64,000 nucleotides of DNA, taken from NCBI RefSeq assembly GCF_019923725.1, contig NZ_JAHXRI010000010.1:210636-274635 (forward strand), written 5' to 3'. The notes beneath the pieces were generated by a model. That model searched no databases. It was not told where the DNA came from and worked only from the letters and a program-made list of their open reading frames with translations. This document shows, one piece after another, positions 1 through 64,000 of the stretch. Each line of letters begins with the position of its first letter. Position 1 is the stretch's first letter. The DNA comes from Zwartia hollandica. GTDB lineage: Bacteria > Pseudomonadota > Gammaproteobacteria > Burkholderiales > Burkholderiaceae_B. Both the position numbers and the translations under genes were made by a program.

Positions 1-32
1 TTCCCCAATCAAAACACCTGAGGTCAAGAAAC

Positions 33-1010
33 ATGCTGTCATATTGGATGCAAACGGTTGATAACAAAACTGTACTTGAGCAACGCGATATCGAGCGCCC
101 CACACCAGCCGCCAATCAAATCCTTCTGCGTCTGCATGCGGCGAGCTTGAATCGTGGCGAGTTTGTGATCGGACACGGCTTGCATAAAGGCGGTCAGGCC
201 AGCGCCATTGGGATGGAAGGTGCAGGTGTGATCGCCGCCATTGGTAATGATGTCAAAGGCTTCAAGGTTGGCGACAAGGTAATGGGACGTTGCCGCGGCG
301 CCTTTGCCGAGTACGCAACAATGGACAGCGTTGAGGTCATGCATATCCCTGACTCGTTAAGTTTTGAACAGGCTGCAAGCGTTCCGCTCACCTACCTCGT
401 GGTGCATGACATGCTCTCTTTGCAAGGAAAGCTTCTACCTAACGAGTGGCTGCTCATCCATGGCGTGTCGTCGGGGGTCGGTGTTGCTGCATTACAGATG
501 GGTAAAGCGATGGGTGCGAAAGTGATCGGCACATCCGGCTCACCCGAAAAACTCGCCCGTCTGAAAGAGTATGGTCTCGATGTGCCTCTGTGCCTGAGGG
601 GATCGGGATTCGAAGACGCTGTCATGAAAGCGACGGACGGCAAAGGTGCGAACCTAGTGGTTGATACCGTCGGAGGATCAGTGTTTGCAGAAAGCATCCG
701 TTGCATGGGCTTCGAGGCACGCTTTGCCATGGTTGGCTATGTGGATGGCGTACTGTCTGCAGAGCTCGATTTGCTGGCCTTACATGCCAAGCGTTTGCGC
801 CTGTTTGGTGTATCAAACAAACTGCGCTCCGCAGCACAACGGGCAGAGTTCCTGCCAGAGTTCAGAGCAGAGGTGCTACCAGCGATTGCGGATGGCCGCA
901 TCAAGCCACTGGTAGACCAAGCTTTCCCCTTTGATCAGCTCGCGCAGGCAAAGGAAATGATGGAAACCAACAAGCACGTCGGCAAGATCGTGCTGAAGAT
1001 GCCCGTCTAA
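33..1010 (+). CDS. MDR-family NAD(P)H:quinone oxidoreductase-like protein
   Basis: 325-residue zinc-free medium-chain dehydrogenase/reductase of the quinone oxidoreductase type. The N-terminal GroES-like part carries LHAASLNRGEF (about residues 34-44) and GMEGAGVIAAIG (60-71). The Rossmann part carries the glycine-rich GVSSGVGVAALQMGKAMGAKV (about 144-164, dinucleotide binding), followed by VIGTSGS. The cysteine ligands of a structural zinc lobe are absent, as expected for quinone or enoyl reductases. The family reduces quinones or activated alkenes with NADPH in the cytoplasm; the substrate is unknown. The start has a purine-rich AGGTCAAG just upstream. It converges directly on ahpF, whose stop codon begins at the next base. 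A clear paralog of the same length lies at 34195-35175. Confidence 0.88.
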   Translation: MLSYWMQTVDNKTVLEQRDIERPTPAANQILLRLHAASLNRGEFVIGHGLHKGGQASAIGMEGAGVIAAIGNDVKGFKVGDKVMGRCRGAFAEYATMDSVEVMHIPDSLSFEQAASVPLTYLVVHDMLSLQGKLLPNEWLLIHGVSSGVGVAALQMGKAMGAKVIGTSGSPEKLARLKEYGLDVPLCLRGSGFEDAVMKATDGKGANLVVDTVGGSVFAESIRCMGFEARFAMVGYVDGVLSAELDLLALHAKRLRLFGVSNKLRSAAQRAEFLPEFRAEVLPAIADGRIKPLVDQAFPFDQLAQAKEMMETNKHVGKIVLKMPV

Positions 1011-2573
1011 TTAAGCTGCAGGAGTGCGAATCAAATAATCGAAGGCGCTGAGGGCTGCTTTGGCACCCTCACCTGCAGCGATCACGATCTGCTTATAAGG
1101 TACGGTGGTGCAGTCGCCTGCCGCAAGCACGCCTGGCACGTTTGTGTGGCCCTTCGCGTCTACAATGATCTCACCGAACTTACTAAGCTCAATCGTTTCT
1201 TTCAAAAACTCAGTGTTGGGCACTAAGCCGATCTGCACAAACACACCAGCAAGTGCCACATGCTGCTCAACGCCCGTCGTGCGATCTTTGAAACGAATCC
1301 CGTTCACAACGCTGCCGTCACCGGTGATTTCCATTGTTTGGGCATTGGTGTGCACGGTTACATTAGGCAAACTATTGAGCTTGTTGACCAACACGGCGTC
1401 GGCCTTAAGCTGATCTGCAAACTCAATCACCGTGACGTGCTCGACGATTCCAGCCAAATCGATGGCAGCCTCAATACCTGAGTTACCTCCACCAATCACT
1501 GCTGTGCGCTTGCCTTTAAACAAAGGACCATCGCAGTGTGGGCAATAGGCGACTCCCTTGTTTTTGTACTCTTGCTCGCCAGGTACATTGACATTGCGCC
1601 AGCGCGCACCAGTCGACAAGATCACTGAGCGCGCACGCAGTGCGCCACCGTTTTCCATCTCCACTGTCAATAAGCCCCCAGCAACTGAAGCAGGAACAAC
1701 TTTAGTTGCACGCTGCAAGTTCATGATATCGACTTCGTAGTGCCGCACTTGTTGCTCCAAGGCTGCAGCAAACTTTGGGCCATCCGTCTCTAAGACCGAG
1801 ATGTAGTTCTCGATTGCCATCGTGTCATTGGTCTGACCACCAAAACGCTCTGCAGCAACACCCACTCGAATCCCTTTGCGGGCAGCATAGACTGCAGCAG
1901 CGGCTCCTGCGGGTCCACCACCAACGATCAACATATCGTAGGCATCTTTTGCGTTCAACTTTGCGGCCTCGCGCTCAGCCGAGTTTGTATCGAGCTTGGC
2001 AACAATCTCTTCGATACTCATACGACCGGAACCAAAAACCTTACCGTTTAAGAACACCATTGGTACGGCCATGATTTCGCGATCGGTCACTTCTTTCTGG
2101 AATGCGCCACCCTCAATCACAACGGTCTTGATTTTGGGATTCATAATCGCCATCAAAGACAAGGCCTGCACAACATCTGGGCAGTTGTGGCAACTCAAGG
2201 ACATATAGACTTCGAAGTTGAAATCTCCCTCGAGAGCTTTGATTGCATCGATCACATCTTGCTCAACTTTCGGTGGATGACCGCCTGTCCATAACAAGGC
2301 GAGCACAAGCGAGGTGAACTCATGGCCCAAAGGCAAGCCCGCGAAACGTACGCCATGATCGTTGCCAACAGGCGCCACAACAAAAGACGGCTTACGCGCA
2401 TCGTTGCCCGTCGTATCGAGCGTAACCTTGTCTGATAGGGATATGATCGTCTCAAGCAACTGTCGCATTTCGACGGCTGTCTCGCTGTCATCCAAGGACG
2501 CGATCAGACGGATCGGCTGGCGCAGCATTCCGAGATATGTCTGCAATTGGGATTTCAAGGTGTCGTCAAGCAT
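1011..2573 (-). CDS. ahpF: Alkyl hydroperoxide reductase subunit F
   Basis: 520-residue flavoprotein that passes electrons from NADH to AhpC, so that AhpC can reduce peroxides in the cytoplasm. All parts of the family are visible: an N-terminal double-thioredoxin-fold domain with the redox pair CHNC at residues 128-131, an FAD-binding VGGGPAG (about 217-223), the thioredoxin-reductase disulfide CPHC at 344-347, an NAD-binding [12 protein letters not shown] (about 356-367) and the C-terminal [12 protein letters not shown] motif. Length is normal for AhpF. The start codon is preceded by CGGAG with 7 bases spacing. It lies 103 bases downstream of ahpC on the same strand, and a hairpin sits between them, so the two are probably co-transcribed with ahpC made in excess. 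Confidence 0.97.
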
Positions 2574-2635
2574 GCTGTTCTCCGGTAACGGGGCGAACTA
2601 CCCCAACGATGGCTCAAAGGAGCATCGGTAAATGC

Positions 2636-2660
2636 AACGCCCTGCGCTATCCAGGGCGTT
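2636..2660 (-). terminator. Hairpin between ahpC and ahpF
   Basis: Perfect 9-base-pair inverted repeat (AACGCCCTG and CAGGGCGTT) with a 7-base loop, in the ahpC-ahpF gap. On the coding strand no long U-run follows, so it more likely acts as an mRNA-stabilising or partial-termination element than as a full terminator. That would fit more AhpC than AhpF. Confidence 0.5.
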
Positions 2661-2676
2661 GAGGTCAAACCTAGTC

Positions 2677-3240
2677 TTAGATCTTGCCAACTAAATCCAG
2701 TGAAGGAGTTAGTGTCTTGGCGCCTTCGTTCCACTTCGCTGGGCACACTTGGCCTGGGTGAGCCGCTGTGTACTGAGCAGCCTTGAGCTTGCGCACTGTT
2801 TCTTTGACATCGCGGGCGATTTCATTGGAGTGCACTTCCATCGTCTTGATCATCAGCTCAGGGTTGATGATGAACGTACCGCGCAGGGCTAAGCCTTCCT
2901 CAGGGATGTGAACGCCAAATGCATTGGTTAAGGCGTGTGTGGGGTCACCAACCAAGGGAAACTTTGCCTTACCCACCGCTGGCGATGTCTCGTGCCAGAC
3001 TTTGTGCGAGAAGTGTGTGTCGGTCGTGATGATGTAGACCTCTGCACCGGCTTTCTGAAATTCGGCGTAGTTTTCTGCTGCGTCCTCAATTTCAGTGGGG
3101 CAATTGAACGTAAACGCTGCAGGCATGAAGATCAAAACCGACCACTTGCCTTTGAGGCTGGCTTCGGTAACTTCGATAAACTTGCCGTTATGAAAGGCTT
3201 GGGCTTTGAACGGCTGTACTTGCGTATTAATGAGTGACAT
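2677..3240 (-). CDS. ahpC: Peroxiredoxin AhpC (alkyl hydroperoxide reductase subunit C)
   Basis: 187-residue typical 2-Cys peroxiredoxin of the AhpC type, which reduces hydrogen peroxide and organic peroxides. The peroxidatic cysteine is C47 in FTFNCPTEIEDAA and the resolving cysteine is C166 in VCPAKW. The length matches the enterobacterial enzyme exactly. The ribosome binding site AAAGGAAG lies 4 bases before the ATG. It heads the ahpC-ahpF unit. The leader is A+T-rich and contains a candidate promoter and a palindrome (separate entries). No oxyR gene is present in the window. Confidence 0.97.
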   Translation of the reverse strand: MSLINTQVQPFKAQAFHNGKFIEVTEASLKGKWSVLIFMPAAFTFNCPTEIEDAAENYAEFQKAGAEVYIITTDTHFSHKVWHETSPAVGKAKFPLVGDPTHALTNAFGVHIPEEGLALRGTFIINPELMIKTMEVHSNEIARDVKETVRKLKAAQYTAAHPGQVCPAKWNEGAKTLTPSLDLVGKI

Positions 3241-3274
3241 GGTGCTTCCTTTAGGTCGATTAATAAAAACAATT

Positions 3275-3296
3275 TAATTACTGAAATCAGTAGTTA
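3275..3296. promoter_or_regulatory. Palindrome in ahpC leader, candidate operator
   Basis: The core TACTGAAATCAGTA (3279-3292) is a perfect 6+6 inverted repeat, and with flanking TAA and TTA the symmetry extends to 22 bases with one mismatch pair. It lies directly downstream of the candidate -10 box, a position where a repressor would block transcription. The binding protein is unknown. Confidence 0.4.
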
Positions 3297-3297
3297 A

Positions 3298-3327
3298 ATT
3301 CTAATCAACAAGGTTGCACTGCACCAA
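3298..3327 (-). promoter_or_regulatory. Candidate ahpC promoter
   Basis: Reading the minus strand, TTGGTG (3327-3322) is separated by 18 bases from TAGAAT (3303-3298), a fair sigma70 pair with the transcription start expected just downstream, about 50 bases before the ahpC ATG. Confidence 0.4.
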
Positions 3328-3404
3328 TTGTATGTTTTTATGGCAAATATTGATAAATGCTATTGAATATATGAATTTATTATCCAATAACTATTGATCT
3401 TGCA

Positions 3405-4745
3405 TTAAAAACTATAAGCAGACTCCATCTCGCGGCGTATCTTAAAGGCCGCCGTATTTGGGTCCATCTGGACATCATCCCAGCAGAGGCTCTGCCCCTT
3501 GGCCACTGGGCGGATCACCTTGACGCTGTGTGCCATGCCTAGCGGCAAGCCACCCATGCGCTTGGATGTGGCCGCAGGCAACAACTTGCCCCAGACCGTG
3601 TAGCCACCCTCGCCATCCAGCATCTCGCCGACTTTTAAATCTCTCTTGGCGGTTGCTACAACATCTGCATTCCAACCCGTCGCAACCCCTGTCGCTTCGC
3701 CCCGCAAAGCGACACTCGCCACGCTCATGCCAACCTCTAGTCCAATCAAATGCCAACGCTTGTACAGCGTGAAATAGCGTCCGCTTGGATCCGTGTGCGC
3801 TTTGTATTCCTCGAAGCAATTTTTGATGTAATCGGTTTCGGCTTCGACCGTGACCCATACACCCATCCGGATATCGTAGGGAATTACACGCCCGTCTTTC
3901 TCAAGACTTGAAATCACCTCGACCATGCCTTTGCGCTCCAGCACACCGCCTTCGCTAATGGGGCGCGTCACGTACGGAATATCTTCCACACTCGCGGGTG
4001 GGTAGAGCAAACCATTTGAAGGCACACCTAACCCTGTCGCATTTGATACCGCAGTGCTTTCGATTGAAGGCTTGGAGCCATCCAGAAAGCTGTTGAACAT
4101 CTTTGGATTCAAGCCACCACGCTCGGCCTGCTCGGGCGTCAAGCCGTAGTGATGCCAAACGGTCTCGGGCGTTGATTCCGAAAAATGCGGCAGCCATTTA
4201 TGACCACGTCCAGCCGCGACAACCGGGAACCCACAGGTGCGGGCCCAATCCACTAAATCACAAATCAATGCGGGCTGATCGCCAAACGCGAGTGAGTACA
4301 CAACGCCTGCGGCCTTCGCGCGCGAACCCAACAAGGCACCACAAAACGCATCGGCCTCAACCGTCACGTTCACCACGTGTTTTTTGTTCGCGAACGCTTC
4401 CAAAATATGATCGACCGCATGCATGGGCGAGCCGGTGCACTCAACCACCACATCGACAGACGGATGGCGCACCAAGGCTTGCCAATCGTCCGAAATAAAC
4501 GTTGTTCCATTCTTGGCGGCGTCATCAAGCGACTTCGCCTCGAGACGTTGCGCCTCCCAGCCAACGCGCGCCAGATTCACACGCGCTGCCTCTGGAGACA
4601 AGTCCGCAATACCGACTAGATGCACGCCAGGCGTACGCGGGATCTGCGACAAGTACATCGAGCCAAATTTACCTGCACCGATCAAGCCAATACGGATCGG
4701 ACGATTCGCCGCCGCCCGCTCTAACAACTTAGCATGCAAGCTCAT
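3405..4745 (-). CDS. NAD(P)-dependent oxidoreductase with C-terminal SAF domain
   Basis: 446-residue protein with an N-terminal Rossmann fold (IGLIGAGKFGSMYL, about residues 18-31), followed by the homoserine-dehydrogenase-like DVVVECTGSP segment (about 98-107) and a C-terminal SAF-type domain (RDLKVGEMLDGEGGYTVWG, about 369-387). SAF modules occur in sialate synthases, altronate dehydratases and a family of oxidoreductases of unknown substrate to which this belongs. Its ATG overlaps the stop of the upstream dioxygenase-like gene by ATGA, so the two are translationally coupled and probably act on the same substrate. The product is unknown; a dehydrogenase acting on a hydroxy acid or sugar acid is an inference. 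Confidence 0.82.
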   Translation of the reverse strand: MSLHAKLLERAAANRPIRIGLIGAGKFGSMYLSQIPRTPGVHLVGIADLSPEAARVNLARVGWEAQRLEAKSLDDAAKNGTTFISDDWQALVRHPSVDVVVECTGSPMHAVDHILEAFANKKHVVNVTVEADAFCGALLGSRAKAAGVVYSLAFGDQPALICDLVDWARTCGFPVVAAGRGHKWLPHFSESTPETVWHHYGLTPEQAERGGLNPKMFNSFLDGSKPSIESTAVSNATGLGVPSNGLLYPPASVEDIPYVTRPISEGGVLERKGMVEVISSLEKDGRVIPYDIRMGVWVTVEAETDYIKNCFEEYKAHTDPSGRYFTLYKRWHLIGLEVGMSVASVALRGEATGVATGWNADVVATAKRDLKVGEMLDGEGGYTVWGKLLPAATSKRMGGLPLGMAHSVKVIRPVAKGQSLCWDDVQMDPNTAAFKIRREMESAYSF

Positions 4746-5614
4746 GCAGTTTCCTTCAAAGGCTCAATTGAAGTTTGAAGCGCACTGCTTGGCATCCCCT
4801 TCGCCCAGGGAAGATCGACGGGATAGGGCTTAAGCAAACAGTCATCCGGCAAACACTCGATTGGAGTGAAGTCGCGATGCGCAATGTATTCAGGTCGTTT
4901 GTGGCGACGAATGTGATTCGATACAGCACAAACACTCAGGTACACGCTGTTACGATTCCAAGGAGAAAGATTACTGCTCGAGGCGTGTACTAGGCAGCTG
5001 TGGAACAAGATCATCGAGCCTGCGGGCCCCGTTGGACTGACGATGCCACCATCCTTATCACCCGCGCGTCCGACGAGCTGACGAATCAAATCATTATCAA
5101 CCGTCCACAGCGGATAGCTGGTGGTGGTGAGATCATGCTTGGCATTCACCACGCCTTTCTTATGGCTACCGGGGATGAACATCAAGGGGCCATTAAAAGG
5201 ATTCACATCATCTAAAAAGATCGCCACGTTCATCGCACGCTCAGTGGGCATCAAGTCGTCATTGAGCCATGTACCGTAGTCCTGATGCCATTGCCACACA
5301 TCACCCTCAAACGCCATCTTGCCGTTGATCTTGAATTGATGCATGTAGAGCTTTTCACCGAACAAGTCTTCCACTGGTTTGATCATGCGTGGATGACGCG
5401 CGAGCTTAGCGAAGGGCTCGCTATACATGTGTGCGGCAAAGTTGGTGCGCACCGCGTCGCTGTCTTTTTCCCGAACGTTGTATGCTTCGCGCCGGCTGTA
5501 CAGTTCTGGCACTGCAGCATTTAACGCTTTGGTCTCTTCAGGGCTAAACAGCCCTGGAAAAAACAGATAGCCATCCTTGTCGAACTGCGCAAGTTGTTCC
5601 GGTGTTAGGTTCAT
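4742..5614 (-). CDS. Phytanoyl-CoA dioxygenase (PhyH) family protein
   Basis: 290-residue Fe(II)/2-oxoglutarate-dependent dioxygenase-like protein. It shows the metal motif HQD within WQWHQDYGTW, the distal His in ILFHSCLVHASS, and the oxoglutarate-binding Arg shortly after (SPWNRNSVYLSV). The family hydroxylates unactivated carbons of acyl-CoAs or small molecules. The start is taken at MNLTPEQLAQFDKDGYLFF, the usual PhyH N-terminus, rather than an in-frame extension of 35 residues that is rich in positively charged residues and has no family match. It is the first gene of an operon with the SAF oxidoreductase and is divergent from the thiolase operon, suggesting one shared catabolic pathway. 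Confidence 0.85.
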   Translation of the reverse strand: MNLTPEQLAQFDKDGYLFFPGLFSPEETKALNAAVPELYSRREAYNVREKDSDAVRTNFAAHMYSEPFAKLARHPRMIKPVEDLFGEKLYMHQFKINGKMAFEGDVWQWHQDYGTWLNDDLMPTERAMNVAIFLDDVNPFNGPLMFIPGSHKKGVVNAKHDLTTTSYPLWTVDNDLIRQLVGRAGDKDGGIVSPTGPAGSMILFHSCLVHASSSNLSPWNRNSVYLSVCAVSNHIRRHKRPEYIAHRDFTPIECLPDDCLLKPYPVDLPWAKGMPSSALQTSIEPLKETA

Positions 5615-5694
5615 GATTGTCTCTTCGTCGGGAGTAATACGGCGTTTTCGTAATATACAAGAGGGGTGGTATAAAACCGTTATAGCAAAAAAAA

Positions 5695-5732
5695 TGGCTT
5701 GGCTAGGACTTTTCCGCATAGCAAGCCAAGTA
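5695..5732 (+). promoter_or_regulatory. Imperfect inverted repeat before the thiolase-like gene
   Basis: GGCTTGGCTA and TAGCAAGCC form arms with one bulged base around a 13-base loop, between the divergent dioxygenase and thiolase-like genes and immediately upstream of the latter's ribosome binding site (CACGAGG). It could be an operator or a leader hairpin; nothing in the sequence decides which. Confidence 0.3.
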
Positions 5733-5752
5733 ACTCACGAGGCATCATCACT

Positions 5753-6910
5753 ATGAGTATTCGCGGCAAGGCCTACATTGCGGGCATCTTTGAGCATCCT
5801 GCACGTAAGATTCAAAACAAATCGCTCGCACAGTTGCATGCCGAATGCGCCAAAGGTGCCTTAGAGGACGCAGGCCTAACGATCCGGGACGTCGATGGCT
5901 ACTTTTGCTCGACCGACGCCCCTGGTGGCTTAGGCGGCATCAATATGATCGACTACATGGGTCTGACCGTCACGCACTCCGACTCAACCAATACCGGCGG
6001 GTCTTCGTATCTTTATCTCGTCGCCCACGCCGCTGAGGCAATCGCAGCGGGGAAATGCAAGGTCGCTCTCATCACCTGCGCAGGCTTTGGACGACCCGGC
6101 ACGGTTGTGCGCGAGCTCGACTCGGCCATCCCGGATACCCCCTTCGAAATTCCTTACGGCCCAGTGACTGTAAACCTGTACGCACTCGCTGCAATGCGCC
6201 ATATGTACGAATTTGGCACCACAAGTGAGCAATTGGCTTGGGTAAAGGTTGCTGCATCGCACCATGCGCAGCACAACCCGAACGCCATGCTCAAGAAGGT
6301 TGTTACGGTCGAGGATGTTGTGAACTCGCCCATGATCTCTGACCCCCTGCACCGTCTCGACTGCTGCGTAGTTACAGATGGCGGCGGAGCTGTCATTGTG
6401 GTGAGCCCAGAAATCGCCAAGACATTGAAGCGTCCAAAAGTGAAGCTCATCGGTGCGGGCGAATCGCCCAAAGGCCAAATGGGTGGCAAAGTCGATATCA
6501 CCTACTCCGGCGCTGTGCGCTCTGGCCCAATCGCCTTTGCTGAAGCAGGCGTAACGCCAAAAGACATCAAATACGCATCGATCTACGACAGTTTCACCAT
6601 CACTGTTGTTATGACGCTAGAGGACTTGGGCTTTTGCAAAAAGGGCGAAGGTGGAAAATTCGTGATGGACGGCAACCTCATTTCTGGTGTGGGCAAACTG
6701 CCTTTCAATACAGACGGTGGTGGCCTATGCAACAACCACCCTGTTAACCGCGGTGGGATCACCAAAATTATTGAAGCTGTGCGGCAGCTGCGCGGAGAAG
6801 CGCACCCCCTTGTACAAGTTAAGAACTGCGATATCGCGCTCGCACACGGAACAGGCGGTGCCTTGAGCACACGCCACGGCAGCGCCACACTGATCATGGA
6901 AAGAGAATAA
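5753..6910 (+). CDS. Thiolase-superfamily protein lacking the nucleophilic cysteine (Ltp2/SCP-x-like)
   Basis: 385-residue thiolase-fold protein. The SCP2/SCP-x-type layout is visible: STNTGGSSYLYL (residues 78-89), where true thiolases carry the acylated Cys; CNNHPVNRGG in place of GHPxGATG (near 325); and a C-terminal HGTGGALSTRHG. No cysteine occupies the nucleophile position, so ordinary thiolysis is unlikely. The next gene encodes a DUF35 protein 4 bases downstream. Thiolase-like/DUF35 pairs are known as retro-aldolases (Ltp2 with ChsH2 in steroid side-chain breakdown) or as substrate-channelling thiolase complexes. I infer an aldolase-like or C-C bond cleaving role. The start at MSIRGKAYIAG has a GAGG Shine-Dalgarno; an in-frame extension of 18 residues upstream is less likely. 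Confidence 0.82.
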   Translation: MSIRGKAYIAGIFEHPARKIQNKSLAQLHAECAKGALEDAGLTIRDVDGYFCSTDAPGGLGGINMIDYMGLTVTHSDSTNTGGSSYLYLVAHAAEAIAAGKCKVALITCAGFGRPGTVVRELDSAIPDTPFEIPYGPVTVNLYALAAMRHMYEFGTTSEQLAWVKVAASHHAQHNPNAMLKKVVTVEDVVNSPMISDPLHRLDCCVVTDGGGAVIVVSPEIAKTLKRPKVKLIGAGESPKGQMGGKVDITYSGAVRSGPIAFAEAGVTPKDIKYASIYDSFTITVVMTLEDLGFCKKGEGGKFVMDGNLISGVGKLPFNTDGGGLCNNHPVNRGGITKIIEAVRQLRGEAHPLVQVKNCDIALAHGTGGALSTRHGSATLIMERE

Positions 6911-6914
6911 CGCG

Positions 6915-7316
6915 ATGACTACTCCCTACCAAGACAGAAAAATTCCCACACCTAAATGCAATGATGGTGACGAGGTCTACTTCAACGCTGCCACCGAAGG
7001 CAAGCTACTCGTCAAGCAATGTACTGACTGCGGTGAATATCATCACTATCCGCGTGCGCTTTGCCCGTTCTGCTTTAGTGACAAGACGGAATGGAAAGAA
7101 GCGAAAGGCTCAGGCACGATTTACAGCTATAGCATCACCCGAACCTCGGGCCCAGTGCCCTACGCAATTGCCTACGTGACGCTTGATGAAGGCCCGACCA
7201 TGTTGACGAATATTGTCGACTGCGACCTAGATGCGATTCGTTGCGGACAACGTGTGAAGGTTGCCTTCAAGCCAAGCGAAGACGGCCCAAGCGTTCCGGT
7301 CTTTACACTCGCCTAA
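6915..7316 (+). CDS. Zn-ribbon/OB-fold (DUF35) protein, partner of the thiolase-like protein
   Basis: 133-residue protein with the rubredoxin-like zinc ribbon CTDCGEYHHYPRALCPFC (four cysteines, about residues 36-53), followed by an OB-fold: SGTIYSYSITRTSGPVPYAIAYV (read in two parts) and a GQRVKVAF strand near the C-terminus. Length and layout are standard for DUF35 acyl-CoA-binding partners of thiolase-superfamily enzymes. It starts 4 bases after the thiolase-like gene, a gap typical of subunits made in equal amounts. It probably forms a complex with it, positioning the CoA ester. Confidence 0.9.
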   Translation: MTTPYQDRKIPTPKCNDGDEVYFNAATEGKLLVKQCTDCGEYHHYPRALCPFCFSDKTEWKEAKGSGTIYSYSITRTSGPVPYAIAYVTLDEGPTMLTNIVDCDLDAIRCGQRVKVAFKPSEDGPSVPVFTLA

Positions 7317-7334
7317 CGCCCAAGAGGATCTACC

Positions 7335-8060
7335 ATGAGCGATGCACTATTCACCTACTGGGTCGGCATGGACATTCCGGCCGACACAAGCGCAGCTGAT
7401 GTCGCTGCCTTCAACGACTTCTACAACAACGTTCACCGCAAAGAAGTGCTGGCAGCCAATCCAGGCTTTTTGCGCGGCCGTCGTTACGAGCTCGCCCAGG
7501 ACGATACACGGGGACCACGCGGCCCTCGATTCCTGGTTTGCTACGACATCGAAAGCAAAGAAGCTGCGATGCTGTATGTCTCGCGTGACGATGGGCCAGC
7601 GAGTGGACGTCCAGTCTATAGCGATGGCCCTGCAGCCTGGCAACAGCGCAAGGAAAAGTGGCGTTTGATGTGGCAACACATTTTAAATAATCCCACTTCT
7701 TTGCAAGTTTCAGCATCGCCCTACATGTATCTGGTCGGCATGACTGAAGCGAACGGGGCTGGTCCTGCAGAGGTCGATGCCTTTAATAAGTTCTACAACA
7801 ACATTCATGTACCGGAAGTACTAATAGGGTACGGCTTTGAGAGCGGCGCACGCTACGAGCGTTTGCGTGAGTTCATGCATCCGGAACCAGGCTCACCACA
7901 CTATCTCGCTATGTATGGCATCAAAGATGAAGCCACAGCCAAAGCATTTATGCATTCACGACTGACAGCCGATCCAAGCGGTAACAATTTTTCTGACGGA
8001 CCACCAGTTTGGATGAATCGTGACACCAAGTGGCGTTTGACCTACCGTCTCGTTGAGTAA
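7335..8060 (+). CDS. Tandem dimeric alpha/beta-barrel (EthD-like) protein
   Basis: 241-residue protein made of two homologous halves. FNDFYNNVHRKEVLAANPGF (about residues 27-46) and FNKFYNNIHVPEVLIGYGF (about 154-172) are aligned copies, each followed by G-x-RYE, and each half ends in WxxRxxKWRLM/T. The FY-NN-H-x-x-EVL pattern is that of EthD/dimeric alpha-beta barrel enzymes, in which the His is often functional. This is therefore a fused dimer in one chain. It sits in the thiolase-like operon between DUF35 and the CoA-transferase, so it is presumably an enzyme or helper of that pathway. The precise reaction is unknown. A weaker relative of the same length is at 30899-31627. Confidence 0.75.
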   Translation: MSDALFTYWVGMDIPADTSAADVAAFNDFYNNVHRKEVLAANPGFLRGRRYELAQDDTRGPRGPRFLVCYDIESKEAAMLYVSRDDGPASGRPVYSDGPAAWQQRKEKWRLMWQHILNNPTSLQVSASPYMYLVGMTEANGAGPAEVDAFNKFYNNIHVPEVLIGYGFESGARYERLREFMHPEPGSPHYLAMYGIKDEATAKAFMHSRLTADPSGNNFSDGPPVWMNRDTKWRLTYRLVE

Positions 8061-8105
8061 CTCAGCATCAAAAAAAATAACTGATCAACCTACAGATTCT
8101 CTCTC

Positions 8106-9494
8106 ATGAATAAAGTTGTCTCTACCGCCACTGAGGCCATCGCAGATATTCAAGATGGTGCGCGTGTCGCAATTTCAGGTTTTGGCCTAGCTCACCGCTT
8201 TCCTAATACTTTAATTTTTGCGTTGCGCGACAAAGGAGTACGTGACCTCACAATCGTTTGTAACTCACTAGGCGCGAACGGCGAGAAAGGCCAACTATTG
8301 GTTGAGAACGACCAAGTCAAGAAAATCATCACCTCGTTCTCTATCAGAGCTGGCATGCAAACCGAGGCAGAAAAGCGTATCGCAGCCGGCACTCTCGACG
8401 TTGAACTCGTCGCGCAAGGCACCTTGGTTGAGCGCTGTCGCGCTGGGGGTGCAGGCATTCCAGCGTTTTACACTCCGACCGGCGTTGATACAGCATTGGC
8501 TGAAGGCAAAGACATTCGGTACTTTGATGGCAAGCCCTACTTGATGGAAGAGGCGATCCACGTCGACTTCGCTTTTTTAAGTGGCTACAAAGCTGATCGA
8601 GCAGGTAACGTTCAGTTTCGTGGTGGCAGTGGCAACTTCAATGTGAGCTTTGCTAAGGCCGCGCGTGTCGCTATCGTGGAAGTTGAAGAGATTGTCGAAG
8701 TCGGTGAGTTAGCGCCCGAGCACATCAACTTACCCGGCATTTTTGTATCCCGTGTCGTCAAAATTGCAGATCCGATTGATGTGCGTTCACTGTCGCGCAC
8801 AGAAAAGCGTCCTGCCGATAGCGCTCGGAATTACAACGGCAAGCCTGCCCTCACGCGCGCTGGCATTGCAAAGAATGCAGCAAAAATTGTACGCAACGAC
8901 TCCTATGTGAACTTAGGCGTAGGCCTCCCTACCCTCGTTTCAAACTACCTGGATGGTCGTGGCGTATGGCTACATGCCGAGAACGGTGTGCTTGGCTACG
9001 GCGGTATCGTCACTGGGGATGCTATTGATCCCGACGTGTTCAATGCAGGCAGCCAATTTGTTGAAGCTATCCCTGGCACATCATTCTTTGAGAGTGTGAC
9101 CTCCTTTGAGATGGCACGTGGCGGTCACATCGATACGGTTATTCTAGGTGCGTACGAGGTAGATCGCGAAGGCAACGTCGCGAACTGGAGCACGACGGAT
9201 ACCCGTCGCGGTGGTATTGGCGGTGCCATGGATCTTATTTCTGGTGATGTTGAGCTCATCATCGTGATGGAGCATTCAGATAGTAAGGGAAATACCAAGC
9301 TGCCCAAGCAGTGCAAGTATCCCTTGACGGGACGCCAATGCGTTGACTGGCTCGTGACCGATCTGGCTGTCCTGCACTGGGTGAACGGCCGCTTTGTTCT
9401 AGAGGCCGTGGCACCTGGCTTTACGCCAGAAGAAGTACGGGCGCTTGGTCAAATTGAATTTGATGTTGCGCCCGACTGCAAAGTGATGGACTAG
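8106..9494 (+). CDS. Fused-subunit CoA-transferase (3-oxoacid CoA-transferase type)
   Basis: 462-residue class I CoA-transferase with both subunits in one chain. The alpha-like part covers about residues 1-230 (ISGFG near 23-27, QGTLVERCRAGGAGIPAFY at 104-122). The beta-like part starts near 248 with RAGIAKNAAKIV and contains the catalytic glutamate E292 in AENGVLGYGG. The enzyme moves CoA between a donor acyl-CoA and a carboxylic acid via a glutamyl-CoA intermediate. Such fusions are typical of mammalian SCOT and many proteobacterial homologs. As last gene of the thiolase-like operon it may activate the pathway acid to its CoA ester or recover CoA at the end. Its stop overlaps the convergent SnoaL-like gene by 4 bases. 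Confidence 0.9.
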   Translation: MNKVVSTATEAIADIQDGARVAISGFGLAHRFPNTLIFALRDKGVRDLTIVCNSLGANGEKGQLLVENDQVKKIITSFSIRAGMQTEAEKRIAAGTLDVELVAQGTLVERCRAGGAGIPAFYTPTGVDTALAEGKDIRYFDGKPYLMEEAIHVDFAFLSGYKADRAGNVQFRGGSGNFNVSFAKAARVAIVEVEEIVEVGELAPEHINLPGIFVSRVVKIADPIDVRSLSRTEKRPADSARNYNGKPALTRAGIAKNAAKIVRNDSYVNLGVGLPTLVSNYLDGRGVWLHAENGVLGYGGIVTGDAIDPDVFNAGSQFVEAIPGTSFFESVTSFEMARGGHIDTVILGAYEVDREGNVANWSTTDTRRGGIGGAMDLISGDVELIIVMEHSDSKGNTKLPKQCKYPLTGRQCVDWLVTDLAVLHWVNGRFVLEAVAPGFTPEEVRALGQIEFDVAPDCKVMD

Positions 9495-9880
9495 CCTTCG
9501 AGTTTGGTAGAAGCCCAAGCGGTGAGCAATGGCTTGCCGCTTGTAGTCGTCCAAACCCCGAGATAACGGTTGTAAAGATTCTTGTCCACGCCATCAGAAT
9601 GAATCTTCATCCTGACTTTGCCCTCGACAATCACTGATGTACCCGCCACGCGCGCGGTCACTTCTTCGCGATCGATCTGTAGGTATTGCACGCGCTTTGT
9701 GGCGACACTGTCGACATAGCTATCTTTGGTATCACGACGACCACTTGCATGCGTATAAGTGAGGCCTGCGTCGATCAGCGCAGCTAAGCCAGGGCCATCT
9801 TTTGCGACTAGCACCTTACAACGCTGCTCATCGAGTGCCAACACTTGCTGCTCAAGGGCTTTAATCTCTGCTGGTGTCAT
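9491..9880 (-). CDS. NTF2-like/DUF4440 (SnoaL-type) protein
   Basis: 129-residue protein with the NTF2-like cone fold pattern: an N-terminal helix (IKALEQQVLALDEQRCKVL), GLAALIDAGLTYTHASGRRDTK (spread over about 30-52), then alternating strands ending in VWTTTSGKPLLTAWASTKL. Members are small isomerases, dehydratases or stress proteins without a common reaction. It stands alone on the minus strand, convergent with the CoA-transferase. No catalytic role can be assigned. The N-terminus at MTPAEIKALE has an AAGGAG-like sequence upstream. Confidence 0.75.
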   Translation of the reverse strand: MTPAEIKALEQQVLALDEQRCKVLVAKDGPGLAALIDAGLTYTHASGRRDTKDSYVDSVATKRVQYLQIDREEVTARVAGTSVIVEGKVRMKIHSDGVDKNLYNRYLGVWTTTSGKPLLTAWASTKLEG

Positions 9881-10014
9881 GTCAAGGTCTCCTTGTTAGA
9901 GTTTTAAAAATATTTTGAATAGCTTATTCTAAAAACAACTCAATGGCTCATAAACTATTCGGAAATTAAAGAGCGGTTTCGTCTGCCACACTTATGTTTT
10001 GGGTTTTAGGAAAA

Positions 10015-10962
10015 ATGAGACGTCTTCTATTGGTTCTTCTGCTATTCGCACTCACAGCACTTGGAGGTTGCGCGGGGGTACCTTTCTCAAATGCCGATGT
10101 TGAATATTTTCAACCGCCTATCGTCGCCACTCAAGCGCCTGAGCGGCCCATCACGAACTTTAGTCTTTTCAACAACACCACCAAAGTCAATCTCGCGCCA
10201 ATGCGACCAGTCGTACCGACGTTTAACGGCAAAGGCAATCTTCTTGCGAGCTGGAATCCTCACCCCGAAGGTGTAAAAAACCGACCCACCTTCGTGATCG
10301 TGCACGGAGGTCACGGTTTGGTACCCGGCGACTTCGCAACGGCACTCTGGGCAAGAAAGGACTTGGGCGCGAATACGCTGGTGCTGGACAGTTATTGGAG
10401 CCGAGGACATGATCAAAATTGGGTGACCTACACCCCACTTGGAGCAAACGCCCGCATGCTCGATGCCATCGCAACGGGGCGATGGCTCGTCTCACAAGGC
10501 GTTGACCCAAACAAGTTAATTTTGATGGGTGGCAGCCAGGGAGGCTGGACTGTCTTAAGAACCTTCACAGACGAACCCTTTATGCGTGAGCACGCGAAGG
10601 GGTTGTACCGTGCCGGCATTAGTCTTTACCCCGTCTGCAACAGCAAAGGCTGGAAGGAAGACCCAACCTTAGGTCCCTACTGGGGACCCGTTCTTATATT
10701 CACCGGTGGAAAGGATACAGCCACGCTGCCCGATCGATGCCCAACACGGGTATTTAAAGATGCAACATCCTGGACACACTACCCTGAGGCAACACACGGT
10801 TGGGACACCTCAAACCGTGGCGCACATACACCTTCGGTAGACGGTGAGTGCGGCAAAGCCTTAAACATCTACAACCGTTTCGCAGTATGCCGCTCTGATT
10901 CTGCAACACGAGATATGCATAAGCGGATAAAGGAGTTCGTTAAACGTCTTACATCGTCCTAG
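10015..10962 (+). CDS. Lipoprotein with alpha/beta-hydrolase (dienelactone-hydrolase-like) domain
   Basis: About 315 residues starting at MRRLLLVLLLFALTALGGC, a lipoprotein signal with lipobox ALGGC; an upstream in-frame ATG 7 codons earlier is possible. The mature part has the nucleophile elbow GGSQGGW, an HGGHG oxyanion-type segment (about residue 97) and a C-terminal HGWDTSNRG that should supply the catalytic His. The overall design resembles dienelactone-hydrolase-like esterases. A membrane-anchored esterase facing the periplasm is inferred; the substrate is unknown. It ends 3 bases before the stop of the convergent Cys-rich lipoprotein gene. Confidence 0.8.
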   Translation: MRRLLLVLLLFALTALGGCAGVPFSNADVEYFQPPIVATQAPERPITNFSLFNNTTKVNLAPMRPVVPTFNGKGNLLASWNPHPEGVKNRPTFVIVHGGHGLVPGDFATALWARKDLGANTLVLDSYWSRGHDQNWVTYTPLGANARMLDAIATGRWLVSQGVDPNKLILMGGSQGGWTVLRTFTDEPFMREHAKGLYRAGISLYPVCNSKGWKEDPTLGPYWGPVLIFTGGKDTATLPDRCPTRVFKDATSWTHYPEATHGWDTSNRGAHTPSVDGECGKALNIYNRFAVCRSDSATRDMHKRIKEFVKRLTSS

Positions 10963-10965
10963 ACG

Positions 10966-11373
10966 TTACTGCTCTTTAATCACGTTAATGTGCCCGCCAC
11001 AGGAGACGAAGCAGCTGCGGTAGTTTTCATCGCAACGATAGGTATTGGGCGACGCCCAGCAGCTGTTTTGATAGCGCGAACACGACCTTGCGTCGTCTTT
11101 ATCTTTCGCTCGACGAATACAGTTTTGATAATTCCAACGATTCTGTTGCTCACAAACCTGACGTTCATTCGCTGCACGCTGATTCTCATTACCAACACAG
11201 ACCTCACGTGCAATCGAACATTGCGCGACGCACTGGCGTCCCCCGTCTGTTGTGGGTGGATAGTACTCGTAGCGAACAAAGCTACACCCGGTCAACAACA
11301 GAAGACCAGCAACTACACAGAAGCGGCGTAACAGGCGACTAGTTGTCCCTGAGAAACCAAAGGCGGTAAACAT
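10966..11373 (-). CDS. Cysteine-rich lipoprotein, unknown function
   Basis: About 135 residues from MFTAFGFSG, chosen because AGGTGGAG lies 8 bases upstream; an in-frame ATG at 11394 that overlaps the previous stop is the alternative. The signal peptide ends in a lipobox, VAGLLLLTGC. The mature protein contains about eleven cysteines in pairs such as CVAQCSIAREVC, CEQQNRWNYQNC, CSRYQNSC and CDENYRSCFVSC, suggesting several disulfides. No family recognised. It is the last gene of the leftward exported-protein operon that starts with the secreted protein at 14902. Confidence 0.7.
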   Translation of the reverse strand: MFTAFGFSGTTSRLLRRFCVVAGLLLLTGCSFVRYEYYPPTTDGGRQCVAQCSIAREVCVGNENQRAANERQVCEQQNRWNYQNCIRRAKDKDDARSCSRYQNSCWASPNTYRCDENYRSCFVSCGGHINVIKEQ

Positions 11374-11390
11374 ACTTAGCACTCCACCTA

Positions 11391-12941
11391 TCATCTCTTG
11401 TGCGTAATTGAAACAACACAACCGGAGTCGATAGGATGCCACGCAGGCAAGTCAGCGAGCTCAGCCACGACCATCCTAAACGTAGGCAATGTTCCTTGAT
11501 AAGTCGTTGAACCACTTGACTCCACTGTTTTACGACGCTCCAGCCCACTCACAACACAGACGCGATTTGGCGTAGCCGAATCAACATTAAATGTTGGATA
11601 GTTATTCGCCGCTTGGCGACCAGGTTCAACGGTGATCATCTTGTCATTACGATTTGCCGTCGTCGCATCGGGAGTAATGACCAATACTGGTTGCGCGCTC
11701 GTACTTGCAGGAGCGGAGGCTGCTGCGGCTTTGGCAGAGGGAGTAGACGAGATCGGCTTAGGTCTGGGTGTTACGTAACCATCAGCTGAAGGACCACTAC
11801 CGCCTTTGGTGAGGGGTGGATTGACAGGCGTGGGCAGGTTGGGCGACGGCACGGAGCCTATTGATTTTTGAGGCACCTTCATCTTGATAGGAACCGGTAC
11901 AAGTACAGGCGTTTTCTGCTCAGCCTTCGGTGGAATCAACATCGGTGTCTGTTGATCCACCTTAGGGGGGATCAGCATCGGTGTCTGTTGATCCACCTTA
12001 GGGGGGATCAACATCGGTGTCTGTTGGTCCACCTTAGGGGGGATCCGCATCGGTGTCTGTTGATCCACCTTAGGGGGGATCAACATCGGTGTCTGTTGGT
12101 CCACCTTAGGGGGGATCCGCATCGGTGTCTGTTGATCCACCTTAGGGGGGATCAACATCGGTGTCTGTTGATCCACCTTAGGGGGGATCAACATCGGTGT
12201 CTGTTGATCCACCTTAGGGGGGATCAACATCGGTGTCTGTTGATCCACCTTAGGGGGGATCAACATCGGTGTTTGTTGGTCCACCTTAGGGGGGATCCGC
12301 ATCGGTGTTTGTTGATCCACCTTAGGGGGGATCAACATCGGTGTCTGTTGATCCACCTTAGGGGGGATCAACATCGGTGTCTGTTGATCCACCTTAGGGG
12401 GGATCAACATCGGTGTCTGTTGGTCCACCTTAGGGGGGATCCGCATCGGTGTTTGTTGGTCCACCTTAGGGGGGATCAACATCGGTGTCTGTTGATCCAC
12501 CTTAGGGGGGATCAACATCGGTGTCTGTTGATCCACCTTAGGGGGGATCAACATCGGTGTCTGTTGGTCCACCTTAGGGGGGATCAACATCGGTGTCTGT
12601 TGGTCCACCTTAGGGGGGATCCGCATCGGTGTTTGTTGGTCCACCTTAGGGGGTAAAGCTGCTGGCACCGTTGTTACAGGTGGTTTAGCGGCGGGATTCT
12701 GATTCGAGGTTCCGATCGAAGGTGCACCCACTTGGCTCGGCTTAGTCCCCGTGACCTGACCGGTAGCTTGGCTATTACTTGTCACTGGGGCTGGGCCACA
12801 GTTCAATCCGCCACGGCCTTGTGCACTGGCAGCGTTACAATTTTTTGCCACGGCTGGAGCGCTGAGCAGCGGCTCAATCGTCACGAGCGCAGCAACAATC
12901 AGAAGTAACGACTTAATTCTATGTTCAATTTTCATTGTCAT
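11391..12941 (-). CDS. Exported proline-rich protein with 20 perfect 12-residue repeats
   Basis: About 516 residues. The N-terminus MTMKIEHRIKSLLLIVAALV begins a signal peptide ending near APAVA. A short segment with two Cys (KNCNAA, GGLNCGPAP) and a Ser/Gln/Pro linker follow, then twenty consecutive copies of PPKVDQQTPMLI, five of which have R in place of L, and one decayed copy PPKAEQKTPVLV. A Pro/Ser/Ala stretch leads to a C-terminal domain of about 90 residues with two more Cys (NRVCVVSG, DSGCVVSI). The repeat would form an extended, proline-rich rod. The start overlaps the stop of the TpsB-like gene as ATGA, so the pair is translationally coupled. It has no TPS secretion domain as TpsA exoproteins do. 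Function unknown; a surface stalk or envelope spacer is a guess. Confidence 0.75.
   Translation of the reverse strand: MTMKIEHRIKSLLLIVAALVTIEPLLSAPAVAKNCNAASAQGRGGLNCGPAPVTSNSQATGQVTGTKPSQVGAPSIGTSNQNPAAKPPVTTVPAALPPKVDQQTPMRIPPKVDQQTPMLIPPKVDQQTPMLIPPKVDQQTPMLIPPKVDQQTPMLIPPKVDQQTPMRIPPKVDQQTPMLIPPKVDQQTPMLIPPKVDQQTPMLIPPKVDQQTPMRIPPKVDQQTPMLIPPKVDQQTPMLIPPKVDQQTPMLIPPKVDQQTPMLIPPKVDQQTPMRIPPKVDQQTPMLIPPKVDQQTPMRIPPKVDQQTPMLIPPKVDQQTPMLIPPKVDQQTPMLIPPKAEQKTPVLVPVPIKMKVPQKSIGSVPSPNLPTPVNPPLTKGGSGPSADGYVTPRPKPISSTPSAKAAAASAPASTSAQPVLVITPDATTANRNDKMITVEPGRQAANNYPTFNVDSATPNRVCVVSGLERRKTVESSGSTTYQGTLPTFRMVVAELADLPAWHPIDSGCVVSITHKR
11930..12650. repeat. Array of 36-bp tandem repeats (about 20 units)
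   Basis: Head-to-tail 36-base units with almost no variation. Differences are limited to ATC-AAC versus ATC-CGC at the Leu/Arg codon and third-position changes (GATCCACC versus GGTCCACC, GTCTG versus GTTTG). There are no unique spacers, so this is not CRISPR. Period 36 keeps the reading frame whatever the copy number. The near identity, including silent positions, points to recent expansion or ongoing homogenisation. Confidence 0.95.
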
Positions 12942-14554
12942 CACCACGCTTGCGTCAATTGAATCCAGACCGCGGGCGAGTAGGCTGGAGTTGAATATCC
13001 CGCGATCAAGGGCAGGCCCACCCAAGCCCGTACTGAAAAGTTCTCTTGTGATCTTGTTTGAACACCAATACCCACAGATGCCAACGGAGTTTCATTTAGC
13101 ATTCCTGGTATCGGCGTGTTTTGCTTTAACCAACCTGCATCAAAAAATGCAAAGGGTGCAACAGAATCCAAATACTTGGCGCCAACGTGATAGAACTGAC
13201 TAATTTCTGCCGTTGCTGCAATCCCGGAGTCTCCAATCAACTCGGCGTATCCGTAACCCCGCAATCTAGTGCGGTCACCCAGAAAATACTTCTCGGTTGT
13301 CGGCACACTCGAGGTCGTAATTTGCGCATTCGCCTCTAGTCTTAAACCTAGACCTGCAGACAAGTTACTTAGTGGCATGGTGTAACCCGCACCAAGTCGC
13401 AAGTGATAAAAATTTGGATCACTGACTGCTTGTGTGCCGTAATACTGTCGATCTGCTACACCACCGGTCAACGTCAATCCTGCGCGGAATGTAGAGCCAT
13501 CCCGATAATTGTTGCTGTACACCAGGAATTGTCTAAACACACCCGCTTTTGTATCGTTCATCCCGGTCAAGGAATTGTCCAGTGCTGAATAGCCAACTTC
13601 TGACATGGTGTAGAGAAAGCTGTGTGCGTCTCGATGGATTGGGTAACCAACCACAACGTTCGCCATCACAGTATTCTGGAATAAATTTTGAGGTGTCTGA
13701 TTGATACCGGTGTACAAGCTACGCGTCAAGCCTGTACCAACGGTCGCCTCGGCATACCACCCATCCGAGCCAAAGGGTGCGCGATAGGTAAGAGAACCAA
13801 ACACACCACTCCAGTTATTGTTGAAATCAGCACTCGGCAACACGTTGATACGGAACATATCTCCCGGTGTCACGGTCGAGTAGACTTCTTCAGACAAAAC
13901 AGCGTAGAGGCCTTTACCAAAATTTCGGGGGAGATTGTCTAAAGAAAGACTACCTCTTTGCTTAACAGTCTTGACCGCAATCTTCAGTACGTCATCGCCA
14001 ACATCCTGCGAAGAAACAAACTCAGAAGTGAGAGATACGCCGGACAAGTCACGCGCAAGCATCATCCCCCGCTCAAAGCGCTCGAGTGTTAGCGGCTGAT
14101 CGCCGACTGCTGTCATCACATACTTATGGATCGTTTGGGCTAACGCAGGCGTTGCCCCAGATATTTCGATTTTTGATAGTCGTCCCTCGTGAACGGTTAG
14201 TTGGGCACTATTGCCCGAATGCGCTACATGGACATCGACAAGAAAGTAACCGTCTTCGCGATAGATTAGCTGGATCGCCTCTGCAATATTCTCAATATTG
14301 AACTCCGACGATTGTTTGTGCGCATGTTCAACCGCGAAGAGCCACAGTTGCTGAGGATCATAGGCAGTCACCCCAGCTAAAGATATATTGTTGTAGCCCT
14401 GAGGATTAACAACAGGCGCGGTCTGGGCCATCACACCGAAGGTGCAAGTGCCCAATAGCGCACAGAGCCAAAGACGGAGAGTATTTTTCTTGATCGACAC
14501 ACAGCAGCGCAACAAGTGTTGTGTGATTGTTCTTGTTTTTCTGTAAAAATTCAC
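12941..14554 (-). CDS. Two-partner-secretion outer-membrane transporter (TpsB/FhaC/ShlB family)
   Basis: About 537 residues with an uncleaved N-terminus TLRLWLCALLGTCTFGVMAQ as signal peptide. A POTRA-like region follows (IQLIYREDGYFLVDVHVA, then LTVHEGRLSKIEISGATP, about residues 85-135), then a long beta-rich barrel (FGSLTYRAPFGSDGWYAEA, LFQNTVMANVVVGYPI, FLGDRTRLRGYGYAEL) ending in a C-terminal Trp, typical for BAM-dependent barrels. In this family the FLGDRTRLRGY-like segment is conserved in the L6 loop. I chose the GTG at 14554, which has GGAG 6 bases upstream; the longer TTG start at 14566 would contain that Shine-Dalgarno. Its usual partner, a TpsA exoprotein, is missing; the coupled downstream gene encodes the repeat protein instead. 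Confidence 0.85.
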   Translation of the reverse strand: MNFYRKTRTITQHLLRCCVSIKKNTLRLWLCALLGTCTFGVMAQTAPVVNPQGYNNISLAGVTAYDPQQLWLFAVEHAHKQSSEFNIENIAEAIQLIYREDGYFLVDVHVAHSGNSAQLTVHEGRLSKIEISGATPALAQTIHKYVMTAVGDQPLTLERFERGMMLARDLSGVSLTSEFVSSQDVGDDVLKIAVKTVKQRGSLSLDNLPRNFGKGLYAVLSEEVYSTVTPGDMFRINVLPSADFNNNWSGVFGSLTYRAPFGSDGWYAEATVGTGLTRSLYTGINQTPQNLFQNTVMANVVVGYPIHRDAHSFLYTMSEVGYSALDNSLTGMNDTKAGVFRQFLVYSNNYRDGSTFRAGLTLTGGVADRQYYGTQAVSDPNFYHLRLGAGYTMPLSNLSAGLGLRLEANAQITTSSVPTTEKYFLGDRTRLRGYGYAELIGDSGIAATAEISQFYHVGAKYLDSVAPFAFFDAGWLKQNTPIPGMLNETPLASVGIGVQTRSQENFSVRAWVGLPLIAGYSTPAYSPAVWIQLTQAW

Positions 14555-14569
14555 TGAGTGCTCCAATCG

Positions 14570-14902
14570 TTAATTGCACTTCACGTATTTATTCTGCTTG
14601 GCATCCACCAGATAGCTCTCAAACACTAGCAAGGGATCGAATTTATCGTTACCTAATATTGCATATTTAAAACCAGCGGGCACAACCTGATTCGATCCAA
14701 ACCAAGAAAATGCGGACATGAATTTTTCTGTCTTGCCGTCAATCGTCAAGAACACATCATTATTTGCATTGGATCGATCAAACCTGAATTCAACGACCGT
14801 CCGCTCGTGGCAAAAAACAACGCCCTCTGGAACCTCGGTTGCGAGACTTCCGCTAGCGTGGGCAGCGAAAGCCATCAGAGCCGCAAGAATGATCTTTTTC
14901 AA
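14570..14902 (-). CDS. Small secreted protein of unknown function
   Basis: About 110 residues. Taking the TTG at 14902 gives an ideal signal peptide, MKKIILAALMAFAAHASGSLA; longer in-frame starts (GTG 14914, TTG 14944) have no better ribosome binding site. The mature protein is about 90 residues, with two cysteines (VVFCHERTV and the C-terminal KCN) and several beta-strand-like segments (FLTIDGKTEKFMSAFSWFG). No family recognised. It lies 15 bases upstream of the TpsB-like gene on the same strand, and all four genes of the run encode exported proteins, so it is likely part of the same envelope function. Confidence 0.6.
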   Translation of the reverse strand: MKKIILAALMAFAAHASGSLATEVPEGVVFCHERTVVEFRFDRSNANNDVFLTIDGKTEKFMSAFSWFGSNQVVPAGFKYAILGNDKFDPLLVFESYLVDAKQNKYVKCN

Positions 14903-14939
14903 TTGAGAATCCACTATTTTGTTAACATGTTTACATCTG

Positions 14940-14956
14940 TGCAATCAATTGTTGCA
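14940..14956. promoter_or_regulatory. Inverted repeat between the secreted-protein operon and tetR
   Basis: TGCAA and TTGCA arms surround a 7-base centre containing CAATTG, in the divergent intergenic region between the exported-protein operon and the TetR-type gene. It could be an operator for either direction; no similarity to the candidate operator at 17226-17243. Confidence 0.3.
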
Positions 14957-14999
14957 TACAGAGGAATATTGAGCAACTCGAACGGAGGCCCTCTGCTGT

Positions 15000-15572
15000 A
15001 TGGAAGCCCAAAAGACCGACCTTAAACGGCAACGCCTAGAGACGATCATTGATATCGCTCATCGTCTGTTTGAGGAGAGCGGATATGAAAACGTTGGCAT
15101 CCGGGAAATCTGCCAAGCTGCTGGCCTCAGCCCGACCCAGCTCTATAGACTTGGAGTTTCTAAACAGGATTTATTGGCCGAAGTCATTTTGCGGGTAAAC
15201 CAGAGACAGATCGCAAATATCAAGCCTTTCTCCGCGCGCGGATTTAAGTCAGCACAGGCCTATATTGAGACCTACTTGCTCAAACTCTACGAGGCTGATA
15301 TCGCAATTAAAGGCATCCGCGCCGAGGGCGCCGCCTTTGGCTGGAAGTGGTCAGGAAAATATGAAGAGCTCATCATCGCGCAAGTATTTCAGCTTATTCA
15401 ACCGATCACCGACGCACTCGCGCATGACCAGTACGATGAAATACAAGCACGCTGCTACGCGATATGGTCTCTGTACTACGTCGGCTACCGACACGCCGTG
15501 ATGCATCACGGCGATGCCAAAGCGTGCATACATGGCATCAAACCCAGTCTCGCATTATGTTTGAAACGCTAA
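15000..15572 (+). CDS. TetR/AcrR-family transcriptional regulator
   Basis: 190 residues. The N-terminal helix-turn-helix is clear: IIDIAHRLFEESGYENVGI (about 16-34), REICQAAGLSPTQLYRL (35-51, recognition helix TQLYRL), then the family's typical K-x-x-LLAEV helix. The C-terminal ligand-binding domain is generic, with the family's poor conservation. GGAGG lies 11 bases before the ATG. It converges with the thiamine-diphosphate enzyme gene (4-base overlap of the stops) and is divergent from the exported-protein operon. A candidate TetR-type palindrome lies upstream of the ThDP enzyme, so this regulator may control that enzyme and the neighbouring Bug gene. Confidence 0.9.
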   Translation: MEAQKTDLKRQRLETIIDIAHRLFEESGYENVGIREICQAAGLSPTQLYRLGVSKQDLLAEVILRVNQRQIANIKPFSARGFKSAQAYIETYLLKLYEADIAIKGIRAEGAAFGWKWSGKYEELIIAQVFQLIQPITDALAHDQYDEIQARCYAIWSLYYVGYRHAVMHHGDAKACIHGIKPSLALCLKR

Positions 15573-17203
15573 CCACGCATCGCTTTAAGCTGCTCTGGAT
15601 AGCCAGATGGATCAATCGACACATCAATTAAGGACGGGCCGTTTGTTTTCAGGGCTGTTGCCATTGCAGTGACGAACTCCTGCTCTGTCGTCACGCTTGC
15701 ACCGAAGCCACCCAACGCTCGCATGGTGCCCGCAAAATCATGATGCTGCCACCGCACGCCGTTAGATTCGAGCGCCCTGCTCTGCTGCTTGATATCGATA
15801 AGGGACAAGGCACTATCGTTAAACACAATGACGATGACCTGAGCCTGTTGCTCTACCGCTGTGCATAGCTCACCCAAACACATCATCAGTCCGCCGTCTC
15901 CGGTGAAGCAAAGCACTGGAGCGCTTGGATCTTGGACCGCGGCAGAAATTGCCGCTGGCAATGCAAAGGCCATTGTTGCCAGTCCGTTTGAGATCAACAC
16001 ATCACCAGCACGGGCAGCAGGAAAAAATGCCGCAACTGAAAACATGTGGGCGCCCGCATCAATCGAGAACATTGGCTTGATGCCCGCCTCTTTACAAGAC
16101 GTTGCGGCTAGCTGGGCAACACGATCAGGAGCAACAGCATTTTTTACTGGAGCATAAGCAAGTTGAGTCTGTGCGTGTCTGCGGATATGTTCAAGTTCTG
16201 TGGAGCTCCAACCTGTTTGCGCATAGCTCCCTGACGCGACGAGTCGCGTCAGCGTTTCTGTGATTGAGCCCACCACCTGCACCGAGGGCTCGATGTAGTG
16301 CACCGGATGCCTAACTGCTGCAATATCTACGACAGGTGTGGTGTATCGCCAGGGCTGTAAGATCAGTTCCACGGGATCCATGCCAATCAACACGATCAGG
16401 TCAGCCGCTGCGATCGCTTCCTGCTCAAGAGAACCGCCTGTAAAAATTCCTAAAACCTGAGCGTTATCATCCGGGATCACGCCCTTTGCTTTGTATGTAC
16501 TGAGTACAGCACAACCAAGTGAATCAACGAAGCTGCGCACGGCGTCGGTGTGCTCACGTGCCTCCAACCCAATCACCGCGATCGGTTTGCGAGCATTTTG
16601 TATGGCCGTGCGTAGCTCTTCAAAGCATTCGACATCAATAGCGCCCGAACGCGCAACCTGCTCTGACCGAGCGCTCACTGATTGAGTGAAATCCACAGTA
16701 CGACGCGCAGTTTCTGAGGTGAGCTCAATATGAACCGGGCCAAGCGGATACGTCATCGCAACCTTAAGCAGATGATCAATTTCTGACGCAGGATCAGCCG
16801 ACTCAAGGCGGCCTACCGCCTTAACAAGGGGATTGAGCACTGCTTGTTGATCAAAGACTTGATGCGTAATGTAGGTAAGCTGCTTGGGTGTAAAGCCATC
16901 CGTCAACACAATGACGGGTGCGCGATCCAGGCTCGCATAGGCCACTCCATTCGCGGCGTTGGTGAGTCCGGGGCCTTTGGTCATTAGCGCCACGCCGGGA
17001 ACCCCAGAAGTTTCTGCCAAGGCGCCCGCCATCATGACCGCAGCATTCTCAGTCTTGGTGAGTACAAATTGGATGTTTTCCGCGGCTGCGGCCGCAATGA
17101 TATCGAGCGAAGATCCACCACCTGGGAGTCCAAATATCTTTTTAACACCCGCTTGCGAAAGTTTGCGCACCAAGAGTTGAGCGACGGTGATTGTTTGAGT
17201 CAT
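15569..17203 (-). CDS. Thiamine-diphosphate-dependent enzyme (acetolactate-synthase-like)
   Basis: 544 residues with the three-domain ThDP fold. The N-terminal PYR domain has the catalytic glutamate E52 (LTKTENAAVMMAGALAE). The central domain is of the transhydrogenase type (VIVLIGMDPVELIL). The C-terminal PP domain carries the ThDP motif GDGGLMMCLGE with the Asn about 25 residues later (VIVIVFNDSALSLI). The FAD-binding sequences of true biosynthetic acetolactate synthase cannot be confirmed, and no ilvN follows, so a decarboxylase (benzoylformate, oxalyl or phosphonopyruvate type) is as likely. It is divergent from a Bug receptor gene 77 bases away, which could supply its substrate. Confidence 0.85.
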   Translation of the reverse strand: MTQTITVAQLLVRKLSQAGVKKIFGLPGGGSSLDIIAAAAAENIQFVLTKTENAAVMMAGALAETSGVPGVALMTKGPGLTNAANGVAYASLDRAPVIVLTDGFTPKQLTYITHQVFDQQAVLNPLVKAVGRLESADPASEIDHLLKVAMTYPLGPVHIELTSETARRTVDFTQSVSARSEQVARSGAIDVECFEELRTAIQNARKPIAVIGLEAREHTDAVRSFVDSLGCAVLSTYKAKGVIPDDNAQVLGIFTGGSLEQEAIAAADLIVLIGMDPVELILQPWRYTTPVVDIAAVRHPVHYIEPSVQVVGSITETLTRLVASGSYAQTGWSSTELEHIRRHAQTQLAYAPVKNAVAPDRVAQLAATSCKEAGIKPMFSIDAGAHMFSVAAFFPAARAGDVLISNGLATMAFALPAAISAAVQDPSAPVLCFTGDGGLMMCLGELCTAVEQQAQVIVIVFNDSALSLIDIKQQSRALESNGVRWQHHDFAGTMRALGGFGASVTTEQEFVTAMATALKTNGPSLIDVSIDPSGYPEQLKAMRG

Positions 17204-17225
17204 TTTGTGTCAAACCCTTTTATTT

Positions 17226-17243
17226 TTAGCGAATGCTCGTTAA
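17226..17243. promoter_or_regulatory. Candidate TetR operator
   Basis: TTAGCGAATGCTCGTTAA has 7-base arms (TTAxCGA/TCGxTAA, one mismatch) around 4 bases, the layout common for TetR operators. It sits in the 77-base divergent gap between the ThDP enzyme and the Bug receptor genes. The nearest regulator is the TetR gene at 15000-15572. Confidence 0.4.
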
Positions 17244-17280
17244 GCTAAGCAGAATAACTTAAAACATATGGAGACCTACC

Positions 17281-18270
17281 ATGGGCACTGCTTCTGCCTG
17301 GCGTTTTGTCGGACGGCGAACGTTTTTAGTCTTGTGCGGCGCACTATTTGCTACACAAACAATGGGCCAGACCGCTTATCCCTCCCAGCCAATTCGTTTG
17401 ATTGTAAGTTTCGCGGCTGGCGGACCGACTGATATCTTTGCGCGTCTCGTCGCATCGAAACTAGAAAAGGAATTAGGCCAGCCCATCATCGTTGAGAACA
17501 AGCCCGGTGGCGGATCAAACATTGGCTCTGAATTTGTGGCTAAGGCAAAACCAGACGGCTATACCTTATTGGTTGGCACAGTTGCGAACGCGACAAATAT
17601 GGGGATTTACAAAAACTTAGGATACGACACAGCACGCGACTTCGCTCCGATCACACAGATCATGTCTTCACCAAGCGTTCTAGTCGTCAACAATAATTTA
17701 CCTGTGCGGTCATTAAGTGAGCTGATCGCCTACGCGAAGGCTCGCCCAGGCAAACTTAGCTATGCGTCGTCTGGTGCAGGTGGCATGCAGCATCATGCTG
17801 GCGAGTTACTAAAGCTTCGTACCGGTATCGATGTGATCCATATCCCCTACAAAGGTGCTGCGCCCGCATTAACCGATGTGATTGGAGGCACTGTCGATTT
17901 TGGCTTCAAGACGGCAAGTGGTGTCATGCCTGCGATCCTAAGCGGTAAAGTGAGACCACTTGCTGTCGCTGGCAGTGCCCGTCTCGCACAACTTCCAGAT
18001 GTACCCACGATGGCTGAAGCAGGTATGCCTGATCTAGAGGCGGACTCATGGAATGGCCTCTTCGCACCAGCCGGTACCCCGCCCGCAATTATCAAGCGCC
18101 TCGCTGACGCGACCATTGCAATTCTTAAAACACCCGAAATCAAGGAGAGGTTCGCAGCAATTTCGGCAACTCCTATCGGCAGCACTCCCGAGGAGTTTTC
18201 AAAATATGTGAAAGCCGAAATTACAAAGTGGGGAATGGTCGCGAAGCAGGCAAATGTTCAGGTGAATTAG
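17281..18270 (+). CDS. Bug/TctC-family periplasmic solute-binding protein
   Basis: 329 residues with an N-terminal signal peptide (LVLCGALFATQTMGQ) and the family signature YPSQPIRLIVSFAAGGPTD (about 37-55), followed by the ligand-loop VENKPGGGSNIGSEFVA (about 76-92) and HIPYKGAAPALTDVIGG (about 189-205). Bug proteins bind carboxylates or amides in the periplasm, and in tripartite tricarboxylate transport they feed TctAB; no tctAB is present here. Its divergent neighbour is the ThDP enzyme, with a palindrome in the shared promoter region, so it may recognise that enzyme's substrate. It converges with a second Bug gene after 17 bases. Confidence 0.93.
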   Translation: MGTASAWRFVGRRTFLVLCGALFATQTMGQTAYPSQPIRLIVSFAAGGPTDIFARLVASKLEKELGQPIIVENKPGGGSNIGSEFVAKAKPDGYTLLVGTVANATNMGIYKNLGYDTARDFAPITQIMSSPSVLVVNNNLPVRSLSELIAYAKARPGKLSYASSGAGGMQHHAGELLKLRTGIDVIHIPYKGAAPALTDVIGGTVDFGFKTASGVMPAILSGKVRPLAVAGSARLAQLPDVPTMAEAGMPDLEADSWNGLFAPAGTPPAIIKRLADATIAILKTPEIKERFAAISATPIGSTPEEFSKYVKAEITKWGMVAKQANVQVN

Positions 18271-18287
18271 GTATATCAGCCTAACTC

Positions 18288-19262
18288 TCAGTTCTTCACA
18301 GCAAACTTTCCTTGAGCAGCGAGCTTCTCCCAGCGCTCAACTTGTTTTGCTAAATAGGCACGGTAAGCCTCGGGGCTCCAGTCCCCAGGCTCTGCGCCGA
18401 TTTGATTGATACGCGCGCGCATCTCAGGTGTCCGAAGGCCCTCTAGTAACGCACCCGATAGCTTATCGACTATCGCCTTCGGCGTACCTGCAGGCGCAAG
18501 CAATCCAAACACGGCCATCATATCTGTTTCGGGCAAACCACTCTCTTCCAGTGTCGGCAAATCCGGGGCCATTGGCCACCGTTTTGGCGATGTCACCGCA
18601 AGTGCTTTTACTTTTCCGGACTTGGCGTTGACGAGCCCACTACTTAAGCTATCAAACATAATCTGCACACGACCTGCGAGTAAGTCAACTTGCGCAGCTG
18701 CAGTCCCTTTGTAAGGGACATGAATCAACGAAGCACCCGATGCGCTTGTGAACAAGACGCCAGACAGATGGCTAACTGTACCCAGACCTGCCGAGGCGTA
18801 ACTCAGGGAATTATCCGCCTTCTGACTGCGCATGAATTCGACCAGCTCTTTTGCTGTGTTTACGGGAAGACTAGGATGCACGACCAGCACGTTGGGCGCA
18901 GTTGCAATTAAAGCGACGGGAGCAAACCGAGTAGTAATAAAGTTTTTTGGATCGCGATTGATAACGGGATTCACGATGTCGGCCGTTACATTCACCAGCA
19001 AAGTATTACCGTCTGGCTTTGCGTTAGCGACAGCATCGGCTGCGATTGCACCACTTGCTCCAGCCTTATTCTCAACAACGACCGATACACCTAGCTTTGC
19101 ACTCAAAATCTCGGCAGCGATACGACCGGCGATATCGGATGGACCTCCCGGTGCAAAGCCGACGATCAGACGAACCGGCTCTTTCGTGACGGCTTGCGCA
19201 GCTGCATGCGTGCCGCAGAACGCGAGTATAAGTGCAAGTGCTGACTTGACTAGCATGGACAT
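18288..19262 (-). CDS. Bug/TctC-family periplasmic solute-binding protein
   Basis: 324 residues: signal peptide LVKSALALILAFCGTHAAAQ, then EPVRLIVGFAPGGPSDIAGR (about 28-47), VVENKAGASGAIAADAVA (about 62-79) and HVPYKGTAAAQVDLLAG (about 181-197). It is a distinct subtype from the convergent 17281-18270 protein, so this is not a recent duplication. The start ATG has AAGGAAG upstream. Ligand unknown; no transport partner genes nearby. Confidence 0.92.
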   Translation of the reverse strand: MSMLVKSALALILAFCGTHAAAQAVTKEPVRLIVGFAPGGPSDIAGRIAAEILSAKLGVSVVVENKAGASGAIAADAVANAKPDGNTLLVNVTADIVNPVINRDPKNFITTRFAPVALIATAPNVLVVHPSLPVNTAKELVEFMRSQKADNSLSYASAGLGTVSHLSGVLFTSASGASLIHVPYKGTAAAQVDLLAGRVQIMFDSLSSGLVNAKSGKVKALAVTSPKRWPMAPDLPTLEESGLPETDMMAVFGLLAPAGTPKAIVDKLSGALLEGLRTPEMRARINQIGAEPGDWSPEAYRAYLAKQVERWEKLAAQGKFAVKN

Positions 19263-19405
19263 GAAACTTCCTTTTTTTTAAACGCAACCTACAAAGTAGC
19301 GCAAATTCCCTTCGCTCATGCAATCCTAAATAAAACTTTTAATTCATCATCATTGTCATCATTTCCTGCTATCGTGGCGCATCAAAATTTCGCGTAAGTC
19401 TGTTT

Positions 19406-20389
19406 ATGAGATGCAGAAGGACCCTACTTAAAGCGTCCGCGCTTGCTCTACTCTCAATGTCAGCTACTCAAACGACAGGCGTAGCGCTGGCAAGCCCTCA
19501 AACTGCGTCCCAAAACCGCCTGCGAGGTGCCGGAGCTTCGATGCCGTCCGTGCTCTATCGCGTGTGGGCTGAGCATTTCAAAAACAAATTTCTCTTGGAG
19601 TACTTCCCCATTGGCTCCGGTGGTGCGCTCCAAGCCATTGCTCAAGGGTCAGCAGACTTTGGATCAACCGAGATCCTATTGTCTCGCGAAAATCTAACGA
19701 AGCATGGATTGATACAGTTCCCAGTGGCCTCAGGTTTGGTCGTTGCTGCAGCAAATCTGCCTGGTATCAGGCAAGGTGCTGTGCGTTTAAGCCCGGAGAT
19801 ACTCGCAGAGATTTATCTCGGTAAGGTTCGCTGGTGGCGGGATCCGACTATCCAAGCCTTAAACCCAGAAACAGAAATGCCCGCTTTATCAATCACACCG
19901 TTTTCACGAGGAGGAAGCTCTGGCACATCTCTAGCGTGGAGCCGCTACCTCAATAACCATAGCGCTAACTGGCAACAATATATTGGGGAAACAGACAGAC
20001 CGTCTTGGGAATACGGGCTTTATGCAGGAGACAACCATCGAATAGCCGCCGGCGTACAACAGACACCAGGGGCCATTGGCTATATGCAAGCTAGCTATGC
20101 ATCACAGTTTGCGTTAACGACGGTGCAGCTTCCAAACTCGAGCAATACATATATCTCATTGAACAACATCGCCAATGCGCACGAAGAGTGGCCACTGCGC
20201 ATTGGTGTTCATGCCCTGCTCTCTTCGCAACCCGCACAGCTCGAGCGATCCCGTATCGTCACGGCGTTCTTTCGAGAAGCATTCGTGCGCGGCGACGTTG
20301 TCACCAGACGCGAAAGTTTTCTTCCCCTCACATCAGCGCAAGTTGTTTCGGTGTATCAACTTTGGAAGGATCATAATCTTGAACCTTGA
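19406..20389 (+). CDS. PstS-like phosphate/oxyanion-binding protein
   Basis: 327 residues. A twin-charge N-terminus MRCRRTLLKASALALLS leads to a signal peptide. The mature protein has the PstS fold landmarks: LRGAGASMPSVLYRVWAEHF (about 38-57), IGSGGALQAIAQGSADFGSTE (about 72-92), LAEIYLGKVRWWRDP and the FSRGGSSGTSLAWSRYL phosphate-loop-like segment (about 171-187). In PstS the SGT residues hold phosphate. No pstCAB or phoU is near. It is the first of three tightly packed genes encoding three different kinds of solute-binding protein, so it may act as a receptor rather than as part of an ABC importer. Confidence 0.82.
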   Translation: MRCRRTLLKASALALLSMSATQTTGVALASPQTASQNRLRGAGASMPSVLYRVWAEHFKNKFLLEYFPIGSGGALQAIAQGSADFGSTEILLSRENLTKHGLIQFPVASGLVVAAANLPGIRQGAVRLSPEILAEIYLGKVRWWRDPTIQALNPETEMPALSITPFSRGGSSGTSLAWSRYLNNHSANWQQYIGETDRPSWEYGLYAGDNHRIAAGVQQTPGAIGYMQASYASQFALTTVQLPNSSNTYISLNNIANAHEEWPLRIGVHALLSSQPAQLERSRIVTAFFREAFVRGDVVTRRESFLPLTSAQVVSVYQLWKDHNLEP

Positions 20390-20404
20390 TAAAAATCAGT
20401 TCAT

Positions 20405-21646
20405 ATGAAAACCGCGTATCTACGGATCGTTTTTACATCGCTTGCTATCCTGGCCATTACCTTCTTGGCCAACGATATCTACCAATCGCTGCCCTCGGAT
20501 AAAGTCAAAATCTTGACCGGACCCGAGGGTGGTAGTTTTTATAAGACAGCACTCGACTATAAAAAGATGCTTGAACAACGCGGATTTAAGGTCGAGCTCG
20601 AACCGGTTGCAAACACAGCCGAACTAGCTCAACAGGTGAATTCGACAAGAACACGCAACACCATCAGCTTTATGATCGGCTCTATTGATCATTCCCAGTT
20701 TAGTCACGTGCGTACGCTTAGCGTGATCGGGATGCAACCACTCTTTCTCTTTTACCAAAATAGCTTAGGTAAATTGGTCAGTCTCTCATCCCTGAAGGGA
20801 AGCAAAATTGTATTGCCACCAAAGACCAGTCTAAGTGCACACTATGCGCTTGCTGTTCTTGATCTTTATGGAATCAATCCAGAGAATACTCCGATCGACT
20901 TCGTACCTTTTTCAGACATGGTGCAAAAGCTCAAACAAGGCGAATACTTCGCTGGCTTTGTCATGTTGGCAGCCGACAGTGCCGCCGTAGAGGACTTAGC
21001 ACGCGACGACAAGCTCAGCCTATATTCCTATCACCACATACGCGGACTCCTCGCAAAACTTAAAGACCTCGACTCCGTTGTACTGCCCCTAGGTGGTTTT
21101 GATGTCTTACAAAACATTCCCCATCAACCCACTGACTTATTGGCCGGCAGAGTCGAAGTCATCGCGAATAAATCTATCGACAAGTCGCTTCTATTCTCTT
21201 TATTGGAAAGCTTTGAAAATCTGCACTACGGACAGACTCTTGTAAGCAAATCTGGAGAGTTTCCAATCTTTGCAGGTGCTAATGGTGTGATGCACGAAAG
21301 CGTCCAAAATTTTCAAAAATCAGGAACACCATGGCTTTATAGAAACTTTCCTTCAACTCTCGCTGTGTTGATCGACAAATATCTTTTTATTGGACTTGCT
21401 ATATTTCTGTTGGCCGAAATTTACAGAAATCTAAGATATCTGTATGAGCTGATGGCACTGAGTGCAGAGACATTCGCACTTAGAACTATCGCTCGTACAA
21501 ATTTTAGAATACAGTCCGGAAAATCCTTGGGATTTTTATCTCAGCTCGTGAGGCGTTGGGCTATCGCGATAATAGAGCGAAGAACCATTCGACAAAAAGC
21601 TGCTGCGTTAATTTCAACAACGGGTAAATCAAATGAGACCTTATAA
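20405..21646 (+). CDS. Membrane-tethered TAXI/NMT1-type binding protein
   Basis: 413 residues. It has an N-terminal transmembrane helix (about 7-24) without a cleavage site, then the TAXI core beginning VKILTGPEGGSFYKTALDYK (about 34-53), with GPEGGSFY as the TAXI signature and VANTAELAQQVNSTR (about 69-83). A second membrane helix near residues 318-337 (YLFIGLAIFLLAEIY) leads to a basic cytoplasmic tail of about 70 residues. TAXI proteins normally are free periplasmic receptors of TRAP transporters; here the domain is held at the membrane at both ends. It overlaps the following Bug gene by 14 bases. A paralog with the same design lies at 53807-55186. Confidence 0.8.
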   Translation: MKTAYLRIVFTSLAILAITFLANDIYQSLPSDKVKILTGPEGGSFYKTALDYKKMLEQRGFKVELEPVANTAELAQQVNSTRTRNTISFMIGSIDHSQFSHVRTLSVIGMQPLFLFYQNSLGKLVSLSSLKGSKIVLPPKTSLSAHYALAVLDLYGINPENTPIDFVPFSDMVQKLKQGEYFAGFVMLAADSAAVEDLARDDKLSLYSYHHIRGLLAKLKDLDSVVLPLGGFDVLQNIPHQPTDLLAGRVEVIANKSIDKSLLFSLLESFENLHYGQTLVSKSGEFPIFAGANGVMHESVQNFQKSGTPWLYRNFPSTLAVLIDKYLFIGLAIFLLAEIYRNLRYLYELMALSAETFALRTIARTNFRIQSGKSLGFLSQLVRRWAIAIIERRTIRQKAAALISTTGKSNETL

Positions 21647-22613
21647 AATTTTTTCAATCTTGGCGATATTACTTGCAGGCTTATCTATTTCAAGTAAGTC
21701 GATTTCACAAACAAACGACTACCCAAACAAACCAATCAAGATCGTTGTAGGCTTTACGCCCGGCGGCTCGACTGACGCTATTGGAAGGCAAATAGCAAAC
21801 TCTTTTAGTAAGATCCTTGGGCAATCTGTCATAGTAGAAAACAAGCCAGGGGCCAACGGAAACTTGGCGACAGACTTTGTGCGCCGTGCTCCGCCAGATG
21901 GTTACACCCTCTTTTACACATCCATCGGGCACGTCACCAACCCACTGATCTACAAGGATGCCAAATACGATCCCGTCAAAGACTTCACACCGATCGGTCA
22001 GGTCTTAGCCGGACCAAATCTACTCGTGGTGCCTCCAAACTCAAGATTCAAGAGTGTCAAAGAGCTGATTGACTACGGCCGTGCCAATCCAGGAAAAATC
22101 AACTTTGCCTCCTCGGGCATTGGCTCATCTCTACACTTGTCGGGGGAGTTATTTAAACAGCTGTCTGGTGTGGACATGGTCCATATCCCGTACAAAGGAG
22201 CCGGCAGTCTCATGCCGCACCTCATGTCCGGGCAGGTAGACCTCGCGTTCCCGAATCTGCCCACGGGCATCACGTTAGTGGAGCAGGGTCAGTTAAGAGC
22301 GCTCGGCGTTACGACTAGCACTCGATCAGCTATTGCACCAAATGTTCCAACAATTGCCGAAGCGGGTGTACCAAACTACGACATGTCGACCTGGTACGGC
22401 TTGGTAGGACCTGCAGACTTACCTGCACCAGTACTTAAGAAACTGACTGATGCTTTAGCTCAAACAGTGAATGACCCAGAATTTAAAGGTCGTCTTGTGG
22501 CCCAAGGTATGGACCCGAGGCTGTCATCACCGCAAGACTTTGCTAAGTTCATACAGAGTGAATCGACGCGCTGGACCGCAATAATGAAAGAAATGAATGT
22601 CACCGCGAACTAA
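21633..22613 (+). CDS. Bug/TctC-family periplasmic solute-binding protein
   Basis: 326 residues: signal peptide FSILAILLAGLSISSKSISQ, YPNKPIKIVVGFTPGGSTDA (about 30-49), VENKPGANGNLATDFVRR (about 69-86) and HIPYKGAGSLMPHLMSG (about 188-204). Its start lies inside the end of the TAXI gene, so the two are translationally linked. Third member of the PstS-TAXI-Bug operon. Ligand unknown. Confidence 0.93.
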   Translation: MRPYKIFSILAILLAGLSISSKSISQTNDYPNKPIKIVVGFTPGGSTDAIGRQIANSFSKILGQSVIVENKPGANGNLATDFVRRAPPDGYTLFYTSIGHVTNPLIYKDAKYDPVKDFTPIGQVLAGPNLLVVPPNSRFKSVKELIDYGRANPGKINFASSGIGSSLHLSGELFKQLSGVDMVHIPYKGAGSLMPHLMSGQVDLAFPNLPTGITLVEQGQLRALGVTTSTRSAIAPNVPTIAEAGVPNYDMSTWYGLVGPADLPAPVLKKLTDALAQTVNDPEFKGRLVAQGMDPRLSSPQDFAKFIQSESTRWTAIMKEMNVTAN

Positions 22614-22619
22614 AGGGTC

Positions 22620-22646
22620 GCCGCTTAGCAACACAAACTAAGCGGC
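22620..22646. terminator. Hairpin between convergent genes
   Basis: Perfect 9-base arms GCCGCTTAG/CTAAGCGGC with a 9-base loop, between the Bug gene and the convergent TRAP large subunit. There is no U-run on either side, so termination, if any, is weak or bidirectional. Confidence 0.45.
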
Positions 22647-22679
22647 ATACCTTACGAATAAGTCAGTGCGCTAGAGGGG

Positions 22680-23954
22680 CTACCGATAGACCAAGTCCCT
22701 AAGTGTGAGGGAGAGCGCTGGCACGTACGTGATAACCATCAAGCAGCACAGAATCACCGCGACGAAAGGCCATAGACGACCTATCACCTGATCAAGTGAT
22801 AGGCGTGCAACCGTGCAAGCCGCAAACAAATTCACGCCAAAAGGTGGTGTGATCATACCTAGGGCCAAATTGACCACCATCACCATACCGAAATGGACCG
22901 GATCAATGCCAAAGTACATCCCGACAGGTGCCAGGATCGGAGCGAGAACAATAATCGCTGCACCGGTTTCAATGAACATCCCGATAATAAACAATGCGAT
23001 ATTGACGCCCAACAGAAACATAGCAGGTGACTCCAGGACAGCCTCAAGCCAACGACCAATCGCATCTGGCACACCTGCACGTGTCAATAGAAATGCAAAC
23101 AAACCAGCGTTTGCGATAATGAACATTATCACTGCACTTGATACTACCGACTTCTTTAATATGGGAAAAATATCGCGTGGCTTGATCTCACGATACATCA
23201 CGATACCAATGAATAGTGCGTAGAAAACAGCAACGGCAGAAGCTTCGGTCGGTGTAAATACCCCACCATAAATGCCCCCCAGAATAATGATTGGCATCAG
23301 CAACGCCCATCCCGCCTGTATCGTCGCCTTGCCAAAAGCGAGTCGTCCGTCGCCATCATTCTTGCCCCAACCCTTGAAGCGGCAGTAGATATGAACGAAA
23401 GCCATGAGGCTTACACCAATAAATATCCCTGGCCCAAAACCGGCAATAAATAGCTCCCCAATTGAAACTTCAGCTGCCACCCCATATAAAATCATCGGTA
23501 TTGAAGGTGGGATCACGACCCCTAGCTCTGCACTCGTTGCCTGTAACGCGGCAGCATAATTAGACGGGTATCCGTGTTTAACCAGCGCGGGAATCAAAAT
23601 AGCACCGATCGCAAAGGTCGTTGCGACGCTTGAGCCAGAGACCGCAGCAAAAATCATACAGGTGAGCACGCAAGTCATAGGCAGACCGCCTTGCACGCCT
23701 CCCACAATACTTTTTGCGAACTCCACCAGACGGCGTGAAATGCCACCTGTCTCCATCAAATTACCAGCCAAGATAAAGAACGGGATCGCCGCTAAAGGAA
23801 ATTTGTTCAAGGAGTTAAACATTTCCTTGACCGCAACAAGCATGTTTACGTTACCGAGCTGTATCCCCAAGATTGCAGCTAGGCCGATTGAAACAGCCAC
23901 GGAAACTGTTAACGCAAAACACAACAACATCGTAATCAACATAGCGATGCTCAT
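22680..23954 (-). CDS. TRAP transporter large permease (DctM family)
   Basis: 424 residues, almost entirely hydrophobic, with about 12-13 predicted membrane helices. Family landmarks: FPLAAIPFFILAGNLMETGG (about 52-71), AAVSGSSVATTFAIGAILIPAL (about 103-124) and IPPSIPMILYGV. DctM carries the sodium-driven transport channel. Its ATG overlaps the DctQ stop by ATGA, as is standard. Together with DctQ and DctP it forms a complete sodium-dependent importer for a carboxylate or related acid. Confidence 0.95.
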   Translation of the reverse strand: MSIAMLITMLLCFALTVSVAVSIGLAAILGIQLGNVNMLVAVKEMFNSLNKFPLAAIPFFILAGNLMETGGISRRLVEFAKSIVGGVQGGLPMTCVLTCMIFAAVSGSSVATTFAIGAILIPALVKHGYPSNYAAALQATSAELGVVIPPSIPMILYGVAAEVSIGELFIAGFGPGIFIGVSLMAFVHIYCRFKGWGKNDGDGRLAFGKATIQAGWALLMPIIILGGIYGGVFTPTEASAVAVFYALFIGIVMYREIKPRDIFPILKKSVVSSAVIMFIIANAGLFAFLLTRAGVPDAIGRWLEAVLESPAMFLLGVNIALFIIGMFIETGAAIIVLAPILAPVGMYFGIDPVHFGMVMVVNLALGMITPPFGVNLFAACTVARLSLDQVIGRLWPFVAVILCCLMVITYVPALSLTLRDLVYR

Positions 23955-24445
23955 TGTGCATTCTCCAATTCGCTGCGCTGTGGGTTAAAAAACTGCGCAA
24001 GGATTGCCGGGATACAAAAGAGTCCACCAACTGGCAATGCCAAATAAGCCCAAAACATTGAGACGTTCTCTAACCCAATCACCGTTTGCATCTTCCCACG
24101 ATTTGCGTAGTCCCAACCCCACCAAATGATGACGGCAACCAGAGTCAGCGACGCCAAAGCCGTAACCACGTCAAAGAGTCGCTTTCCGCGGGGGCCAGCC
24201 CAACGATAAAGTACGTCGACACTCACCATCGCCCCGACCCTAAACGCGTATGGCACACCCATAAATACCATCCAGATCAAGCTAAAGCGAATCAGTACCT
24301 CGGTCCACTCCGCTGGGATTTCTAATACAAAGCGCATGATCACCTGAAAGAATCCCAAAAACGCAGCAATCGCCATCATCGCGCAGGCAATTATCAAGGA
24401 AATTTGGGTCGTAACTCTCTCGATCGCTTGCAGAGTGTTCTTCAT
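23951..24445 (-). CDS. TRAP transporter small permease (DctQ family)
   Basis: 164 residues with four predicted membrane helices. FQVIMRFVLEIPAEWTEVLI (about 38-57) and RFSLIWMVFMGVPYAFRVGA (about 58-77) are the DctQ family signature, with WTE as the most conserved part. It supports DctM and receives ligand from DctP. It is preceded by a strong hairpin with a U-run separating it from dctP. Confidence 0.93.
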   Translation of the reverse strand: MKNTLQAIERVTTQISLIIACAMMAIAAFLGFFQVIMRFVLEIPAEWTEVLIRFSLIWMVFMGVPYAFRVGAMVSVDVLYRWAGPRGKRLFDVVTALASLTLVAVIIWWGWDYANRGKMQTVIGLENVSMFWAYLALPVGGLFCIPAILAQFFNPQRSELENAQ

Positions 24446-24454
24446 ATCAACCTT

Positions 24455-24491
24455 TAAAAAAACAGGCGCGTCACCTGAGTGTCGCGCCTGT
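24455..24491 (-). terminator. Intrinsic terminator/attenuator between dctP and dctQM
   Basis: ACAGGCGCG and CGCGCCTGT arms with further inner pairing around a 4-base loop (one internal mismatch), followed on the minus strand by a run of seven T. It should stop most transcripts after dctP, giving the binding protein in excess over the membrane subunits. Confidence 0.8.
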
Positions 24492-24524
24492 ACCGTTCGC
24501 TCGGTGTGAACTAACGTTTACCGA

Positions 24525-25508
24525 TTACTTGTAGTTACGAATGGCATCGATTTTGTCTTTACCAAATTCTTTCTCGAATTGTTTAAAGACTGGAGCTAAA
24601 CGTGCAACAAAGGCCTCTTTGTTTACATTTTCAATAACCGTCATACCCTTGCTACGCAGATAGGCAACGCCCTGTGCGTCATCCTGGTCAACGCGAGCAC
24701 GTTGAGCCGCCGAGGCAATTTTGGCTGCGTCAAGAAACGCCTGCTTGTCTGCGGCAGAAAGCTTATCAAAAGCGGCCTTGTTCATCAGGTAAATCGCAGG
24801 GCTATAGACGTGCCCAGTAAGTGTCATGTACTTTTGCACTTGCTCAAACTTGGCTGCCATGATGACGGACAAGGGGTTCTCTTGGCCGTCAACAACACCT
24901 TGTTGTAGAGCAGTAAACACTTCTGGGAAAGCCATCGGAGTTGTAATGATGCCAAAACCCTTATAGGCCGCTACGTGCACTGGGTTTTCCATCGTGCGCA
25001 TCTTTAGGCCTTTCAGATCATCTGGTCCATTAACTTGGCGCTTGCTGTTTGTCATGTGGCGCACGCCGTTTTCCGACCAAGCCAGCGCTTTAAAACCCTT
25101 GCTATCAAACTCCTTGAGCAAAGCTTGACCAATTGGGCCGTCCAGCACCGCGCGCGCATGCGCCTTATCACGGAAGAGGAATGGAATATCTAAGATTCGA
25201 ACCGCTGGAACAAAATTAGGAATCGGACCAGTGCTAGTGCCCGCGAGTTCCTGGGTACCTAACTGAACCGACTCAATGCTCTCCCGCTCACCACCCAAGC
25301 TTCCAGAGTAAAAGTTTTTAATGATGATTCGGCCATTCGTGCGCTTCTCCACTTCCTGCGCGAGGACGTCAACGCCTACGCCTTGGTGGGAGTTTTGCGC
25401 AACCGAAATGCTATTGCGCATAACAGTCTGAGCCTGAGAAACAGATGCTAGCGCCATTGCCAACACACTTGCAGCCATCAGGGTGGTACGTCCGATTCGC
25501 TTCATCAT
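24525..25508 (-). CDS. TRAP transporter solute-binding protein (DctP family)
   Basis: 327 residues from MMKRIGRTTLMAASVLAMAL, with GGAG 6 bases before the start; an extension upstream of 62 residues has no signal character. The signal peptide ends near SQAQ. DctP landmarks: FYSGSLGGERESIESVQLG, IRILDIPFLF-like VRILDIPFLFRDKAHARAVL (about 101-120), the conserved Arg in KMRTMENPVHVAAYKGFG and TALQQGVVDGQENPLS (about 198-213). DctP proteins bind organic acids through that Arg. It is divergent from the IlvD/Edd-type dehydratase, which hints at a sugar acid or hydroxy acid ligand. Confidence 0.94.
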   Translation of the reverse strand: MMKRIGRTTLMAASVLAMALASVSQAQTVMRNSISVAQNSHQGVGVDVLAQEVEKRTNGRIIIKNFYSGSLGGERESIESVQLGTQELAGTSTGPIPNFVPAVRILDIPFLFRDKAHARAVLDGPIGQALLKEFDSKGFKALAWSENGVRHMTNSKRQVNGPDDLKGLKMRTMENPVHVAAYKGFGIITTPMAFPEVFTALQQGVVDGQENPLSVIMAAKFEQVQKYMTLTGHVYSPAIYLMNKAAFDKLSAADKQAFLDAAKIASAAQRARVDQDDAQGVAYLRSKGMTVIENVNKEAFVARLAPVFKQFEKEFGKDKIDAIRNYK

Positions 25509-25723
25509 AAATATCTCCGAGTGTAATGATTTGCCTAAGCTATTAATGCAATGAACTGTGCACTCAATGTCAACGCATCGGTAACAGTGAATCGAGCCAT
25601 GGTAGACCAGGGGCGGCGGTTTGGGACTTAGTAGAATCCCTTGCTTTCTGGGCTCCCGTTGCCAGCAGGAATAAACAGCGCTATGGTTGTTCACATTTCC
25701 ACGATCGGCGCAGAGAAGCTCTC

Positions 25724-27466
25724 ATGACTAAACCAACCAAGAAAACCCCAATAACCCGTCGTTCTAGTCAATGGTTCGCACGCGATGGTGTTCACGGCTT
25801 TCTCTACCGCAGTTGGACTAAAAATCGTGGCATTCCACACGATCAGTTTGACGGTCGTCCGGTGATTGGGATCTGCAACACCTGGTCAGAGCTCACTCCC
25901 TGCAACTCGCATTTTCGGCTTTTGGCGGATCAAGTTCGTCAAGGCATACTTGAGGCGGGTGGCTTTCCTCTCGAGTTCCCTGTGACTTCTCTGGGCGAAA
26001 CTCTCGTGCGCCCCACCGCCATGTTGCTGCGCAACCTCGCCAGTATGGACGTCGAGGAAACGATCCGAGCGAATCCGCTTGATGGAGTCGTACTACTTTT
26101 CGGTTGCGACAAGACTACGCCCTCGCTTCTGATGGGCGCCTCAAGTGTCAATATTCCGACTATTGGCGTTTCGGGTGGGCCCATGCTGAATGGCAAGTAC
26201 CGCGGTCACGATATCGGGTCGGGCACCAATACGTGGTCGATGTCGGAAGACGTTCGCGCGGGCAAGATGACCGTCGACGAGTTTCACGAAGCAGAGTCTT
26301 GTATGCATCGCTCCCATGGTCACTGCATGGTCATGGGCACGGCATCCACGATGGCGAGCATGGTGGAGGCGCTAGGCGTTGCCTTGCCGGGAAATGCAAC
26401 CTACCCTGCCGTAGACGCACGACGTAATGTGTTGGCGCGCGAGTCTGGTCGCCGCATCGTCGAGATGGTGAAAGAAGACTTGACGCTCTCGAAAATTTTG
26501 ACGCGCCATGCGTTTGAAAACGCTATTCGAACTAATGCCGCGATCGGTGGCTCGACCAATGCTGTCATTCACTTGATCGCGATCGCTCGCCGTATTGGCG
26601 TCAAGCTTGATATCGACGATTGGGACAAATTTGGCCGCGATGTGCACACTTTGCTCAATCTCATGCCAAGCGGGAAGTATTTAATGGAAGACTTCTGCTA
26701 TGCAGGGGGTCTACCTGTCGTGCTGCGTACACTCGGTGAACAAGGTCTGCTTAAGAAAAAGGCGCTGACCGTAAACGGCAATACTATTTGGGATAACAAT
26801 AAGAAAGCCGAATGCTGGAATAGAGATGTCATCACGACTTGGGAAAAGCCGTTTAAAAAGAACACCGGTATTGCGGTGCTACGGGGGAACTTATGCCCCG
26901 ATGGCGCCATTATCAAACCCTCTGCCGCCACGCCAAAACTTTTGAAACATAAAGGTCGAGCAGTCGTCTTTGAAAACATTGAGGACTTTCATAAGCGCAT
27001 CAACAATCCCAAACTAGATATTGATGAGCACTGCATTATGGTGCTGAAAAACTGTGGCCCGAAAGGCTATCCAGGCATGGCAGAAGTTGGCAATATGCCC
27101 CTACCCCCAAAGATTCTCAAAAAAGGCATCACCGACATGATTCGTATCTCGGATGCTCGCATGAGTGGGACAGCCTACGGCACGGTCGTTCTGCATGTTG
27201 CGCCGGAAGCCGCTGCGGGCGGTGTCTTGGGGCTAGTTGAGAGCGGCGACATGATTGAGCTTGATGTCGCAAAACGCAAACTTCATCTAGATGTGAGCGA
27301 CGAGGTGCTCGCCGAGCGACGACTTAAGTGGAAAGCACCAAAGCCGCCACTCAATCGTGGGTACTACAAGCTGTATGTTGACCACGTCAATCAAGCGAAC
27401 GATGGCGTCGATTTTGATTTTCTGGTTGGATGCAGTGGTAGCGCAGTTCCGCGCGACAACCACTAG
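25724..27466 (+). CDS. IlvD/Edd-family dehydratase (sugar-acid or dihydroxy-acid dehydratase)
   Basis: 580 residues, the length of sugar-acid dehydratases in this family. Iron-sulfur cysteines are seen in IGICNTWSELTPCNSHFRLL (about 49-68), LFGCDKTTPSLLMGA (about 126-140) and ESCMHRSHGHCMVMGTAST (about 191-209). GGSTNAVIHLIAIARRIG (about 275-292) and YAGGLPVVLRTLGEQG follow. Members dehydrate dihydroxy-acids (IlvD), 6-phosphogluconate (Edd) or aldonic acids such as L-arabinonate. No ilvC or ilvBN is near, but a TRAP importer is divergent from it, so catabolism of an imported aldonate is more likely than branched-chain amino acid synthesis. Confidence 0.92.
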   Translation: MTKPTKKTPITRRSSQWFARDGVHGFLYRSWTKNRGIPHDQFDGRPVIGICNTWSELTPCNSHFRLLADQVRQGILEAGGFPLEFPVTSLGETLVRPTAMLLRNLASMDVEETIRANPLDGVVLLFGCDKTTPSLLMGASSVNIPTIGVSGGPMLNGKYRGHDIGSGTNTWSMSEDVRAGKMTVDEFHEAESCMHRSHGHCMVMGTASTMASMVEALGVALPGNATYPAVDARRNVLARESGRRIVEMVKEDLTLSKILTRHAFENAIRTNAAIGGSTNAVIHLIAIARRIGVKLDIDDWDKFGRDVHTLLNLMPSGKYLMEDFCYAGGLPVVLRTLGEQGLLKKKALTVNGNTIWDNNKKAECWNRDVITTWEKPFKKNTGIAVLRGNLCPDGAIIKPSAATPKLLKHKGRAVVFENIEDFHKRINNPKLDIDEHCIMVLKNCGPKGYPGMAEVGNMPLPPKILKKGITDMIRISDARMSGTAYGTVVLHVAPEAAAGGVLGLVESGDMIELDVAKRKLHLDVSDEVLAERRLKWKAPKPPLNRGYYKLYVDHVNQANDGVDFDFLVGCSGSAVPRDNH

Positions 27467-27470
27467 ACCA

Positions 27471-29771
27471 CTAAGCCTTTTTGCGAGGCGGCAAGCCGGT
27501 ATGCTGCGTCAATACGCGGCCCGGCTTCACTGAACGTCGCACGGGTGTCGCTTCTGTACTATTTTTTCGTCGCGTACTGACGTAGCTGCCATCTATGCGC
27601 GGTTGATGGAAAGGAATGAGATGTTTTTTCCCGTTCCCGATCAAATCGGCACGGCCCATTGCTTTTAGTGCCTCACGTAGCAGCGGCCAATTATTAGCGT
27701 CGTGGTAGCGCAAAAATGCTTTATGTAAACGACGCCGGCGATCACCGCGCACGATATCGACGGTTTCGCTCGTACGCGTGACGCGTCCGAGTGGATTGCG
27801 CCCAGAGTGGTACATCGCAGTGGCTGTGGCCATCGGACTCGGATAAAAGGTTTGTACCTGATCTGCACGGAACCCATGTGTCTTTAGCCACATCGCCAAG
27901 TGCATCATGTCTTCGTCGCTGGTGCCGGGGTGAGCAGCGATAAAGTACGGTACCAAAAATTGTTTTTTTCCCGCCTGCTCACTAAACTTATCGAACAGTT
28001 GTTTGAACTTGTCGTAGCTGCCGATGCCCGGCTTCATCATCTTGGACAAAGGCCCCATCTCGGTGTGCTCGGGCGCGATTTTTAAATAGCCACCGACGTG
28101 ATGCGTCACAAGCTCACGAATGTACTCCGGCGACTTCACCGCCAGGTCGTAACGCAAACCTGAACCGATAAGGATTTTCTTAACGCCTTTTACCGCGCGG
28201 GCTCGCCGGTACATATGAATCAACGAGCTGTGGTCCGTGTTGAGATTCTGACAAACATCGGGGTAGACGCAACTAGGCTTACGGCAGGCAGACTCGATCT
28301 CAGGGCTCTTGCAACCAATACGATACATGTTGGCGGTTGGGCCACCCAAGTCGGAAATCACTCCGGTAAAGCCAGGCACCTTGTCGCGAATGTCTTCAAT
28401 CTCGCGAATGACAGAATCTTCGCTACGACTTTGGATAATTCGCCCTTCGTGCTCCGTAATCGAGCAGAACGTACAGCCACCAAAACAGCCCCGCATGATG
28501 TTCACACTAAAGCGGATCATCTCCCAGGCAGGAATCTTAGTGGCCCCGTCGTGGCTGCCGTTTTCATCTGCATAAACAGGATGAGGGCTGCGGGCATAAG
28601 GAAGATCAAACACCAAATCCATTTCAGCAGTAGTCAACGGGATCGGTGGTGGCGTGATCCAAACGTCGCGAGCTGTGGGTCCCTCACCGTGAGCCTGCAC
28701 AATGGCTCTTGCATTGCCTGGGTTGGTCTCGAGATGCAGCACACGGTTTGCATGTGCATACAGTACCGGATCAGACTTGACTTGCTCGTAGGAGGGCAAA
28801 CGAATCACGCTGCGATCACGTGGCGGGACCTTGAGCTTGCCTGGGGTTTGCAGGGATGGATTTGGCGCAAACACAAGCGGCGATTCGCCCGCTTTAAATT
28901 TTGTCTTGGCATTCGCGGTATCAGCGACAGCACGCGCTTCATCGTTACGTGCACAACTCTCGCCTTGCTCGAGCGCCTGCTCACTAATCATTAAGTATGG
29001 ATTGACATGCGCTTCTACCCTGCCCGGTGCATCTACGCTTGTCGAGTCAATCTCAAACCAGCCCTCGGGGGTTTCGCGTCGTAAAAATGCTGTACCCCGC
29101 ACATCCGTAATCTGTTGCACAGGTTCTTTCGCAGCGAGACGATGTGCGATTTCAACTACGGCGCGCTCAGCGTTACCGTACAGGAGCAAATCACATTTAC
29201 TATCGATGACGACTGAGCGGCGCACTTTGTCAGACCAATAGTCATAGTGCGCGATACGTCTTAGCGATCCTTCAATGCCACCCAAGATAATTGGCACATC
29301 TTTATAAGCTTCTTTGCAGCGCTGTGTGTAAACGATCGCCGCACGATCCGGCCGCTTACCACCCACATCACCTGCCGTGTAGGCATCATCACTGCGCATT
29401 TTGCGATCAGCCGTATAACGGTTGATCATCGAATCCATGTTGCCAGCGGTCACGCCAAAAAAAAGATTAGGCTTACCAAGGGCTTTGAAGGGCTCGGCAC
29501 TTTGCCAATCAGGCTGGGAAATGATGCCAACCCTAAAACCTTGGTTTTCGAGCATACGGCCGATCACTGCCATCCCGAAGCTGGGATGGTCGACGTAGGC
29601 ATCGCCCGTGACGATAATGATGTCGCAACTATCCCAGCCGAGTTGAGTCATCTCGTCGCGACTCATCGGCAAAAACGGAGCCACACCAAACCGCTCCGCC
29701 CAGTACTTGCGATAGCTACTTAGCGGCTTGGCGTTGCGCGGGAACAGGGATACGTCGGCGTAGGCAGTCAT
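27471..29771 (-). CDS. ygiQ: YgiQ-family radical SAM protein
   Basis: 766 residues from [20 protein letters not shown]; the in-frame extension of 35 residues is not typical. The N-terminal UPF0313 part has the [19 protein letters not shown] pattern (about 100-118) and [20 protein letters not shown] (about 161-180). The radical SAM cluster motif is [17 protein letters not shown] (about 425-441), i.e. CxxxCxxC. Function in vivo is unknown for the family. It stands alone; the gap to the IlvD/Edd stop is 4 bases (convergent). Confidence 0.95.
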
Positions 29772-29897
29772 GTCAATCTTTGAAGGTGCCAGATTGTACG
29801 CAAAGTTACTGCTGTCACGCCTAATAGCCCTATTTTTTGACAAAGCAAATCTTAATGCGCACTCGATAGTGCGCATAGTTAGGTCAAATGAGGACGC

Positions 29898-30281
29898 TTA
29901 CTTCGGCACTCTGAACATGGCACAAATTTTGTTGCCGATTGGATCACGCAAATAAGCGAGGTACAGCTTGCCGGCAGGTCCTTCGCGATAGCCAGGGGGA
30001 TCTTCGCAAGTTGTACCGCCATTCGCAACACCGGCGGCATGAAACGCATCGACTTGTTCTGGTGACTTTGCGGCAAAGCCGATCGTCCCGCCATTTGCAG
30101 CCGTGGCTGCTTTGTTATCAATCGGCAGTGTGAAGGCAAACGCACCTGTAGGTGTGCGATAAAAGTAGCGAATATCTCGATTAAGGACGCCCGGTGCAAT
30201 ACCCAATGCGCCAAGGCTCGCATCATAGAACTTGCGTGACGCTTCTAAATCCGTCGCACCTACCATTACGTGACTAAACAT
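29898..30281 (-). CDS. VOC-family (glyoxalase/bleomycin-resistance-like) protein
   Basis: 127-residue vicinal oxygen chelate protein with MFSHVMVGATDLEASRKFYD at the start (His4 a likely metal ligand), FAFTLPIDNKAATAANGG, and a C-terminal LAYLRDPIGNKICAMF with the family's DPxGN. Typical members are small cytoplasmic metal-dependent isomerases, lyases or dioxygenases. The reaction cannot be assigned. Single gene between ygiQ and the dehydroquinase-like gene. Confidence 0.88.
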   Translation of the reverse strand: MFSHVMVGATDLEASRKFYDASLGALGIAPGVLNRDIRYFYRTPTGAFAFTLPIDNKAATAANGGTIGFAAKSPEQVDAFHAAGVANGGTTCEDPPGYREGPAGKLYLAYLRDPIGNKICAMFRVPK

Positions 30282-30377
30282 ATCAGCTCCAAAAATCTAG
30301 GTTGAGAGCAAGAAGCGTAACCTGAAATGAAACCACCTCCAACCGGACTCGGGGGCGAGAGCGGAATTACACCTACT

Positions 30378-30827
30378 TTAAGATTTGCCTTTCACTAAAT
30401 CTACGATAGCATTCAAACCATACAGGTAAGAGTCGCGCCCAAAACCAGTAATTACGCCAACGGAGGCCTCCGCGGTGACGGACTTCATGCCGCGACGCTC
30501 AATATTCGACATGTGCACCTCCACCGTCGGCATGATTAACGCTTTGATGCAATCTCTTAGCGCATAGCCCGCATAAGTGAAACCGGCGGGATTGATGAGC
30601 ATGGCGTCGTAGCCTTTTCGATCAGCTTCATATGCCCAAGTGATCGCTTCACCCTCTAAATTTGTTGTTCTGATATCGAGCATGATCTTGAGCGTATTCG
30701 CATGAGCAATAAGCTGCTCGTGTAATTCGTCTAGAGCCATCGTGCCATATATTTCGGGCTGACGGATTCCCAAATACTCCATATTCGCACCCTGAACTAA
30801 AAGCACTTGAATTGGCTTGCTATGCAT
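30378..30827 (-). CDS. Type II 3-dehydroquinate dehydratase-like protein with altered active site
   Basis: 149 residues, usual length for AroQ. Conserved: the lid segment (GIRQPEIYG, with Arg and catalytic-type Tyr), LINPAGFTY in place of the INPGAYTH motif, and EVHMSN with the His that binds the substrate carboxylate. Changed: the strictly conserved His of the THTS motif is Tyr (FTYAG), the N-terminal NGPN is QGAN, and the loop after the SN motif (normally HAREEFRHHS) is shortened to ERRGMKS. These changes make ordinary dehydroquinase activity doubtful. A biosynthetic aroQ would normally precede accB, which is not here. It may be a catabolic relative acting on a different cyclic acid. Confidence 0.75.
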   Translation of the reverse strand: MHSKPIQVLLVQGANMEYLGIRQPEIYGTMALDELHEQLIAHANTLKIMLDIRTTNLEGEAITWAYEADRKGYDAMLINPAGFTYAGYALRDCIKALIMPTVEVHMSNIERRGMKSVTAEASVGVITGFGRDSYLYGLNAIVDLVKGKS

Positions 30828-30898
30828 AGGTCGCTCAGTTGTTTATTTACGTTGATAAAATTATTTTTCGCTGAATGTTGAAGGATAGCTTGTTAGGA

Positions 30899-31627
30899 TT
30901 AATAACCGATCTGCGCCAAAGCGCGAGAGTCTAAGCGCGTCATCTCAATAAAGTCGTTCACCCGATCTGATGGATGAAGCAAAGCCTGCACATCGGGTAA
31001 CGACAACCAATCATTGAGCGTCTGATCCGCATCTGATGCGCGCAAATGTTCTATCACCACTACACCGTGCGCCACTGAGTCAGTGCCCGGACGAAACCGA
31101 GCCTCCGGGGAGGGCTCTCCAACGGGAGATACCTGAGCCGAAGTTGGCGCGGCCAAAACCGATTCATACAAGCGCCAACGACACGCCGCGGCAGGTGCAT
31201 GAGCATGTAAAACTTTCTGCCATGCATCAATATCAGCATACCTAGGCTTATCTGCGCCTTGAAGTTGTCCCAGCCTTAACGTCACAACCCATGCGCCAGC
31301 CGCGCGCCCCTCGTGGCTCACCAACCGCGCAATCGTGCGGCACATATTCTTAAAATGAGCCATGATGAATTGGGTGTCCGGCGTCGGATTGCGCAGCGCA
31401 GCTTGATAAGCGGGTGCTTCTAAAACGCTCACATCATCAAGATCGTAACTCGTGAAAAAGCGTGGAGACACCGTTTGTGGTGAAGGGTTAGGTGTCTCAT
31501 ATCGAACGCCTTGTTGCACACCAGGCAGGCCCACGCGATCGGGTAGATGCTCGTTCATATACCAGTGCTCGTACTTGTCGAGTACGCCGTGATCACAATC
31601 GTTCCAAACAGCCAGCAATCCATTCAT
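30899..31627 (-). CDS. EthD-like dimeric alpha/beta-barrel protein, unknown function
   Basis: 242 residues. The N-terminal half has the pattern of an EthD-type barrel: GLLAVWNDCDHGVLDKYEHW, then YMNEHLPDRVGLPGVQQGVR and YE (about 24-45). Near the middle a second half of similar size begins with GAWVVTLRLGQL, without the His motif. It matches in length and general layout the protein at 7335-8060 but only one half keeps the HxPxxV-like helix. It is preceded on the minus strand by the kinase gene's divergent promoter gap and followed by the dehydroquinase-like gene 71 bases on. Function unknown. Confidence 0.6.
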   Translation of the reverse strand: MNGLLAVWNDCDHGVLDKYEHWYMNEHLPDRVGLPGVQQGVRYETPNPSPQTVSPRFFTSYDLDDVSVLEAPAYQAALRNPTPDTQFIMAHFKNMCRTIARLVSHEGRAAGAWVVTLRLGQLQGADKPRYADIDAWQKVLHAHAPAAACRWRLYESVLAAPTSAQVSPVGEPSPEARFRPGTDSVAHGVVVIEHLRASDADQTLNDWLSLPDVQALLHPSDRVNDFIEMTRLDSRALAQIGY

Positions 31628-31746
31628 ATTAAGTACTCATCACCAATTTAAAAGTTGACATTAGCCCGAGGAGCTTGCCCGCACCCTAGGCAACCCTTAC
31701 ACTCGTATTCGTAGCATTTTCCAACGTCTGCCTTTTAGCTTTTTAC

Positions 31747-33186
31747 ATGACACCATTCGTTATTCAAACTCTTTTCTTGTTTTATAGCGCCCTAAGTTTT
31801 TTATCGGCAACGTTAATCGGTGCACTTTTCTGGAAGAGAAATGATCGCTCCGCAATGTTATGGCTCTGTGGTTGCTTACTGACATCGATCGCCACAGTTA
31901 CGACAATTCATCGTAATGAAATTCCACTGACTATCAGTTTTAGTCTGATGGTTTCGTTAGAAGCGCTTTCCGTTCTACTTTTTAGTGAGTCACTAAAAAG
32001 ACTATCCCGCAATCAAGCCAACATCAGCCTGAGCTGGACAACCTTTGTTATACCGATTGCACTCTTTGTCTTAGTTGAAGTCTGGAGATTAGCCAGCGAT
32101 GGCAAAGTAACGCCTGCCATCACCGCTGCTACAACGCTCACCTTTGCGATCACAAACATTTTTTGCCTCTATCGAACCATACGCGTAAAGAAAGAGTTCC
32201 AAAACAAGTTATTTTTTGACTTCTTATCCATCGTCTTTGGTCTTGTATCTACGTTATATCTGTTAAGACTGCTCATTATCGTTAGCGGCTATAGCGGCCA
32301 ATCGTTTGATATTAAGACCCTTAATGTCATTGTATGGTTTGGGCTGTTCTTATTTGGCGCGATCAGAAATCTTGCCTACATCGTGCTGCGACTACACCTT
32401 GGTTTTTCTGAACATACACGTCTAAGCAGCATGAACATACAGCTGTCTGATCTGTTAGACGAGCGTAATGAAATGATTCTTTCTTTACAAAAACTCAATA
32501 GAACAGCATCAATTAACGCCCTGGCATCTACAATTTCCCATGAGATCAACCAACCTCTTGCGGCGTCTCGGATCAATGCACAGATGGCAGACTTAAAGCT
32601 CGCCTCCGATCCCCCAAATGTGCCTTTTATCAGAAATTTGGTTGGGCACATTCTGGAGGACATCGATCGTGCCTCGACCATCGTACAGAATGTCTCACGT
32701 CTGACGACGAATAAAAGCAGCAACCAGTCTGTCATTCACTTATCGGAATCAATTCATGAAGTGATTGAAATCGCTAGGGGACAACTGCGCGAGCGAGGAA
32801 TTATGATCGAGCTCGCTTGCAGCTCAGAAATTAAGATCAGCATCAATAAAAGTGAATGGCAACAGGTGTTGCTTAATTTGATTAACAACGCAATTCAATC
32901 CCTAGCTGAAGGGAAACCCGCCCAGAAAAAAATACATATTTCCGCCACCCAAACGGCTCAACACATAAAAATTTTTATTGAAGACACTGGCCCTGGAATT
33001 GAGTTGGGGCAGGAGTCAAAAATTTTTGAGCTTGCTTTTAGCAACAAGGAATCGGGTTCGGGTATCGGTCTCTGGCTTTCTAAAAATATTATTCGTAATT
33101 TTGGAGGCGACATTACAGCTCAGAACTTGGTAAATGGTGGAGCATGCTTTGTGATTAAGTTGCCACGGACACCTCAACAGCGGTAG
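31747..33186 (+). CDS. Membrane sensor histidine kinase (7TM-type), orphan
   Basis: 479 residues. Six or seven hydrophobic helices fill residues 1-215, without a large periplasmic loop. A short coiled-coil-like linker (MNIQLSDLLDERNEMILSLQ, about 229-248) leads to the dimerisation domain with phospho-acceptor His265 in ASTISHEINQPLAA. The ATP-binding domain shows the N box LLNLINNAIQSL, the G1 box EDTGPGI and the G2 box GSGIGLWLSKNII. The SHEINQPLAA type is that of DctB-like kinases. No response regulator gene is adjacent, so the partner is elsewhere. The membrane sensor itself would read a signal in or at the membrane. The next gene, an FGE-like exported protein, could be its accessory. Confidence 0.9.
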   Translation: MTPFVIQTLFLFYSALSFLSATLIGALFWKRNDRSAMLWLCGCLLTSIATVTTIHRNEIPLTISFSLMVSLEALSVLLFSESLKRLSRNQANISLSWTTFVIPIALFVLVEVWRLASDGKVTPAITAATTLTFAITNIFCLYRTIRVKKEFQNKLFFDFLSIVFGLVSTLYLLRLLIIVSGYSGQSFDIKTLNVIVWFGLFLFGAIRNLAYIVLRLHLGFSEHTRLSSMNIQLSDLLDERNEMILSLQKLNRTASINALASTISHEINQPLAASRINAQMADLKLASDPPNVPFIRNLVGHILEDIDRASTIVQNVSRLTTNKSSNQSVIHLSESIHEVIEIARGQLRERGIMIELACSSEIKISINKSEWQQVLLNLINNAIQSLAEGKPAQKKIHISATQTAQHIKIFIEDTGPGIELGQESKIFELAFSNKESGSGIGLWLSKNIIRNFGGDITAQNLVNGGACFVIKLPRTPQQR

Positions 33187-33320
33187 GTGGTGTCATGCAA
33201 CGCCTCAAGTTAATCAATTGCACTTCATGCTTTCTGCACAATCATTGCGATTGACCCATCAGTGTTACGCACTTACACTCGACCGGAAGTATCAGTCTGT
33301 CATCTTCGAGCTAAATAAAT

Positions 33321-34148
33321 ATGATTAGGGTTAGATTTCTATTCCTCTTTCTATCGTTTTTTGCATTCACAGCAATCATTCAAGCCCAAATGACTGTAGC
33401 CCTTGCGCGCTCAGCCAATCCGATGGCTCTGGTTTCAGAGGGTCATTTCACGATGGGCTCTAACGATGGGCCCGATGATGAAAAACCAGAGCATCGAGTT
33501 TTTGTGAAATCATTTTCAATTGATATGCTTCCCGTCAGTAACGCTGATTTTGCAAAATTTCTGAACGCACGCGGCTTGAAAAACGTTCTGGGTGAATCCT
33601 TTTATGACGATCATGATCGGGATGCTCGAATTCATCAGCAAAACTCATTATGGCAAGCGGATGTAGGTTACGCCACACACCCCGTCAATGAAGTGAGTTG
33701 GGTTGGTGCTCGTGATTACTGCAACTGGTTGAACAAGCGATTGCCAACCGAAGCAGAATGGGAAAAAGCCGCCCGCGGTACCGATGGAAGAAGGTATCCG
33801 TGGGGCAATTCAAAGCCGGATCAAACTCGCGCTCTGTACGGTGGACCTTACAACGCGTCGGCACCGGTCGATGCATTTCCAGCAGGCGCCAGTCCGTATG
33901 GCGTTTTAGACTTATCTGGCAATCAATGGGAGTGGGTAGCGAGCGCATACCGCTTCTACCCCTACAGCGCTGAAGATGGAAGAGAAAATCAAACTCCCGG
34001 CCCAGTCCGCTCGACGCGCGGTGGTGGGCATGACTCAAGCGAAGACGAGCTTACAACAACCCAACGAGGTAGAAACTTATCTCGCAATCCAAAAGCGGGG
34101 CACCATAATATTGGGTTTCGCTGCGCGAGTTCGTCAAAAGTAGAATGA
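33321..34148 (+). CDS. Exported formylglycine-generating-enzyme-like (SUMF1) protein without catalytic Cys
   Basis: 275 residues with a signal peptide (LFLFLSFFAFTAIIQA). The FGE-sulfatase fold is evident: MALVSEGHFTMGSNDGPDDE (about 34-53), HPVNEVSWVGARDYCNWLN (about 117-135), RLPTEAEWEKAARG (about 137-150), YPWGN, LDLSGNQWEWVASAYRF (about 196-212) and GFRCASS at the end. True FGEs use two Cys in a RGGSWxCxxxxCR stretch; here the matching RGGGHDSSEDELTTTQRGR has none. This places it among the many non-enzymatic FGE-fold proteins that bind ligands or scaffold in the periplasm. It is 134 bases after the orphan kinase. Confidence 0.88.
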   Translation: MIRVRFLFLFLSFFAFTAIIQAQMTVALARSANPMALVSEGHFTMGSNDGPDDEKPEHRVFVKSFSIDMLPVSNADFAKFLNARGLKNVLGESFYDDHDRDARIHQQNSLWQADVGYATHPVNEVSWVGARDYCNWLNKRLPTEAEWEKAARGTDGRRYPWGNSKPDQTRALYGGPYNASAPVDAFPAGASPYGVLDLSGNQWEWVASAYRFYPYSAEDGRENQTPGPVRSTRGGGHDSSEDELTTTQRGRNLSRNPKAGHHNIGFRCASSSKVE

Positions 34149-34194
34149 GCAGTCTCGTTGCAAACGCCTTAAATACTTGGAGAATACACATCTC

Positions 34195-35175
34195 ATGAAA
34201 TCTTACTGGATCAACAAAACCTCGAACGGTACCGAACTTGAACTGCGCGAACAACCAGTGCCTACGCCCGGCCCCGAACAGGTCCTGGTGCGGGTGTGTG
34301 CAACCAGCATTAATCGCGGCGACATCCTTGGTGCCATTAAGCTTCATAGCGCCAAAGGCGGACGTCCCGCCGGAGTCGATGGTGCCGGCACCGTCGAGGC
34401 ACTTGGTGCAAATGTTCGTGGGGTTGCGATCGGCGACCGTGTCATGTTTCGCGCCAAAGGGTGTTTTTCTGAATACGTGGTTGCTGAATCAACCTTGCTC
34501 ACGCCGGTTCCGGCTTGTCTGAACTGGGAACAGGCTGCCGTGATTCCAATCGCCTATATCACCGCCTACGAGGCCCTGTTGCAATTCGGTGGTCTGCAAC
34601 ACGGCGACTGGGTGTTGATTGCCGGCGCATCTTCTGGCGTTGGTGTCGCCGCGATACAGATCGCAAAAGTTTGCGGTGCCAAGGTCATTGGTACCTCCGG
34701 ATCCGCAGACAAGCTTGTGCGCTTGAAGGCGCTCGGTCTCGACGCCGGCATCCAAACGCGTGGCGAAAACTTTGCAGAAGAAGCGCGGCAGATCACTGGC
34801 GGCGCCGGTATCAAGCTGGCTGTGAATTTAGTGGGCGGCAGCGCTTTTGCAGGGTGCCTTGAGGCACTCACTGATTTTGGGCGTTTAGCGGTTGTGGGCT
34901 ACGTTGACGGACAGATGTTGACAGGTCTCGATATTGAGCCGGTGCACGGCAAACGCCTGCAGATTTTTGGGTTATCGAATGCGCCCTTATCGACGGCGAT
35001 GCGTGCTGTTGCGCAACGAGGCTTCGAGCGCGAGGTCATGCCCGCCATTATCGATGGTCGGATCGTGCCAGTCATCGATCGCACGTTTTCCTTTGATGAG
35101 TTACCGGCTGCCAAGCAATACGTCGAAGAAAACACCTTGTTAGGTAAAGTCGCCATCCGGTTTAAGCCGGTCTAA
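34195..35175 (+). CDS. MDR-family NAD(P)H:quinone oxidoreductase-like protein
   Basis: 326 residues from MKSYWINKTSNGTELELREQ; GGAG is about 12 bases upstream (an alternative TTG start at 34177 contains this site). The domains match the 33-1010 protein: VRVCATSINRGDILGA (about 37-52), GVDGAGTVEALGANVRG (about 62-78), LIAGASSGVGVAAIQIAKVC (about 141-160) and IGTSGSADKLVRLKALGLD. It is a zinc-free quinone-reductase or enoyl-reductase relative. The similarity with 33-1010 is clear over the whole length. It lies 46 bases upstream of the amidase in the same direction and may share its transcript. Confidence 0.88.
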   Translation: MKSYWINKTSNGTELELREQPVPTPGPEQVLVRVCATSINRGDILGAIKLHSAKGGRPAGVDGAGTVEALGANVRGVAIGDRVMFRAKGCFSEYVVAESTLLTPVPACLNWEQAAVIPIAYITAYEALLQFGGLQHGDWVLIAGASSGVGVAAIQIAKVCGAKVIGTSGSADKLVRLKALGLDAGIQTRGENFAEEARQITGGAGIKLAVNLVGGSAFAGCLEALTDFGRLAVVGYVDGQMLTGLDIEPVHGKRLQIFGLSNAPLSTAMRAVAQRGFEREVMPAIIDGRIVPVIDRTFSFDELPAAKQYVEENTLLGKVAIRFKPV

Positions 35176-35221
35176 ATTCCTTAATCTTGAAGGATTACAC
35201 CTACCTGCCGCTTCAAATGAA

Positions 35222-36547
35222 ATGATGAAAGACCTGCATCGTCTAACAGCCACAGAGATCGTACAAGCGATCCAAGACGGAAGGTCGACGTGTGAGGCCG
35301 TCACTCGTGCGTGCCTGACCCAGATCGAAGAACGTGAGCCCGATGTTCAGGCCTGGCAGTACCTAGACCCGGATCTCGCGATAGCACAGTCGCGCATCCT
35401 CGATCAGAGTGGCAGGCGTGGACCGCTACACGGCGTTCCAGTGGGTATCAAGGATCTTATCGATACGTTTGACATGCCGACTGAGTACGGCACGGTCATT
35501 CATGCAAGGCATCAGCCGCGTATCGATGCTGCGTGTGTTGCGCTCACACGCCGCGCGGGCGGTCTCATTATGGGCAAGACCGTCACCACCGAGTTCGCCA
35601 ACTTAACGCCAAGCAAGACGAAGCATCCACAGGATCCAACACGTACTCCTGGCGGATCATCAAGCGGATCAGGCGCTGCGGTAGGTGACCACATGGTGCC
35701 ACTCGCCATCGGCACCCAGACGACCGCTTCGACGATCAGACCTGCGTCGTTCAACGGATGCGTGGGTTACCGGCCAACATGGGGCGACCTACCGCTTGCC
35801 GGTGTAATGGAAGTTGCAGAGTCGCTTGACACACTCGGTCTGATCGCTCGCTCGATCGACGACATCGCGCTTTACCGTGACGTACTCTTGTGCGTCAAAC
35901 CAGAACCGTTGTCCAGTCAAGTGGACGCTGCACCGCGTGTGGGCTTTTGCTCGTCAATCTTCTGGGATAGGTGCGATGACTCGACGAAGACGTTACTCCA
36001 TCATTGCGTAACAATGCTCTCGAAAGCCGGAGCCCAATTGGTAGACGTGACGTTGCCGCAGTCATTCGATCGCATTCCGGATGCACATCGTTGGATATCG
36101 AGTTTCGAATTCGCGCGTAACCGTGCTTGGGAGATCGATCATCATTTTGAAATGATTAGCGAGCGCCTGCGTCGTGGGCGCATCCATGATGGACTTACCT
36201 GCAGCTTCGAGAAGTACAAAAGTTCGCGCGAATTTGCCGAGCGCAGCCGCCTGCAGTTGGACGATCTCTTTAGTGGCTACGACGTGCTGCTCACGCCAGC
36301 GGTTGCAGGCGAGGCGCCAACTGGTCTTGAGGCGACCGGCGACCCTTCGTTCAGCCTGCTCTGGACGACTCTTCACGTGCCATCGATAACCCTACCGCTA
36401 TTTACTGGACCCAACGGACTGCCGGTTGGTGTGCAGCTCATTGCGAGGCGTGGTGCCGATCGTCAGATGCTCAATGTGGCGCGCTGGGTGAGTCGCGCTG
36501 TAGACTGGGATGGAGGCTTTACGACCACGCGATCCTCGGTAAGATAA
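35222..36547 (+). CDS. Amidase-signature family amidohydrolase
   Basis: 441 residues. The Ser-cisSer-Lys triad region is visible: VGIKDLIDTFDMPTEYGT (Lys, about 72-89), PGGSSSGSGAAVGDHMVPLA (about 143-162) and GTQTTASTIRPASFNGCVGY (about 164-183), where the ST pair includes the nucleophilic Ser. It hydrolyses an amide in the cytoplasm; the substrate cannot be read from the sequence. Variants with GTQTxxS rather than GTDTGGSIR occur in allophanate-hydrolase- and indoleacetamide-hydrolase-like members. Followed by the 50-residue Cys-rich gene. Confidence 0.9.
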   Translation: MMKDLHRLTATEIVQAIQDGRSTCEAVTRACLTQIEEREPDVQAWQYLDPDLAIAQSRILDQSGRRGPLHGVPVGIKDLIDTFDMPTEYGTVIHARHQPRIDAACVALTRRAGGLIMGKTVTTEFANLTPSKTKHPQDPTRTPGGSSSGSGAAVGDHMVPLAIGTQTTASTIRPASFNGCVGYRPTWGDLPLAGVMEVAESLDTLGLIARSIDDIALYRDVLLCVKPEPLSSQVDAAPRVGFCSSIFWDRCDDSTKTLLHHCVTMLSKAGAQLVDVTLPQSFDRIPDAHRWISSFEFARNRAWEIDHHFEMISERLRRGRIHDGLTCSFEKYKSSREFAERSRLQLDDLFSGYDVLLTPAVAGEAPTGLEATGDPSFSLLWTTLHVPSITLPLFTGPNGLPVGVQLIARRGADRQMLNVARWVSRAVDWDGGFTTTRSSVR

Positions 36548-36584
36548 GGTCTATCGTTCAAAAGTTCAAGATCAGGAGTTTGAC

Positions 36585-36737
36585 ATGAGTGAAGATCCTC
36601 GGTGCTGTGGCACCGGTACATGCATCATTGACCCAGAAGGCCGTTGTTGGTGCGGCCAACAATGGGATGGCGAAAAAATGCGTCATACATCTTTGGCGCC
36701 TCTCCAAGAGCAGGATACTGGCGAGACGAAAGAATAG
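36585..36737 (+). CDS. Small Cys-rich protein (50 residues), unknown function
   Basis: 50-residue gene with a strong AGGAGTTTGAC ribosome binding site. The sequence starts MSEDPRCCGTGTCIIDPEG and continues RCWCGQQWDGEKM, with five Cys in a CCxxxxC-x7-CxC arrangement followed by a charged tail. The compact Cys pattern suggests metal (zinc or iron-sulfur) or disulfide binding. There is no signal peptide, so it is cytoplasmic. I do not recognise a named family. It lies 37 bases after the amidase and may be co-transcribed with it; the Bug gene begins 109 bases on. Confidence 0.75.
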   Translation: MSEDPRCCGTGTCIIDPEGRCWCGQQWDGEKMRHTSLAPLQEQDTGETKE

Positions 36738-36846
36738 AAAAGGGCCATCACAAGCCACTATAGTGCCTTCGGGTAAGGGCCTGCAACGTCGGCGACCTTG
36801 CATTCTTGGCGAGAATTCATTAACTTGGTAAAAAAGGGGAGTCAAC

Positions 36847-37812
36847 ATGAAGTCTTGCTTCAGAATTCTGGTCCTTGCGACTACGCTGCTGTCCTGGTGT
36901 CTCACTGGCCATGCGCAGACTTACCCGAACCGCCCGATCCGGGTCATCATCCCCTATGCGCCGGCAGGCGGCGCTGACATCATCGGCCGTCTGGTTCTCG
37001 ACAAGGTCTCTAAAGATACCGGCTACAACTTCATCGTGGAGAACCGGGTCGGCGCGGGGGGCAACATAGCCTTCGCCGCGATCGCGGCCGGGCAACCAGA
37101 TGGCTACACCCTGGTGATTGCCACGCCCGGCCTGGCGACCAATCCTACCCTCTACAACAAGCTGCCGTTTTCCCCGGCTGACTTCACCGCGATTACGGTG
37201 ATCGGCGAATCGCCGCTCGTCTTCATGATCAACCCGGCGATGCCGGTCGCAAGCATGGCGGAATTCATTGCGTTCGCTCGCAAGTCTGCGCAGCCGTTGC
37301 GTTTTGGCAGCGCGGGCAACGGCACCTCGTCGCACCTGGCGGGCGAGGTATTCAAGTCGATGGCTGGTATCGAGTTGCAGCACATTCCCTATCGAGGTGG
37401 AGTGGCCGCGATCACCGACGTCGTAGGCGGTCGTATCGAAATGACCACACAACCGGTGGCCGAGAGCATGCCCTTCATCGTGGACAACCGCGTACGCGCC
37501 CTGGGCCAGTCAGCGCAGACGCGGTCGAAGCTGGTGGCGAGCGTGCCGACCATAGACGAGGCTGGCGTCAAAGGCTATTCGGTGTCGACGTGGTATATCC
37601 TCGCGGGCCCGCCCGGGATGCCGCGCGAGATCGTCGATACGCTCTACCGCGCGTTCGACAAGTCGATAAGTTCACCCGCGTTCAAGACCTCGCTCGAGGA
37701 TCGCGGATTCGTGGTGATCGGCTCGAATCCAGATGCGTCGCGCAAGTTTCTCGACAGCGAGTATTTGCGCTGGAAGAAGATCATCCAGGATGCCGGGATT
37801 CATCTAGACTAA
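36847..37812 (+). CDS. Bug/TctC-family periplasmic solute-binding protein (G+C-rich)
   Basis: 321 residues: signal peptide ILVLATTLLSWCLTGHAQ, then YPNRPIRVIIPYAPAGGADI (about 27-46), VENRVGAGGNIAFAAIAAG (about 65-83) and HIPYRGGVAAITDVVGG (about 179-195). A GGGGAG site lies 6 bases before the ATG. Codon third positions are much richer in G and C than in neighbouring genes (runs such as GGCGCGGGGGGC). It converges on the isomerase gene with a 4-base overlap, and both share this composition, suggesting transfer as a unit. Confidence 0.92.
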   Translation: MKSCFRILVLATTLLSWCLTGHAQTYPNRPIRVIIPYAPAGGADIIGRLVLDKVSKDTGYNFIVENRVGAGGNIAFAAIAAGQPDGYTLVIATPGLATNPTLYNKLPFSPADFTAITVIGESPLVFMINPAMPVASMAEFIAFARKSAQPLRFGSAGNGTSSHLAGEVFKSMAGIELQHIPYRGGVAAITDVVGGRIEMTTQPVAESMPFIVDNRVRALGQSAQTRSKLVASVPTIDEAGVKGYSVSTWYILAGPPGMPREIVDTLYRAFDKSISSPAFKTSLEDRGFVVIGSNPDASRKFLDSEYLRWKKIIQDAGIHLD

Positions 37813-38627
37813 GCGCGCGCCAGCGACACGAGCCGTGCGGCCGATTCCCGCACGATCGCGTGCGCATCGCGCCCGGGCATGCGATCGATGAACAGTTCGA
37901 GCTCGATGGGACGCTCTGGCTGGCTGTCGCGAAACATCCGGACATAACGTTGCCAGTCAAGGATGCCTTCGCCCAGCGGAACGCGGGTGGGCAGGCCGGA
38001 ATCCGCAGCGCAGTGCACATCGCAGATTTGCAGTAGTCCGATCGGAGCGGTGCCGGCGCTCACTGCCCAGTCGATTTCCGGATCCCACCAGCTATGAAAG
38101 AGGTCGAGGTTGATCAGCATGCCGGGAATCCGGGCGCACAGTTCGACACACTCCTTAATCGTATTCAAGGGGCTTTTGCTGCGGTTGAGCAATGGGTGAA
38201 ACGGTTCAATGAGCAGGCGAACGCCGGCGGCCCTCGCTTTTTCGGCAAACGCGTGCAATTGTTCGATCGACCGCGCGCGCGCCTCGTGCAAACCCATCGT
38301 CGGGCTGCCGCCCACGATGACGTTCAGCGCCGTATCGCCAAGTTCGGCAGTTTGTGCGAGCAACCAGTCGTTGCGTGCATGCTGCCCGACAGCCTCGTGC
38401 CCATCGAACAGAAAGTAACCTGCCGAATTGACCGAGCTGACCGATAGCCCTCTTGCCCTGAGCAACGGGGCGAGTCGATGCGCCGGACATTCGGTCAACG
38501 ATCTGACGCTCAGCGCAACACCACTGAAACCATGCGCGACGGCCAGATCCAGAAAGGATTCAACAGGCATATCATGCGGACAGAGGTAGTGATTAAGCGT
38601 GCAGGCGAGGCTCGGGGCTGGGATCAT
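37809..38627 (-). CDS. TIM-barrel sugar-phosphate isomerase/epimerase-like protein
   Basis: 272 residues from MIPAPSLACTLNHYLCPHDM; longer in-frame starts are GTG only and have no better ribosome binding site. It has the AP-endonuclease-2 fold pattern: an N-terminal strand, FLDLAVAHGFSGVALSVRSL, then VRLLIEPFHPLLNRSKSPLN (about 144-163) with the Glu metal ligand, LINLDLFHSWWDPEIDWAV (with Asp and His) and CDVHCAADS, with ELFIDRMPGRDA near the end. Members are metal-dependent isomerases and dehydratases of sugars or cyclic polyols. Same high G+C as the convergent Bug gene. Confidence 0.85.
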   Translation of the reverse strand: MIPAPSLACTLNHYLCPHDMPVESFLDLAVAHGFSGVALSVRSLTECPAHRLAPLLRARGLSVSSVNSAGYFLFDGHEAVGQHARNDWLLAQTAELGDTALNVIVGGSPTMGLHEARARSIEQLHAFAEKARAAGVRLLIEPFHPLLNRSKSPLNTIKECVELCARIPGMLINLDLFHSWWDPEIDWAVSAGTAPIGLLQICDVHCAADSGLPTRVPLGEGILDWQRYVRMFRDSQPERPIELELFIDRMPGRDAHAIVRESAARLVSLARA

Positions 38628-38748
38628 GGCGGCTCGGTGGCGGAGTGGATCGGCGTGCGAAAGAAGTTTACTTGATTGAGATATGCGCACTGACCGGAAC
38701 GCACATCAAAAATAAAAAACGGGCTTGAAGGCGTCTGCCCAAAACGAA

Positions 38749-38800
38749 CCATTCACCATAAGCGAACATATCCGTTTCCTGCCTGAAATCCATTCACCAT
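38749..38800. repeat. Short direct repeat at right edge of the G+C-rich pair
   Basis: CCATTCACCAT occurs at 38749-38759 and again at 38790-38800, 41 bases apart, in the gap between the isomerase and the next Bug gene. It may be an operator pair or a footprint; nothing else supports a mobile element here. Confidence 0.3.
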
Positions 38801-38857
38801 CGATCAGAAAATGTCCGCATCGAAGGCGAGCATCGCGATCCTTCATTCTTAAACTCA

Positions 38858-39862
38858 CTATGGTTGAATATTGGCAGATTTAACAACCCGACCCCACCGC
38901 TCATATTCCGCTGTATCGCTCTTACCAAGCTCTGATGGCGACATGTAGCGCGCAGCAACGCCTAAGGTATCGAGTTTCTTGATGTAGGCTTCATCGCGAG
39001 AAGCTTCTTCGATCGCCTTCGTCAATTTTCTTATGATCGGCTCTGGCGTGCCTACTGGCGCATACATGGCGCTCGTCGCATAAGCGACAAGGCCTGCAAA
39101 ACCCAGCTCGACTGTAGTTGGCACGTCAGGGATCGCTCTTAAACGCTCATTACCGGTCACTGCCAAAGCACGTAATTTCCCAGACTGGACGTGTGGTATG
39201 ACGGAAGAAGGTCCCGGCAATGCAAAATCGACTACTCCACCCAATAAGTTGGTTACAACAGGTCCCGAGCCGGCAAACGGAACATGGGTGTATTGCGCAC
39301 CCGTGATCTGTTGCAATAGCTCTGTCGTTACGTGATGCATCGAACCTATACCGGCGGTACCATAAGTCAACTTTTTAGGGTTACTTTTTCCGTAATCTAT
39401 GAGCTCTTGAAAATTGGTCACCGGCAAGGCAGTTTTGACGACGATTACCTGCGGATTTGAAGAGACATTTGCAATGGGAACAAAATCGCGCAAAGGATTC
39501 CAAGGAGTAGAGGTATTAATTTGGGGGGAGATAAGGTGAAATGCGTTGTATTGAAAAAGAAGCGTATATCCATTGGGCGCTGCGCGGCTCACAGCGCTGG
39601 CCCCAATTGCGCCCGAAGCGCCTGCCCTATTCTCGACTACGAAACTCTGTCCAAGGCTCTTACTTAACAGTTCGGCTAACAATCGCGCGTTAACATCAGT
39701 TACGCCTCCAGGAGCTACTGGTACCACGATAGTGACCGTACGTTTGGGATAGGCGCTGGTCTCGTCGTCAGCATTAACGACAAAGGGCAGAACACCTAGG
39801 CAAGCGCCAACTAGTGCCATAAAGAGTTTGAGTAACCACGATCTGCCAAAAAGCTTGCTCAT
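38858..39862 (-). CDS. Bug/TctC-family periplasmic solute-binding protein
   Basis: 334 residues from MSKLFGRSWLLKLFMALVGA, with AGAGGAAAC just upstream; the longer in-frame start at 39913 would overlap the ferric reductase-like gene. The signal peptide ends near NADDETSA. Family signatures: YPKRTVTIVVPVAPGGVTDV, VENRAGASGAIGASAVSR and HVPFAGSGPVVTNLLGG. Ligand unknown. It is 37 bases downstream of the ferric reductase-like gene in the same direction. Confidence 0.9.
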   Translation of the reverse strand: MSKLFGRSWLLKLFMALVGACLGVLPFVVNADDETSAYPKRTVTIVVPVAPGGVTDVNARLLAELLSKSLGQSFVVENRAGASGAIGASAVSRAAPNGYTLLFQYNAFHLISPQINTSTPWNPLRDFVPIANVSSNPQVIVVKTALPVTNFQELIDYGKSNPKKLTYGTAGIGSMHHVTTELLQQITGAQYTHVPFAGSGPVVTNLLGGVVDFALPGPSSVIPHVQSGKLRALAVTGNERLRAIPDVPTTVELGFAGLVAYATSAMYAPVGTPEPIIRKLTKAIEEASRDEAYIKKLDTLGVAARYMSPSELGKSDTAEYERWGRVVKSANIQP

Positions 39863-39899
39863 ATGTTTCCTCTTAGATAACCAAAGTCGCCTTATATGT

Positions 39900-41237
39900 T
39901 TAGCGCATTTCAAAGAGTTCTTGGTGAAAACGTCGGCTCGGTAAGCCCTTTTTTAAAAGCCCGCGCTTAATCGCTTCGCCAAACCCTGTTGAACCGCAGA
40001 ACCAGACTGTATGTTTTAGCAAATCTGGTACGTTTTCAAAGACTGATTGCGCAGTCACGGCAGGATTTTTACCACTGATTGAGAGGTGTAGTGTAACGCC
40101 TGCTTGTTGGGCCAAGCTTGTCACGCGCTCGACGAGTGCGTGATCCGATGCGCGCGCACTATAAAAGAGCGAGATCGATTGTTGGGACGGATGGGGATCA
40201 TGCGCCAGCGCTTCAAGACGCGACAAAAACGGTGTAATGCCGATGCCGCCTGCAATCCAGATTTGAGGTCCTGTATGTGAGGCGAAATCAAACCTCCCGT
40301 AGGGGCCTTCAACGGTCACCAGATCACCGACATGAAGTGCGTGGTTCAGCGTACGTGTGTAGTCACCAAGCTGCTTGATATGAAACGTGAGGGTCGCGTC
40401 GCCCTTCCAACTCGAGGATAGCGTAAACGGGTGATGGCCTTCGCGGGTATCAAACGTCACAAAGGCGAATTGACCTTCTCGGTGACCTTCCCATGGCGTG
40501 GAGAGACGAACTTTGACCTCGGTGACTTTGCCGTCCTCGTGTAAGAGGATTTGGCTGATCTGACCGCTGGCGCGGTGACTCGCGCCAATGCGTTGAAAAA
40601 GCGAGATGAAAGCAGCAGGTATTCCAATAGTGAGAAGCACGCCTACCCATATCCCGATCGGAGTGAGCCAATCGATTTTTCCAAAAAGAATCAGCGTGTG
40701 AAATGCCAACATCAGATAGATCACAGCCAACACACGATGTGTTTTGAAAAAATATCGGTAAGGAAATTTTTTCCAAAGTGCGAGTACAGCCAAGACGAGG
40801 AGGACATAAAGCGCCCACTCACCCATATCTTCTGCGAGATCTTCGAGGGGATTAAAAAAATTACTGTGCTGAAAAAAACCGATCGTGCCACTTGGCGTCG
40901 CAAAGTCTTTTCTTTCGTAGAGGCCGAGCTCGATCAGCCATTTATACTTTTTACTGAGCCAGTGTGCTAATGCAAAGAGTGCCGCCGCGATACCAAGCCA
41001 TTTGTGGAGACGATAATGTTTGTCAAGTCCACCTACACAATATTCGACCGCACGCAGTCTTAGTGCGAGTATCACGCCAACGCTCATTGCCACGAAAGAC
41101 ATTATCCCTGTGTAATACAGCAAGGACTTGCGCAACGCCCAAGGCGCAAACGTGCGTTCGATATCGGTCAGACTGACCCAGTACAGCATGGTGCCAAGCA
41201 CCATTAACAGCAGGAAAATCCACTTAATTCTTTTCAT
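39900..41237 (-). CDS. Ferric-reductase-like transmembrane flavoprotein
   Basis: 445 residues. About six membrane helices fill residues 1-215, with heme-ligand-type histidines in YRLHKWLGIAAALFALAHWL (about 77-96) and HRVLAVIYLMLAFHTLIL (about 167-184). The cytoplasmic part is ferredoxin-reductase-like: HHPFTLSSSWKG (FAD), GGIGITPFLSRLEAL (NAD(P)H, about 332-346) and WFCGSTGFGEAIKRGL. The enzyme moves electrons from NAD(P)H through FAD and hemes across the membrane, to ferric iron or another acceptor. Followed by a Bug receptor gene. Substrate not determinable. Confidence 0.9.
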   Translation of the reverse strand: MKRIKWIFLLLMVLGTMLYWVSLTDIERTFAPWALRKSLLYYTGIMSFVAMSVGVILALRLRAVEYCVGGLDKHYRLHKWLGIAAALFALAHWLSKKYKWLIELGLYERKDFATPSGTIGFFQHSNFFNPLEDLAEDMGEWALYVLLVLAVLALWKKFPYRYFFKTHRVLAVIYLMLAFHTLILFGKIDWLTPIGIWVGVLLTIGIPAAFISLFQRIGASHRASGQISQILLHEDGKVTEVKVRLSTPWEGHREGQFAFVTFDTREGHHPFTLSSSWKGDATLTFHIKQLGDYTRTLNHALHVGDLVTVEGPYGRFDFASHTGPQIWIAGGIGITPFLSRLEALAHDPHPSQQSISLFYSARASDHALVERVTSLAQQAGVTLHLSISGKNPAVTAQSVFENVPDLLKHTVWFCGSTGFGEAIKRGLLKKGLPSRRFHQELFEMR

Positions 41238-41366
41238 AGAAACCGCAACAGGAATTATTCGGCACGGAGGTTATTCTGCGCAATGACACGAGCATATCGC
41301 ACTTGATCGCAGCGCGATGCAAGAAATGGAGGCATCAAAAATTTAGTTTATCTGCGCAGTAAATTA

Positions 41367-41400
41367 AAAAGCCCTGAGACGTGTTCATCTCAAGGCTTTT
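41367..41400 (-). terminator. Intrinsic terminator beside the displaced tRNA 3' half
   Basis: AAAAGCCCTGAGA and TCTCAAGGCTTTT arms (one mismatch) around an 8-base loop. On the minus strand the arm ends in T-run CTTTTTAAT. It directly follows the displaced tRNA-Asn 3' half in the direction of tRNA transcription, so it is probably the original tRNA terminator. Confidence 0.65.
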
Positions 41401-41404
41401 GATA

Positions 41405-41453
41405 TTTTTGGCGCCCCGAGCTGGACTCGAACGAGCGACCTGCGGATTAACAG
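41405..41453 (-). repeat. Displaced copy of tRNA-Asn 3' half (att-site-like)
   Basis: 49 bases match the tRNA-Asn 3' end plus 5 flanking T at 41810-41858 with two mismatches. It lacks the 5' half of the tRNA. Direct repeats of a tRNA 3' end are the hallmark of integration by tyrosine-recombinase elements. The period is 405 bases, with no integrase left between the copies. Confidence 0.85.
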
Positions 41454-41523
41454 AAAAGTCGGTTATTCGATTTATCACTTAAAACAATGACTGAATCGTT
41501 CGAAGTTCGAATGTCTTTTGTAT

Positions 41524-41739
41524 TCACTTATCACTCCAGTCAAGAAGCTTTGGTGGCATACCAGAGTTATCGTAAGGCATCCAAGAATCAACTGCGTAGC
41601 AATAATGTTGGTTAAAGTCTTTTAGACCAGCGTTAAAGGCAGCAGACTCAGGATTGAACGGTGCTAAGCCGGCAGCGATTAAATCTGCATTAATGAATCT
41701 AAGCGTATGGGCTTCTGAAGGTAAAAAGTCACGCGCATC
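41524..41739 (-). pseudogene. Remnant of a zeta-toxin-like kinase gene with internal deletion
   Basis: The minus-strand frame reads DARDFLPSEAHTLRFINADL then IAAGLAPFNPESAAFNAG, directly followed by LKDFNQHYCYAVDSWMPYDN and SGMPPKLLDW. The first part corresponds to the region after the P-loop in zeta-toxin-like proteins (typically REFLPNEA...NADLIAAGLSPF.PE.AA..AG). The second corresponds to their C-terminus (F.AG..NF...Y...VDSW..YDNSG..P.LL). The P-loop at the front and about 100 residues in the middle are missing. The two joined pieces meet at a repeated F-x-AG, which suggests deletion by short homology. Not functional. It lies between the two tRNA-Asn 3' ends. Confidence 0.7.
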
Positions 41740-41760
41740 GTTACTATCAGAGCACAAAAC

Positions 41761-41786
41761 AAAAAGCCCAACCTTGTGAGTTGGGC
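41761..41786 (-). terminator. Terminator of tRNA-Asn
   Basis: Perfect 7-base arms GCCCAAC/GTTGGGC with a 7-base loop and, on the minus strand, five T directly after. It lies 28 bases beyond the tRNA 3' end. Confidence 0.75.
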
Positions 41787-41813
41787 AATGTGTCTGGACG
41801 GACCAAGTGTTTT

Positions 41814-41889
41814 TGGCTCCCCGAGCTGGACTCGAACCAGCGACCTGCGGATTAACAGTCCGTCGCTCTACCGACTGAGCTATCAGGGA
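41814..41889 (-). tRNA. tRNA-Asn (anticodon GTT)
   Basis: On the minus strand the 76 bases begin TCCCTGATAGCTCAGTCGG and end TTCGAGTCCAG then CTCGGGGAGCCA. The acceptor arm pairs TCCCTGA with TCGGGGA (one G-U), the anticodon loop is CTGTTAA (GTT), and the T loop is GGTTCGAGTCC. CCA is encoded. Its 3' half is duplicated at 41405-41453. Confidence 0.95.
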
Positions 41890-42439
41890 ATAGTTGATGA
41901 AAATCAACAAGTCCGAGACTGTAGCACAAAACACCCTAAACACCAAAAGAGCGATGCGATTTGCTCTACGAGATTGGCACGAAATTCGTCGAATGCGTAA
42001 GCACGAATCGGACCTTAAACAGCCCCCTCATCAAGCGCCTAACTGACCCAATCAAATGCGTGTTTCATGAAAAACAAGAAAAGTTTTTTTGTTAGGAATA
42101 AACACACCAGGACTTCGATTCAACACGAAACATTTGCGCAAATACCGTTGGTTTTCTGGATCATTGATCAAAAGTCGCCGGACATTTTGCTTAACCTCAA
42201 ACAGCTGATTCAGGCAGCACATAGATCGGACAGGTAAGGAAAGGTTAACTATTATTACGTTGCTGAAATCGCATGGATAGCGCGAAAAGACCTCCGAGCA
42301 CCAGTGAACAATGACGCCGACCAGTTGGACGCACAACCTCTACAGCCCAACAAACGACAGTCAGGACTCGATTAGCCAACTTCAGCTATAAATAGTACAT
42401 CATTTTTTTACTTAAATAGTACATCAATAGATTAAACTA
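41890..42439. other. Gene-poor gap between tRNA-Asn and the deacetylase gene
   Basis: 550 bases with no convincing gene. It contains the small frame at 42067-42237 (separate entry), A+T-rich sequence with a repeat 'AATAGTACATCA' near 42395-42428, and the tRNA promoter region (TACAGT on the minus strand as a possible -10). Minus-strand frames here have no family similarity that I can see. Confidence 0.5.
42067..42237 (+). CDS. Possible 56-residue protein, unknown
   Basis: ATG frame beginning MKNKKSFFVRNKHT and containing PLVFWIIDQKSPDILLNLKQ, then LIQAAHRSDR. The middle looks like folded protein (hydrophobic strand, acidic turn, amphipathic helix) more than random sequence, but there is no Shine-Dalgarno and no neighbour in its direction. 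It may be a small gene or the tail of a decayed one belonging to the element next to tRNA-Asn. Uncertain. Confidence 0.25.
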   Translation: MKNKKSFFVRNKHTRTSIQHETFAQIPLVFWIIDQKSPDILLNLKQLIQAAHRSDR

Positions 42440-43270
42440 TCAATATATCAAGCCCCTACCTGCCTTTAAAGCCTCTTGCATCGTCATGAACTCTGCGCCT
42501 TCTTTGATCAGACTTTCCACGAAACCCTCAAAGGCCAACATCCGATTGCCCCGGCCTAAAACATAGGGGTGCATGGTGTAGGTCAGGATCCCAAAGTCGG
42601 TTGTCTTTTTGAAATAACGAAACTCATCTAACCAGCTATCCATGACGACGCGGGCACTTTGTAGACCTGGATTGACGGTAGTGGGTAGTCGCCAGTACTC
42701 AAAGTGCGGGTGATCATCCAAGTGCCAGCTGATGGGCATTTCAATCAAAGACGTCGGCGGACCAAAGCGCACGGGCTCGCCAAGCTTGACCTGATCGCCC
42801 TGGCGCACGGGATAAGGGACATAATCGCCCCCCATCATGCTGCTGTCGTATTCAAAACCGTACTTCAGCAGCAGATTCAAGGTGTTATCGCTTAAATCCC
42901 AGGCCGGGGACCGGTAACCAACAGCCCGGGTGCCCGTGAGACGCACAATCGCCTCGCTGGCACGGACCATATCGGCCTCTTCTTCTTCCAGTGTTTGGCT
43001 TGCTGGTGCGATGTGTGCCCAGCTATGGTGTCCGATCTCGTGACCGCCCTTGACGACTGACTCACAGGCCTCGGGATAGGTCTCAATGGTGAAGCCAGGA
43101 ACGAACCATGTGCTTGGAATGCTGTGTGCCGCGAGCAAGGACAAGATTCTTTTTGATCCCACTACACCGAACTCTCCTCGAGACAGCGGCGTGGGCGACG
43201 TGAGCCCTCGGGAAATAAAACCCGATTGCACATCAAAGTCATAACTCAGGCAAACAATATGGCGGGCCAT
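42440..43270 (-). CDS. NodB/PuuE-type polysaccharide deacetylase family protein
   Basis: 276 residues from MARHIVCLSYDFDVQSGFIS, with AGAGGAATCCC in front. The metal site of the NodB fold is present: YDFD near the start (Asp), and GHEIGHHSWAHIAP (HxxxH, about 93-106). YRSPAWDLSDNTLNLLLKYG (about 143-162) follows. A C-terminal TMHPYVLGRGNRMLAFEGFV carries the third conserved His region. Such enzymes remove acyl groups or open cyclic amides; PuuE relatives are allantoinases. It is divergent from the ABC importer, so it may act on the compound that the importer brings in. Confidence 0.88.
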   Translation of the reverse strand: MARHIVCLSYDFDVQSGFISRGLTSPTPLSRGEFGVVGSKRILSLLAAHSIPSTWFVPGFTIETYPEACESVVKGGHEIGHHSWAHIAPASQTLEEEEADMVRASEAIVRLTGTRAVGYRSPAWDLSDNTLNLLLKYGFEYDSSMMGGDYVPYPVRQGDQVKLGEPVRFGPPTSLIEMPISWHLDDHPHFEYWRLPTTVNPGLQSARVVMDSWLDEFRYFKKTTDFGILTYTMHPYVLGRGNRMLAFEGFVESLIKEGAEFMTMQEALKAGRGLIY

Positions 43271-43362
43271 AGGGATTCCTCTATATACAGCTATCAAATG
43301 CGTTGACACCAAGGGCGACTGACAACTATCTTAGCTCGGTGACATCTATTTTGGGGGGAGGC

Positions 43363-44142
43363 ATGACTGCCTTAGGCCGTTTTGCGCGAAGTTGGAGCTC
43401 AGGCATTTTGATTGCCGTGCTGATTTTGCTTTGGGAAACCGGAGTGCGATTCTTTGAGGTGCCAAATTTTCTCTTGCCTGCGCCCACTGAGATCGCCGCA
43501 TTGTTTGTCGATGAGTGGGCGCTCATTCAAATGCACTCTATCGCAACGGTTTGGGCGATTGCTTCGGGGTATGTCACCGCAGTTGTATTCGCGTTAGCAG
43601 TCTCTGCGCTGATGATTCGCTATCCACTCATCGAGCGATTGATTATGCCCATATTTGTTGGTCTTCAAAGCGTGCCGAAGATTGCGATCGCGCCACTCAT
43701 TCTTGTATGGATTGGGGCGGGTACTGGTTCTAAGATCGCTGTAGTGATGTCGATCGCTTTTTTTCCAATTGTGATCAACACAATGGCGGGCTTTAAAGAG
43801 GTCGATCGTGGCCTGGCAGATGTCTTTCGTTCTGTTGCAGCTAACGAACGGCAGATGCTGTTTAGGCTGCGACTGCCCTATGCCATTCCCTATATCTTTG
43901 CGGGCCTGCGCATCGCCACCACGCTCGCGGTGCTAGGCGCAATTGTGGCTGAATGGCTTGCGGCCTCAAACGGGCTCGGCTATTTGGTCTTGTCTGGAAG
44001 CTTCAATTTTAATACGGCACGCTCGTTTGCTGCCATCATCTCTCTTGCGGTGATCGGCACTTTGTTTTTTAACTTCATGTCTTGGATCGAGGCGCGCATG
44101 TCGTGGCGCACCGGCCTAAACGACTCCACTTCGCACGTTTAA
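43363..44142 (+). CDS. ABC transporter permease (SsuC/TauC-like)
   Basis: About 259 residues from MTALGRFARSWSSGILIAVL. This ATG is preceded by GGGGAGG at an unusually short distance; TTG 43303 and GTG 43339 are alternatives. About six membrane helices. The EAA-type cytoplasmic loop is seen around DVFRSVAANERQMLFRLRLP and YAIPYIFAGLRIATTLAVLG (about 162-201), with EWLAASNGLGYL after it. It forms the membrane part of an importer with the next two genes. Confidence 0.9.
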   Translation: MTALGRFARSWSSGILIAVLILLWETGVRFFEVPNFLLPAPTEIAALFVDEWALIQMHSIATVWAIASGYVTAVVFALAVSALMIRYPLIERLIMPIFVGLQSVPKIAIAPLILVWIGAGTGSKIAVVMSIAFFPIVINTMAGFKEVDRGLADVFRSVAANERQMLFRLRLPYAIPYIFAGLRIATTLAVLGAIVAEWLAASNGLGYLVLSGSFNFNTARSFAAIISLAVIGTLFFNFMSWIEARMSWRTGLNDSTSHV

Positions 44143-44152
44143 GGAAAATATC

Positions 44153-45214
44153 ATGAGGCTCACAACACTCGGAACGACTTGGTCGATGCTACGAAACGTA
44201 TCGCTTGTTGCTTTTGCTTTGCTATGCGTCACGCCTGCGCCTTCACTTGCACAACAAGCTCAAGCCTTAGATAAAGTGGTCTTGCGCATCAACTTCACGC
44301 CGTGGGGTATGCACGCGCAATACTTTGGTGGTCGTGCTCAAGGCTTCTATAAAGAGGAAGGTATCGATCTCGAGATTCGTCCCCCGTCAGCTGGACAACA
44401 AAACGAAGTGTTTATTGCAACAGGACGTGAACAGTTTGGTGTAACGAATGCTGATGCGTTCGTCAAAGCAAAAGGTAGTGGCTTACCGATCATTGCGGTG
44501 ATGGCTGACCAACCAGACAATCCATTTTCTGTCATTACGCATAAGAAGGCCGGCATCACTTCGCCAGAAAAAATGAAAGGCATGAAACTGGCATGGTTTC
44601 AGGCAAACGTGATTGGTCTCATTGAACCGGTGCTCACCGCAGGAGGCCTGACCCGCAAAGACGTTGAGTTCGTTACCGTTGCGCGCGGTGCCGAAGTACA
44701 AATGTTGGCGGCTGGACAAGTCGACGGGCTTTTTGGCTATTCGTTTGGTCAAGCGCTCACCCTTGAAGGACGAGGTTTCCCCGTCAACGTGATGCCGGTG
44801 CGTGACTACGGCGTTCAGTTTTATGGAACTGTTATTTACACAAGTGATGCGCTATTGAAAAAGAATCCGGACCTTGTCAAACGTTTTGTGCGTGCGACGA
44901 TCAAGAGCCTGATCTGGACGCATGGCAACGTTGAAACTGCAATGAAAGAAATTGTTGCTGTATCTCCGGACCGCGACCTCAAGCTCGAGTCACGCAAACT
45001 ACGCATGATCTACGATCTGTACAACACCCCTGATTACGCTGAGCGATTTGGCCTCATGACGGATGCCAAGTGGCAATCATCGATTGACATCTTAGCCAAC
45101 GGCGGCGACCTGCCTAAAAAGCCAACGGCAAACTCGATGTACACCAATGCAATCATAAATAGCCTTGATGAAGCCAAGACTCTTGCGCAAGTCGTCAAAC
45201 AACCCGCGAAGTAA
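44153..45214 (+). CDS. ABC transporter solute-binding protein (NMT1/SsuA/THI5-like)
   Basis: 353 residues. Signal peptide with [17 protein letters not shown]. The mature part opens [20 protein letters not shown] (about 43-62), with [20 protein letters not shown] (about 63-82). Then [40 protein letters not shown] and [12 protein letters not shown] follow. This is the family that binds nitrate, sulfonates, thiamine precursors or related small heterocycles. The neighbours (PuuE-like deacetylases, an Ntn-hydrolase) suggest a nitrogen-containing ligand. Confidence 0.92.
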
Positions 45215-45218
45215 GGTG

Positions 45219-46040
45219 ATGGTCGAATCGAAGCGTCTGGATGCGCAAGGCATCCAAATCGAAGCCGTAGAGGTTACGTATGGAGTGGGCTCCGCTGAGT
45301 CTGTGCGCGCACTCGCCCCTGTCGACCTGAGTATCCATGCTGGCGCATTTGTTTCCTTGGTCGGTCCATCAGGTTGCGGCAAAAGCACATTACTCAAAGT
45401 GCTAGCCGACCTCATGCCACCGACAGCTGGCGCTGTGCGGATAGATGGGGCAGCGCCCTCGGTGCTGCGTCAAGCGGGTCGAATTGGTCTCGTGTTCCAA
45501 CAGGCCAATTTAATGCCTTGGCTGACGATTGAAAAAAACGTCTGCCTCCTACGCGAGCTGGTACGTCAGCGCAAAGAGAATGCAGGTGTCACAGAATCAA
45601 TTGACATTGCGAAACTGATTGAAATCGTCGGGCTCAAAGGTTTCGAAAACAAACTACCCCATCAGCTATCCGGAGGCATGCAACAGCGCGCAGCACTCGC
45701 ACGCGCGCTGGCGCTAGACCCTTCGGTGTTGCTGATGGACGAACCCTTCGCCGCGCTTGATGAAATCACGCGCGACCGGATGGCGTTTGAACTGATGCGC
45801 ATTTGGCAGCAATATCAAAAGACCGTAATTTTTGTTACGCACTCATTGGCAGAAGCCGTCTTTCTGTCCGATCGTGTCGTCCTGATGTCGGCGCGTCCCG
45901 GACGTATCCATAGAATCTACGAGATCGACTTACCCCGACCTCGCACAGAGGAAACTCGCCTGTCCGACGCATTTTTAATGCTTGTCGCCGAAATCAACCG
46001 GGAACTTTATAAAGTCATGCATGAGCAGGTTAATCAATGA
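45219..46040 (+). CDS. ABC transporter ATP-binding protein (SsuB/TauB-like)
   Basis: 273 residues from [20 protein letters not shown]; an in-frame start at 45165 lies inside the preceding gene. Walker [10 protein letters not shown] (about 57-65), Q-loop [13 protein letters not shown], signature [15 protein letters not shown] (about 153-167), Walker [14 protein letters not shown] and H-loop [13 protein letters not shown] are all complete. It drives import with the permease and binding protein before it. It overlaps the next gene by 4 bases (ATGA). Confidence 0.94.
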
Positions 46041-47155
46041 CAAGTCGTAAACACATGCCAGCCCTCACCGTTGGCGACAACGCGTACGAACGCGGCCTCA
46101 AGCACGGCCAGCAATTCGCCTCTGACGTCGCGGCAAATGTAGAAACATATTTGCTACGTTTTGAAGCGTCGGGCCTACCCCGGGCCGAAGCACTAGAAGA
46201 GGCAATGCGTTGGCAACACGCGATGGAATCGCAAAATGCCGAATATGCCGAAGAGATGCTTGGCCTTGCAAAAGGCTCTGGTCAATCGGCTGCAGCGATT
46301 GCACTGCTGAACGCCCGGTACGAAATCGCCTTCATGATTTTTGGCAAAGATGCGCGCAAACAAGAACAGGCAACGAACGAGACGGATGGTTGTACGACTT
46401 TCGGTCTGTTATCCGATGTAACGGCCGATGGGCATACTTGGCTTGGCCAAAACTGGGACTGGATTGCCGGCGTTCACCAACGCACGCTGGTATTGCGTAT
46501 CCAACGCAAAAATAAACCGAGTCTTGTTTGCATGACTGAAGCGGGAATCGTTGGCGGCAAGATGGGCGTGAACGAGCTTGGTATCGGCTTAGTTGAGAAT
46601 GGTCTAGCGTCACACCTTGACGGTTGCAATCCCTATCAAAAGCCTTTCCATATGCGCTGTCGTGAGGTCTTGGATGCAGATTGTTACGCCAACGCACTGA
46701 GTCCCATCGTTGCAACCAAACGCACTTGTTCTGCGAACTTTGTCATTGGTGGCGCGCAGGGCGAGATCATCGACTTAGAAACAAGTCCAAATCATGTCTC
46801 TTACTTGTTACCGCAGCAAGGGATCGTGACGCATTCAAATCACTTCCTTGGCGCAGGCCATGGCGACTCGCAAATGGAAAAAGTCAGCCCTGGCACGCTC
46901 TTTCGTGCAGCGCGTATGCGACGTCTGCTCGAAAAAGGTGAACGCTCAATTGATGTCGCGACAATGATCGCTGCAATGAGCGATCACTTTAGTTTTCCGC
47001 ATGCACTGTGCCGACATCCAGATCCCAAGCAGGCACCTGCAAAGCAGACCATGACTACGGGTGCCGTCCTTATCGACCTAGAACAACGCACGATGCATGT
47101 CGCAGATGGTCCTCCCTGCGAATTTTCTTTTGTTGCCCATACAGTTTCGCAATAG
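46037..47155 (+). CDS. C45-family Ntn-hydrolase (acyltransferase/peptidase-like)
   Basis: 372 residues. The sequence [20 protein letters not shown] with Cys119, then GQNWDWI, is the autocatalytic site of C45/penicillin-acyltransferase-type Ntn-hydrolases, with Cys becoming the new N-terminus after cleavage. Further landmarks are [20 protein letters not shown] and [13 protein letters not shown]. Enzymes of this family hydrolyse or transfer acyl groups on amides. It overlaps the ABC ATPase gene by 4 bases, so the imported compound is likely its substrate. No signal peptide; cytoplasmic. Confidence 0.87.
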
Positions 47156-47165
47156 GTGTTAAAAA

Positions 47166-48311
47166 ATGTCCACAAGAAAAATTCAAATTATCGTTGAAGG
47201 CGCAACCGGTCGACTGGGAAATAACCAGCACTTGCGTGCCCTGCTGAATATTCGGAAAGAAGGCGGACTACTGCTGAAGAATGGCGACCGCCTGATGCCA
47301 GAACCGGTTTTACTGGGTCGCAATGCCGACAAGCTGCAAGCGCTCGCTGGTCAGCACAACATAGCGTGGAGCACTGACCGCGACGCTTTTCTGGCGGACA
47401 AGGCAAATGAAATTTACTTTGACGCAAGCGTGACCGCTGGACGCTATGAGCGCGCGGCGTCGGCGCTGCGTGCAGGCAAACATATTTATCTTGAGAAACC
47501 AATTGCCGAGACCTTCGAGCAGGCGCTTGATTTAGCCAGCATGGCTGAAAAACTCAAACTCAAAAATGGCACGGTACAGGACAAGCTTTTTTTGCCAAGT
47601 CTACTCAAGCTGCGTAAGCTTAAAGAGTCTGGCTATTTCGGTGAAATCCTGCAGGCAAAAATCGACTTTGGCTGGTGGGTCTTTGACGGCACGATTCATC
47701 CGGCGCAAAGATCGAGCTGGAACTACCGCAAGCGCGATGGTGGTGGCCTGGTCTTAGACATGTTTCCGCACTGGCGCTATATCGTGGATACGTTGATCGG
47801 CGATATCAAGTCGGTTTCTTGTCGCACCAAAACCGCAACTCCCAAGCGCCTGGATGAACAAGGTCGCCCCTATGATGTTGACGTCGAAGACGTCGTGCTA
47901 GCCACGTTTGAACTTGCAAACGGTGCGTTGGTTGAGGTCAATGCGTCCTGGGCCTCGCGCATCAAACGCGATGACATCCTAACAATTCAAGTGGATGGCA
48001 CACAGGGTTCCGCTCTCGCCGGCCTGTATCGCTGCTACATCCAGCCCATGGCCGCCACGCCTAAACCCGTCTGGAGTATCGACACCCCAACGACTGAAAA
48101 CTTTGATGCGCAATGGCTCGAAGTGCCTGATGTCGCGCTCTACAACAACTCTTACCGTGCGGGCTGGGAATTGTTTTTAAAACACGTCATGGAAGACGGC
48201 GCATTTCCCTCACCCTTGCGAGCAGGCGCAAAAGGCATCCAATTGGTCGACGCCTGCTATCGCAGCAATAGCGAGCGTAGATGGGTCGATTTGCCAGCCT
48301 TAGCGATTTGA
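47166..48311 (+). CDS. Gfo/Idh/MocA-family oxidoreductase
   Basis: 381 residues. It opens with IQIIVEGATGRLGNNQHLRA (Rossmann-type, with the unusual GATGRLG), then FLADKANEIYFDASVTAGRY (about 77-96) and HIYLEKPIAETFEQALDLAS (about 106-125), where EKP is the family hallmark. RDGGGLVLDMFPHWRYIVDT (about 191-210) is in the substrate domain. Members oxidise or reduce sugars and cyclic polyols with NAD(P). It starts 10 bases after the Ntn-hydrolase and ends the operon, with the tRNA-Thr promoter inside its end. Confidence 0.88.
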   Translation: MSTRKIQIIVEGATGRLGNNQHLRALLNIRKEGGLLLKNGDRLMPEPVLLGRNADKLQALAGQHNIAWSTDRDAFLADKANEIYFDASVTAGRYERAASALRAGKHIYLEKPIAETFEQALDLASMAEKLKLKNGTVQDKLFLPSLLKLRKLKESGYFGEILQAKIDFGWWVFDGTIHPAQRSSWNYRKRDGGGLVLDMFPHWRYIVDTLIGDIKSVSCRTKTATPKRLDEQGRPYDVDVEDVVLATFELANGALVEVNASWASRIKRDDILTIQVDGTQGSALAGLYRCYIQPMAATPKPVWSIDTPTTENFDAQWLEVPDVALYNNSYRAGWELFLKHVMEDGAFPSPLRAGAKGIQLVDACYRSNSERRWVDLPALAI

Positions 48312-48337
48312 GAGCGGCATAACCGCTCTGCTATAAT
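48308..48337 (+). promoter_or_regulatory. tRNA-Thr promoter overlapping the preceding stop codon
   Basis: TTGAGA (48308-48313) and TATAAT (48332-48337) with 18 bases spacing, 12 bases before the tRNA 5' end. The -35 includes the stop codon of the oxidoreductase gene. Confidence 0.75.
48311..48329 (+). terminator. Hairpin in the promoter spacer
   Basis: AGAGCGG/CCGCTCT perfect 7-base arms with loop CATAA right after the oxidoreductase stop, followed by GCTATAATTTTTC. It can act as terminator of the upstream operon while lying between the -35 and -10 of the tRNA. Confidence 0.45.
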
Positions 48338-48349
48338 TTTTCGCTTAGT

Positions 48350-48425
48350 GCCGATGTAGCTCAGTTGGTAGAGCAGCTCATTCGTAATGAGAAGGTCGAC
48401 AGTTCGATTCCGTTCATCGGCACCA
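48350..48425 (+). tRNA. tRNA-Thr (anticodon CGT)
   Basis: 76 bases starting GCCGATGTAGCTCAGTTGG and ending CATCGGCACCA. The anticodon loop is TTCGTAA with arms CTCA/TGAG, and the T arm is CAGTTCGATTCCG. Acceptor GCCGATG pairs with CATCGGC; CCA is encoded. It matches the E. coli thrW type. Confidence 0.96.
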
Positions 48426-48437
48426 ATTTTTAAAAAG

Positions 48438-48467
48438 GTCGTAAAGCTCAGGGCTTTGCGACTTTTT
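48438..48467 (+). terminator. Intrinsic terminator after tRNA-Thr
   Basis: GTCGTAAAGC/GCTTTGCGAC arms (one G-U pair) with a 5-base loop, followed by TTTTT. It begins 13 bases after the tRNA end. Confidence 0.8.
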
Positions 48468-48565
48468 CAATTGAGCGATCTTTTCACAGAAGAGGGAGCA
48501 ACAGTCATTAAAACCATTTGCATCAAATGTTCTATCTTCTTTAGACTTTACTTGGGGCAAGAGCA

Positions 48566-49468
48566 ATGCGCGACTTCGTCGGATACGCCAACAGTCTTCC
48601 AGATGCAAAATGGCCGGGGCAAGCCAGGGTAGCTGTTCAGTTTGCCTTAAATTATGAAGAAGGTGCTGAGGCCAGCGTTCTAGATGGTGATGCACGCAAC
48701 GAGACCGGTCTTTCTGAAACGACCGGAGGTCGTGTGCCTGCTGGCATCCGCGATCTGGCTTTCGAATCGCTGTACGAGTACGGCAGTCGCGTTGGGGTCT
48801 GGCGTATTCTCGATCTTTTTGCAGAACGCAACCTACCCTTGACACTCTTTGGTGCCGCGCGTGCACTGGAACGCAACCCTAAGGTCGCTGAGGCGGTTGC
48901 ACGGGCAGATCACGACGTCTGCTGCCACGGATGGAGATGGGAAGAGCCCTTTCGCTTAACGGAAGAACAAGAACGCGAACATATCGCAAAGGCTGTGCAG
49001 TCTATTCAAAGATTGACGGGTCAACGTCCACTCGGCTGGTACTGCAGATATGGAGCCGGAGAACACACACGCAAGCTGATCGTAGAAGAAGGAGGCTTTC
49101 TATATGATTCGGATGCCTATAACGACGAGCTACCTTACTGGGTGACTGTGTCAGGCAAGAGCCATCTGGTCGTCCCATACACCATGGACGCCAACGACGC
49201 CAAGTACTCTTCCCCTGCTGGTTTTTCAACAGGTGATGATTTTTTCTCCTACTTAAAAGCAACGTTTGATCAGCTCTATGACGAGGGAGTGAACAAGCCA
49301 AAGATCATGTCAGTCGGACTGCACGCTCGTATCTCTGGTCGCCCTGGCCGTGCGCGTGCGCTGGCTGCATTCTTGGACTATGTCATGAAACACGATGCTG
49401 TTTGGGTGGCCCGGCGTATCGATATCGCCCGTCACTGGATTCGAGAACACCCAGCTCCGTCGCCCTAA
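48566..49468 (+). CDS. puuE: PuuE-type allantoinase/polysaccharide deacetylase
   Basis: 300 residues. The N-terminal RDFVGYANSLPDAKWPGQAR and the metal-site-proximal HDVCCHGWRWEEPFRLTEEQ (about 112-131), then GQRPLGWYCRYGAGEHTRKL (about 152-171) and GLHARISGRPGRARALAAFL are as in PuuE, the cofactor-independent allantoinase that opens allantoin to allantoate. No urate-oxidase or transthyretin-like genes accompany it, so another cyclic ureide or amide is possible. Convergent with the next deacetylase (4-base overlap). Confidence 0.85.
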   Translation: MRDFVGYANSLPDAKWPGQARVAVQFALNYEEGAEASVLDGDARNETGLSETTGGRVPAGIRDLAFESLYEYGSRVGVWRILDLFAERNLPLTLFGAARALERNPKVAEAVARADHDVCCHGWRWEEPFRLTEEQEREHIAKAVQSIQRLTGQRPLGWYCRYGAGEHTRKLIVEEGGFLYDSDAYNDELPYWVTVSGKSHLVVPYTMDANDAKYSSPAGFSTGDDFFSYLKATFDQLYDEGVNKPKIMSVGLHARISGRPGRARALAAFLDYVMKHDAVWVARRIDIARHWIREHPAPSP

Positions 49469-50367
49469 TGTTGCTTACGCCAGGCTGCCTCGATCTCAAG
49501 TGGTGCAGCCTGCCAAAAGGACTGCGCATCAAATGCAGTAAGTGTCTGTCTAAGGTTCGTAAAACGATGCGGTGCGCCACTGATCCATGCATGTAGAGGC
49601 AGCACGAGCACAGATCCGCTCAAAGCATGCTCTTTCCAATAGGACAAGGCCTCAGCAAGATGGCCACACCACCGTGGCGACTGCAAGCGTCTTCCAACAA
49701 CCATTTGCGCGTCATCCAGCTCCGCAGCGGGGGGGATAATCAACAGCTTGCGGTCTTCGCCGAACGAAAAGGGTACCTCATCATTTGGCCAGTCGACAGC
49801 AGCCGAAAAACCAAGCGAGGACAAGATACGCGCGGTGTGTATGGAGTAACCATAGTCCTGACTTGAGTAGGTTCGAGGTACGCTTCCTGTCGCCTCGGCA
49901 ATAGCATCCCTAGAGCGACGAATCAGCTCCGTTTCAATTTCTGGAGACATGGCGCTACTGACCATACGCGAAGCAGACCACCCACTCGCCACGATCTCGA
50001 CTCCGCGTCGATCCAAATCGCGTATCAGCCAAGGATTCTCATGGGCAACTAACCCATTCACAGCAGCCGCCACCTTCCAGCCCAGCGACTGCAAAAAGTC
50101 AAGCAAACGAAAGACACCTATGCGATTACCGTATTCCATCAAAGAATGCGATCGATATTCAGGTGAATAATTTCCAAAATCAATCCGCCAGCGAGGGTCG
50201 CGCGTGAAGTCTTGCGGGGTGTTGATTTCTAGGGCATGCACACGAATTAATATAAACGCGGCACTTCGGGACCCTTCGGGCCAATTGCTGCCAGCTGACA
50301 AGGCCGAACGCCTGTGTTCGTACCATGTATGGTCAGGTCCAGTGTGTGTGGGATCACGCAGTGTCAT
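49465..50367 (-). CDS. PuuE-like deacetylase-fold protein missing the canonical His
   Basis: 300 residues with the layout of the PuuE family (WPEGSRSAAFILIRVHALEI, YGNRIGVFRLLDFLQSLG about 78-95, LPLHAWISGAPHRFTNLRQT about 258-277). Where PuuE has CHGWRWEE, this protein reads IVASGWSASRM, so the metal- or substrate-binding His is replaced by Ser. It may be inactive, a regulatory partner, or use a different catalysis. Its ATG overlaps the stop of the upstream deacetylase gene by 4 bases, so both are one unit. Confidence 0.82.
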   Translation of the reverse strand: MTLRDPTHTGPDHTWYEHRRSALSAGSNWPEGSRSAAFILIRVHALEINTPQDFTRDPRWRIDFGNYSPEYRSHSLMEYGNRIGVFRLLDFLQSLGWKVAAAVNGLVAHENPWLIRDLDRRGVEIVASGWSASRMVSSAMSPEIETELIRRSRDAIAEATGSVPRTYSSQDYGYSIHTARILSSLGFSAAVDWPNDEVPFSFGEDRKLLIIPPAAELDDAQMVVGRRLQSPRWCGHLAEALSYWKEHALSGSVLVLPLHAWISGAPHRFTNLRQTLTAFDAQSFWQAAPLEIEAAWRKQH

Positions 50368-51266
50368 GCTGACCGCCCTTTAAGCAGCCACTCCTGTACA
50401 GTGCTTAGGTAATGTGCGCGGTACCAGCTTTCGATCTCTATACCAGTAGCAAGCCAAACATCATCATGCGAGAGTACATAGCGTAAAGCGCGCTCAAACG
50501 CCCGAATACGCTGCGCTTGTCCAGTGACGTATGGATGAAAAGCAATACACATCACTAAGCCATTTTGATGACTCTCGCGATAAAGCGTGTCGAACTGATC
50601 GATGATGACTTTTGCATAATCATCCCCCTCACCTCCATTCATATGAACGACCACATCATTCGCATCCATTGAGTAGGGGATACTGATCAAACTGCCGCTG
50701 TCGGTGATCACGGGAAACGGCTGATCATCGTGGTAAAGATCGCAATAGTAAGAAAAGCCCGCTGCATCCACCAGATCGGCGGTATTGAGCGTATGCGAGC
50801 AGGCGGGTGAAAACCAACCGTGCCGCGTCTGACCAGTCACCTCGACCATACCCTGCCTGCAACGTTCGATGAACGCCCTTTCCTCGTCCAAAGGATAGTT
50901 CCAGAGGTAATGCGTGTTGTAGAGACCGTGGCACATGAAATCCCATTCACGTCGCTTCATTTCATGAAACACATCGGGAAACATGGTGGGGAGCGCAAGT
51001 GAAAGAGAAACCGTGCAACGGATACCCAATCGATCGGTTACATCCAGAATCCTGTCGATGCCAACGCGATTCCCGTATTCCTTCAGCGGATAATTCAGCG
51101 CATCGGGGGACATGCTACGGGGCCAGGGATCCCGTACGCCTTTGTAAGAGGGATCGATCTCATAATGTTCGACATTCGGTACCAACCAGACAGCAAGCCG
51201 TTTGCCTTCAGGCCAACCTATTTTTGGCCGACCCTCCAAAGGCGCATACTCAAATCTCTTAGTCAT
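50364..51266 (-). CDS. PuuE-type polysaccharide deacetylase family protein
   Basis: 300 residues from MTKRFEYAPLEGRPKIGWPE with GAGAGGAATGG in front. It keeps the active-site-type FMCHGLYNTHYLWNYPLDEE (about 117-136), YGNRVGIDRILDVTDRLGIR (about 64-83) and CIAFHPYVTGQAQRIRAFER (about 246-265). Many close relatives are annotated as chitin deacetylases, but PuuE-like members hydrolyse ureides. It is the intact partner of the His-less paralog that follows it. Confidence 0.86.
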   Translation of the reverse strand: MTKRFEYAPLEGRPKIGWPEGKRLAVWLVPNVEHYEIDPSYKGVRDPWPRSMSPDALNYPLKEYGNRVGIDRILDVTDRLGIRCTVSLSLALPTMFPDVFHEMKRREWDFMCHGLYNTHYLWNYPLDEERAFIERCRQGMVEVTGQTRHGWFSPACSHTLNTADLVDAAGFSYYCDLYHDDQPFPVITDSGSLISIPYSMDANDVVVHMNGGEGDDYAKVIIDQFDTLYRESHQNGLVMCIAFHPYVTGQAQRIRAFERALRYVLSHDDVWLATGIEIESWYRAHYLSTVQEWLLKGRSA

Positions 51267-51444
51267 TCCATTCCTCTCACGCTCGATCAGATGCATGCAC
51301 TTAAGAAAGGCTGGGACTCAATATGATGAATGTGATTGTCGTCATCTGACAAATCCGAGTGATAGGACTTGTTTCATGATCCCGATTGGATTAAAACAGA
51401 TAAACAGTGCCAAATGGGCTGCTTAGATTTTTAGGAGCGTGGGT

Positions 51445-52446
51445 ATGTTCAGTATGGAAATGAAAGTGCGCAGTCTTTCCGTGATACTCGGAATGGCAAC
51501 ATTGGCTTCAGTACTCGCCTCAACACCTGCAGTCGCGCAAAGCGATTTTCCCCTACGCCCGATCAAAATCATCGTGGGTTTTGCTCCGGGCGGTCCAACT
51601 GATGTTCAGGCAAGGTTGCTTGCAAGCAAACTCAGCCCAATCCTGAATCAAGCCGTGGTGATTGAGAACAAACCGGGCGCATCGACGACCATTGCCTTGG
51701 CTGAAGTTGCACGCGCGACCCCCGACGGCTACACCTTGTCGTTTGGTGGCTCAGGCGCATTCGCTACAACGCCCGTAACAATGGCGTCCATTCCTTACAA
51801 CCCCAAAACTGCTTTCGAGCCCATCGCAATCACAGGCGAGGAACAAATCGCTTTTGCGGTCAACCCCTCACTACCTGCCAAGACACTGGCAGAGTTTGTT
51901 GCGCTTGCCAAGCAAAACCCCGGAAAGTATTCATTCGGCAGTTCTGGACAAGGCAATATTACCCACCTGACTGGCGAGCTACTCAAGCTCCGTGCGGGTG
52001 ATTTAAAGATCGAGCATATTGCCTACAAGGGTGCGGCACCTGCTCTAAACGATGTGCTTGCTGGGCACGTGCAAATGATGGTGGGCGGTCTGGGTAGCGT
52101 CTACCCCATGCACCAAAGCGGTAAGCTTCGCGTACTGGCAATCACGTCGAAAGATCGTGTGTCGTACGCCAAGGACATCCCCACAGCAGGAGAGGCAGGA
52201 GTCAAAGACCTGATTGCTGGAAGTACCTTCGTGCTCCTTGCTCCGGCCAAAACACCCAAAAACGTGATTCAAAAGCTGAATCAGGCGGTGAACGAGGCGT
52301 TAAAAGAAGCATCGTATCAGCAGGATATGCGTGCTGCGTACGTTGAACCTATTTTGGGCTCTACACCCGCATCTACTCAACAGCTCTTGGACACTGAGCT
52401 GGCACTTTGGAAGAATCTTGTCGAGAAATCGAACCTGAAGTTCTGA
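51445..52446 (+). CDS. Bug/TctC-family periplasmic solute-binding protein
   Basis: 333 residues from MFSMEMKVRSLSVILGMATL; GGAG is 7 bases upstream (an in-frame GTG two codons earlier is less likely). Signal peptide cleaved near ASTPAVAQ. Signatures: FPLRPIKIIVGFAPGGPTDV, VIENKPGASTTIALAEVA and HIAYKGAAPALNDVLAG. Divergent from the deacetylase pair, so it may recognise the same compound class. Confidence 0.92.
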   Translation: MFSMEMKVRSLSVILGMATLASVLASTPAVAQSDFPLRPIKIIVGFAPGGPTDVQARLLASKLSPILNQAVVIENKPGASTTIALAEVARATPDGYTLSFGGSGAFATTPVTMASIPYNPKTAFEPIAITGEEQIAFAVNPSLPAKTLAEFVALAKQNPGKYSFGSSGQGNITHLTGELLKLRAGDLKIEHIAYKGAAPALNDVLAGHVQMMVGGLGSVYPMHQSGKLRVLAITSKDRVSYAKDIPTAGEAGVKDLIAGSTFVLLAPAKTPKNVIQKLNQAVNEALKEASYQQDMRAAYVEPILGSTPASTQQLLDTELALWKNLVEKSNLKF

Positions 52447-52466
52447 TCGTCTGGCGACCACTCGGT

Positions 52467-52488
52467 GGCCCAGCCCGTAGGCTGGGCC
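52467..52488. terminator. Hairpin between convergent genes
   Basis: GGCCCAGCC/GGCTGGGCC perfect 9-base arms with a 4-base loop, between the Bug gene and the carbonic-anhydrase-like gene. Outer pairing GGTGG/CCACC lengthens the stem with one bulge. No U-run. Confidence 0.55.
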
Positions 52489-52495
52489 CACCAAA

Positions 52496-53065
52496 TTAGC
52501 TAAACATCTCTACCTTGCCATCAAGCGCCATCAAGCCTAGTTGGCTACCGAGCTTGGGCTGACGCACTGCGAGCTCTTTCTTGAAAGTCAGCAACGCGTT
52601 TTTATGCGTCTCTGTTTCCGCTGCTGGTGTGGCGACAGCGGCTGCACCGTAAGCAATTTTGGCTGCGCCGCAATCGCGATGATTGATGACGATCACCTGC
52701 TTAATGTTGTGCAGCTGCAAAGAAGCGGCGAGGTTGTCCCAAAAGGCGACTTGCCACGCTTTGAACGCAGGCGCGACAACGCCAATCGAGGCACCCGCAA
52801 TGGTAAACGCGCTGTACTTATCGGTACGGCCTTCTTTCGCTTCGCGATCAAACACGAGCTTTTGAAATCTGGGATCAATACACGACAAGACCATGGCTTC
52901 ATAGTTACCAGAGGCAGCGAATGACAATTGCGGCGCTAGAAAGGCCGCCATCCCCGCACCGGCAGCTGTGCGCAAAAAATCACGACGACTGCTTGGCTGT
53001 GACAGCATATCCGTACAGCACTGACAGGAGAGACCTGCGTAATGAGAGACACGGTTCGATGACAT
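52496..53065 (-). CDS. Tat-exported beta-class carbonic-anhydrase-like protein
   Basis: 189 residues from MSSNRVSHYAGLSCQCCTDM; AGGA lies 6 bases upstream. A twin-arginine signal SRRDFLRTAAGAGMAAFLAP points to export of a folded protein to the periplasm. The zinc site of beta-carbonic anhydrases is recognisable as SCIDPRFQKLVF (CxDxR) and NHRDCGAAK (HxxC). The spacing between the two is about 70 residues. It is shorter than most beta enzymes. Hydration of CO2 in the periplasm is inferred. The N-terminal CQCC motif before the signal is unusual. Confidence 0.82.
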   Translation of the reverse strand: MSSNRVSHYAGLSCQCCTDMLSQPSSRRDFLRTAAGAGMAAFLAPQLSFAASGNYEAMVLSCIDPRFQKLVFDREAKEGRTDKYSAFTIAGASIGVVAPAFKAWQVAFWDNLAASLQLHNIKQVIVINHRDCGAAKIAYGAAAVATPAAETETHKNALLTFKKELAVRQPKLGSQLGLMALDGKVEMFS

Positions 53066-53267
53066 GACAATTCCTAATTGAGGTAGGTCGAGTCTACATC
53101 TTAAGTCTGCAGACTCCGAAGCAGCAATCACTGGTACGGCGCTTTGCGAGGCTTTGCGAGGTGACTTTATACAAATATAAACTTAGGAAACTAGACGTTA
53201 ATCCAGTACACTAGCCAGACATGCTTGTTACCACATTGCATTTTTGTAGACTCAACGGGTTGAGCGC

Positions 53268-53804
53268 ATGAAAAAATTCTCTTTGCCATTGATGTTTATA
53301 GCGCTGCTGGTGTTTATCGCGGGCTGCTCGACAGCACCACCCGATGGAGTCAAGTCCGTATCTCCCTTTGATGTCAATCGTTACCTTGGTCAGTGGTACG
53401 AAATCGCGCGCCTTGATCATTCCTTCGAGCGTGGCTTAAGTGAAGTGTCTGCGACCTACACGTTACAAACCGATGGCAGCCTTGAGGTGCTAAACAAAGG
53501 CTACGACGCAAAGCGCGACAAATGGAAGTCAGCCACCGGGCGAGCGTTGTTCACCGGCCCACCAACCCAAGGTTCACTAAAAGTTTCCTTTTTTGGTCCG
53601 TTTTACGGCGGTTACCATGTCATCGCACTGGATCAGGTCGGCTACCAATGGGCCATGATCTCTGGCCCTGATAGGGACTATCTGTGGATCTTGGCACGCA
53701 GTAAGTCTCTGGCGCCAAGCGTGCGCGACGCTCTACTCAAACAAGCGGCAGACTTTGGCTTTGCGACACAAAAATTAATCTGGGTTGACCACCGACAACC
53801 ATAA
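53268..53804 (+). CDS. blc: Bacterial lipocalin (Blc) lipoprotein
   Basis: 178 residues with lipoprotein signal ending in FIAGC (lipobox). The mature protein shows NRYLGQWYEIARLDHSFERG (about 43-62, the GxW lipocalin signature), YTLQTDGSLEVLNKGYD and YLWILARSKSLAPSVRDALL. Outer-membrane lipocalins of the Blc type bind lysophospholipids or fatty acids. The next gene starts 2 bases after its stop, so it is probably co-transcribed with the TAXI-like gene. Confidence 0.95.
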   Translation: MKKFSLPLMFIALLVFIAGCSTAPPDGVKSVSPFDVNRYLGQWYEIARLDHSFERGLSEVSATYTLQTDGSLEVLNKGYDAKRDKWKSATGRALFTGPPTQGSLKVSFFGPFYGGYHVIALDQVGYQWAMISGPDRDYLWILARSKSLAPSVRDALLKQAADFGFATQKLIWVDHRQP

Positions 53805-53806
53805 AC

Positions 53807-55186
53807 ATGGACAACTATAAAACCGAGATCCGTGAGCACGTCGTAGCTGCCTATGAAACAGTATGTGACGAGCTACGCACATGGAAGCAGTTTGCCCTCG
53901 AAGCGTGGCCACTGCTCAGTCTGCTCCTACTGGGCATCGCTGTCGCAGTCTGGCTCGCTAAGCCAGCACCACCCAAACATATTCAAATGGCGACCGGTTC
54001 CGAAGGGGGGTCGTATGAAATCCTTGCGAAAAAGTATGCGGATTATTTTGCACTTCACGGCGTCACGATCGAACTAGTCCGGACCACCGGCGCGCAAGAA
54101 AACATTGCGCGCATCAAAGATCCCAAAGATCCCTTGCAAGCCGCTTTTGTCCAAAGTGGTCTCATAGATGAAAAGCAAGCCGAAGGCCTAATGTCTTTAG
54201 GTAGCGTGGGTTATGAGCCAATGTGGTTCTTTTTTCGTAACGATCTAATCGATCGCGAACAGATCAGATCAGAAAACTTCTTGACCCATCCCATCGCAAT
54301 CGGTGAGCCAGGTAGCGGCACCCACCAACATGTCATGAATCTGATTCGTATCAATGAATTCAAAGACATCTCAGGCTTGCGAGAGATTTCCAACGCCGAG
54401 GGCGTTAAAGCCTTTCAGGAAGGGAAAGTACTTTCGATTGTCTTAGTTGATGGCATGGATGCCAAGAATGTACAAACATTGTTAAACGACCCGCGGGCAA
54501 CGCTCGTTGAGTTCGATCGCGCTGCTGCCTACAGCAGATTACTTCCTTACTATCACACACTGACCATCCCCAAAGGCGCGCTGAGCCTATCCCTCAACGA
54601 ACCTCGTCAAAATATGGAGACCATTGCATCGACAACGAATTTAATCATCGACAAATCTTTACATCCCGCCATTCAACTTTTATTTCTACAAGCTGCATCC
54701 AAGATCAACGGTGGACGGTCGTTTTTCGCGTCCTACGGAGAATTTCCGGCTTATAAAGACTCGGTCACGCCAGAAAGCGATGTTGCAAAATCGTATTTCC
54801 AGAAAGGCGCACCGACACTCCTTGAATATCTGCCCTTCTGGTTAGCTGAATTCGTCGATCGTTTATTGATTTTAATTTTGCCGTTATTTGCGTTCGGCTA
54901 TCCCATCATTAAATCGATGCCAAGCTATCGCCTGAATCGGGCGAAGGCGCGCATTAATGATGTGTACTTAGCGCTCAAACGCTTTGAACAAGAGCTTCGG
55001 GATAACTTCGACAGGGCACAGACAGACGTGTATATGGCGAAGATAGCGGAACTTGACACCCGAGCTTCGACGCTACGCGTTCCTCGCAGCCTGGTGAGCG
55101 ACTATTTCAGCCTACGTAGCAGCATAGACTTTGTGCGCACGATGATTTTGAATAAATCATCGCCACTGCCGTTGTCGACCACTTAA
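53807..55186 (+). CDS. Membrane-tethered TAXI/NMT1-type binding protein
   Basis: 459 residues. A membrane helix at about 33-51 ([18 protein letters not shown]) follows a cytoplasmic stretch of about 30 residues. The binding domain starts [20 protein letters not shown] (about 59-78) with the TAXI signature [24 protein letters not shown] (about 163-179) is in the ligand region. A second helix ([17 protein letters not shown], about 351-367) leads to a tail with a coiled-coil-like segment. Same architecture as 20405-21646, though the two share only moderate similarity. No TRAP membrane genes near. Possibly a sensor or scaffold. Confidence 0.83.
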
Positions 55187-56169
55187 TCTGCAATCTTTCG
55201 CGACAGGCCTTTAGGCAAGGGAAAGGACACATTCTCTTGCAAGCCGTCCAGTGTACGAACAGAAATTGCGCCAAGCGTTTTGAGACGATCAATCACTTGC
55301 TGCACCAACAGTTCAGGAGCTGATGCGCCGGCTGTAATACCGATGCGCTTGCGATCAATCAACCAAGCTGGTTCGATTGATTCCGGGCCATCGATTAAAT
55401 AAGCGGGTATCCCCATGCGCTCAGCGACTTCGCGCAAGCGGTTGGAGTTTGAGCTATTTGCACTCCCCACCACTAAGACCAGATCGCACTCAGGTGCCAT
55501 CACCTTCACCGCGTCTTGTCGGTTTTGTGTGGCGTAACAAATATCGCTTTTCTTGGGTTCAATAATTTTAGGGTACTTGGCGCGTAACGCCTCCGCCACG
55601 ACCGAGGCATCATCGACCGATAAGGTTGTCTGGGTTACGAACGCAAGCAACGTGGAATCATTGACTTGCAAGGCAGCGACGTCCTCAACCGTTTCAACCA
55701 GATACATTCCGTCCTTGCTCTGTCCTAAGGTGCCTTCCACTTCTGGATGCCCTTTGTGACCGATCATGATGATCTCACGGCCGGCTGCTCGCATACGCTC
55801 GACTTCAATATGCACTTTGGTCACGAGCGGACAGGTTGCGTCAAACACTTGCAGGCCTCTTGACTCGGCCTCTGCGCGCACAGCCTTCGATACACCATGT
55901 GCCGAGAACACGACAATGCCACCAGCCGGCACTTGATCGAGTTCATCAATAAACACAGCGCCCTTTGCACGCAGGTCTTCTACGACGAAGCGATTGTGTA
56001 CGATTTCATGACGTACATAAATTGGGGCACCGTGCAGTTCAAGCGCACGCTCGACGATGTCGATTGCACGATCTACGCCCGCACAAAATCCACGAGGTTG
56101 CGCCAATACAATTTCCGCACCTTGGCCAGGCAAACTGGTGAGATCGATCGTAGAAGAGCGCGCCATCAC
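55183..56169 (-). CDS. ispH: 4-hydroxy-3-methylbut-2-enyl diphosphate reductase
   Basis: 328 residues. Three conserved Cys for the [4Fe-4S] cluster are present: [13 protein letters not shown] (about 24-36), [12 protein letters not shown] (about 107-118) and [15 protein letters not shown] (about 202-216). [15 protein letters not shown] and [19 protein letters not shown] are standard for IspH/LytB. It makes IPP and DMAPP in the last step of the MEP isoprenoid pathway. The ATG overlaps the fkpB stop by 4 bases; the fkpB-ispH pair is conserved in many proteobacteria. Confidence 0.97.
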
Positions 56170-56642
56170 AACACCCCTAGCAAATCAATGTCAACACGCA
56201 ACGTCACACCAGCCAGCGGATGATTGAAATCAAATAGTGCACTGTCCTGATCAATTTCTTTCAATACGCCAGAGTAACGTCCGCCGTTTGGTGCTGTGAA
56301 CTCAACCATATCACCAGGATCAAAGCTCGCATCTTCACCCGCATGCTCGATAAGCATTGCGCGCGACACACGCTGGATAAGCTCGGGATTGCGGTCGCCA
56401 TAGGCAGCAGAAGGTTCTAGCTCATAACTAAAGCAATCGCCCTCGGGTCTACCGATAAGAGGTTGCTCCATACCCGGCGACCACTGTCCCATACCGAGTT
56501 GCAAGGTTGCTGGGCGACCATCAAACGTATCCATGAAAGTCGAGCCCTTGCCCGGACCACTTTCAAGCACGATACGGTAGTGCAAGGTCAGGTAGGAGTC
56601 CGCACGGACAACGGGAGGCGTGGTTTGGTTCTGGTCAGTCAA
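56166..56642 (-). CDS. fkpB: FKBP-type peptidyl-prolyl cis-trans isomerase FkpB (SlpA-like)
   Basis: 158 residues, usual size for FkpB. It has [20 protein letters not shown] (about 18-37), [20 protein letters not shown] (about 48-67), and [14 protein letters not shown], with an inserted-flap region of the SlyD/FkpB group. It works as a proline isomerase and chaperone. Directly upstream of ispH with overlapping codons. It is divergent from radC. Confidence 0.92.
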
Positions 56643-56693
56643 AATCTGTCACCGTAGAGAGCTTGGCAAAACGCCTATTTTAGAGCTTACGAG

Positions 56694-57371
56694 ATGACCT
56701 TGCGCGAACAACTTTTGCCTGACCAACGACCGCGTGAGCGGTTGATGCAGCACGGGGCACAGATCCTGACCGACGCGGAGCTACTAGCGCTCATTCTTGG
56801 TACCGGAACGCGAGGGCTAAGTGCGCTGAACCTGTCACAACAACTCGTTGAACAGTTCGGGGGGCTGCGGCCGCTGCTTGGGGCGGGCATAGAAGACCTT
56901 AAAGGAATAGTGGGATTAGGCAATGCCCGCATCTGCCAACTCAATGCCATTCTCGAGCTTGCACGGCGCGCAATCATCGAAGATCTAAAGCAAGGGTGCT
57001 CTCTCAAACACCGACCACAAATTCATGCCTACTGCACTGCTCTGCTCAGCAACTGCCGCATTGAACGGTGCGTGGCACTTTTACTGGACAATCAGCACCG
57101 TCTGATCCATTCCACAGAAATCTCACGGGGCACGCTGACCGAAACGACGATCTACCCGCGCGAACTCGTCAAGATCGGCCTGACACATCACGCGGCAGCG
57201 ATTATCCTGGCGCATAACCATCCCTCAGGGCTAGCGCAAGCCAGTGCAGCGGATATTGCACTCACCCGTCAACTGAAACACTCTCTGGCGGTAGTCGACA
57301 TCGCACTACTAGACCATCTCGTGATCGCAGCCAACCAAGTCGTGTCGATTGCAGAGCTTGGTCATCTTTAA
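56694..57371 (+). CDS. radC: RadC-like JAB/MPN-domain protein
   Basis: 225 residues with MTLREQLLPDQRPRERLMQH at the start, a helix-hairpin-helix region (LKGIVGLGNARICQLNAI) and the JAMM-type metal site in IILAHNHPSGLAQASAADIA (about 174-193), HNHPSG being the RadC signature. The protein's cellular role is still unclear; a link to DNA repair was not upheld for E. coli RadC. The conserved neighbourhood (fkpB/ispH divergent, rpmB downstream) is kept, though interrupted here by other genes before rpmB. Confidence 0.95.
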   Translation: MTLREQLLPDQRPRERLMQHGAQILTDAELLALILGTGTRGLSALNLSQQLVEQFGGLRPLLGAGIEDLKGIVGLGNARICQLNAILELARRAIIEDLKQGCSLKHRPQIHAYCTALLSNCRIERCVALLLDNQHRLIHSTEISRGTLTETTIYPRELVKIGLTHHAAAIILAHNHPSGLAQASAADIALTRQLKHSLAVVDIALLDHLVIAANQVVSIAELGHL

Positions 57372-57376
57372 AAAAT

Positions 57377-57405
57377 AAAAAGGGACAACCTAAGTTGTCC
57401 CTTTC
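57377..57405. terminator. Bidirectional terminator between radC and thiolase
   Basis: AAAGGGACAAC/GTTGTCCCTTT, 11 paired bases with a 4-base loop. A-rich sequence precedes and TTTCTTA follows, so it can end transcripts from both convergent genes. Confidence 0.85.
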
Positions 57406-57443
57406 TTAGACCGCGAAGGCCCTAGCAACTAACGAGCCCCCAA

Positions 57444-58625
57444 TTACACGCGCTCGAAAATTGCTGCGATCCCTTGGCCACCGCCAATACACATCGTCAC
57501 CAGAGCATAACGCCCACCGGTGCGGTGTAATTCATAAATAGCCTTGGTCGTGACGATCGCGCCGGTCGCACCGATTGGGTGTCCGAGCGAAATGCCGCTG
57601 CCGTTAGGATTCAAACGTGCAGAATCCAACTTCAGCTCTTTCGCTACCGCACACGCTTGTGCAGCGAATGCTTCGTTGGCTTCAATCACATCCATCTGAT
57701 CAACCGTCAACCCTGCACGCTTCATCACCGCTTGCGTAGCAGGGACGGGGCCAATTCCCATGATGCTAGGGTCAACGCCTGCATGTGCGTAGGCTACTAA
57801 ACGCGCCATGGGTTTGGCACCACTGGCTTTCACGGCCTCGCCACTCATCATTAAGACCGCTGCAGCACCATCGTTAATGCCGGAGGCATTACCGGCTGTT
57901 ACCGTGCCATTCTCTTTTACAAACACAGCACGTAACGCAGCCAAACCCTCAATCGACACATCACGACGTGGGTGCTCGTCAACTTTGAATTCCACTTCGC
58001 CCTTCCGCGTCTTAATGACAACCGGCACGATTTGGTCGTTAAAACGCCCTTCGTCTTGAGCCTTGGCCGCACGGCGATGCGACTCGACTGCCAAGGCGTC
58101 CTGGTCCGCACGCGAAATCCCAAACTGTTTGGCAACGTTCTCTGCCGTCACGCCCATGTGCATGCGACCAAAGGGGTCTGTCAGTGCCCCAACCATCATG
58201 TCCGAAACTGTTGTGTCGCCCATCCGAGCGCCAAAACGTTGCGTCTGTGATAAGTAGCCGCCCCGGCTCATTGCTTCGGCACCACCACCAATAGCCATTT
58301 CGGTATCGCCCAATAAAATCGACTGCGCACTCGAAATAATCGCCTGCAGTCCTGAACCACAAAGACGATTGACGTTAAATGCTGCGCAACTCTGGGGCAA
58401 GCCAGCATTTAACGCTACGACACGCGACAAGTACATATCGCGCGGCTCAGTGTGCACAACATGACCGAAGGCCAAGTGACCAACTGCAGAACCGTCAACA
58501 CCCGAACGCTGTAATACTGCCTTCACCACGGTTGCGCCGAGATCAATTGGGGCTACATCTTTGAGGCCCCCACCAAAATCACCAATGGCGGTTCTGGCTG
58601 CTGCGGTAATAAACACTTCACGCAT
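57444..58625 (-). CDS. Acetyl-CoA C-acetyltransferase (thiolase)
   Basis: 393 residues, the standard length. The nucleophile Cys89 is in NRLCGSGLQAIISSAQSIL, GHPIGATGAIVTTKAIYEL holds the catalytic His (about 350), and MCIGGGQGIA holds the second Cys (about 380). NEAFAAQACAVAKEL is also conserved. The enzyme joins or splits acetoacetyl-CoA and acetyl-CoA (AtoB/PhaA class) and may end beta-oxidation or start polyhydroxybutyrate synthesis. Contrast with the Cys-less relative at 5753-6910. Single gene. Confidence 0.96.
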   Translation of the reverse strand: MREVFITAAARTAIGDFGGGLKDVAPIDLGATVVKAVLQRSGVDGSAVGHLAFGHVVHTEPRDMYLSRVVALNAGLPQSCAAFNVNRLCGSGLQAIISSAQSILLGDTEMAIGGGAEAMSRGGYLSQTQRFGARMGDTTVSDMMVGALTDPFGRMHMGVTAENVAKQFGISRADQDALAVESHRRAAKAQDEGRFNDQIVPVVIKTRKGEVEFKVDEHPRRDVSIEGLAALRAVFVKENGTVTAGNASGINDGAAAVLMMSGEAVKASGAKPMARLVAYAHAGVDPSIMGIGPVPATQAVMKRAGLTVDQMDVIEANEAFAAQACAVAKELKLDSARLNPNGSGISLGHPIGATGAIVTTKAIYELHRTGGRYALVTMCIGGGQGIAAIFERV

Positions 58626-58786
58626 CGCGTGCTCCTTTAATAACAGACAGTTAGCATTCCTAAGGCCGAGGCTTTACGTCACTCGGCGAAAAAATGGGCG
58701 TATTATTGAATCAACTTAAAGCAAAGCCAAGCAGTCATCTTTACCCCTGTCCATAAGCATAACCCGCCAAAGCAACCTAACGACCT

Positions 58787-59803
58787 ATGAGCATCCCCTA
58801 CTCAATTCTGGATTTATCGCCGATTCCACAGGGTTTTACGGCCACCGACGCCTTGAATAACTCCCGGGACCTTGCACAACACGCGGAAAAGTGGGGCTTC
58901 ACACGTTACTGGATGGCCGAGCACCACAACATGACTGGCAACGCCAGTTCAGCGACAGCCGTTGCACTTTGTTATGTGGCCGCTGGTACCTCCACCATTC
59001 GGATTGGTTCGGGTGGAATCATGCTGCCAAATCATGCGCCTTTGGTGGTGGCAGAACAATTCGGTACGCTCGCCTCCTTGTTTCCTGGTCGTATCGAGCT
59101 TGGCTTAGGCCGTGCGCCAGGTACCGATCAAATGACCGCGCGTGCCTTACGGCGCGACCTACAAAGCTCATCAGACCAGTTTCCTCAGGATGTGCAAGAG
59201 TTGCAGTTTTACTTCGATGATGTACAACCCGGACAGGCCGTCAAGGCCATTCCGGGCGCTGGTTTACACGTACCCATATGGATTCTGGGCTCCAGCACCT
59301 ACGGAGCACAAGTTGCCGCACACTTTGGATTGCCTTATGCGTTCGCATCTCACTTTGCGCCCGAGGCGCTGATGCAGGCTCTGCACGCGTATAAGAGCTT
59401 GTTCAAACCCTCTAGTCAGCAAGCCAAACCACATGCGGGCGTTGGTGTGAATATCGTTGCCGCAGATACGGATGAACAAGCGCGTTATTTATTCACGACA
59501 CACCAACAACATGCAACACGCATGCGCCGCAACACTCGCGGGCAACTACCCCCACCCATTGATGATATTGAGACCTTCTGGACCCCTTACGAAAAAGTCT
59601 CAGTTTCTGAGCAATTATCCTGCTCCGTAGTGGGGTCACCAGAAACGGTCCGACGCGGCCTACAGGCTCTGGTCGATAAAACGGGTGCCGATGAGCTCAT
59701 TATGGCAGGCCAGATTTTTGATCACAAAGCACGACTGCGCTCCTTCGAGATTGCAGCGCAAGCCGCTCGCGAGGTAAACGTACCCACGGCACTTGCTGCT
59801 TGA
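58787..59803 (+). CDS. LLM-class flavin-dependent oxidoreductase
   Basis: 338 residues of the bacterial luciferase-like fold: [20 protein letters not shown] (about 7-26), [20 protein letters not shown] (about 42-61), [20 protein letters not shown] (about 72-91) and [20 protein letters not shown] (about 101-120). The WxAEHHN motif marks the MsnO8/YhbW subgroup. Uses reduced FMN from a partner reductase for monooxygenation or other redox chemistry. Substrate unknown. The next gene begins at its stop codon. Confidence 0.93.
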
Positions 59804-59814
59804 AGCTGGCCGCG

Positions 59815-60996
59815 ATGGGGCTACCAGGCTGGTTGATTTTGATGGGCGCGCTCACAGCGATTGGCCCGATCTCAATCGATATGTACCTTCCGGCCTTCCC
59901 GGAAATTGCACGCGGGCTCTCAGCGACAAGCAATGAGGTAGAACGCACCCTCGCCGCCTACTTAATCGGCATGGCGAGTGCCCAACTCATTTACGGGCCG
60001 TTGGCTGATCGCTTCGGACGTAAACCACCGCTTTACGGCGCACTGGTGTTGTACATCCTAGCCTCTGCGGCCTGTGCCTTTGCCCCGAGTGTCGAATTTC
60101 TAACGATCAGCCGAGTGGCTCAAGCCATGGGTGGAGCGGCCGGGATGGTGATTTCACGCGCGGTCGTACGCGATCACTACAACACTCAAGAAGCTGCGCG
60201 TGCGCTGTCCATGTTGATGTTAGTCATGGGGGTCGCCCCCATCTTGGCACCAATTCTGGGATCGCAGGTTCTGGCCCTTGCAGGATGGAGAGGTATCTTT
60301 GCGGTCATCACCTTAATTGGACTCGTGTTGCTGGTGACGGTTTGGAAGGTGATGACCGAAAGCCTCCCGCCTCAAAATAAAATAATACTTAGTTTGGGCA
60401 ATATTTTACGAACCTATGCTGGGCTGCTGCGGCACAAGCGCTTTGCCACCTTTGCCTTATCTGGAGGAATGGGATCAGCCACACTCTTTGGCTATATCGT
60501 CGCGTCGCCCAGGCTGTTTATCGAACACTTCGGCGTCAGCCCCCAGACCTACGGCCTGCTCTTCGCGATCAATGCGTGCAGTTTGATTATGGGCTCACAG
60601 GTAAGCGCACGTTTGCTCAAGCGCCATCGCCCTGAAAAGCTATTGCCGTGGGCGCTCGCCTTGATGATGGCGGCCGGCGTTTCAGCCCTCTCACTCACAT
60701 TACTCGGAGCAGCCAGCCTACCCGCCATCATGGGATGCCTGATGTGTTTTATGTTTAGCCAAGGCTTTGTTGGCCCAAATTCGGCCGCGATGGCGCTTTC
60801 AGACCAAGGTCGCCAATTAGGCTCTGCATCGGCCATGATGGGTACAATTACCATCTCTTGCGGCGCCCTGGCCGGATTAACAGTCAGCATGCTCACGGCG
60901 CCGGGTCCCTTGCCTTTGGCACTCATTATGGGGGGGTGTACCTCCATGGCGTGCCTGCTGGGTGCTCTGGCACGCAAAACCACCCGAGCAGTTTGA
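59815..60996 (+). CDS. Bcr/CflA-family multidrug efflux MFS transporter
   Basis: 393 residues from the ATG; a TTG at 59800 overlapping the previous stop would add 5 residues and is possible. Twelve membrane helices of the MFS type. The family signatures are MYLPAFPEIARGLSATSNEV (helix 1-2 region, about 22-41), LIYGPLADRFGRKPPLYGAL (motif A, about 60-79), SRAVVRDHYNTQEAARALS (about 118-136) and VMGVAPILAPILGS. It exports drugs or other amphipathic molecules by proton antiport. Translationally coupled to the flavin oxidoreductase. Confidence 0.94.
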   Translation: MGLPGWLILMGALTAIGPISIDMYLPAFPEIARGLSATSNEVERTLAAYLIGMASAQLIYGPLADRFGRKPPLYGALVLYILASAACAFAPSVEFLTISRVAQAMGGAAGMVISRAVVRDHYNTQEAARALSMLMLVMGVAPILAPILGSQVLALAGWRGIFAVITLIGLVLLVTVWKVMTESLPPQNKIILSLGNILRTYAGLLRHKRFATFALSGGMGSATLFGYIVASPRLFIEHFGVSPQTYGLLFAINACSLIMGSQVSARLLKRHRPEKLLPWALALMMAAGVSALSLTLLGAASLPAIMGCLMCFMFSQGFVGPNSAAMALSDQGRQLGSASAMMGTITISCGALAGLTVSMLTAPGPLPLALIMGGCTSMACLLGALARKTTRAV

Positions 60997-61022
60997 TTTA
61001 AACCTCGGTTTCGTATTAGAAT
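60993..61022 (+). promoter_or_regulatory. Candidate rpmB promoter
   Basis: TTGATT (60993-60998) and TAGAAT (61017-61022) with 18 bases between, about 44 bases before the rpmB ATG, starting within the stop of the upstream transporter gene. Confidence 0.5.
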
Positions 61023-61065
61023 GTCAGACTTGATGTAAAAATCTGACCAAACAATAGGTGTAGCC

Positions 61066-61302
61066 ATGGCACGTGTATGCCAAGTGACCGGAAAAAAGCC
61101 CATGGTGGGCAACAATGTTTCGCACGCTAACAACAAAACCAAGCGTCGCTTCCTGCCAAATCTGCAGTCGCGCCGTTTTTGGGTTGAGAGCGAAAACCGT
61201 TGGGTGCGCCTGCGCGTGACCACGAATGCGATCCGCACAATCGACAAGAACGGCATTGACGCCGTGCTGGCAGATCTTCGCGCACGCGGCGAAGTCGCTT
61301 AA
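61066..61302 (+). CDS. rpmB: 50S ribosomal protein L28
   Basis: 78 residues starting [20 protein letters not shown], with [20 protein letters not shown] (about 29-48) and the C-terminal [15 protein letters not shown]. Exact length and sequence pattern of the proteobacterial L28. It is 11 bases before rpmG, as in most proteobacteria. Confidence 0.98.
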
Positions 61303-61313
61303 AGGAGACCGTC

Positions 61314-61481
61314 ATGGCAAAAGGTGCACGCGAAAAAATCAAGCTTGAGTCCAGCGCTGGAACAGGTCATTTCTACACAACGACAAAAAACAAGCGCAAC
61401 ATGCCCGAGAAAATGCTGATCAAGAAATTCGATCCAGTCGCTCGTAAGCACGTTGACTATAAAGAAACTAAGCTCAAGTAA
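61314..61481 (+). CDS. rpmG: 50S ribosomal protein L33
   Basis: 55-residue ribosomal protein that binds 23S rRNA near the E site. It begins [20 protein letters not shown] and continues [20 protein letters not shown], ending in VDYKETKLK. The zinc-binding Cys pairs of the alternative (C+) form are absent, so it is the C-minus type. AAAGGAG lies 7 bases upstream. Co-transcribed with rpmB. Confidence 0.98.
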
Positions 61482-61507
61482 TACGAGCCGACGGTCCGGT
61501 TTCTACA

Positions 61508-61541
61508 CAAACAGCCTCGCCTAGCGAGGCTGTTTGTTTTT
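61508..61541 (+). terminator. Intrinsic terminator after rpmB-rpmG
   Basis: CAAACAGCCTCGC pairs with the reverse arm GCGAGGCTGTTTG over 13 bases with a 3-base loop, followed by TTTTT. A textbook terminator for the ribosomal protein operon. Confidence 0.93.
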
Positions 61542-61613
61542 GTGGTCGAATTTTGTCTCCGGTTTATGTCGCCGTGACCCGCCTTTCGCTAGGGTGCGAA
61601 GGGCGTACCGCCC

Positions 61614-61619
61614 TATAAT
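61614..61619 (+). promoter_or_regulatory. Candidate leuS -10 box
   Basis: TATAAT 50 bases upstream of the leuS ATG. No clear -35 hexamer at 16-18 bases; a small hairpin AGGGCG/CGCCCT overlaps it. Confidence 0.35.
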
Positions 61620-61669
61620 GTCACTCAGATTGACGCATTGTGCGTCTCACCTTTTTTTTGGCTGTATTT

Positions 61670-64000
61670 ATGCAGGAACGCTACCAACCTAACGCCGTCG
61701 AAGCGGCTGCCCACGCTAACTGGGATTCTCGTGATGCCTACCTCGTAACCGAGGGCGCAAAAAATGCAGCAGGAGAACCCAAACCCAAATTCTATGCTTG
61801 CTCGATGCTGCCCTACCCTAGTGGTAAGTTGCACATGGGTCACGTTCGCAACTACACCATCAACGACATGATGGCCCGGCAATTACGCATGCGTGGCTAC
61901 AACGTCTTGATGCCAATGGGTTGGGACGCATTCGGCATGCCCGCTGAAAACGCAGCCATCAAGTCCAATGTCCCGCCCGCAAAGTGGACATACGACAACA
62001 TCGCCTACATGAAGAAGCAAATGAAGGCGATGGGGTTGGCGATCGACTGGTCTCGCGAAATGTGTGCCTGCGATCCAAAATACTACAAGTGGAATCAGTG
62101 GCTCTTTTTGAAGATGCTTGAAAAAGGCATTGCTTATCGCAAGACCCAGGTTGTGAACTGGGATCCCGTTGACAATACTGTCTTGGCAAATGAGCAGGTG
62201 ATCGACGGTCGTGGATGGCGCTCTGGCGCACCGGTTGAGAAGCGTGAAATTCCTGGTTACTACCTACGCATTACTGACTACGCAAGTGAACTCCTCGAGC
62301 AAGTACAAAACGGCCTAGAAGGATGGCCCGACCGTGTTCGTGCCATGCAAGAAAACTGGATCGGCAAAAGCGAAGGTGTGCGCTTTGCATTTACGCATGC
62401 CATCAAGAATGCCGAGGGTCATTTGATCCAAGACGGCAAGATGTTTGTCTTCACAACGCGTGCCGATACGATCATGGGTGTTACGTTCTGCGCGGTTGCA
62501 CCAGAGCATCCTCTGGCAACGCACGCAGCGAGTACCAACCCTGTGCTGGCTGCCTTTATCGAACAGTGCAAACGCGGTGGCACCACCGAAGCTGAGCTCG
62601 CCACGCGTGAAAAAGAAGGTCTAGATACAGGACTGACTGTCACACACCCCCTTACAGGCAAACAGGTCGCGCTGTGGGTAGGCAACTATGTCTTAATGAG
62701 CTATGGCGATGGCGCGGTCATGGGTGTGCCTGCGCATGATGAACGCGACTTTGCGTTTGCAAACAAATATGGCATCGCCATTACTCAGGTGGTGCAAGTT
62801 GGCGACAAGCTGTTTGACAACAACGTTTGGAACGAATCCTATGCAGACAAACAAACGGGTCGTTTAGTTAACTCTGCTGAATATAACGGCCTGACCTTCA
62901 CACAAGCCATTGAGACGATCTCGGGCAAGCTCGAAGCGCTTGGCTTAGGCACCCGTCAGACAACATGGCGCTTGCGTGACTGGGGCATCTCGCGACAACG
63001 CTATTGGGGCACGCCCATCCCAATCATCCATTGTCAAGACTGCGGTGCGGTGCCGGTGCCAGAAAAGGATTTGCCAGTTGTCTTACCCGATGACCTGATC
63101 CCCGATGGCAGTGGCAACCCCTTGGCTAAGCATGAAGGCTTCTTGTCTTGCCATTGCCCAAAATGCGGCAAGCCAGCAAAACGCGAAACCGACACGATGG
63201 ATACCTTCGTGGATTCGTCATGGTATTTCATGCGTTACACCTCGCCTGGCAACGATCAACAAATGGTCGATGCGCGCAATGATTACTGGATGCCGATGGA
63301 TCAGTATATCGGCGGCATTGAACATGCTGTGCTGCACTTGCTTTATGCACGCTTCTGGACACGCGTGATGCGTGATCTGGGCCTGGTGAAGTTCGATGAA
63401 CCCTTTACCAAGTTACTGTGCCAAGGCATGGTGCTTAATCACATCTATTCCGCCAAGAACGAGAAAGGTGGAGTCGAGTACTTCTGGCCTGAAGAGGTCG
63501 AAAACGTCTACGACACCAAAGGCGCTATTGTTGGCGCTAAGCTCAAAAGCAATGGGCGCGACATCACCTACGGCGGCGTGGGCACCATGTCCAAGTCGAA
63601 GAACAATGGCGTAGATCCCCAGTCATTAATCGACACCCAAGGTGCAGACACAGCTCGCTTGTTTGTGATGTTCACGAGCCCACCTGAACAAACACTCGAG
63701 TGGTCGGATTCTGGCGTGGAAGGCTCAAACCGCTTTTTACGTCGACTCTGGTCGCTCTGCTTTCAGAAGCAAGCAGAGGTTACGGCGGGACTCAAGACAC
63801 CCACGACGGACTGGTCAACCGCAAGCAACGATATTAAGAAGCTACGCTTTGAGATCTACACTCTGCTCAAGCAAGCTGACTATGACTACCAGCGCATTCA
63901 GTACAACACCGTTGTTTCTGCGTGCATGAAAATGCTCAATGCCATTGACGATGCCACACTAGGCGATTCGAACTTTGCTCGTGCAGCGACTGCGGAAACA
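61670..64000 (+). CDS. leuS: Leucyl-tRNA synthetase (3' end beyond window)
   Basis: The frame is open from the ATG at 61670 to the last base: 777 residues, about 90 percent of the usual 860-880. The class I motifs are present: [15 protein letters not shown] (HIGH, about 49-63) and [20 protein letters not shown] (KMSKS, about 641-660). The CP1 editing domain holds [20 protein letters not shown] (about 262-281), with the Thr-rich and Asp-containing editing pocket. The zinc-type CxxC pair ([14 protein letters not shown]) lies near 458-505. It charges tRNA-Leu. It was chosen from the conserved [20 protein letters not shown] start. Confidence 0.97.

Follow-up and report, generated by a model that had tools for sequence, protein, structure and literature searches.

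Gene content and organization of the locus

Four tightly packed minus-strand genes, here called g1 to g4, were found between positions 14944 and 10966 of the window (the whole 64,000-nucleotide stretch of Zwartia hollandica DNA that was analysed), using the list of open reading frames and the sequence itself. Gene g1 (14570..14944) encodes a small secreted protein of 124 aa in its longest frame. Gene g2 (12941..14554) encodes a TpsB-like Omp85 barrel protein of 537 aa; its best start is a GTG codon at 14554, preceded by GGAG and located 15 bases after g1, and its stop lies at 12941. Gene g3 (11391..12941), recognized as an open reading frame with orthologs, encodes a 516-aa repeat protein, the predicted exoprotein. 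The g3 start codon (ATG at 12941; stop at 11391) lies inside the minus-strand sequence TGATG (12939..12943) shared with the g2 stop, an overlap that points to translational coupling of the two genes. Gene g4 (10966..11373), with an ATG at 11373, 17 bases past g3, and a stop at 10966, encodes a Cys-rich lipoprotein of 135 aa, recognized by its lipobox and family distribution. A TetR-family regulator gene (15000..15572, plus strand; Pfam TetR_N, 40.9 bits) is divergent from g1–g4. All four leftward genes for exported proteins that a preliminary description of this DNA had reported were recovered as open reading frames, joined by an overlap or short gaps.

The dN/dS ratio between the host and the orthologous locus of genome G162 was 0.12 for g1, 0.06 for g2, and 0.12 for g4; for g3 it was 0.17 over residues 1–93 (leader and head) and 0.06 over the C-terminal part. 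Because these ratios are 0.06–0.17, the locus is real, beyond chance, and g1–g4 are genuine genes under purifying selection. In the comparison with the second relative carrying the pair, G172, the synonymous estimates were saturated. By dN/dS and alignment, g2 and the g3 tail were the most constrained parts of the set, and the g3 rod was among the least constrained. The GC content of the set (0.47–0.55 per kb) was similar to that of the flanks. Promoter-like sites numbered 6, versus 5.0 in shuffled sequences, and terminator-like sites 9, versus 6.6, counts that were uninformative.

The barrel protein g2

The g2 protein scored above the Pfam cut-offs for both ShlB (PF03865; 43.2 bits, cut-off 22.7) and Omp85 (PF01103; 28.9 bits, cut-off 24); the POTRA_2 score was 19.3, under the cut-off of 24. 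A structure model placed two POTRA domains, each a beta-alpha-alpha-beta-beta unit, at residues 56–123 and 126–195, with block pLDDT values of 73–83 in the first and of 74 falling to 48 in the second. The usable part of this model is the leader and POTRA portion, and residues 196–537 (the barrel half) had pLDDT below 50. Foldseek returned 61 matches to the model at E <= 0.001, and whole-chain TM-scores were low; BamA, CdiB, FhaC, and Toc75 were among the listed best 50 of these 61. The matches support, at most, the assignment "Omp85 with POTRA". A sequence search of solved structures with g2 gave no significant match, and the autotransporter beta-domain PF03797 was matched by neither g2 nor g3 in Pfam.

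The L6 signature LRGY is present in g2 as RLRGYGY and the FxDxG signature as FFDAG. In an alignment with 31 comparator TpsB proteins, RG followed by F, Y, or A was seen in only 10. At the DxxG position of strand 1, g2 has DNLP, a difference that carries little weight because DxxG is visible in only 13 of the 31 aligned comparators. Ahead of POTRA1, g2 has 55 residues, comprising a leader of ~44 and ~11 mature residues, and the 31 comparators have 56–128 residues with the leader included. Leader ends were set by visual inspection, and L004, the comparator with the shortest segment, keeps only ~28 residues between leader and POTRA1. Judged from this N-terminal comparison, g2 lacks the plug helix H1 and the linker. 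The N-terminus of the G172 g2 is cut by a contig edge and is uninformative on both elements.

TpsB matches were detected in 25 of 151 genomes of the family, the host included (E 1e-10), and g2 was 22–34% identical to the other TpsB proteins listed. In the barrel tree, g2 and its two orthologs formed a single long branch (support 100/100), the placement of which is unsure where long branches meet. Across the class, the barrel profile at E <= 1e-15 matched 1 of 369 genomes, the host, at a limit so strict that ordinary TpsB proteins are missed.

The repeat protein g3

The g3 protein consists of a leader, a conserved mature head with a C-X12-C pair (12666..12842, minus strand, delimited by conservation and Cys spacing), a proline-rich rod of 21 twelve-residue units (11898..12653; residues 97–348), a linker, and a conserved C-terminal domain with a C-X45-C pair (11391..11660), which is a candidate pore anchor. 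At the DNA level, Tandem Repeats Finder detected an array at 11924–12653 with a period of 36, 20.3 copies, and 94% matches. A 262-aa antisense open reading frame covers the repeats and is attributable to the array. Without its leader, g3 has a computed mass of 51.9 kDa and contains 18.6% Pro.

No significant Pfam or NCBIfam match, the TPS domain included, was obtained for g3, and NPN is absent from its sequence, so that there is no NPNG motif. The sequence also suggests that g3 forms no beta-helix. The preliminary description had paired a TpsB-like barrel with a repeat protein that has no TPS domain, and this holds on the ShlB and Omp85 matches of g2 and the missing TPS match in g3. Its terms "rigid rod" and "disulfide-type domain" are predictions from sequence.

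Overall, g3 was 68% identical to its ortholog in G162 and 53% identical to that in G172. Identity in the head was 55/59 residues in G162 and 41/59 in G172, and in the C-terminal domain 92% and 78% in the two orthologs; the spacings C-X12-C and C-X45-C were kept in all three proteins. The rod (66/140 and 85/174 aligned residues identical) and the linker behind it (37/67 and 21/66) were poorly conserved. The C-terminal domain, of ~89 residues, had no Pfam or NCBIfam match; structure prediction for the C-terminal part gave a pLDDT of 34.5, too low for use. Searched by sequence against solved structures, the tail gave a best E of 0.59, which is not significant.

The accessory genes and the TetR gene

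The g1 protein has a leader-like start and two conserved Cys residues in its mature part; its start position is approximate, the frame of 14944–14570 being the longest. Identity of g1 was 77% in G162, 60% in G165, 61% in G164, and 63% in G127. An MliC-like fold, considered for g1, found no support in Pfam, NCBIfam, or solved structures. The g4 precursor contains 12 Cys residues, of which the lipobox Cys30 was invariant in all four aligned sequences, and g4 identity was 84% in G162, 52% in G165, 59% in G157, and 71% in G127. Neither g1 nor g4 had a significant Pfam or NCBIfam match, and sequence searches of solved structures gave a best E of 0.32 for g1 and no match for g4. The TetR gene beside g1 was present in 5 of 32 genus genomes, and in relatives it also adjoins the sets of g1, g4, and autotransporter described below.

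Occurrence of g2 and g3 in relatives

The g3 tail was detected in 3 of 32 genus genomes: the host (G000), G162 (75%), and G172 (62%). A fourth, weak match in G168 was discounted, its frame containing four stops. Absences within the genus are soft, since only 18 of the 32 genomes reach 90% completeness with contamination of 5% or less. In G162 (Burkholderiaceae MAG_135, JANQYI010000015.1) all four genes occur in the same order, and g2 is 91% identical. In G172 (uncultured Alcaligenaceae, CALCPT010000474.1) the contig begins near the g2 start, and the gene after g2 and g3 encodes a different protein, of 172 aa; the g4 profile gave no match in this genome. The repeat protein was found beside a TpsB-like gene in two relatives, where the neighbourhood is kept.

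An order-wide search for the g3 tail gave 5 matches among 399 genomes at E <= 0.01. These were the host and four others at 0.004–0.009, three of them with stops, which were taken as chance; the host is alone among the 399 in having a credible g3 tail. Two barrel peptide patterns, which find close relatives only, were run against a collection of 84,980 species, and only the G162 and G172 loci were confirmed. In plasmids, the barrel search returned 21 records, each with <60% identity to g2, and the g3 tail had no match at E 0.1. None of the 36 pattern matches to the barrel in viral contigs was confirmed, and all four proteins had 0 matches to defence and phage families.

Search for a TpsA partner

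The host genome (99.7% complete, 25 contigs) contains one ShlB match and two Omp85 matches, the other of which is a BamA-length protein. No TPS domain (PF05860) was found in the host genome, which was searched twice, or in G162; the first host search had no positive control, and the second, with the same model, gave a signal in 6 of 9 genomes. These searches gave no classical TpsA partner for the host g2. The preliminary description had held that its reading would be refuted if a classical tpsA gene lay elsewhere in the genome and the neighbourhood was not conserved; the host showed no TPS domain, and two relatives keep the neighbourhood, so the reading is not refuted for the host. G172 has one TPS-domain gene, a 325-aa frame with the TPS domain confirmed, on a different contig from g2 and g3, and no TpsB was found near it in 3,000 of the 6,584 contig bases. 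Pairing of this protein with the G172 g2 is possible. A TpsB match without any TPS domain in the genome was also seen in G055, so TpsB proteins in genomes without a TPS protein are not unique to the window.

An autotransporter in the same slot

Matches to the g4 profile came from 8 of the 32 genomes of the genus and from 8 of the 399 of the order; the host is in both groups, which makes 15 genomes. An autotransporter gene was located beside g4 in six of these, three in the genus (G157, G164, G165) and three in two other families (G387, G394, G557); g2 and g3 were beside g4 in two. In G165 the order is TetR, g1 (60%), a 789-aa autotransporter, and g4 (52%). In G157 it is TetR, a DUF6134 protein, a 116-aa protein, an 896-aa autotransporter, a 154-aa protein, and g4 (59%). 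Both autotransporters matched PF03797 at 87 bits, and similar sets were detected by tblastn in G164, G387, G394, and G557; the G164 set is split over two contigs, which we infer to belong together. TetR was nearby in five of the six sets, G557 being the one without a match; g1 was found in the four sets other than those of G157 and G387, and lies in reverse orientation in G394 and G557. Neither core was seen near g4 in the fetched surroundings of the other seven genomes (G127, G060, G155 with a g4 fragment, G542, G181, G343, and G190), so g4 may act alone.

A search of the 32 genus genomes with the autotransporter gave strong matches in G157, G164, and G165 only and weak ones in G159, G169, and G086 (E 1e-16 to 1e-17); the three genomes with g3 had no match. 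The autotransporter and g3 were each present in 3 of 32 genomes with an overlap of 0, which are small numbers. The site in G127 shows synteny with the window: two flanking proteins are 96–97% identical on one side, and one is 81% identical on the other. In G127, g1 and g4 lie ~60 bases apart, with neither core and with a degenerate TetR piece. The core is therefore separable from g1 and g4.

These data indicate that g2 and g3 occupy the slot of an autotransporter beside g1 and g4, because the set of g1, g4, and TetR holds an autotransporter elsewhere and the two cores were not found together in the genus genomes. A new observation is that g1 and g4 accompany a classical type Va autotransporter in other genomes and are not specific to g2 and g3. 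The wider spread of the autotransporter sets, over three families, suggests, and does no more than suggest, that they are the older ones. In the g4 tree, the autotransporter types stood apart from the g2/g3 types with weak support (68/78), and this tree has no power on which core is older or on whether G127 lost its core or never gained one.

Comparison with known secretion systems

Like the two-partner secretion systems of type Vb (FhaC/FHA, CdiB/CdiA), the locus has a ShlB/Omp85 barrel with two POTRA domains and the LRGY and FxDxG signatures, and the barrel and its presumed partner form one overlapping gene pair. It differs in that g3 has no N-terminal TPS domain of ~250 residues and no NPNG, in that the search of the whole host genome gave no TPS match, and in that mature g3 is a proline-rich protein of ~52 kDa, whereas TpsA proteins are beta-helices of 100–650 kDa. 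The barrel differs as well, having neither H1 nor the linker and having DNLP instead of DxxG. The accessible text of a review gives every TpsA a TPS domain and a predicted beta-helix (PMC5422565); since g3 appears to have neither, the pair is not filed here as type Vb. In the accessible text of another source, H1 is described in TpsB proteins and as absent from BamA and TamA, DxxG is stated for all TpsBs, CdiB is reported to remain able to secrete after removal of H1 and linker, and the FhaC linker is reported as essential (PMC7644211). The lack of both elements in g2 is therefore compatible with secretion, because CdiB without them still secretes. We consider it most likely that g2 and g3 work like a type Vb system, with g3 as the predicted export.

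According to the review, HMW1 and HxuA are held in their TpsB pore by a disulfide anchor at the C-terminus (PMC5422565). The g3 protein resembles these in that its long repeat or rod part is followed by a conserved C-terminal segment containing a single Cys pair, and differs in that its C-X45-C pair sits in the unmatched ~89-residue domain; anchoring is a proposal, and the tail may perhaps act as a pore lock by analogy. The type Va autotransporter of the relatives shares the slot beside TetR, g1, and g4, but carries its PF03797 barrel and passenger in one polypeptide and has no match in the host. Among the titles and abstract openings listed from the open-licence literature on TPS and autotransporter variants, no description of such a gene set was found.

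Proposed function and alternatives

Our main reading, to which we give a probability of about 0.5, is that g2 and g3 are a two-gene, type V-like export pair that takes the place of a single-gene type Va autotransporter next to the accessory genes g1 and g4. Within it, we infer the export of g3 by g2, the head as signal, the tail as anchor, display, and the accessory roles. All four proteins would be exported by Sec, and g2 would insert as a two-POTRA Omp85 barrel. The Cys-containing head of g3, lacking a TPS domain, would be recognized by the POTRA domains, and g3 would thread g2 as an extended proline-rich chain. Its C-terminal domain would fold in the periplasm with the C-X45-C disulfide and halt in or under the pore, holding g3 on the cell with the length-variable repeat rod displayed outside. 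The g1 protein and the g4 lipoprotein would serve either passenger of the slot in assembly, stabilisation, or anchoring. The alternation of the cores suggests that g2 and g3 do in two polypeptides what the autotransporter does in one. The export pair is favoured by g2 being the sole ShlB match in the host genome and by the overlap of g3 with g2. Against it stand the missing TPS domain and beta-helix that the review gives every TpsA, the absence from g2 of the linker that is essential in FhaC, and the fact that only three loci carry g2 and g3, of which G172 has no g4 match and has one TPS-domain gene. We advance only tentatively the more specific proposal that a plug-less TpsB-like barrel exports a g3 that is neither a TPS nor a beta-helix protein, with the Cys-loop head as a new signal and the Cys-loop tail as a pore lock, the pair being a module that would stand in for a type Va autotransporter within one locus. 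The proline-rich g3 would then not be pulled out by beta-helix folding.

It is rather unlikely that g3 is instead a periplasmic tether or scaffold, running from the POTRA side of g2 to peptidoglycan, g4, or the inner membrane, with g2 exporting or inserting something else. Proline-rich periplasmic spacers are common and Cys pairs suit the oxidising periplasm, which would fit such a role, but 252 residues fully extended exceed the width of the periplasm. The missing TPS domain of g3 and the lack of H1 and linker in g2, as described for BamA and TamA (PMC7644211), also agree with a tether; however, other genomes fill this position with an autotransporter, which by its type is exported to the surface, g1 and g4 as the remaining candidates of the set are also found without g2, and the rod varies in length and sequence. 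The preliminary description had left open whether the repeat protein is an unconventional substrate or a tether between barrel and lipoprotein; we favour the former, because g1 and g4 accompany a classical autotransporter elsewhere.

Two further explanations appear improbable. If g2 served to expose g4, or else g1, on the cell surface with g3 as a helper, the packing of g2, g3, and g4 as one unit and the invariant lipobox of g4 would be accounted for, but g4 and g1 are found with autotransporters or without either core, and G172 has g2 and g3 without a g4 match. We likewise give little credit to g2 as an ordinary orphaned TpsB, the remnant of a classical TPS locus among unrelated neighbours. 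In favour of this view, TpsB genes are no rarity in the family, G055 likewise combines a TpsB match with no TPS domain, and G172 has a TPS-domain gene; these points are set against the TGATG overlap, the three genomes with g2 and g3 together, the g2 dN/dS of 0.06, and a barrel that forms a long separate branch with only 22–34% identity to the other family TpsBs found.

Export by TpsB proteins is described as dependent on the TPS domain, with folding of the beta-helix outside the cell as a likely driving force. A natural pair without TPS domain, beta-helix, plug helix, and linker would make these assumptions directly testable. The presence of g2 and g3 in an autotransporter's place in three related genomes suggests that a known route of protein export may be used here in an unusual way. 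A one-gene autotransporter and a two-gene barrel and passenger in the same slot bear on the relation of the type V subtypes, and their alternation points to g1 and g4 as possible autotransporter accessory proteins.

A barrel adjoining a non-TPS gene was also seen in a second TpsB lineage. Among the best-scoring plasmid matches to g2 was a Mesorhizobium TpsB (NC_014918.1) that directly follows a gene whose 720-aa product combines a peptidoglycan-binding with a beta-lactamase domain and has no TPS domain. Two genomes of the window's family, G019 and G055, have TpsBs on the Mesorhizobium branch (100/100), also behind a beta-lactamase-family gene; the G019 neighbour protein matched the beta-lactamase domain at 136.5 bits in 352 residues, and the G055 stretch is near-identical. 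G019 also has one TPS-domain gene elsewhere in its genome. As in the window, a ShlB barrel adjoins a gene without a detected TPS domain, but the partner, a serine hydrolase, is of another family, and the barrel keeps a long segment ahead of POTRA1 and branches elsewhere. The TpsB and beta-lactamase-family hydrolase are a candidate for a second barrel with a non-TPS partner, and such a neighbour in a second lineage makes our reading of g2 and g3 as an export pair less odd.

TpsB genes in other genomic contexts

A separate TpsB lineage was found in which the gene lies directly 3' of a gene for a beta-lactamase-family serine hydrolase. This arrangement occurred on a plasmid of one alphaproteobacterium, Mesorhizobium ciceri (NC_014918.1; locus L055, 3423-7410), and twice within the family to which the window belongs, in genomes G019 (L008, 47-2859) and G055 (L007, 1432-4291). 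No TPS domain was found in the serine hydrolase genes preceding TpsB at these three loci, the G019 and G055 genes being cut by the locus ends. The serine-hydrolase-linked protein may be a further TpsB whose partner is not of the TPS type. On the Sphingobium indicum plasmid NZ_CP013072.1, a TpsB gene precedes two others, one for a 2OG-Fe(II) oxygenase and one for a hypothetical protein of 463 aa that has no Pfam match (L056, 5665-9755).

The repeat array of g3, the window's 12-residue-repeat protein, is overlapped by a 262-aa antisense open frame (window 11868-12656, + strand), which is an artefact of the 36-base repeat period.

Distribution and surroundings of g4-type genes

Cys-rich lipoproteins of the g4 type were present in four other genera (L084, L085, L086, and L087) with no autotransporter or barrel match near their genes in the fetched stretch, indicating that this family is broader than the window's set.

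The set in genome G162 adjoins a mobile element, since g4 is followed on its 3' side by an ORF resembling family A DNA polymerases and by a phage-type integrase that carries an arm-binding domain (L036, 4620-9984). In G127, a degenerate TetR gene remnant (L077, 8820-8969) adjoins a g1/g4 pair (small secreted protein and lipoprotein) lacking a core. The same TetR gene, which adjoins g1 in the window, is flanked in G157 by a DUF6134 protein (L058, 7971-8968), and G166 has a 216-aa ORF similar to that protein (L059, 89-739), the family scan covering G157 only. The 116-aa secreted protein of G157 recurs in G387, between g4 and the autotransporter.
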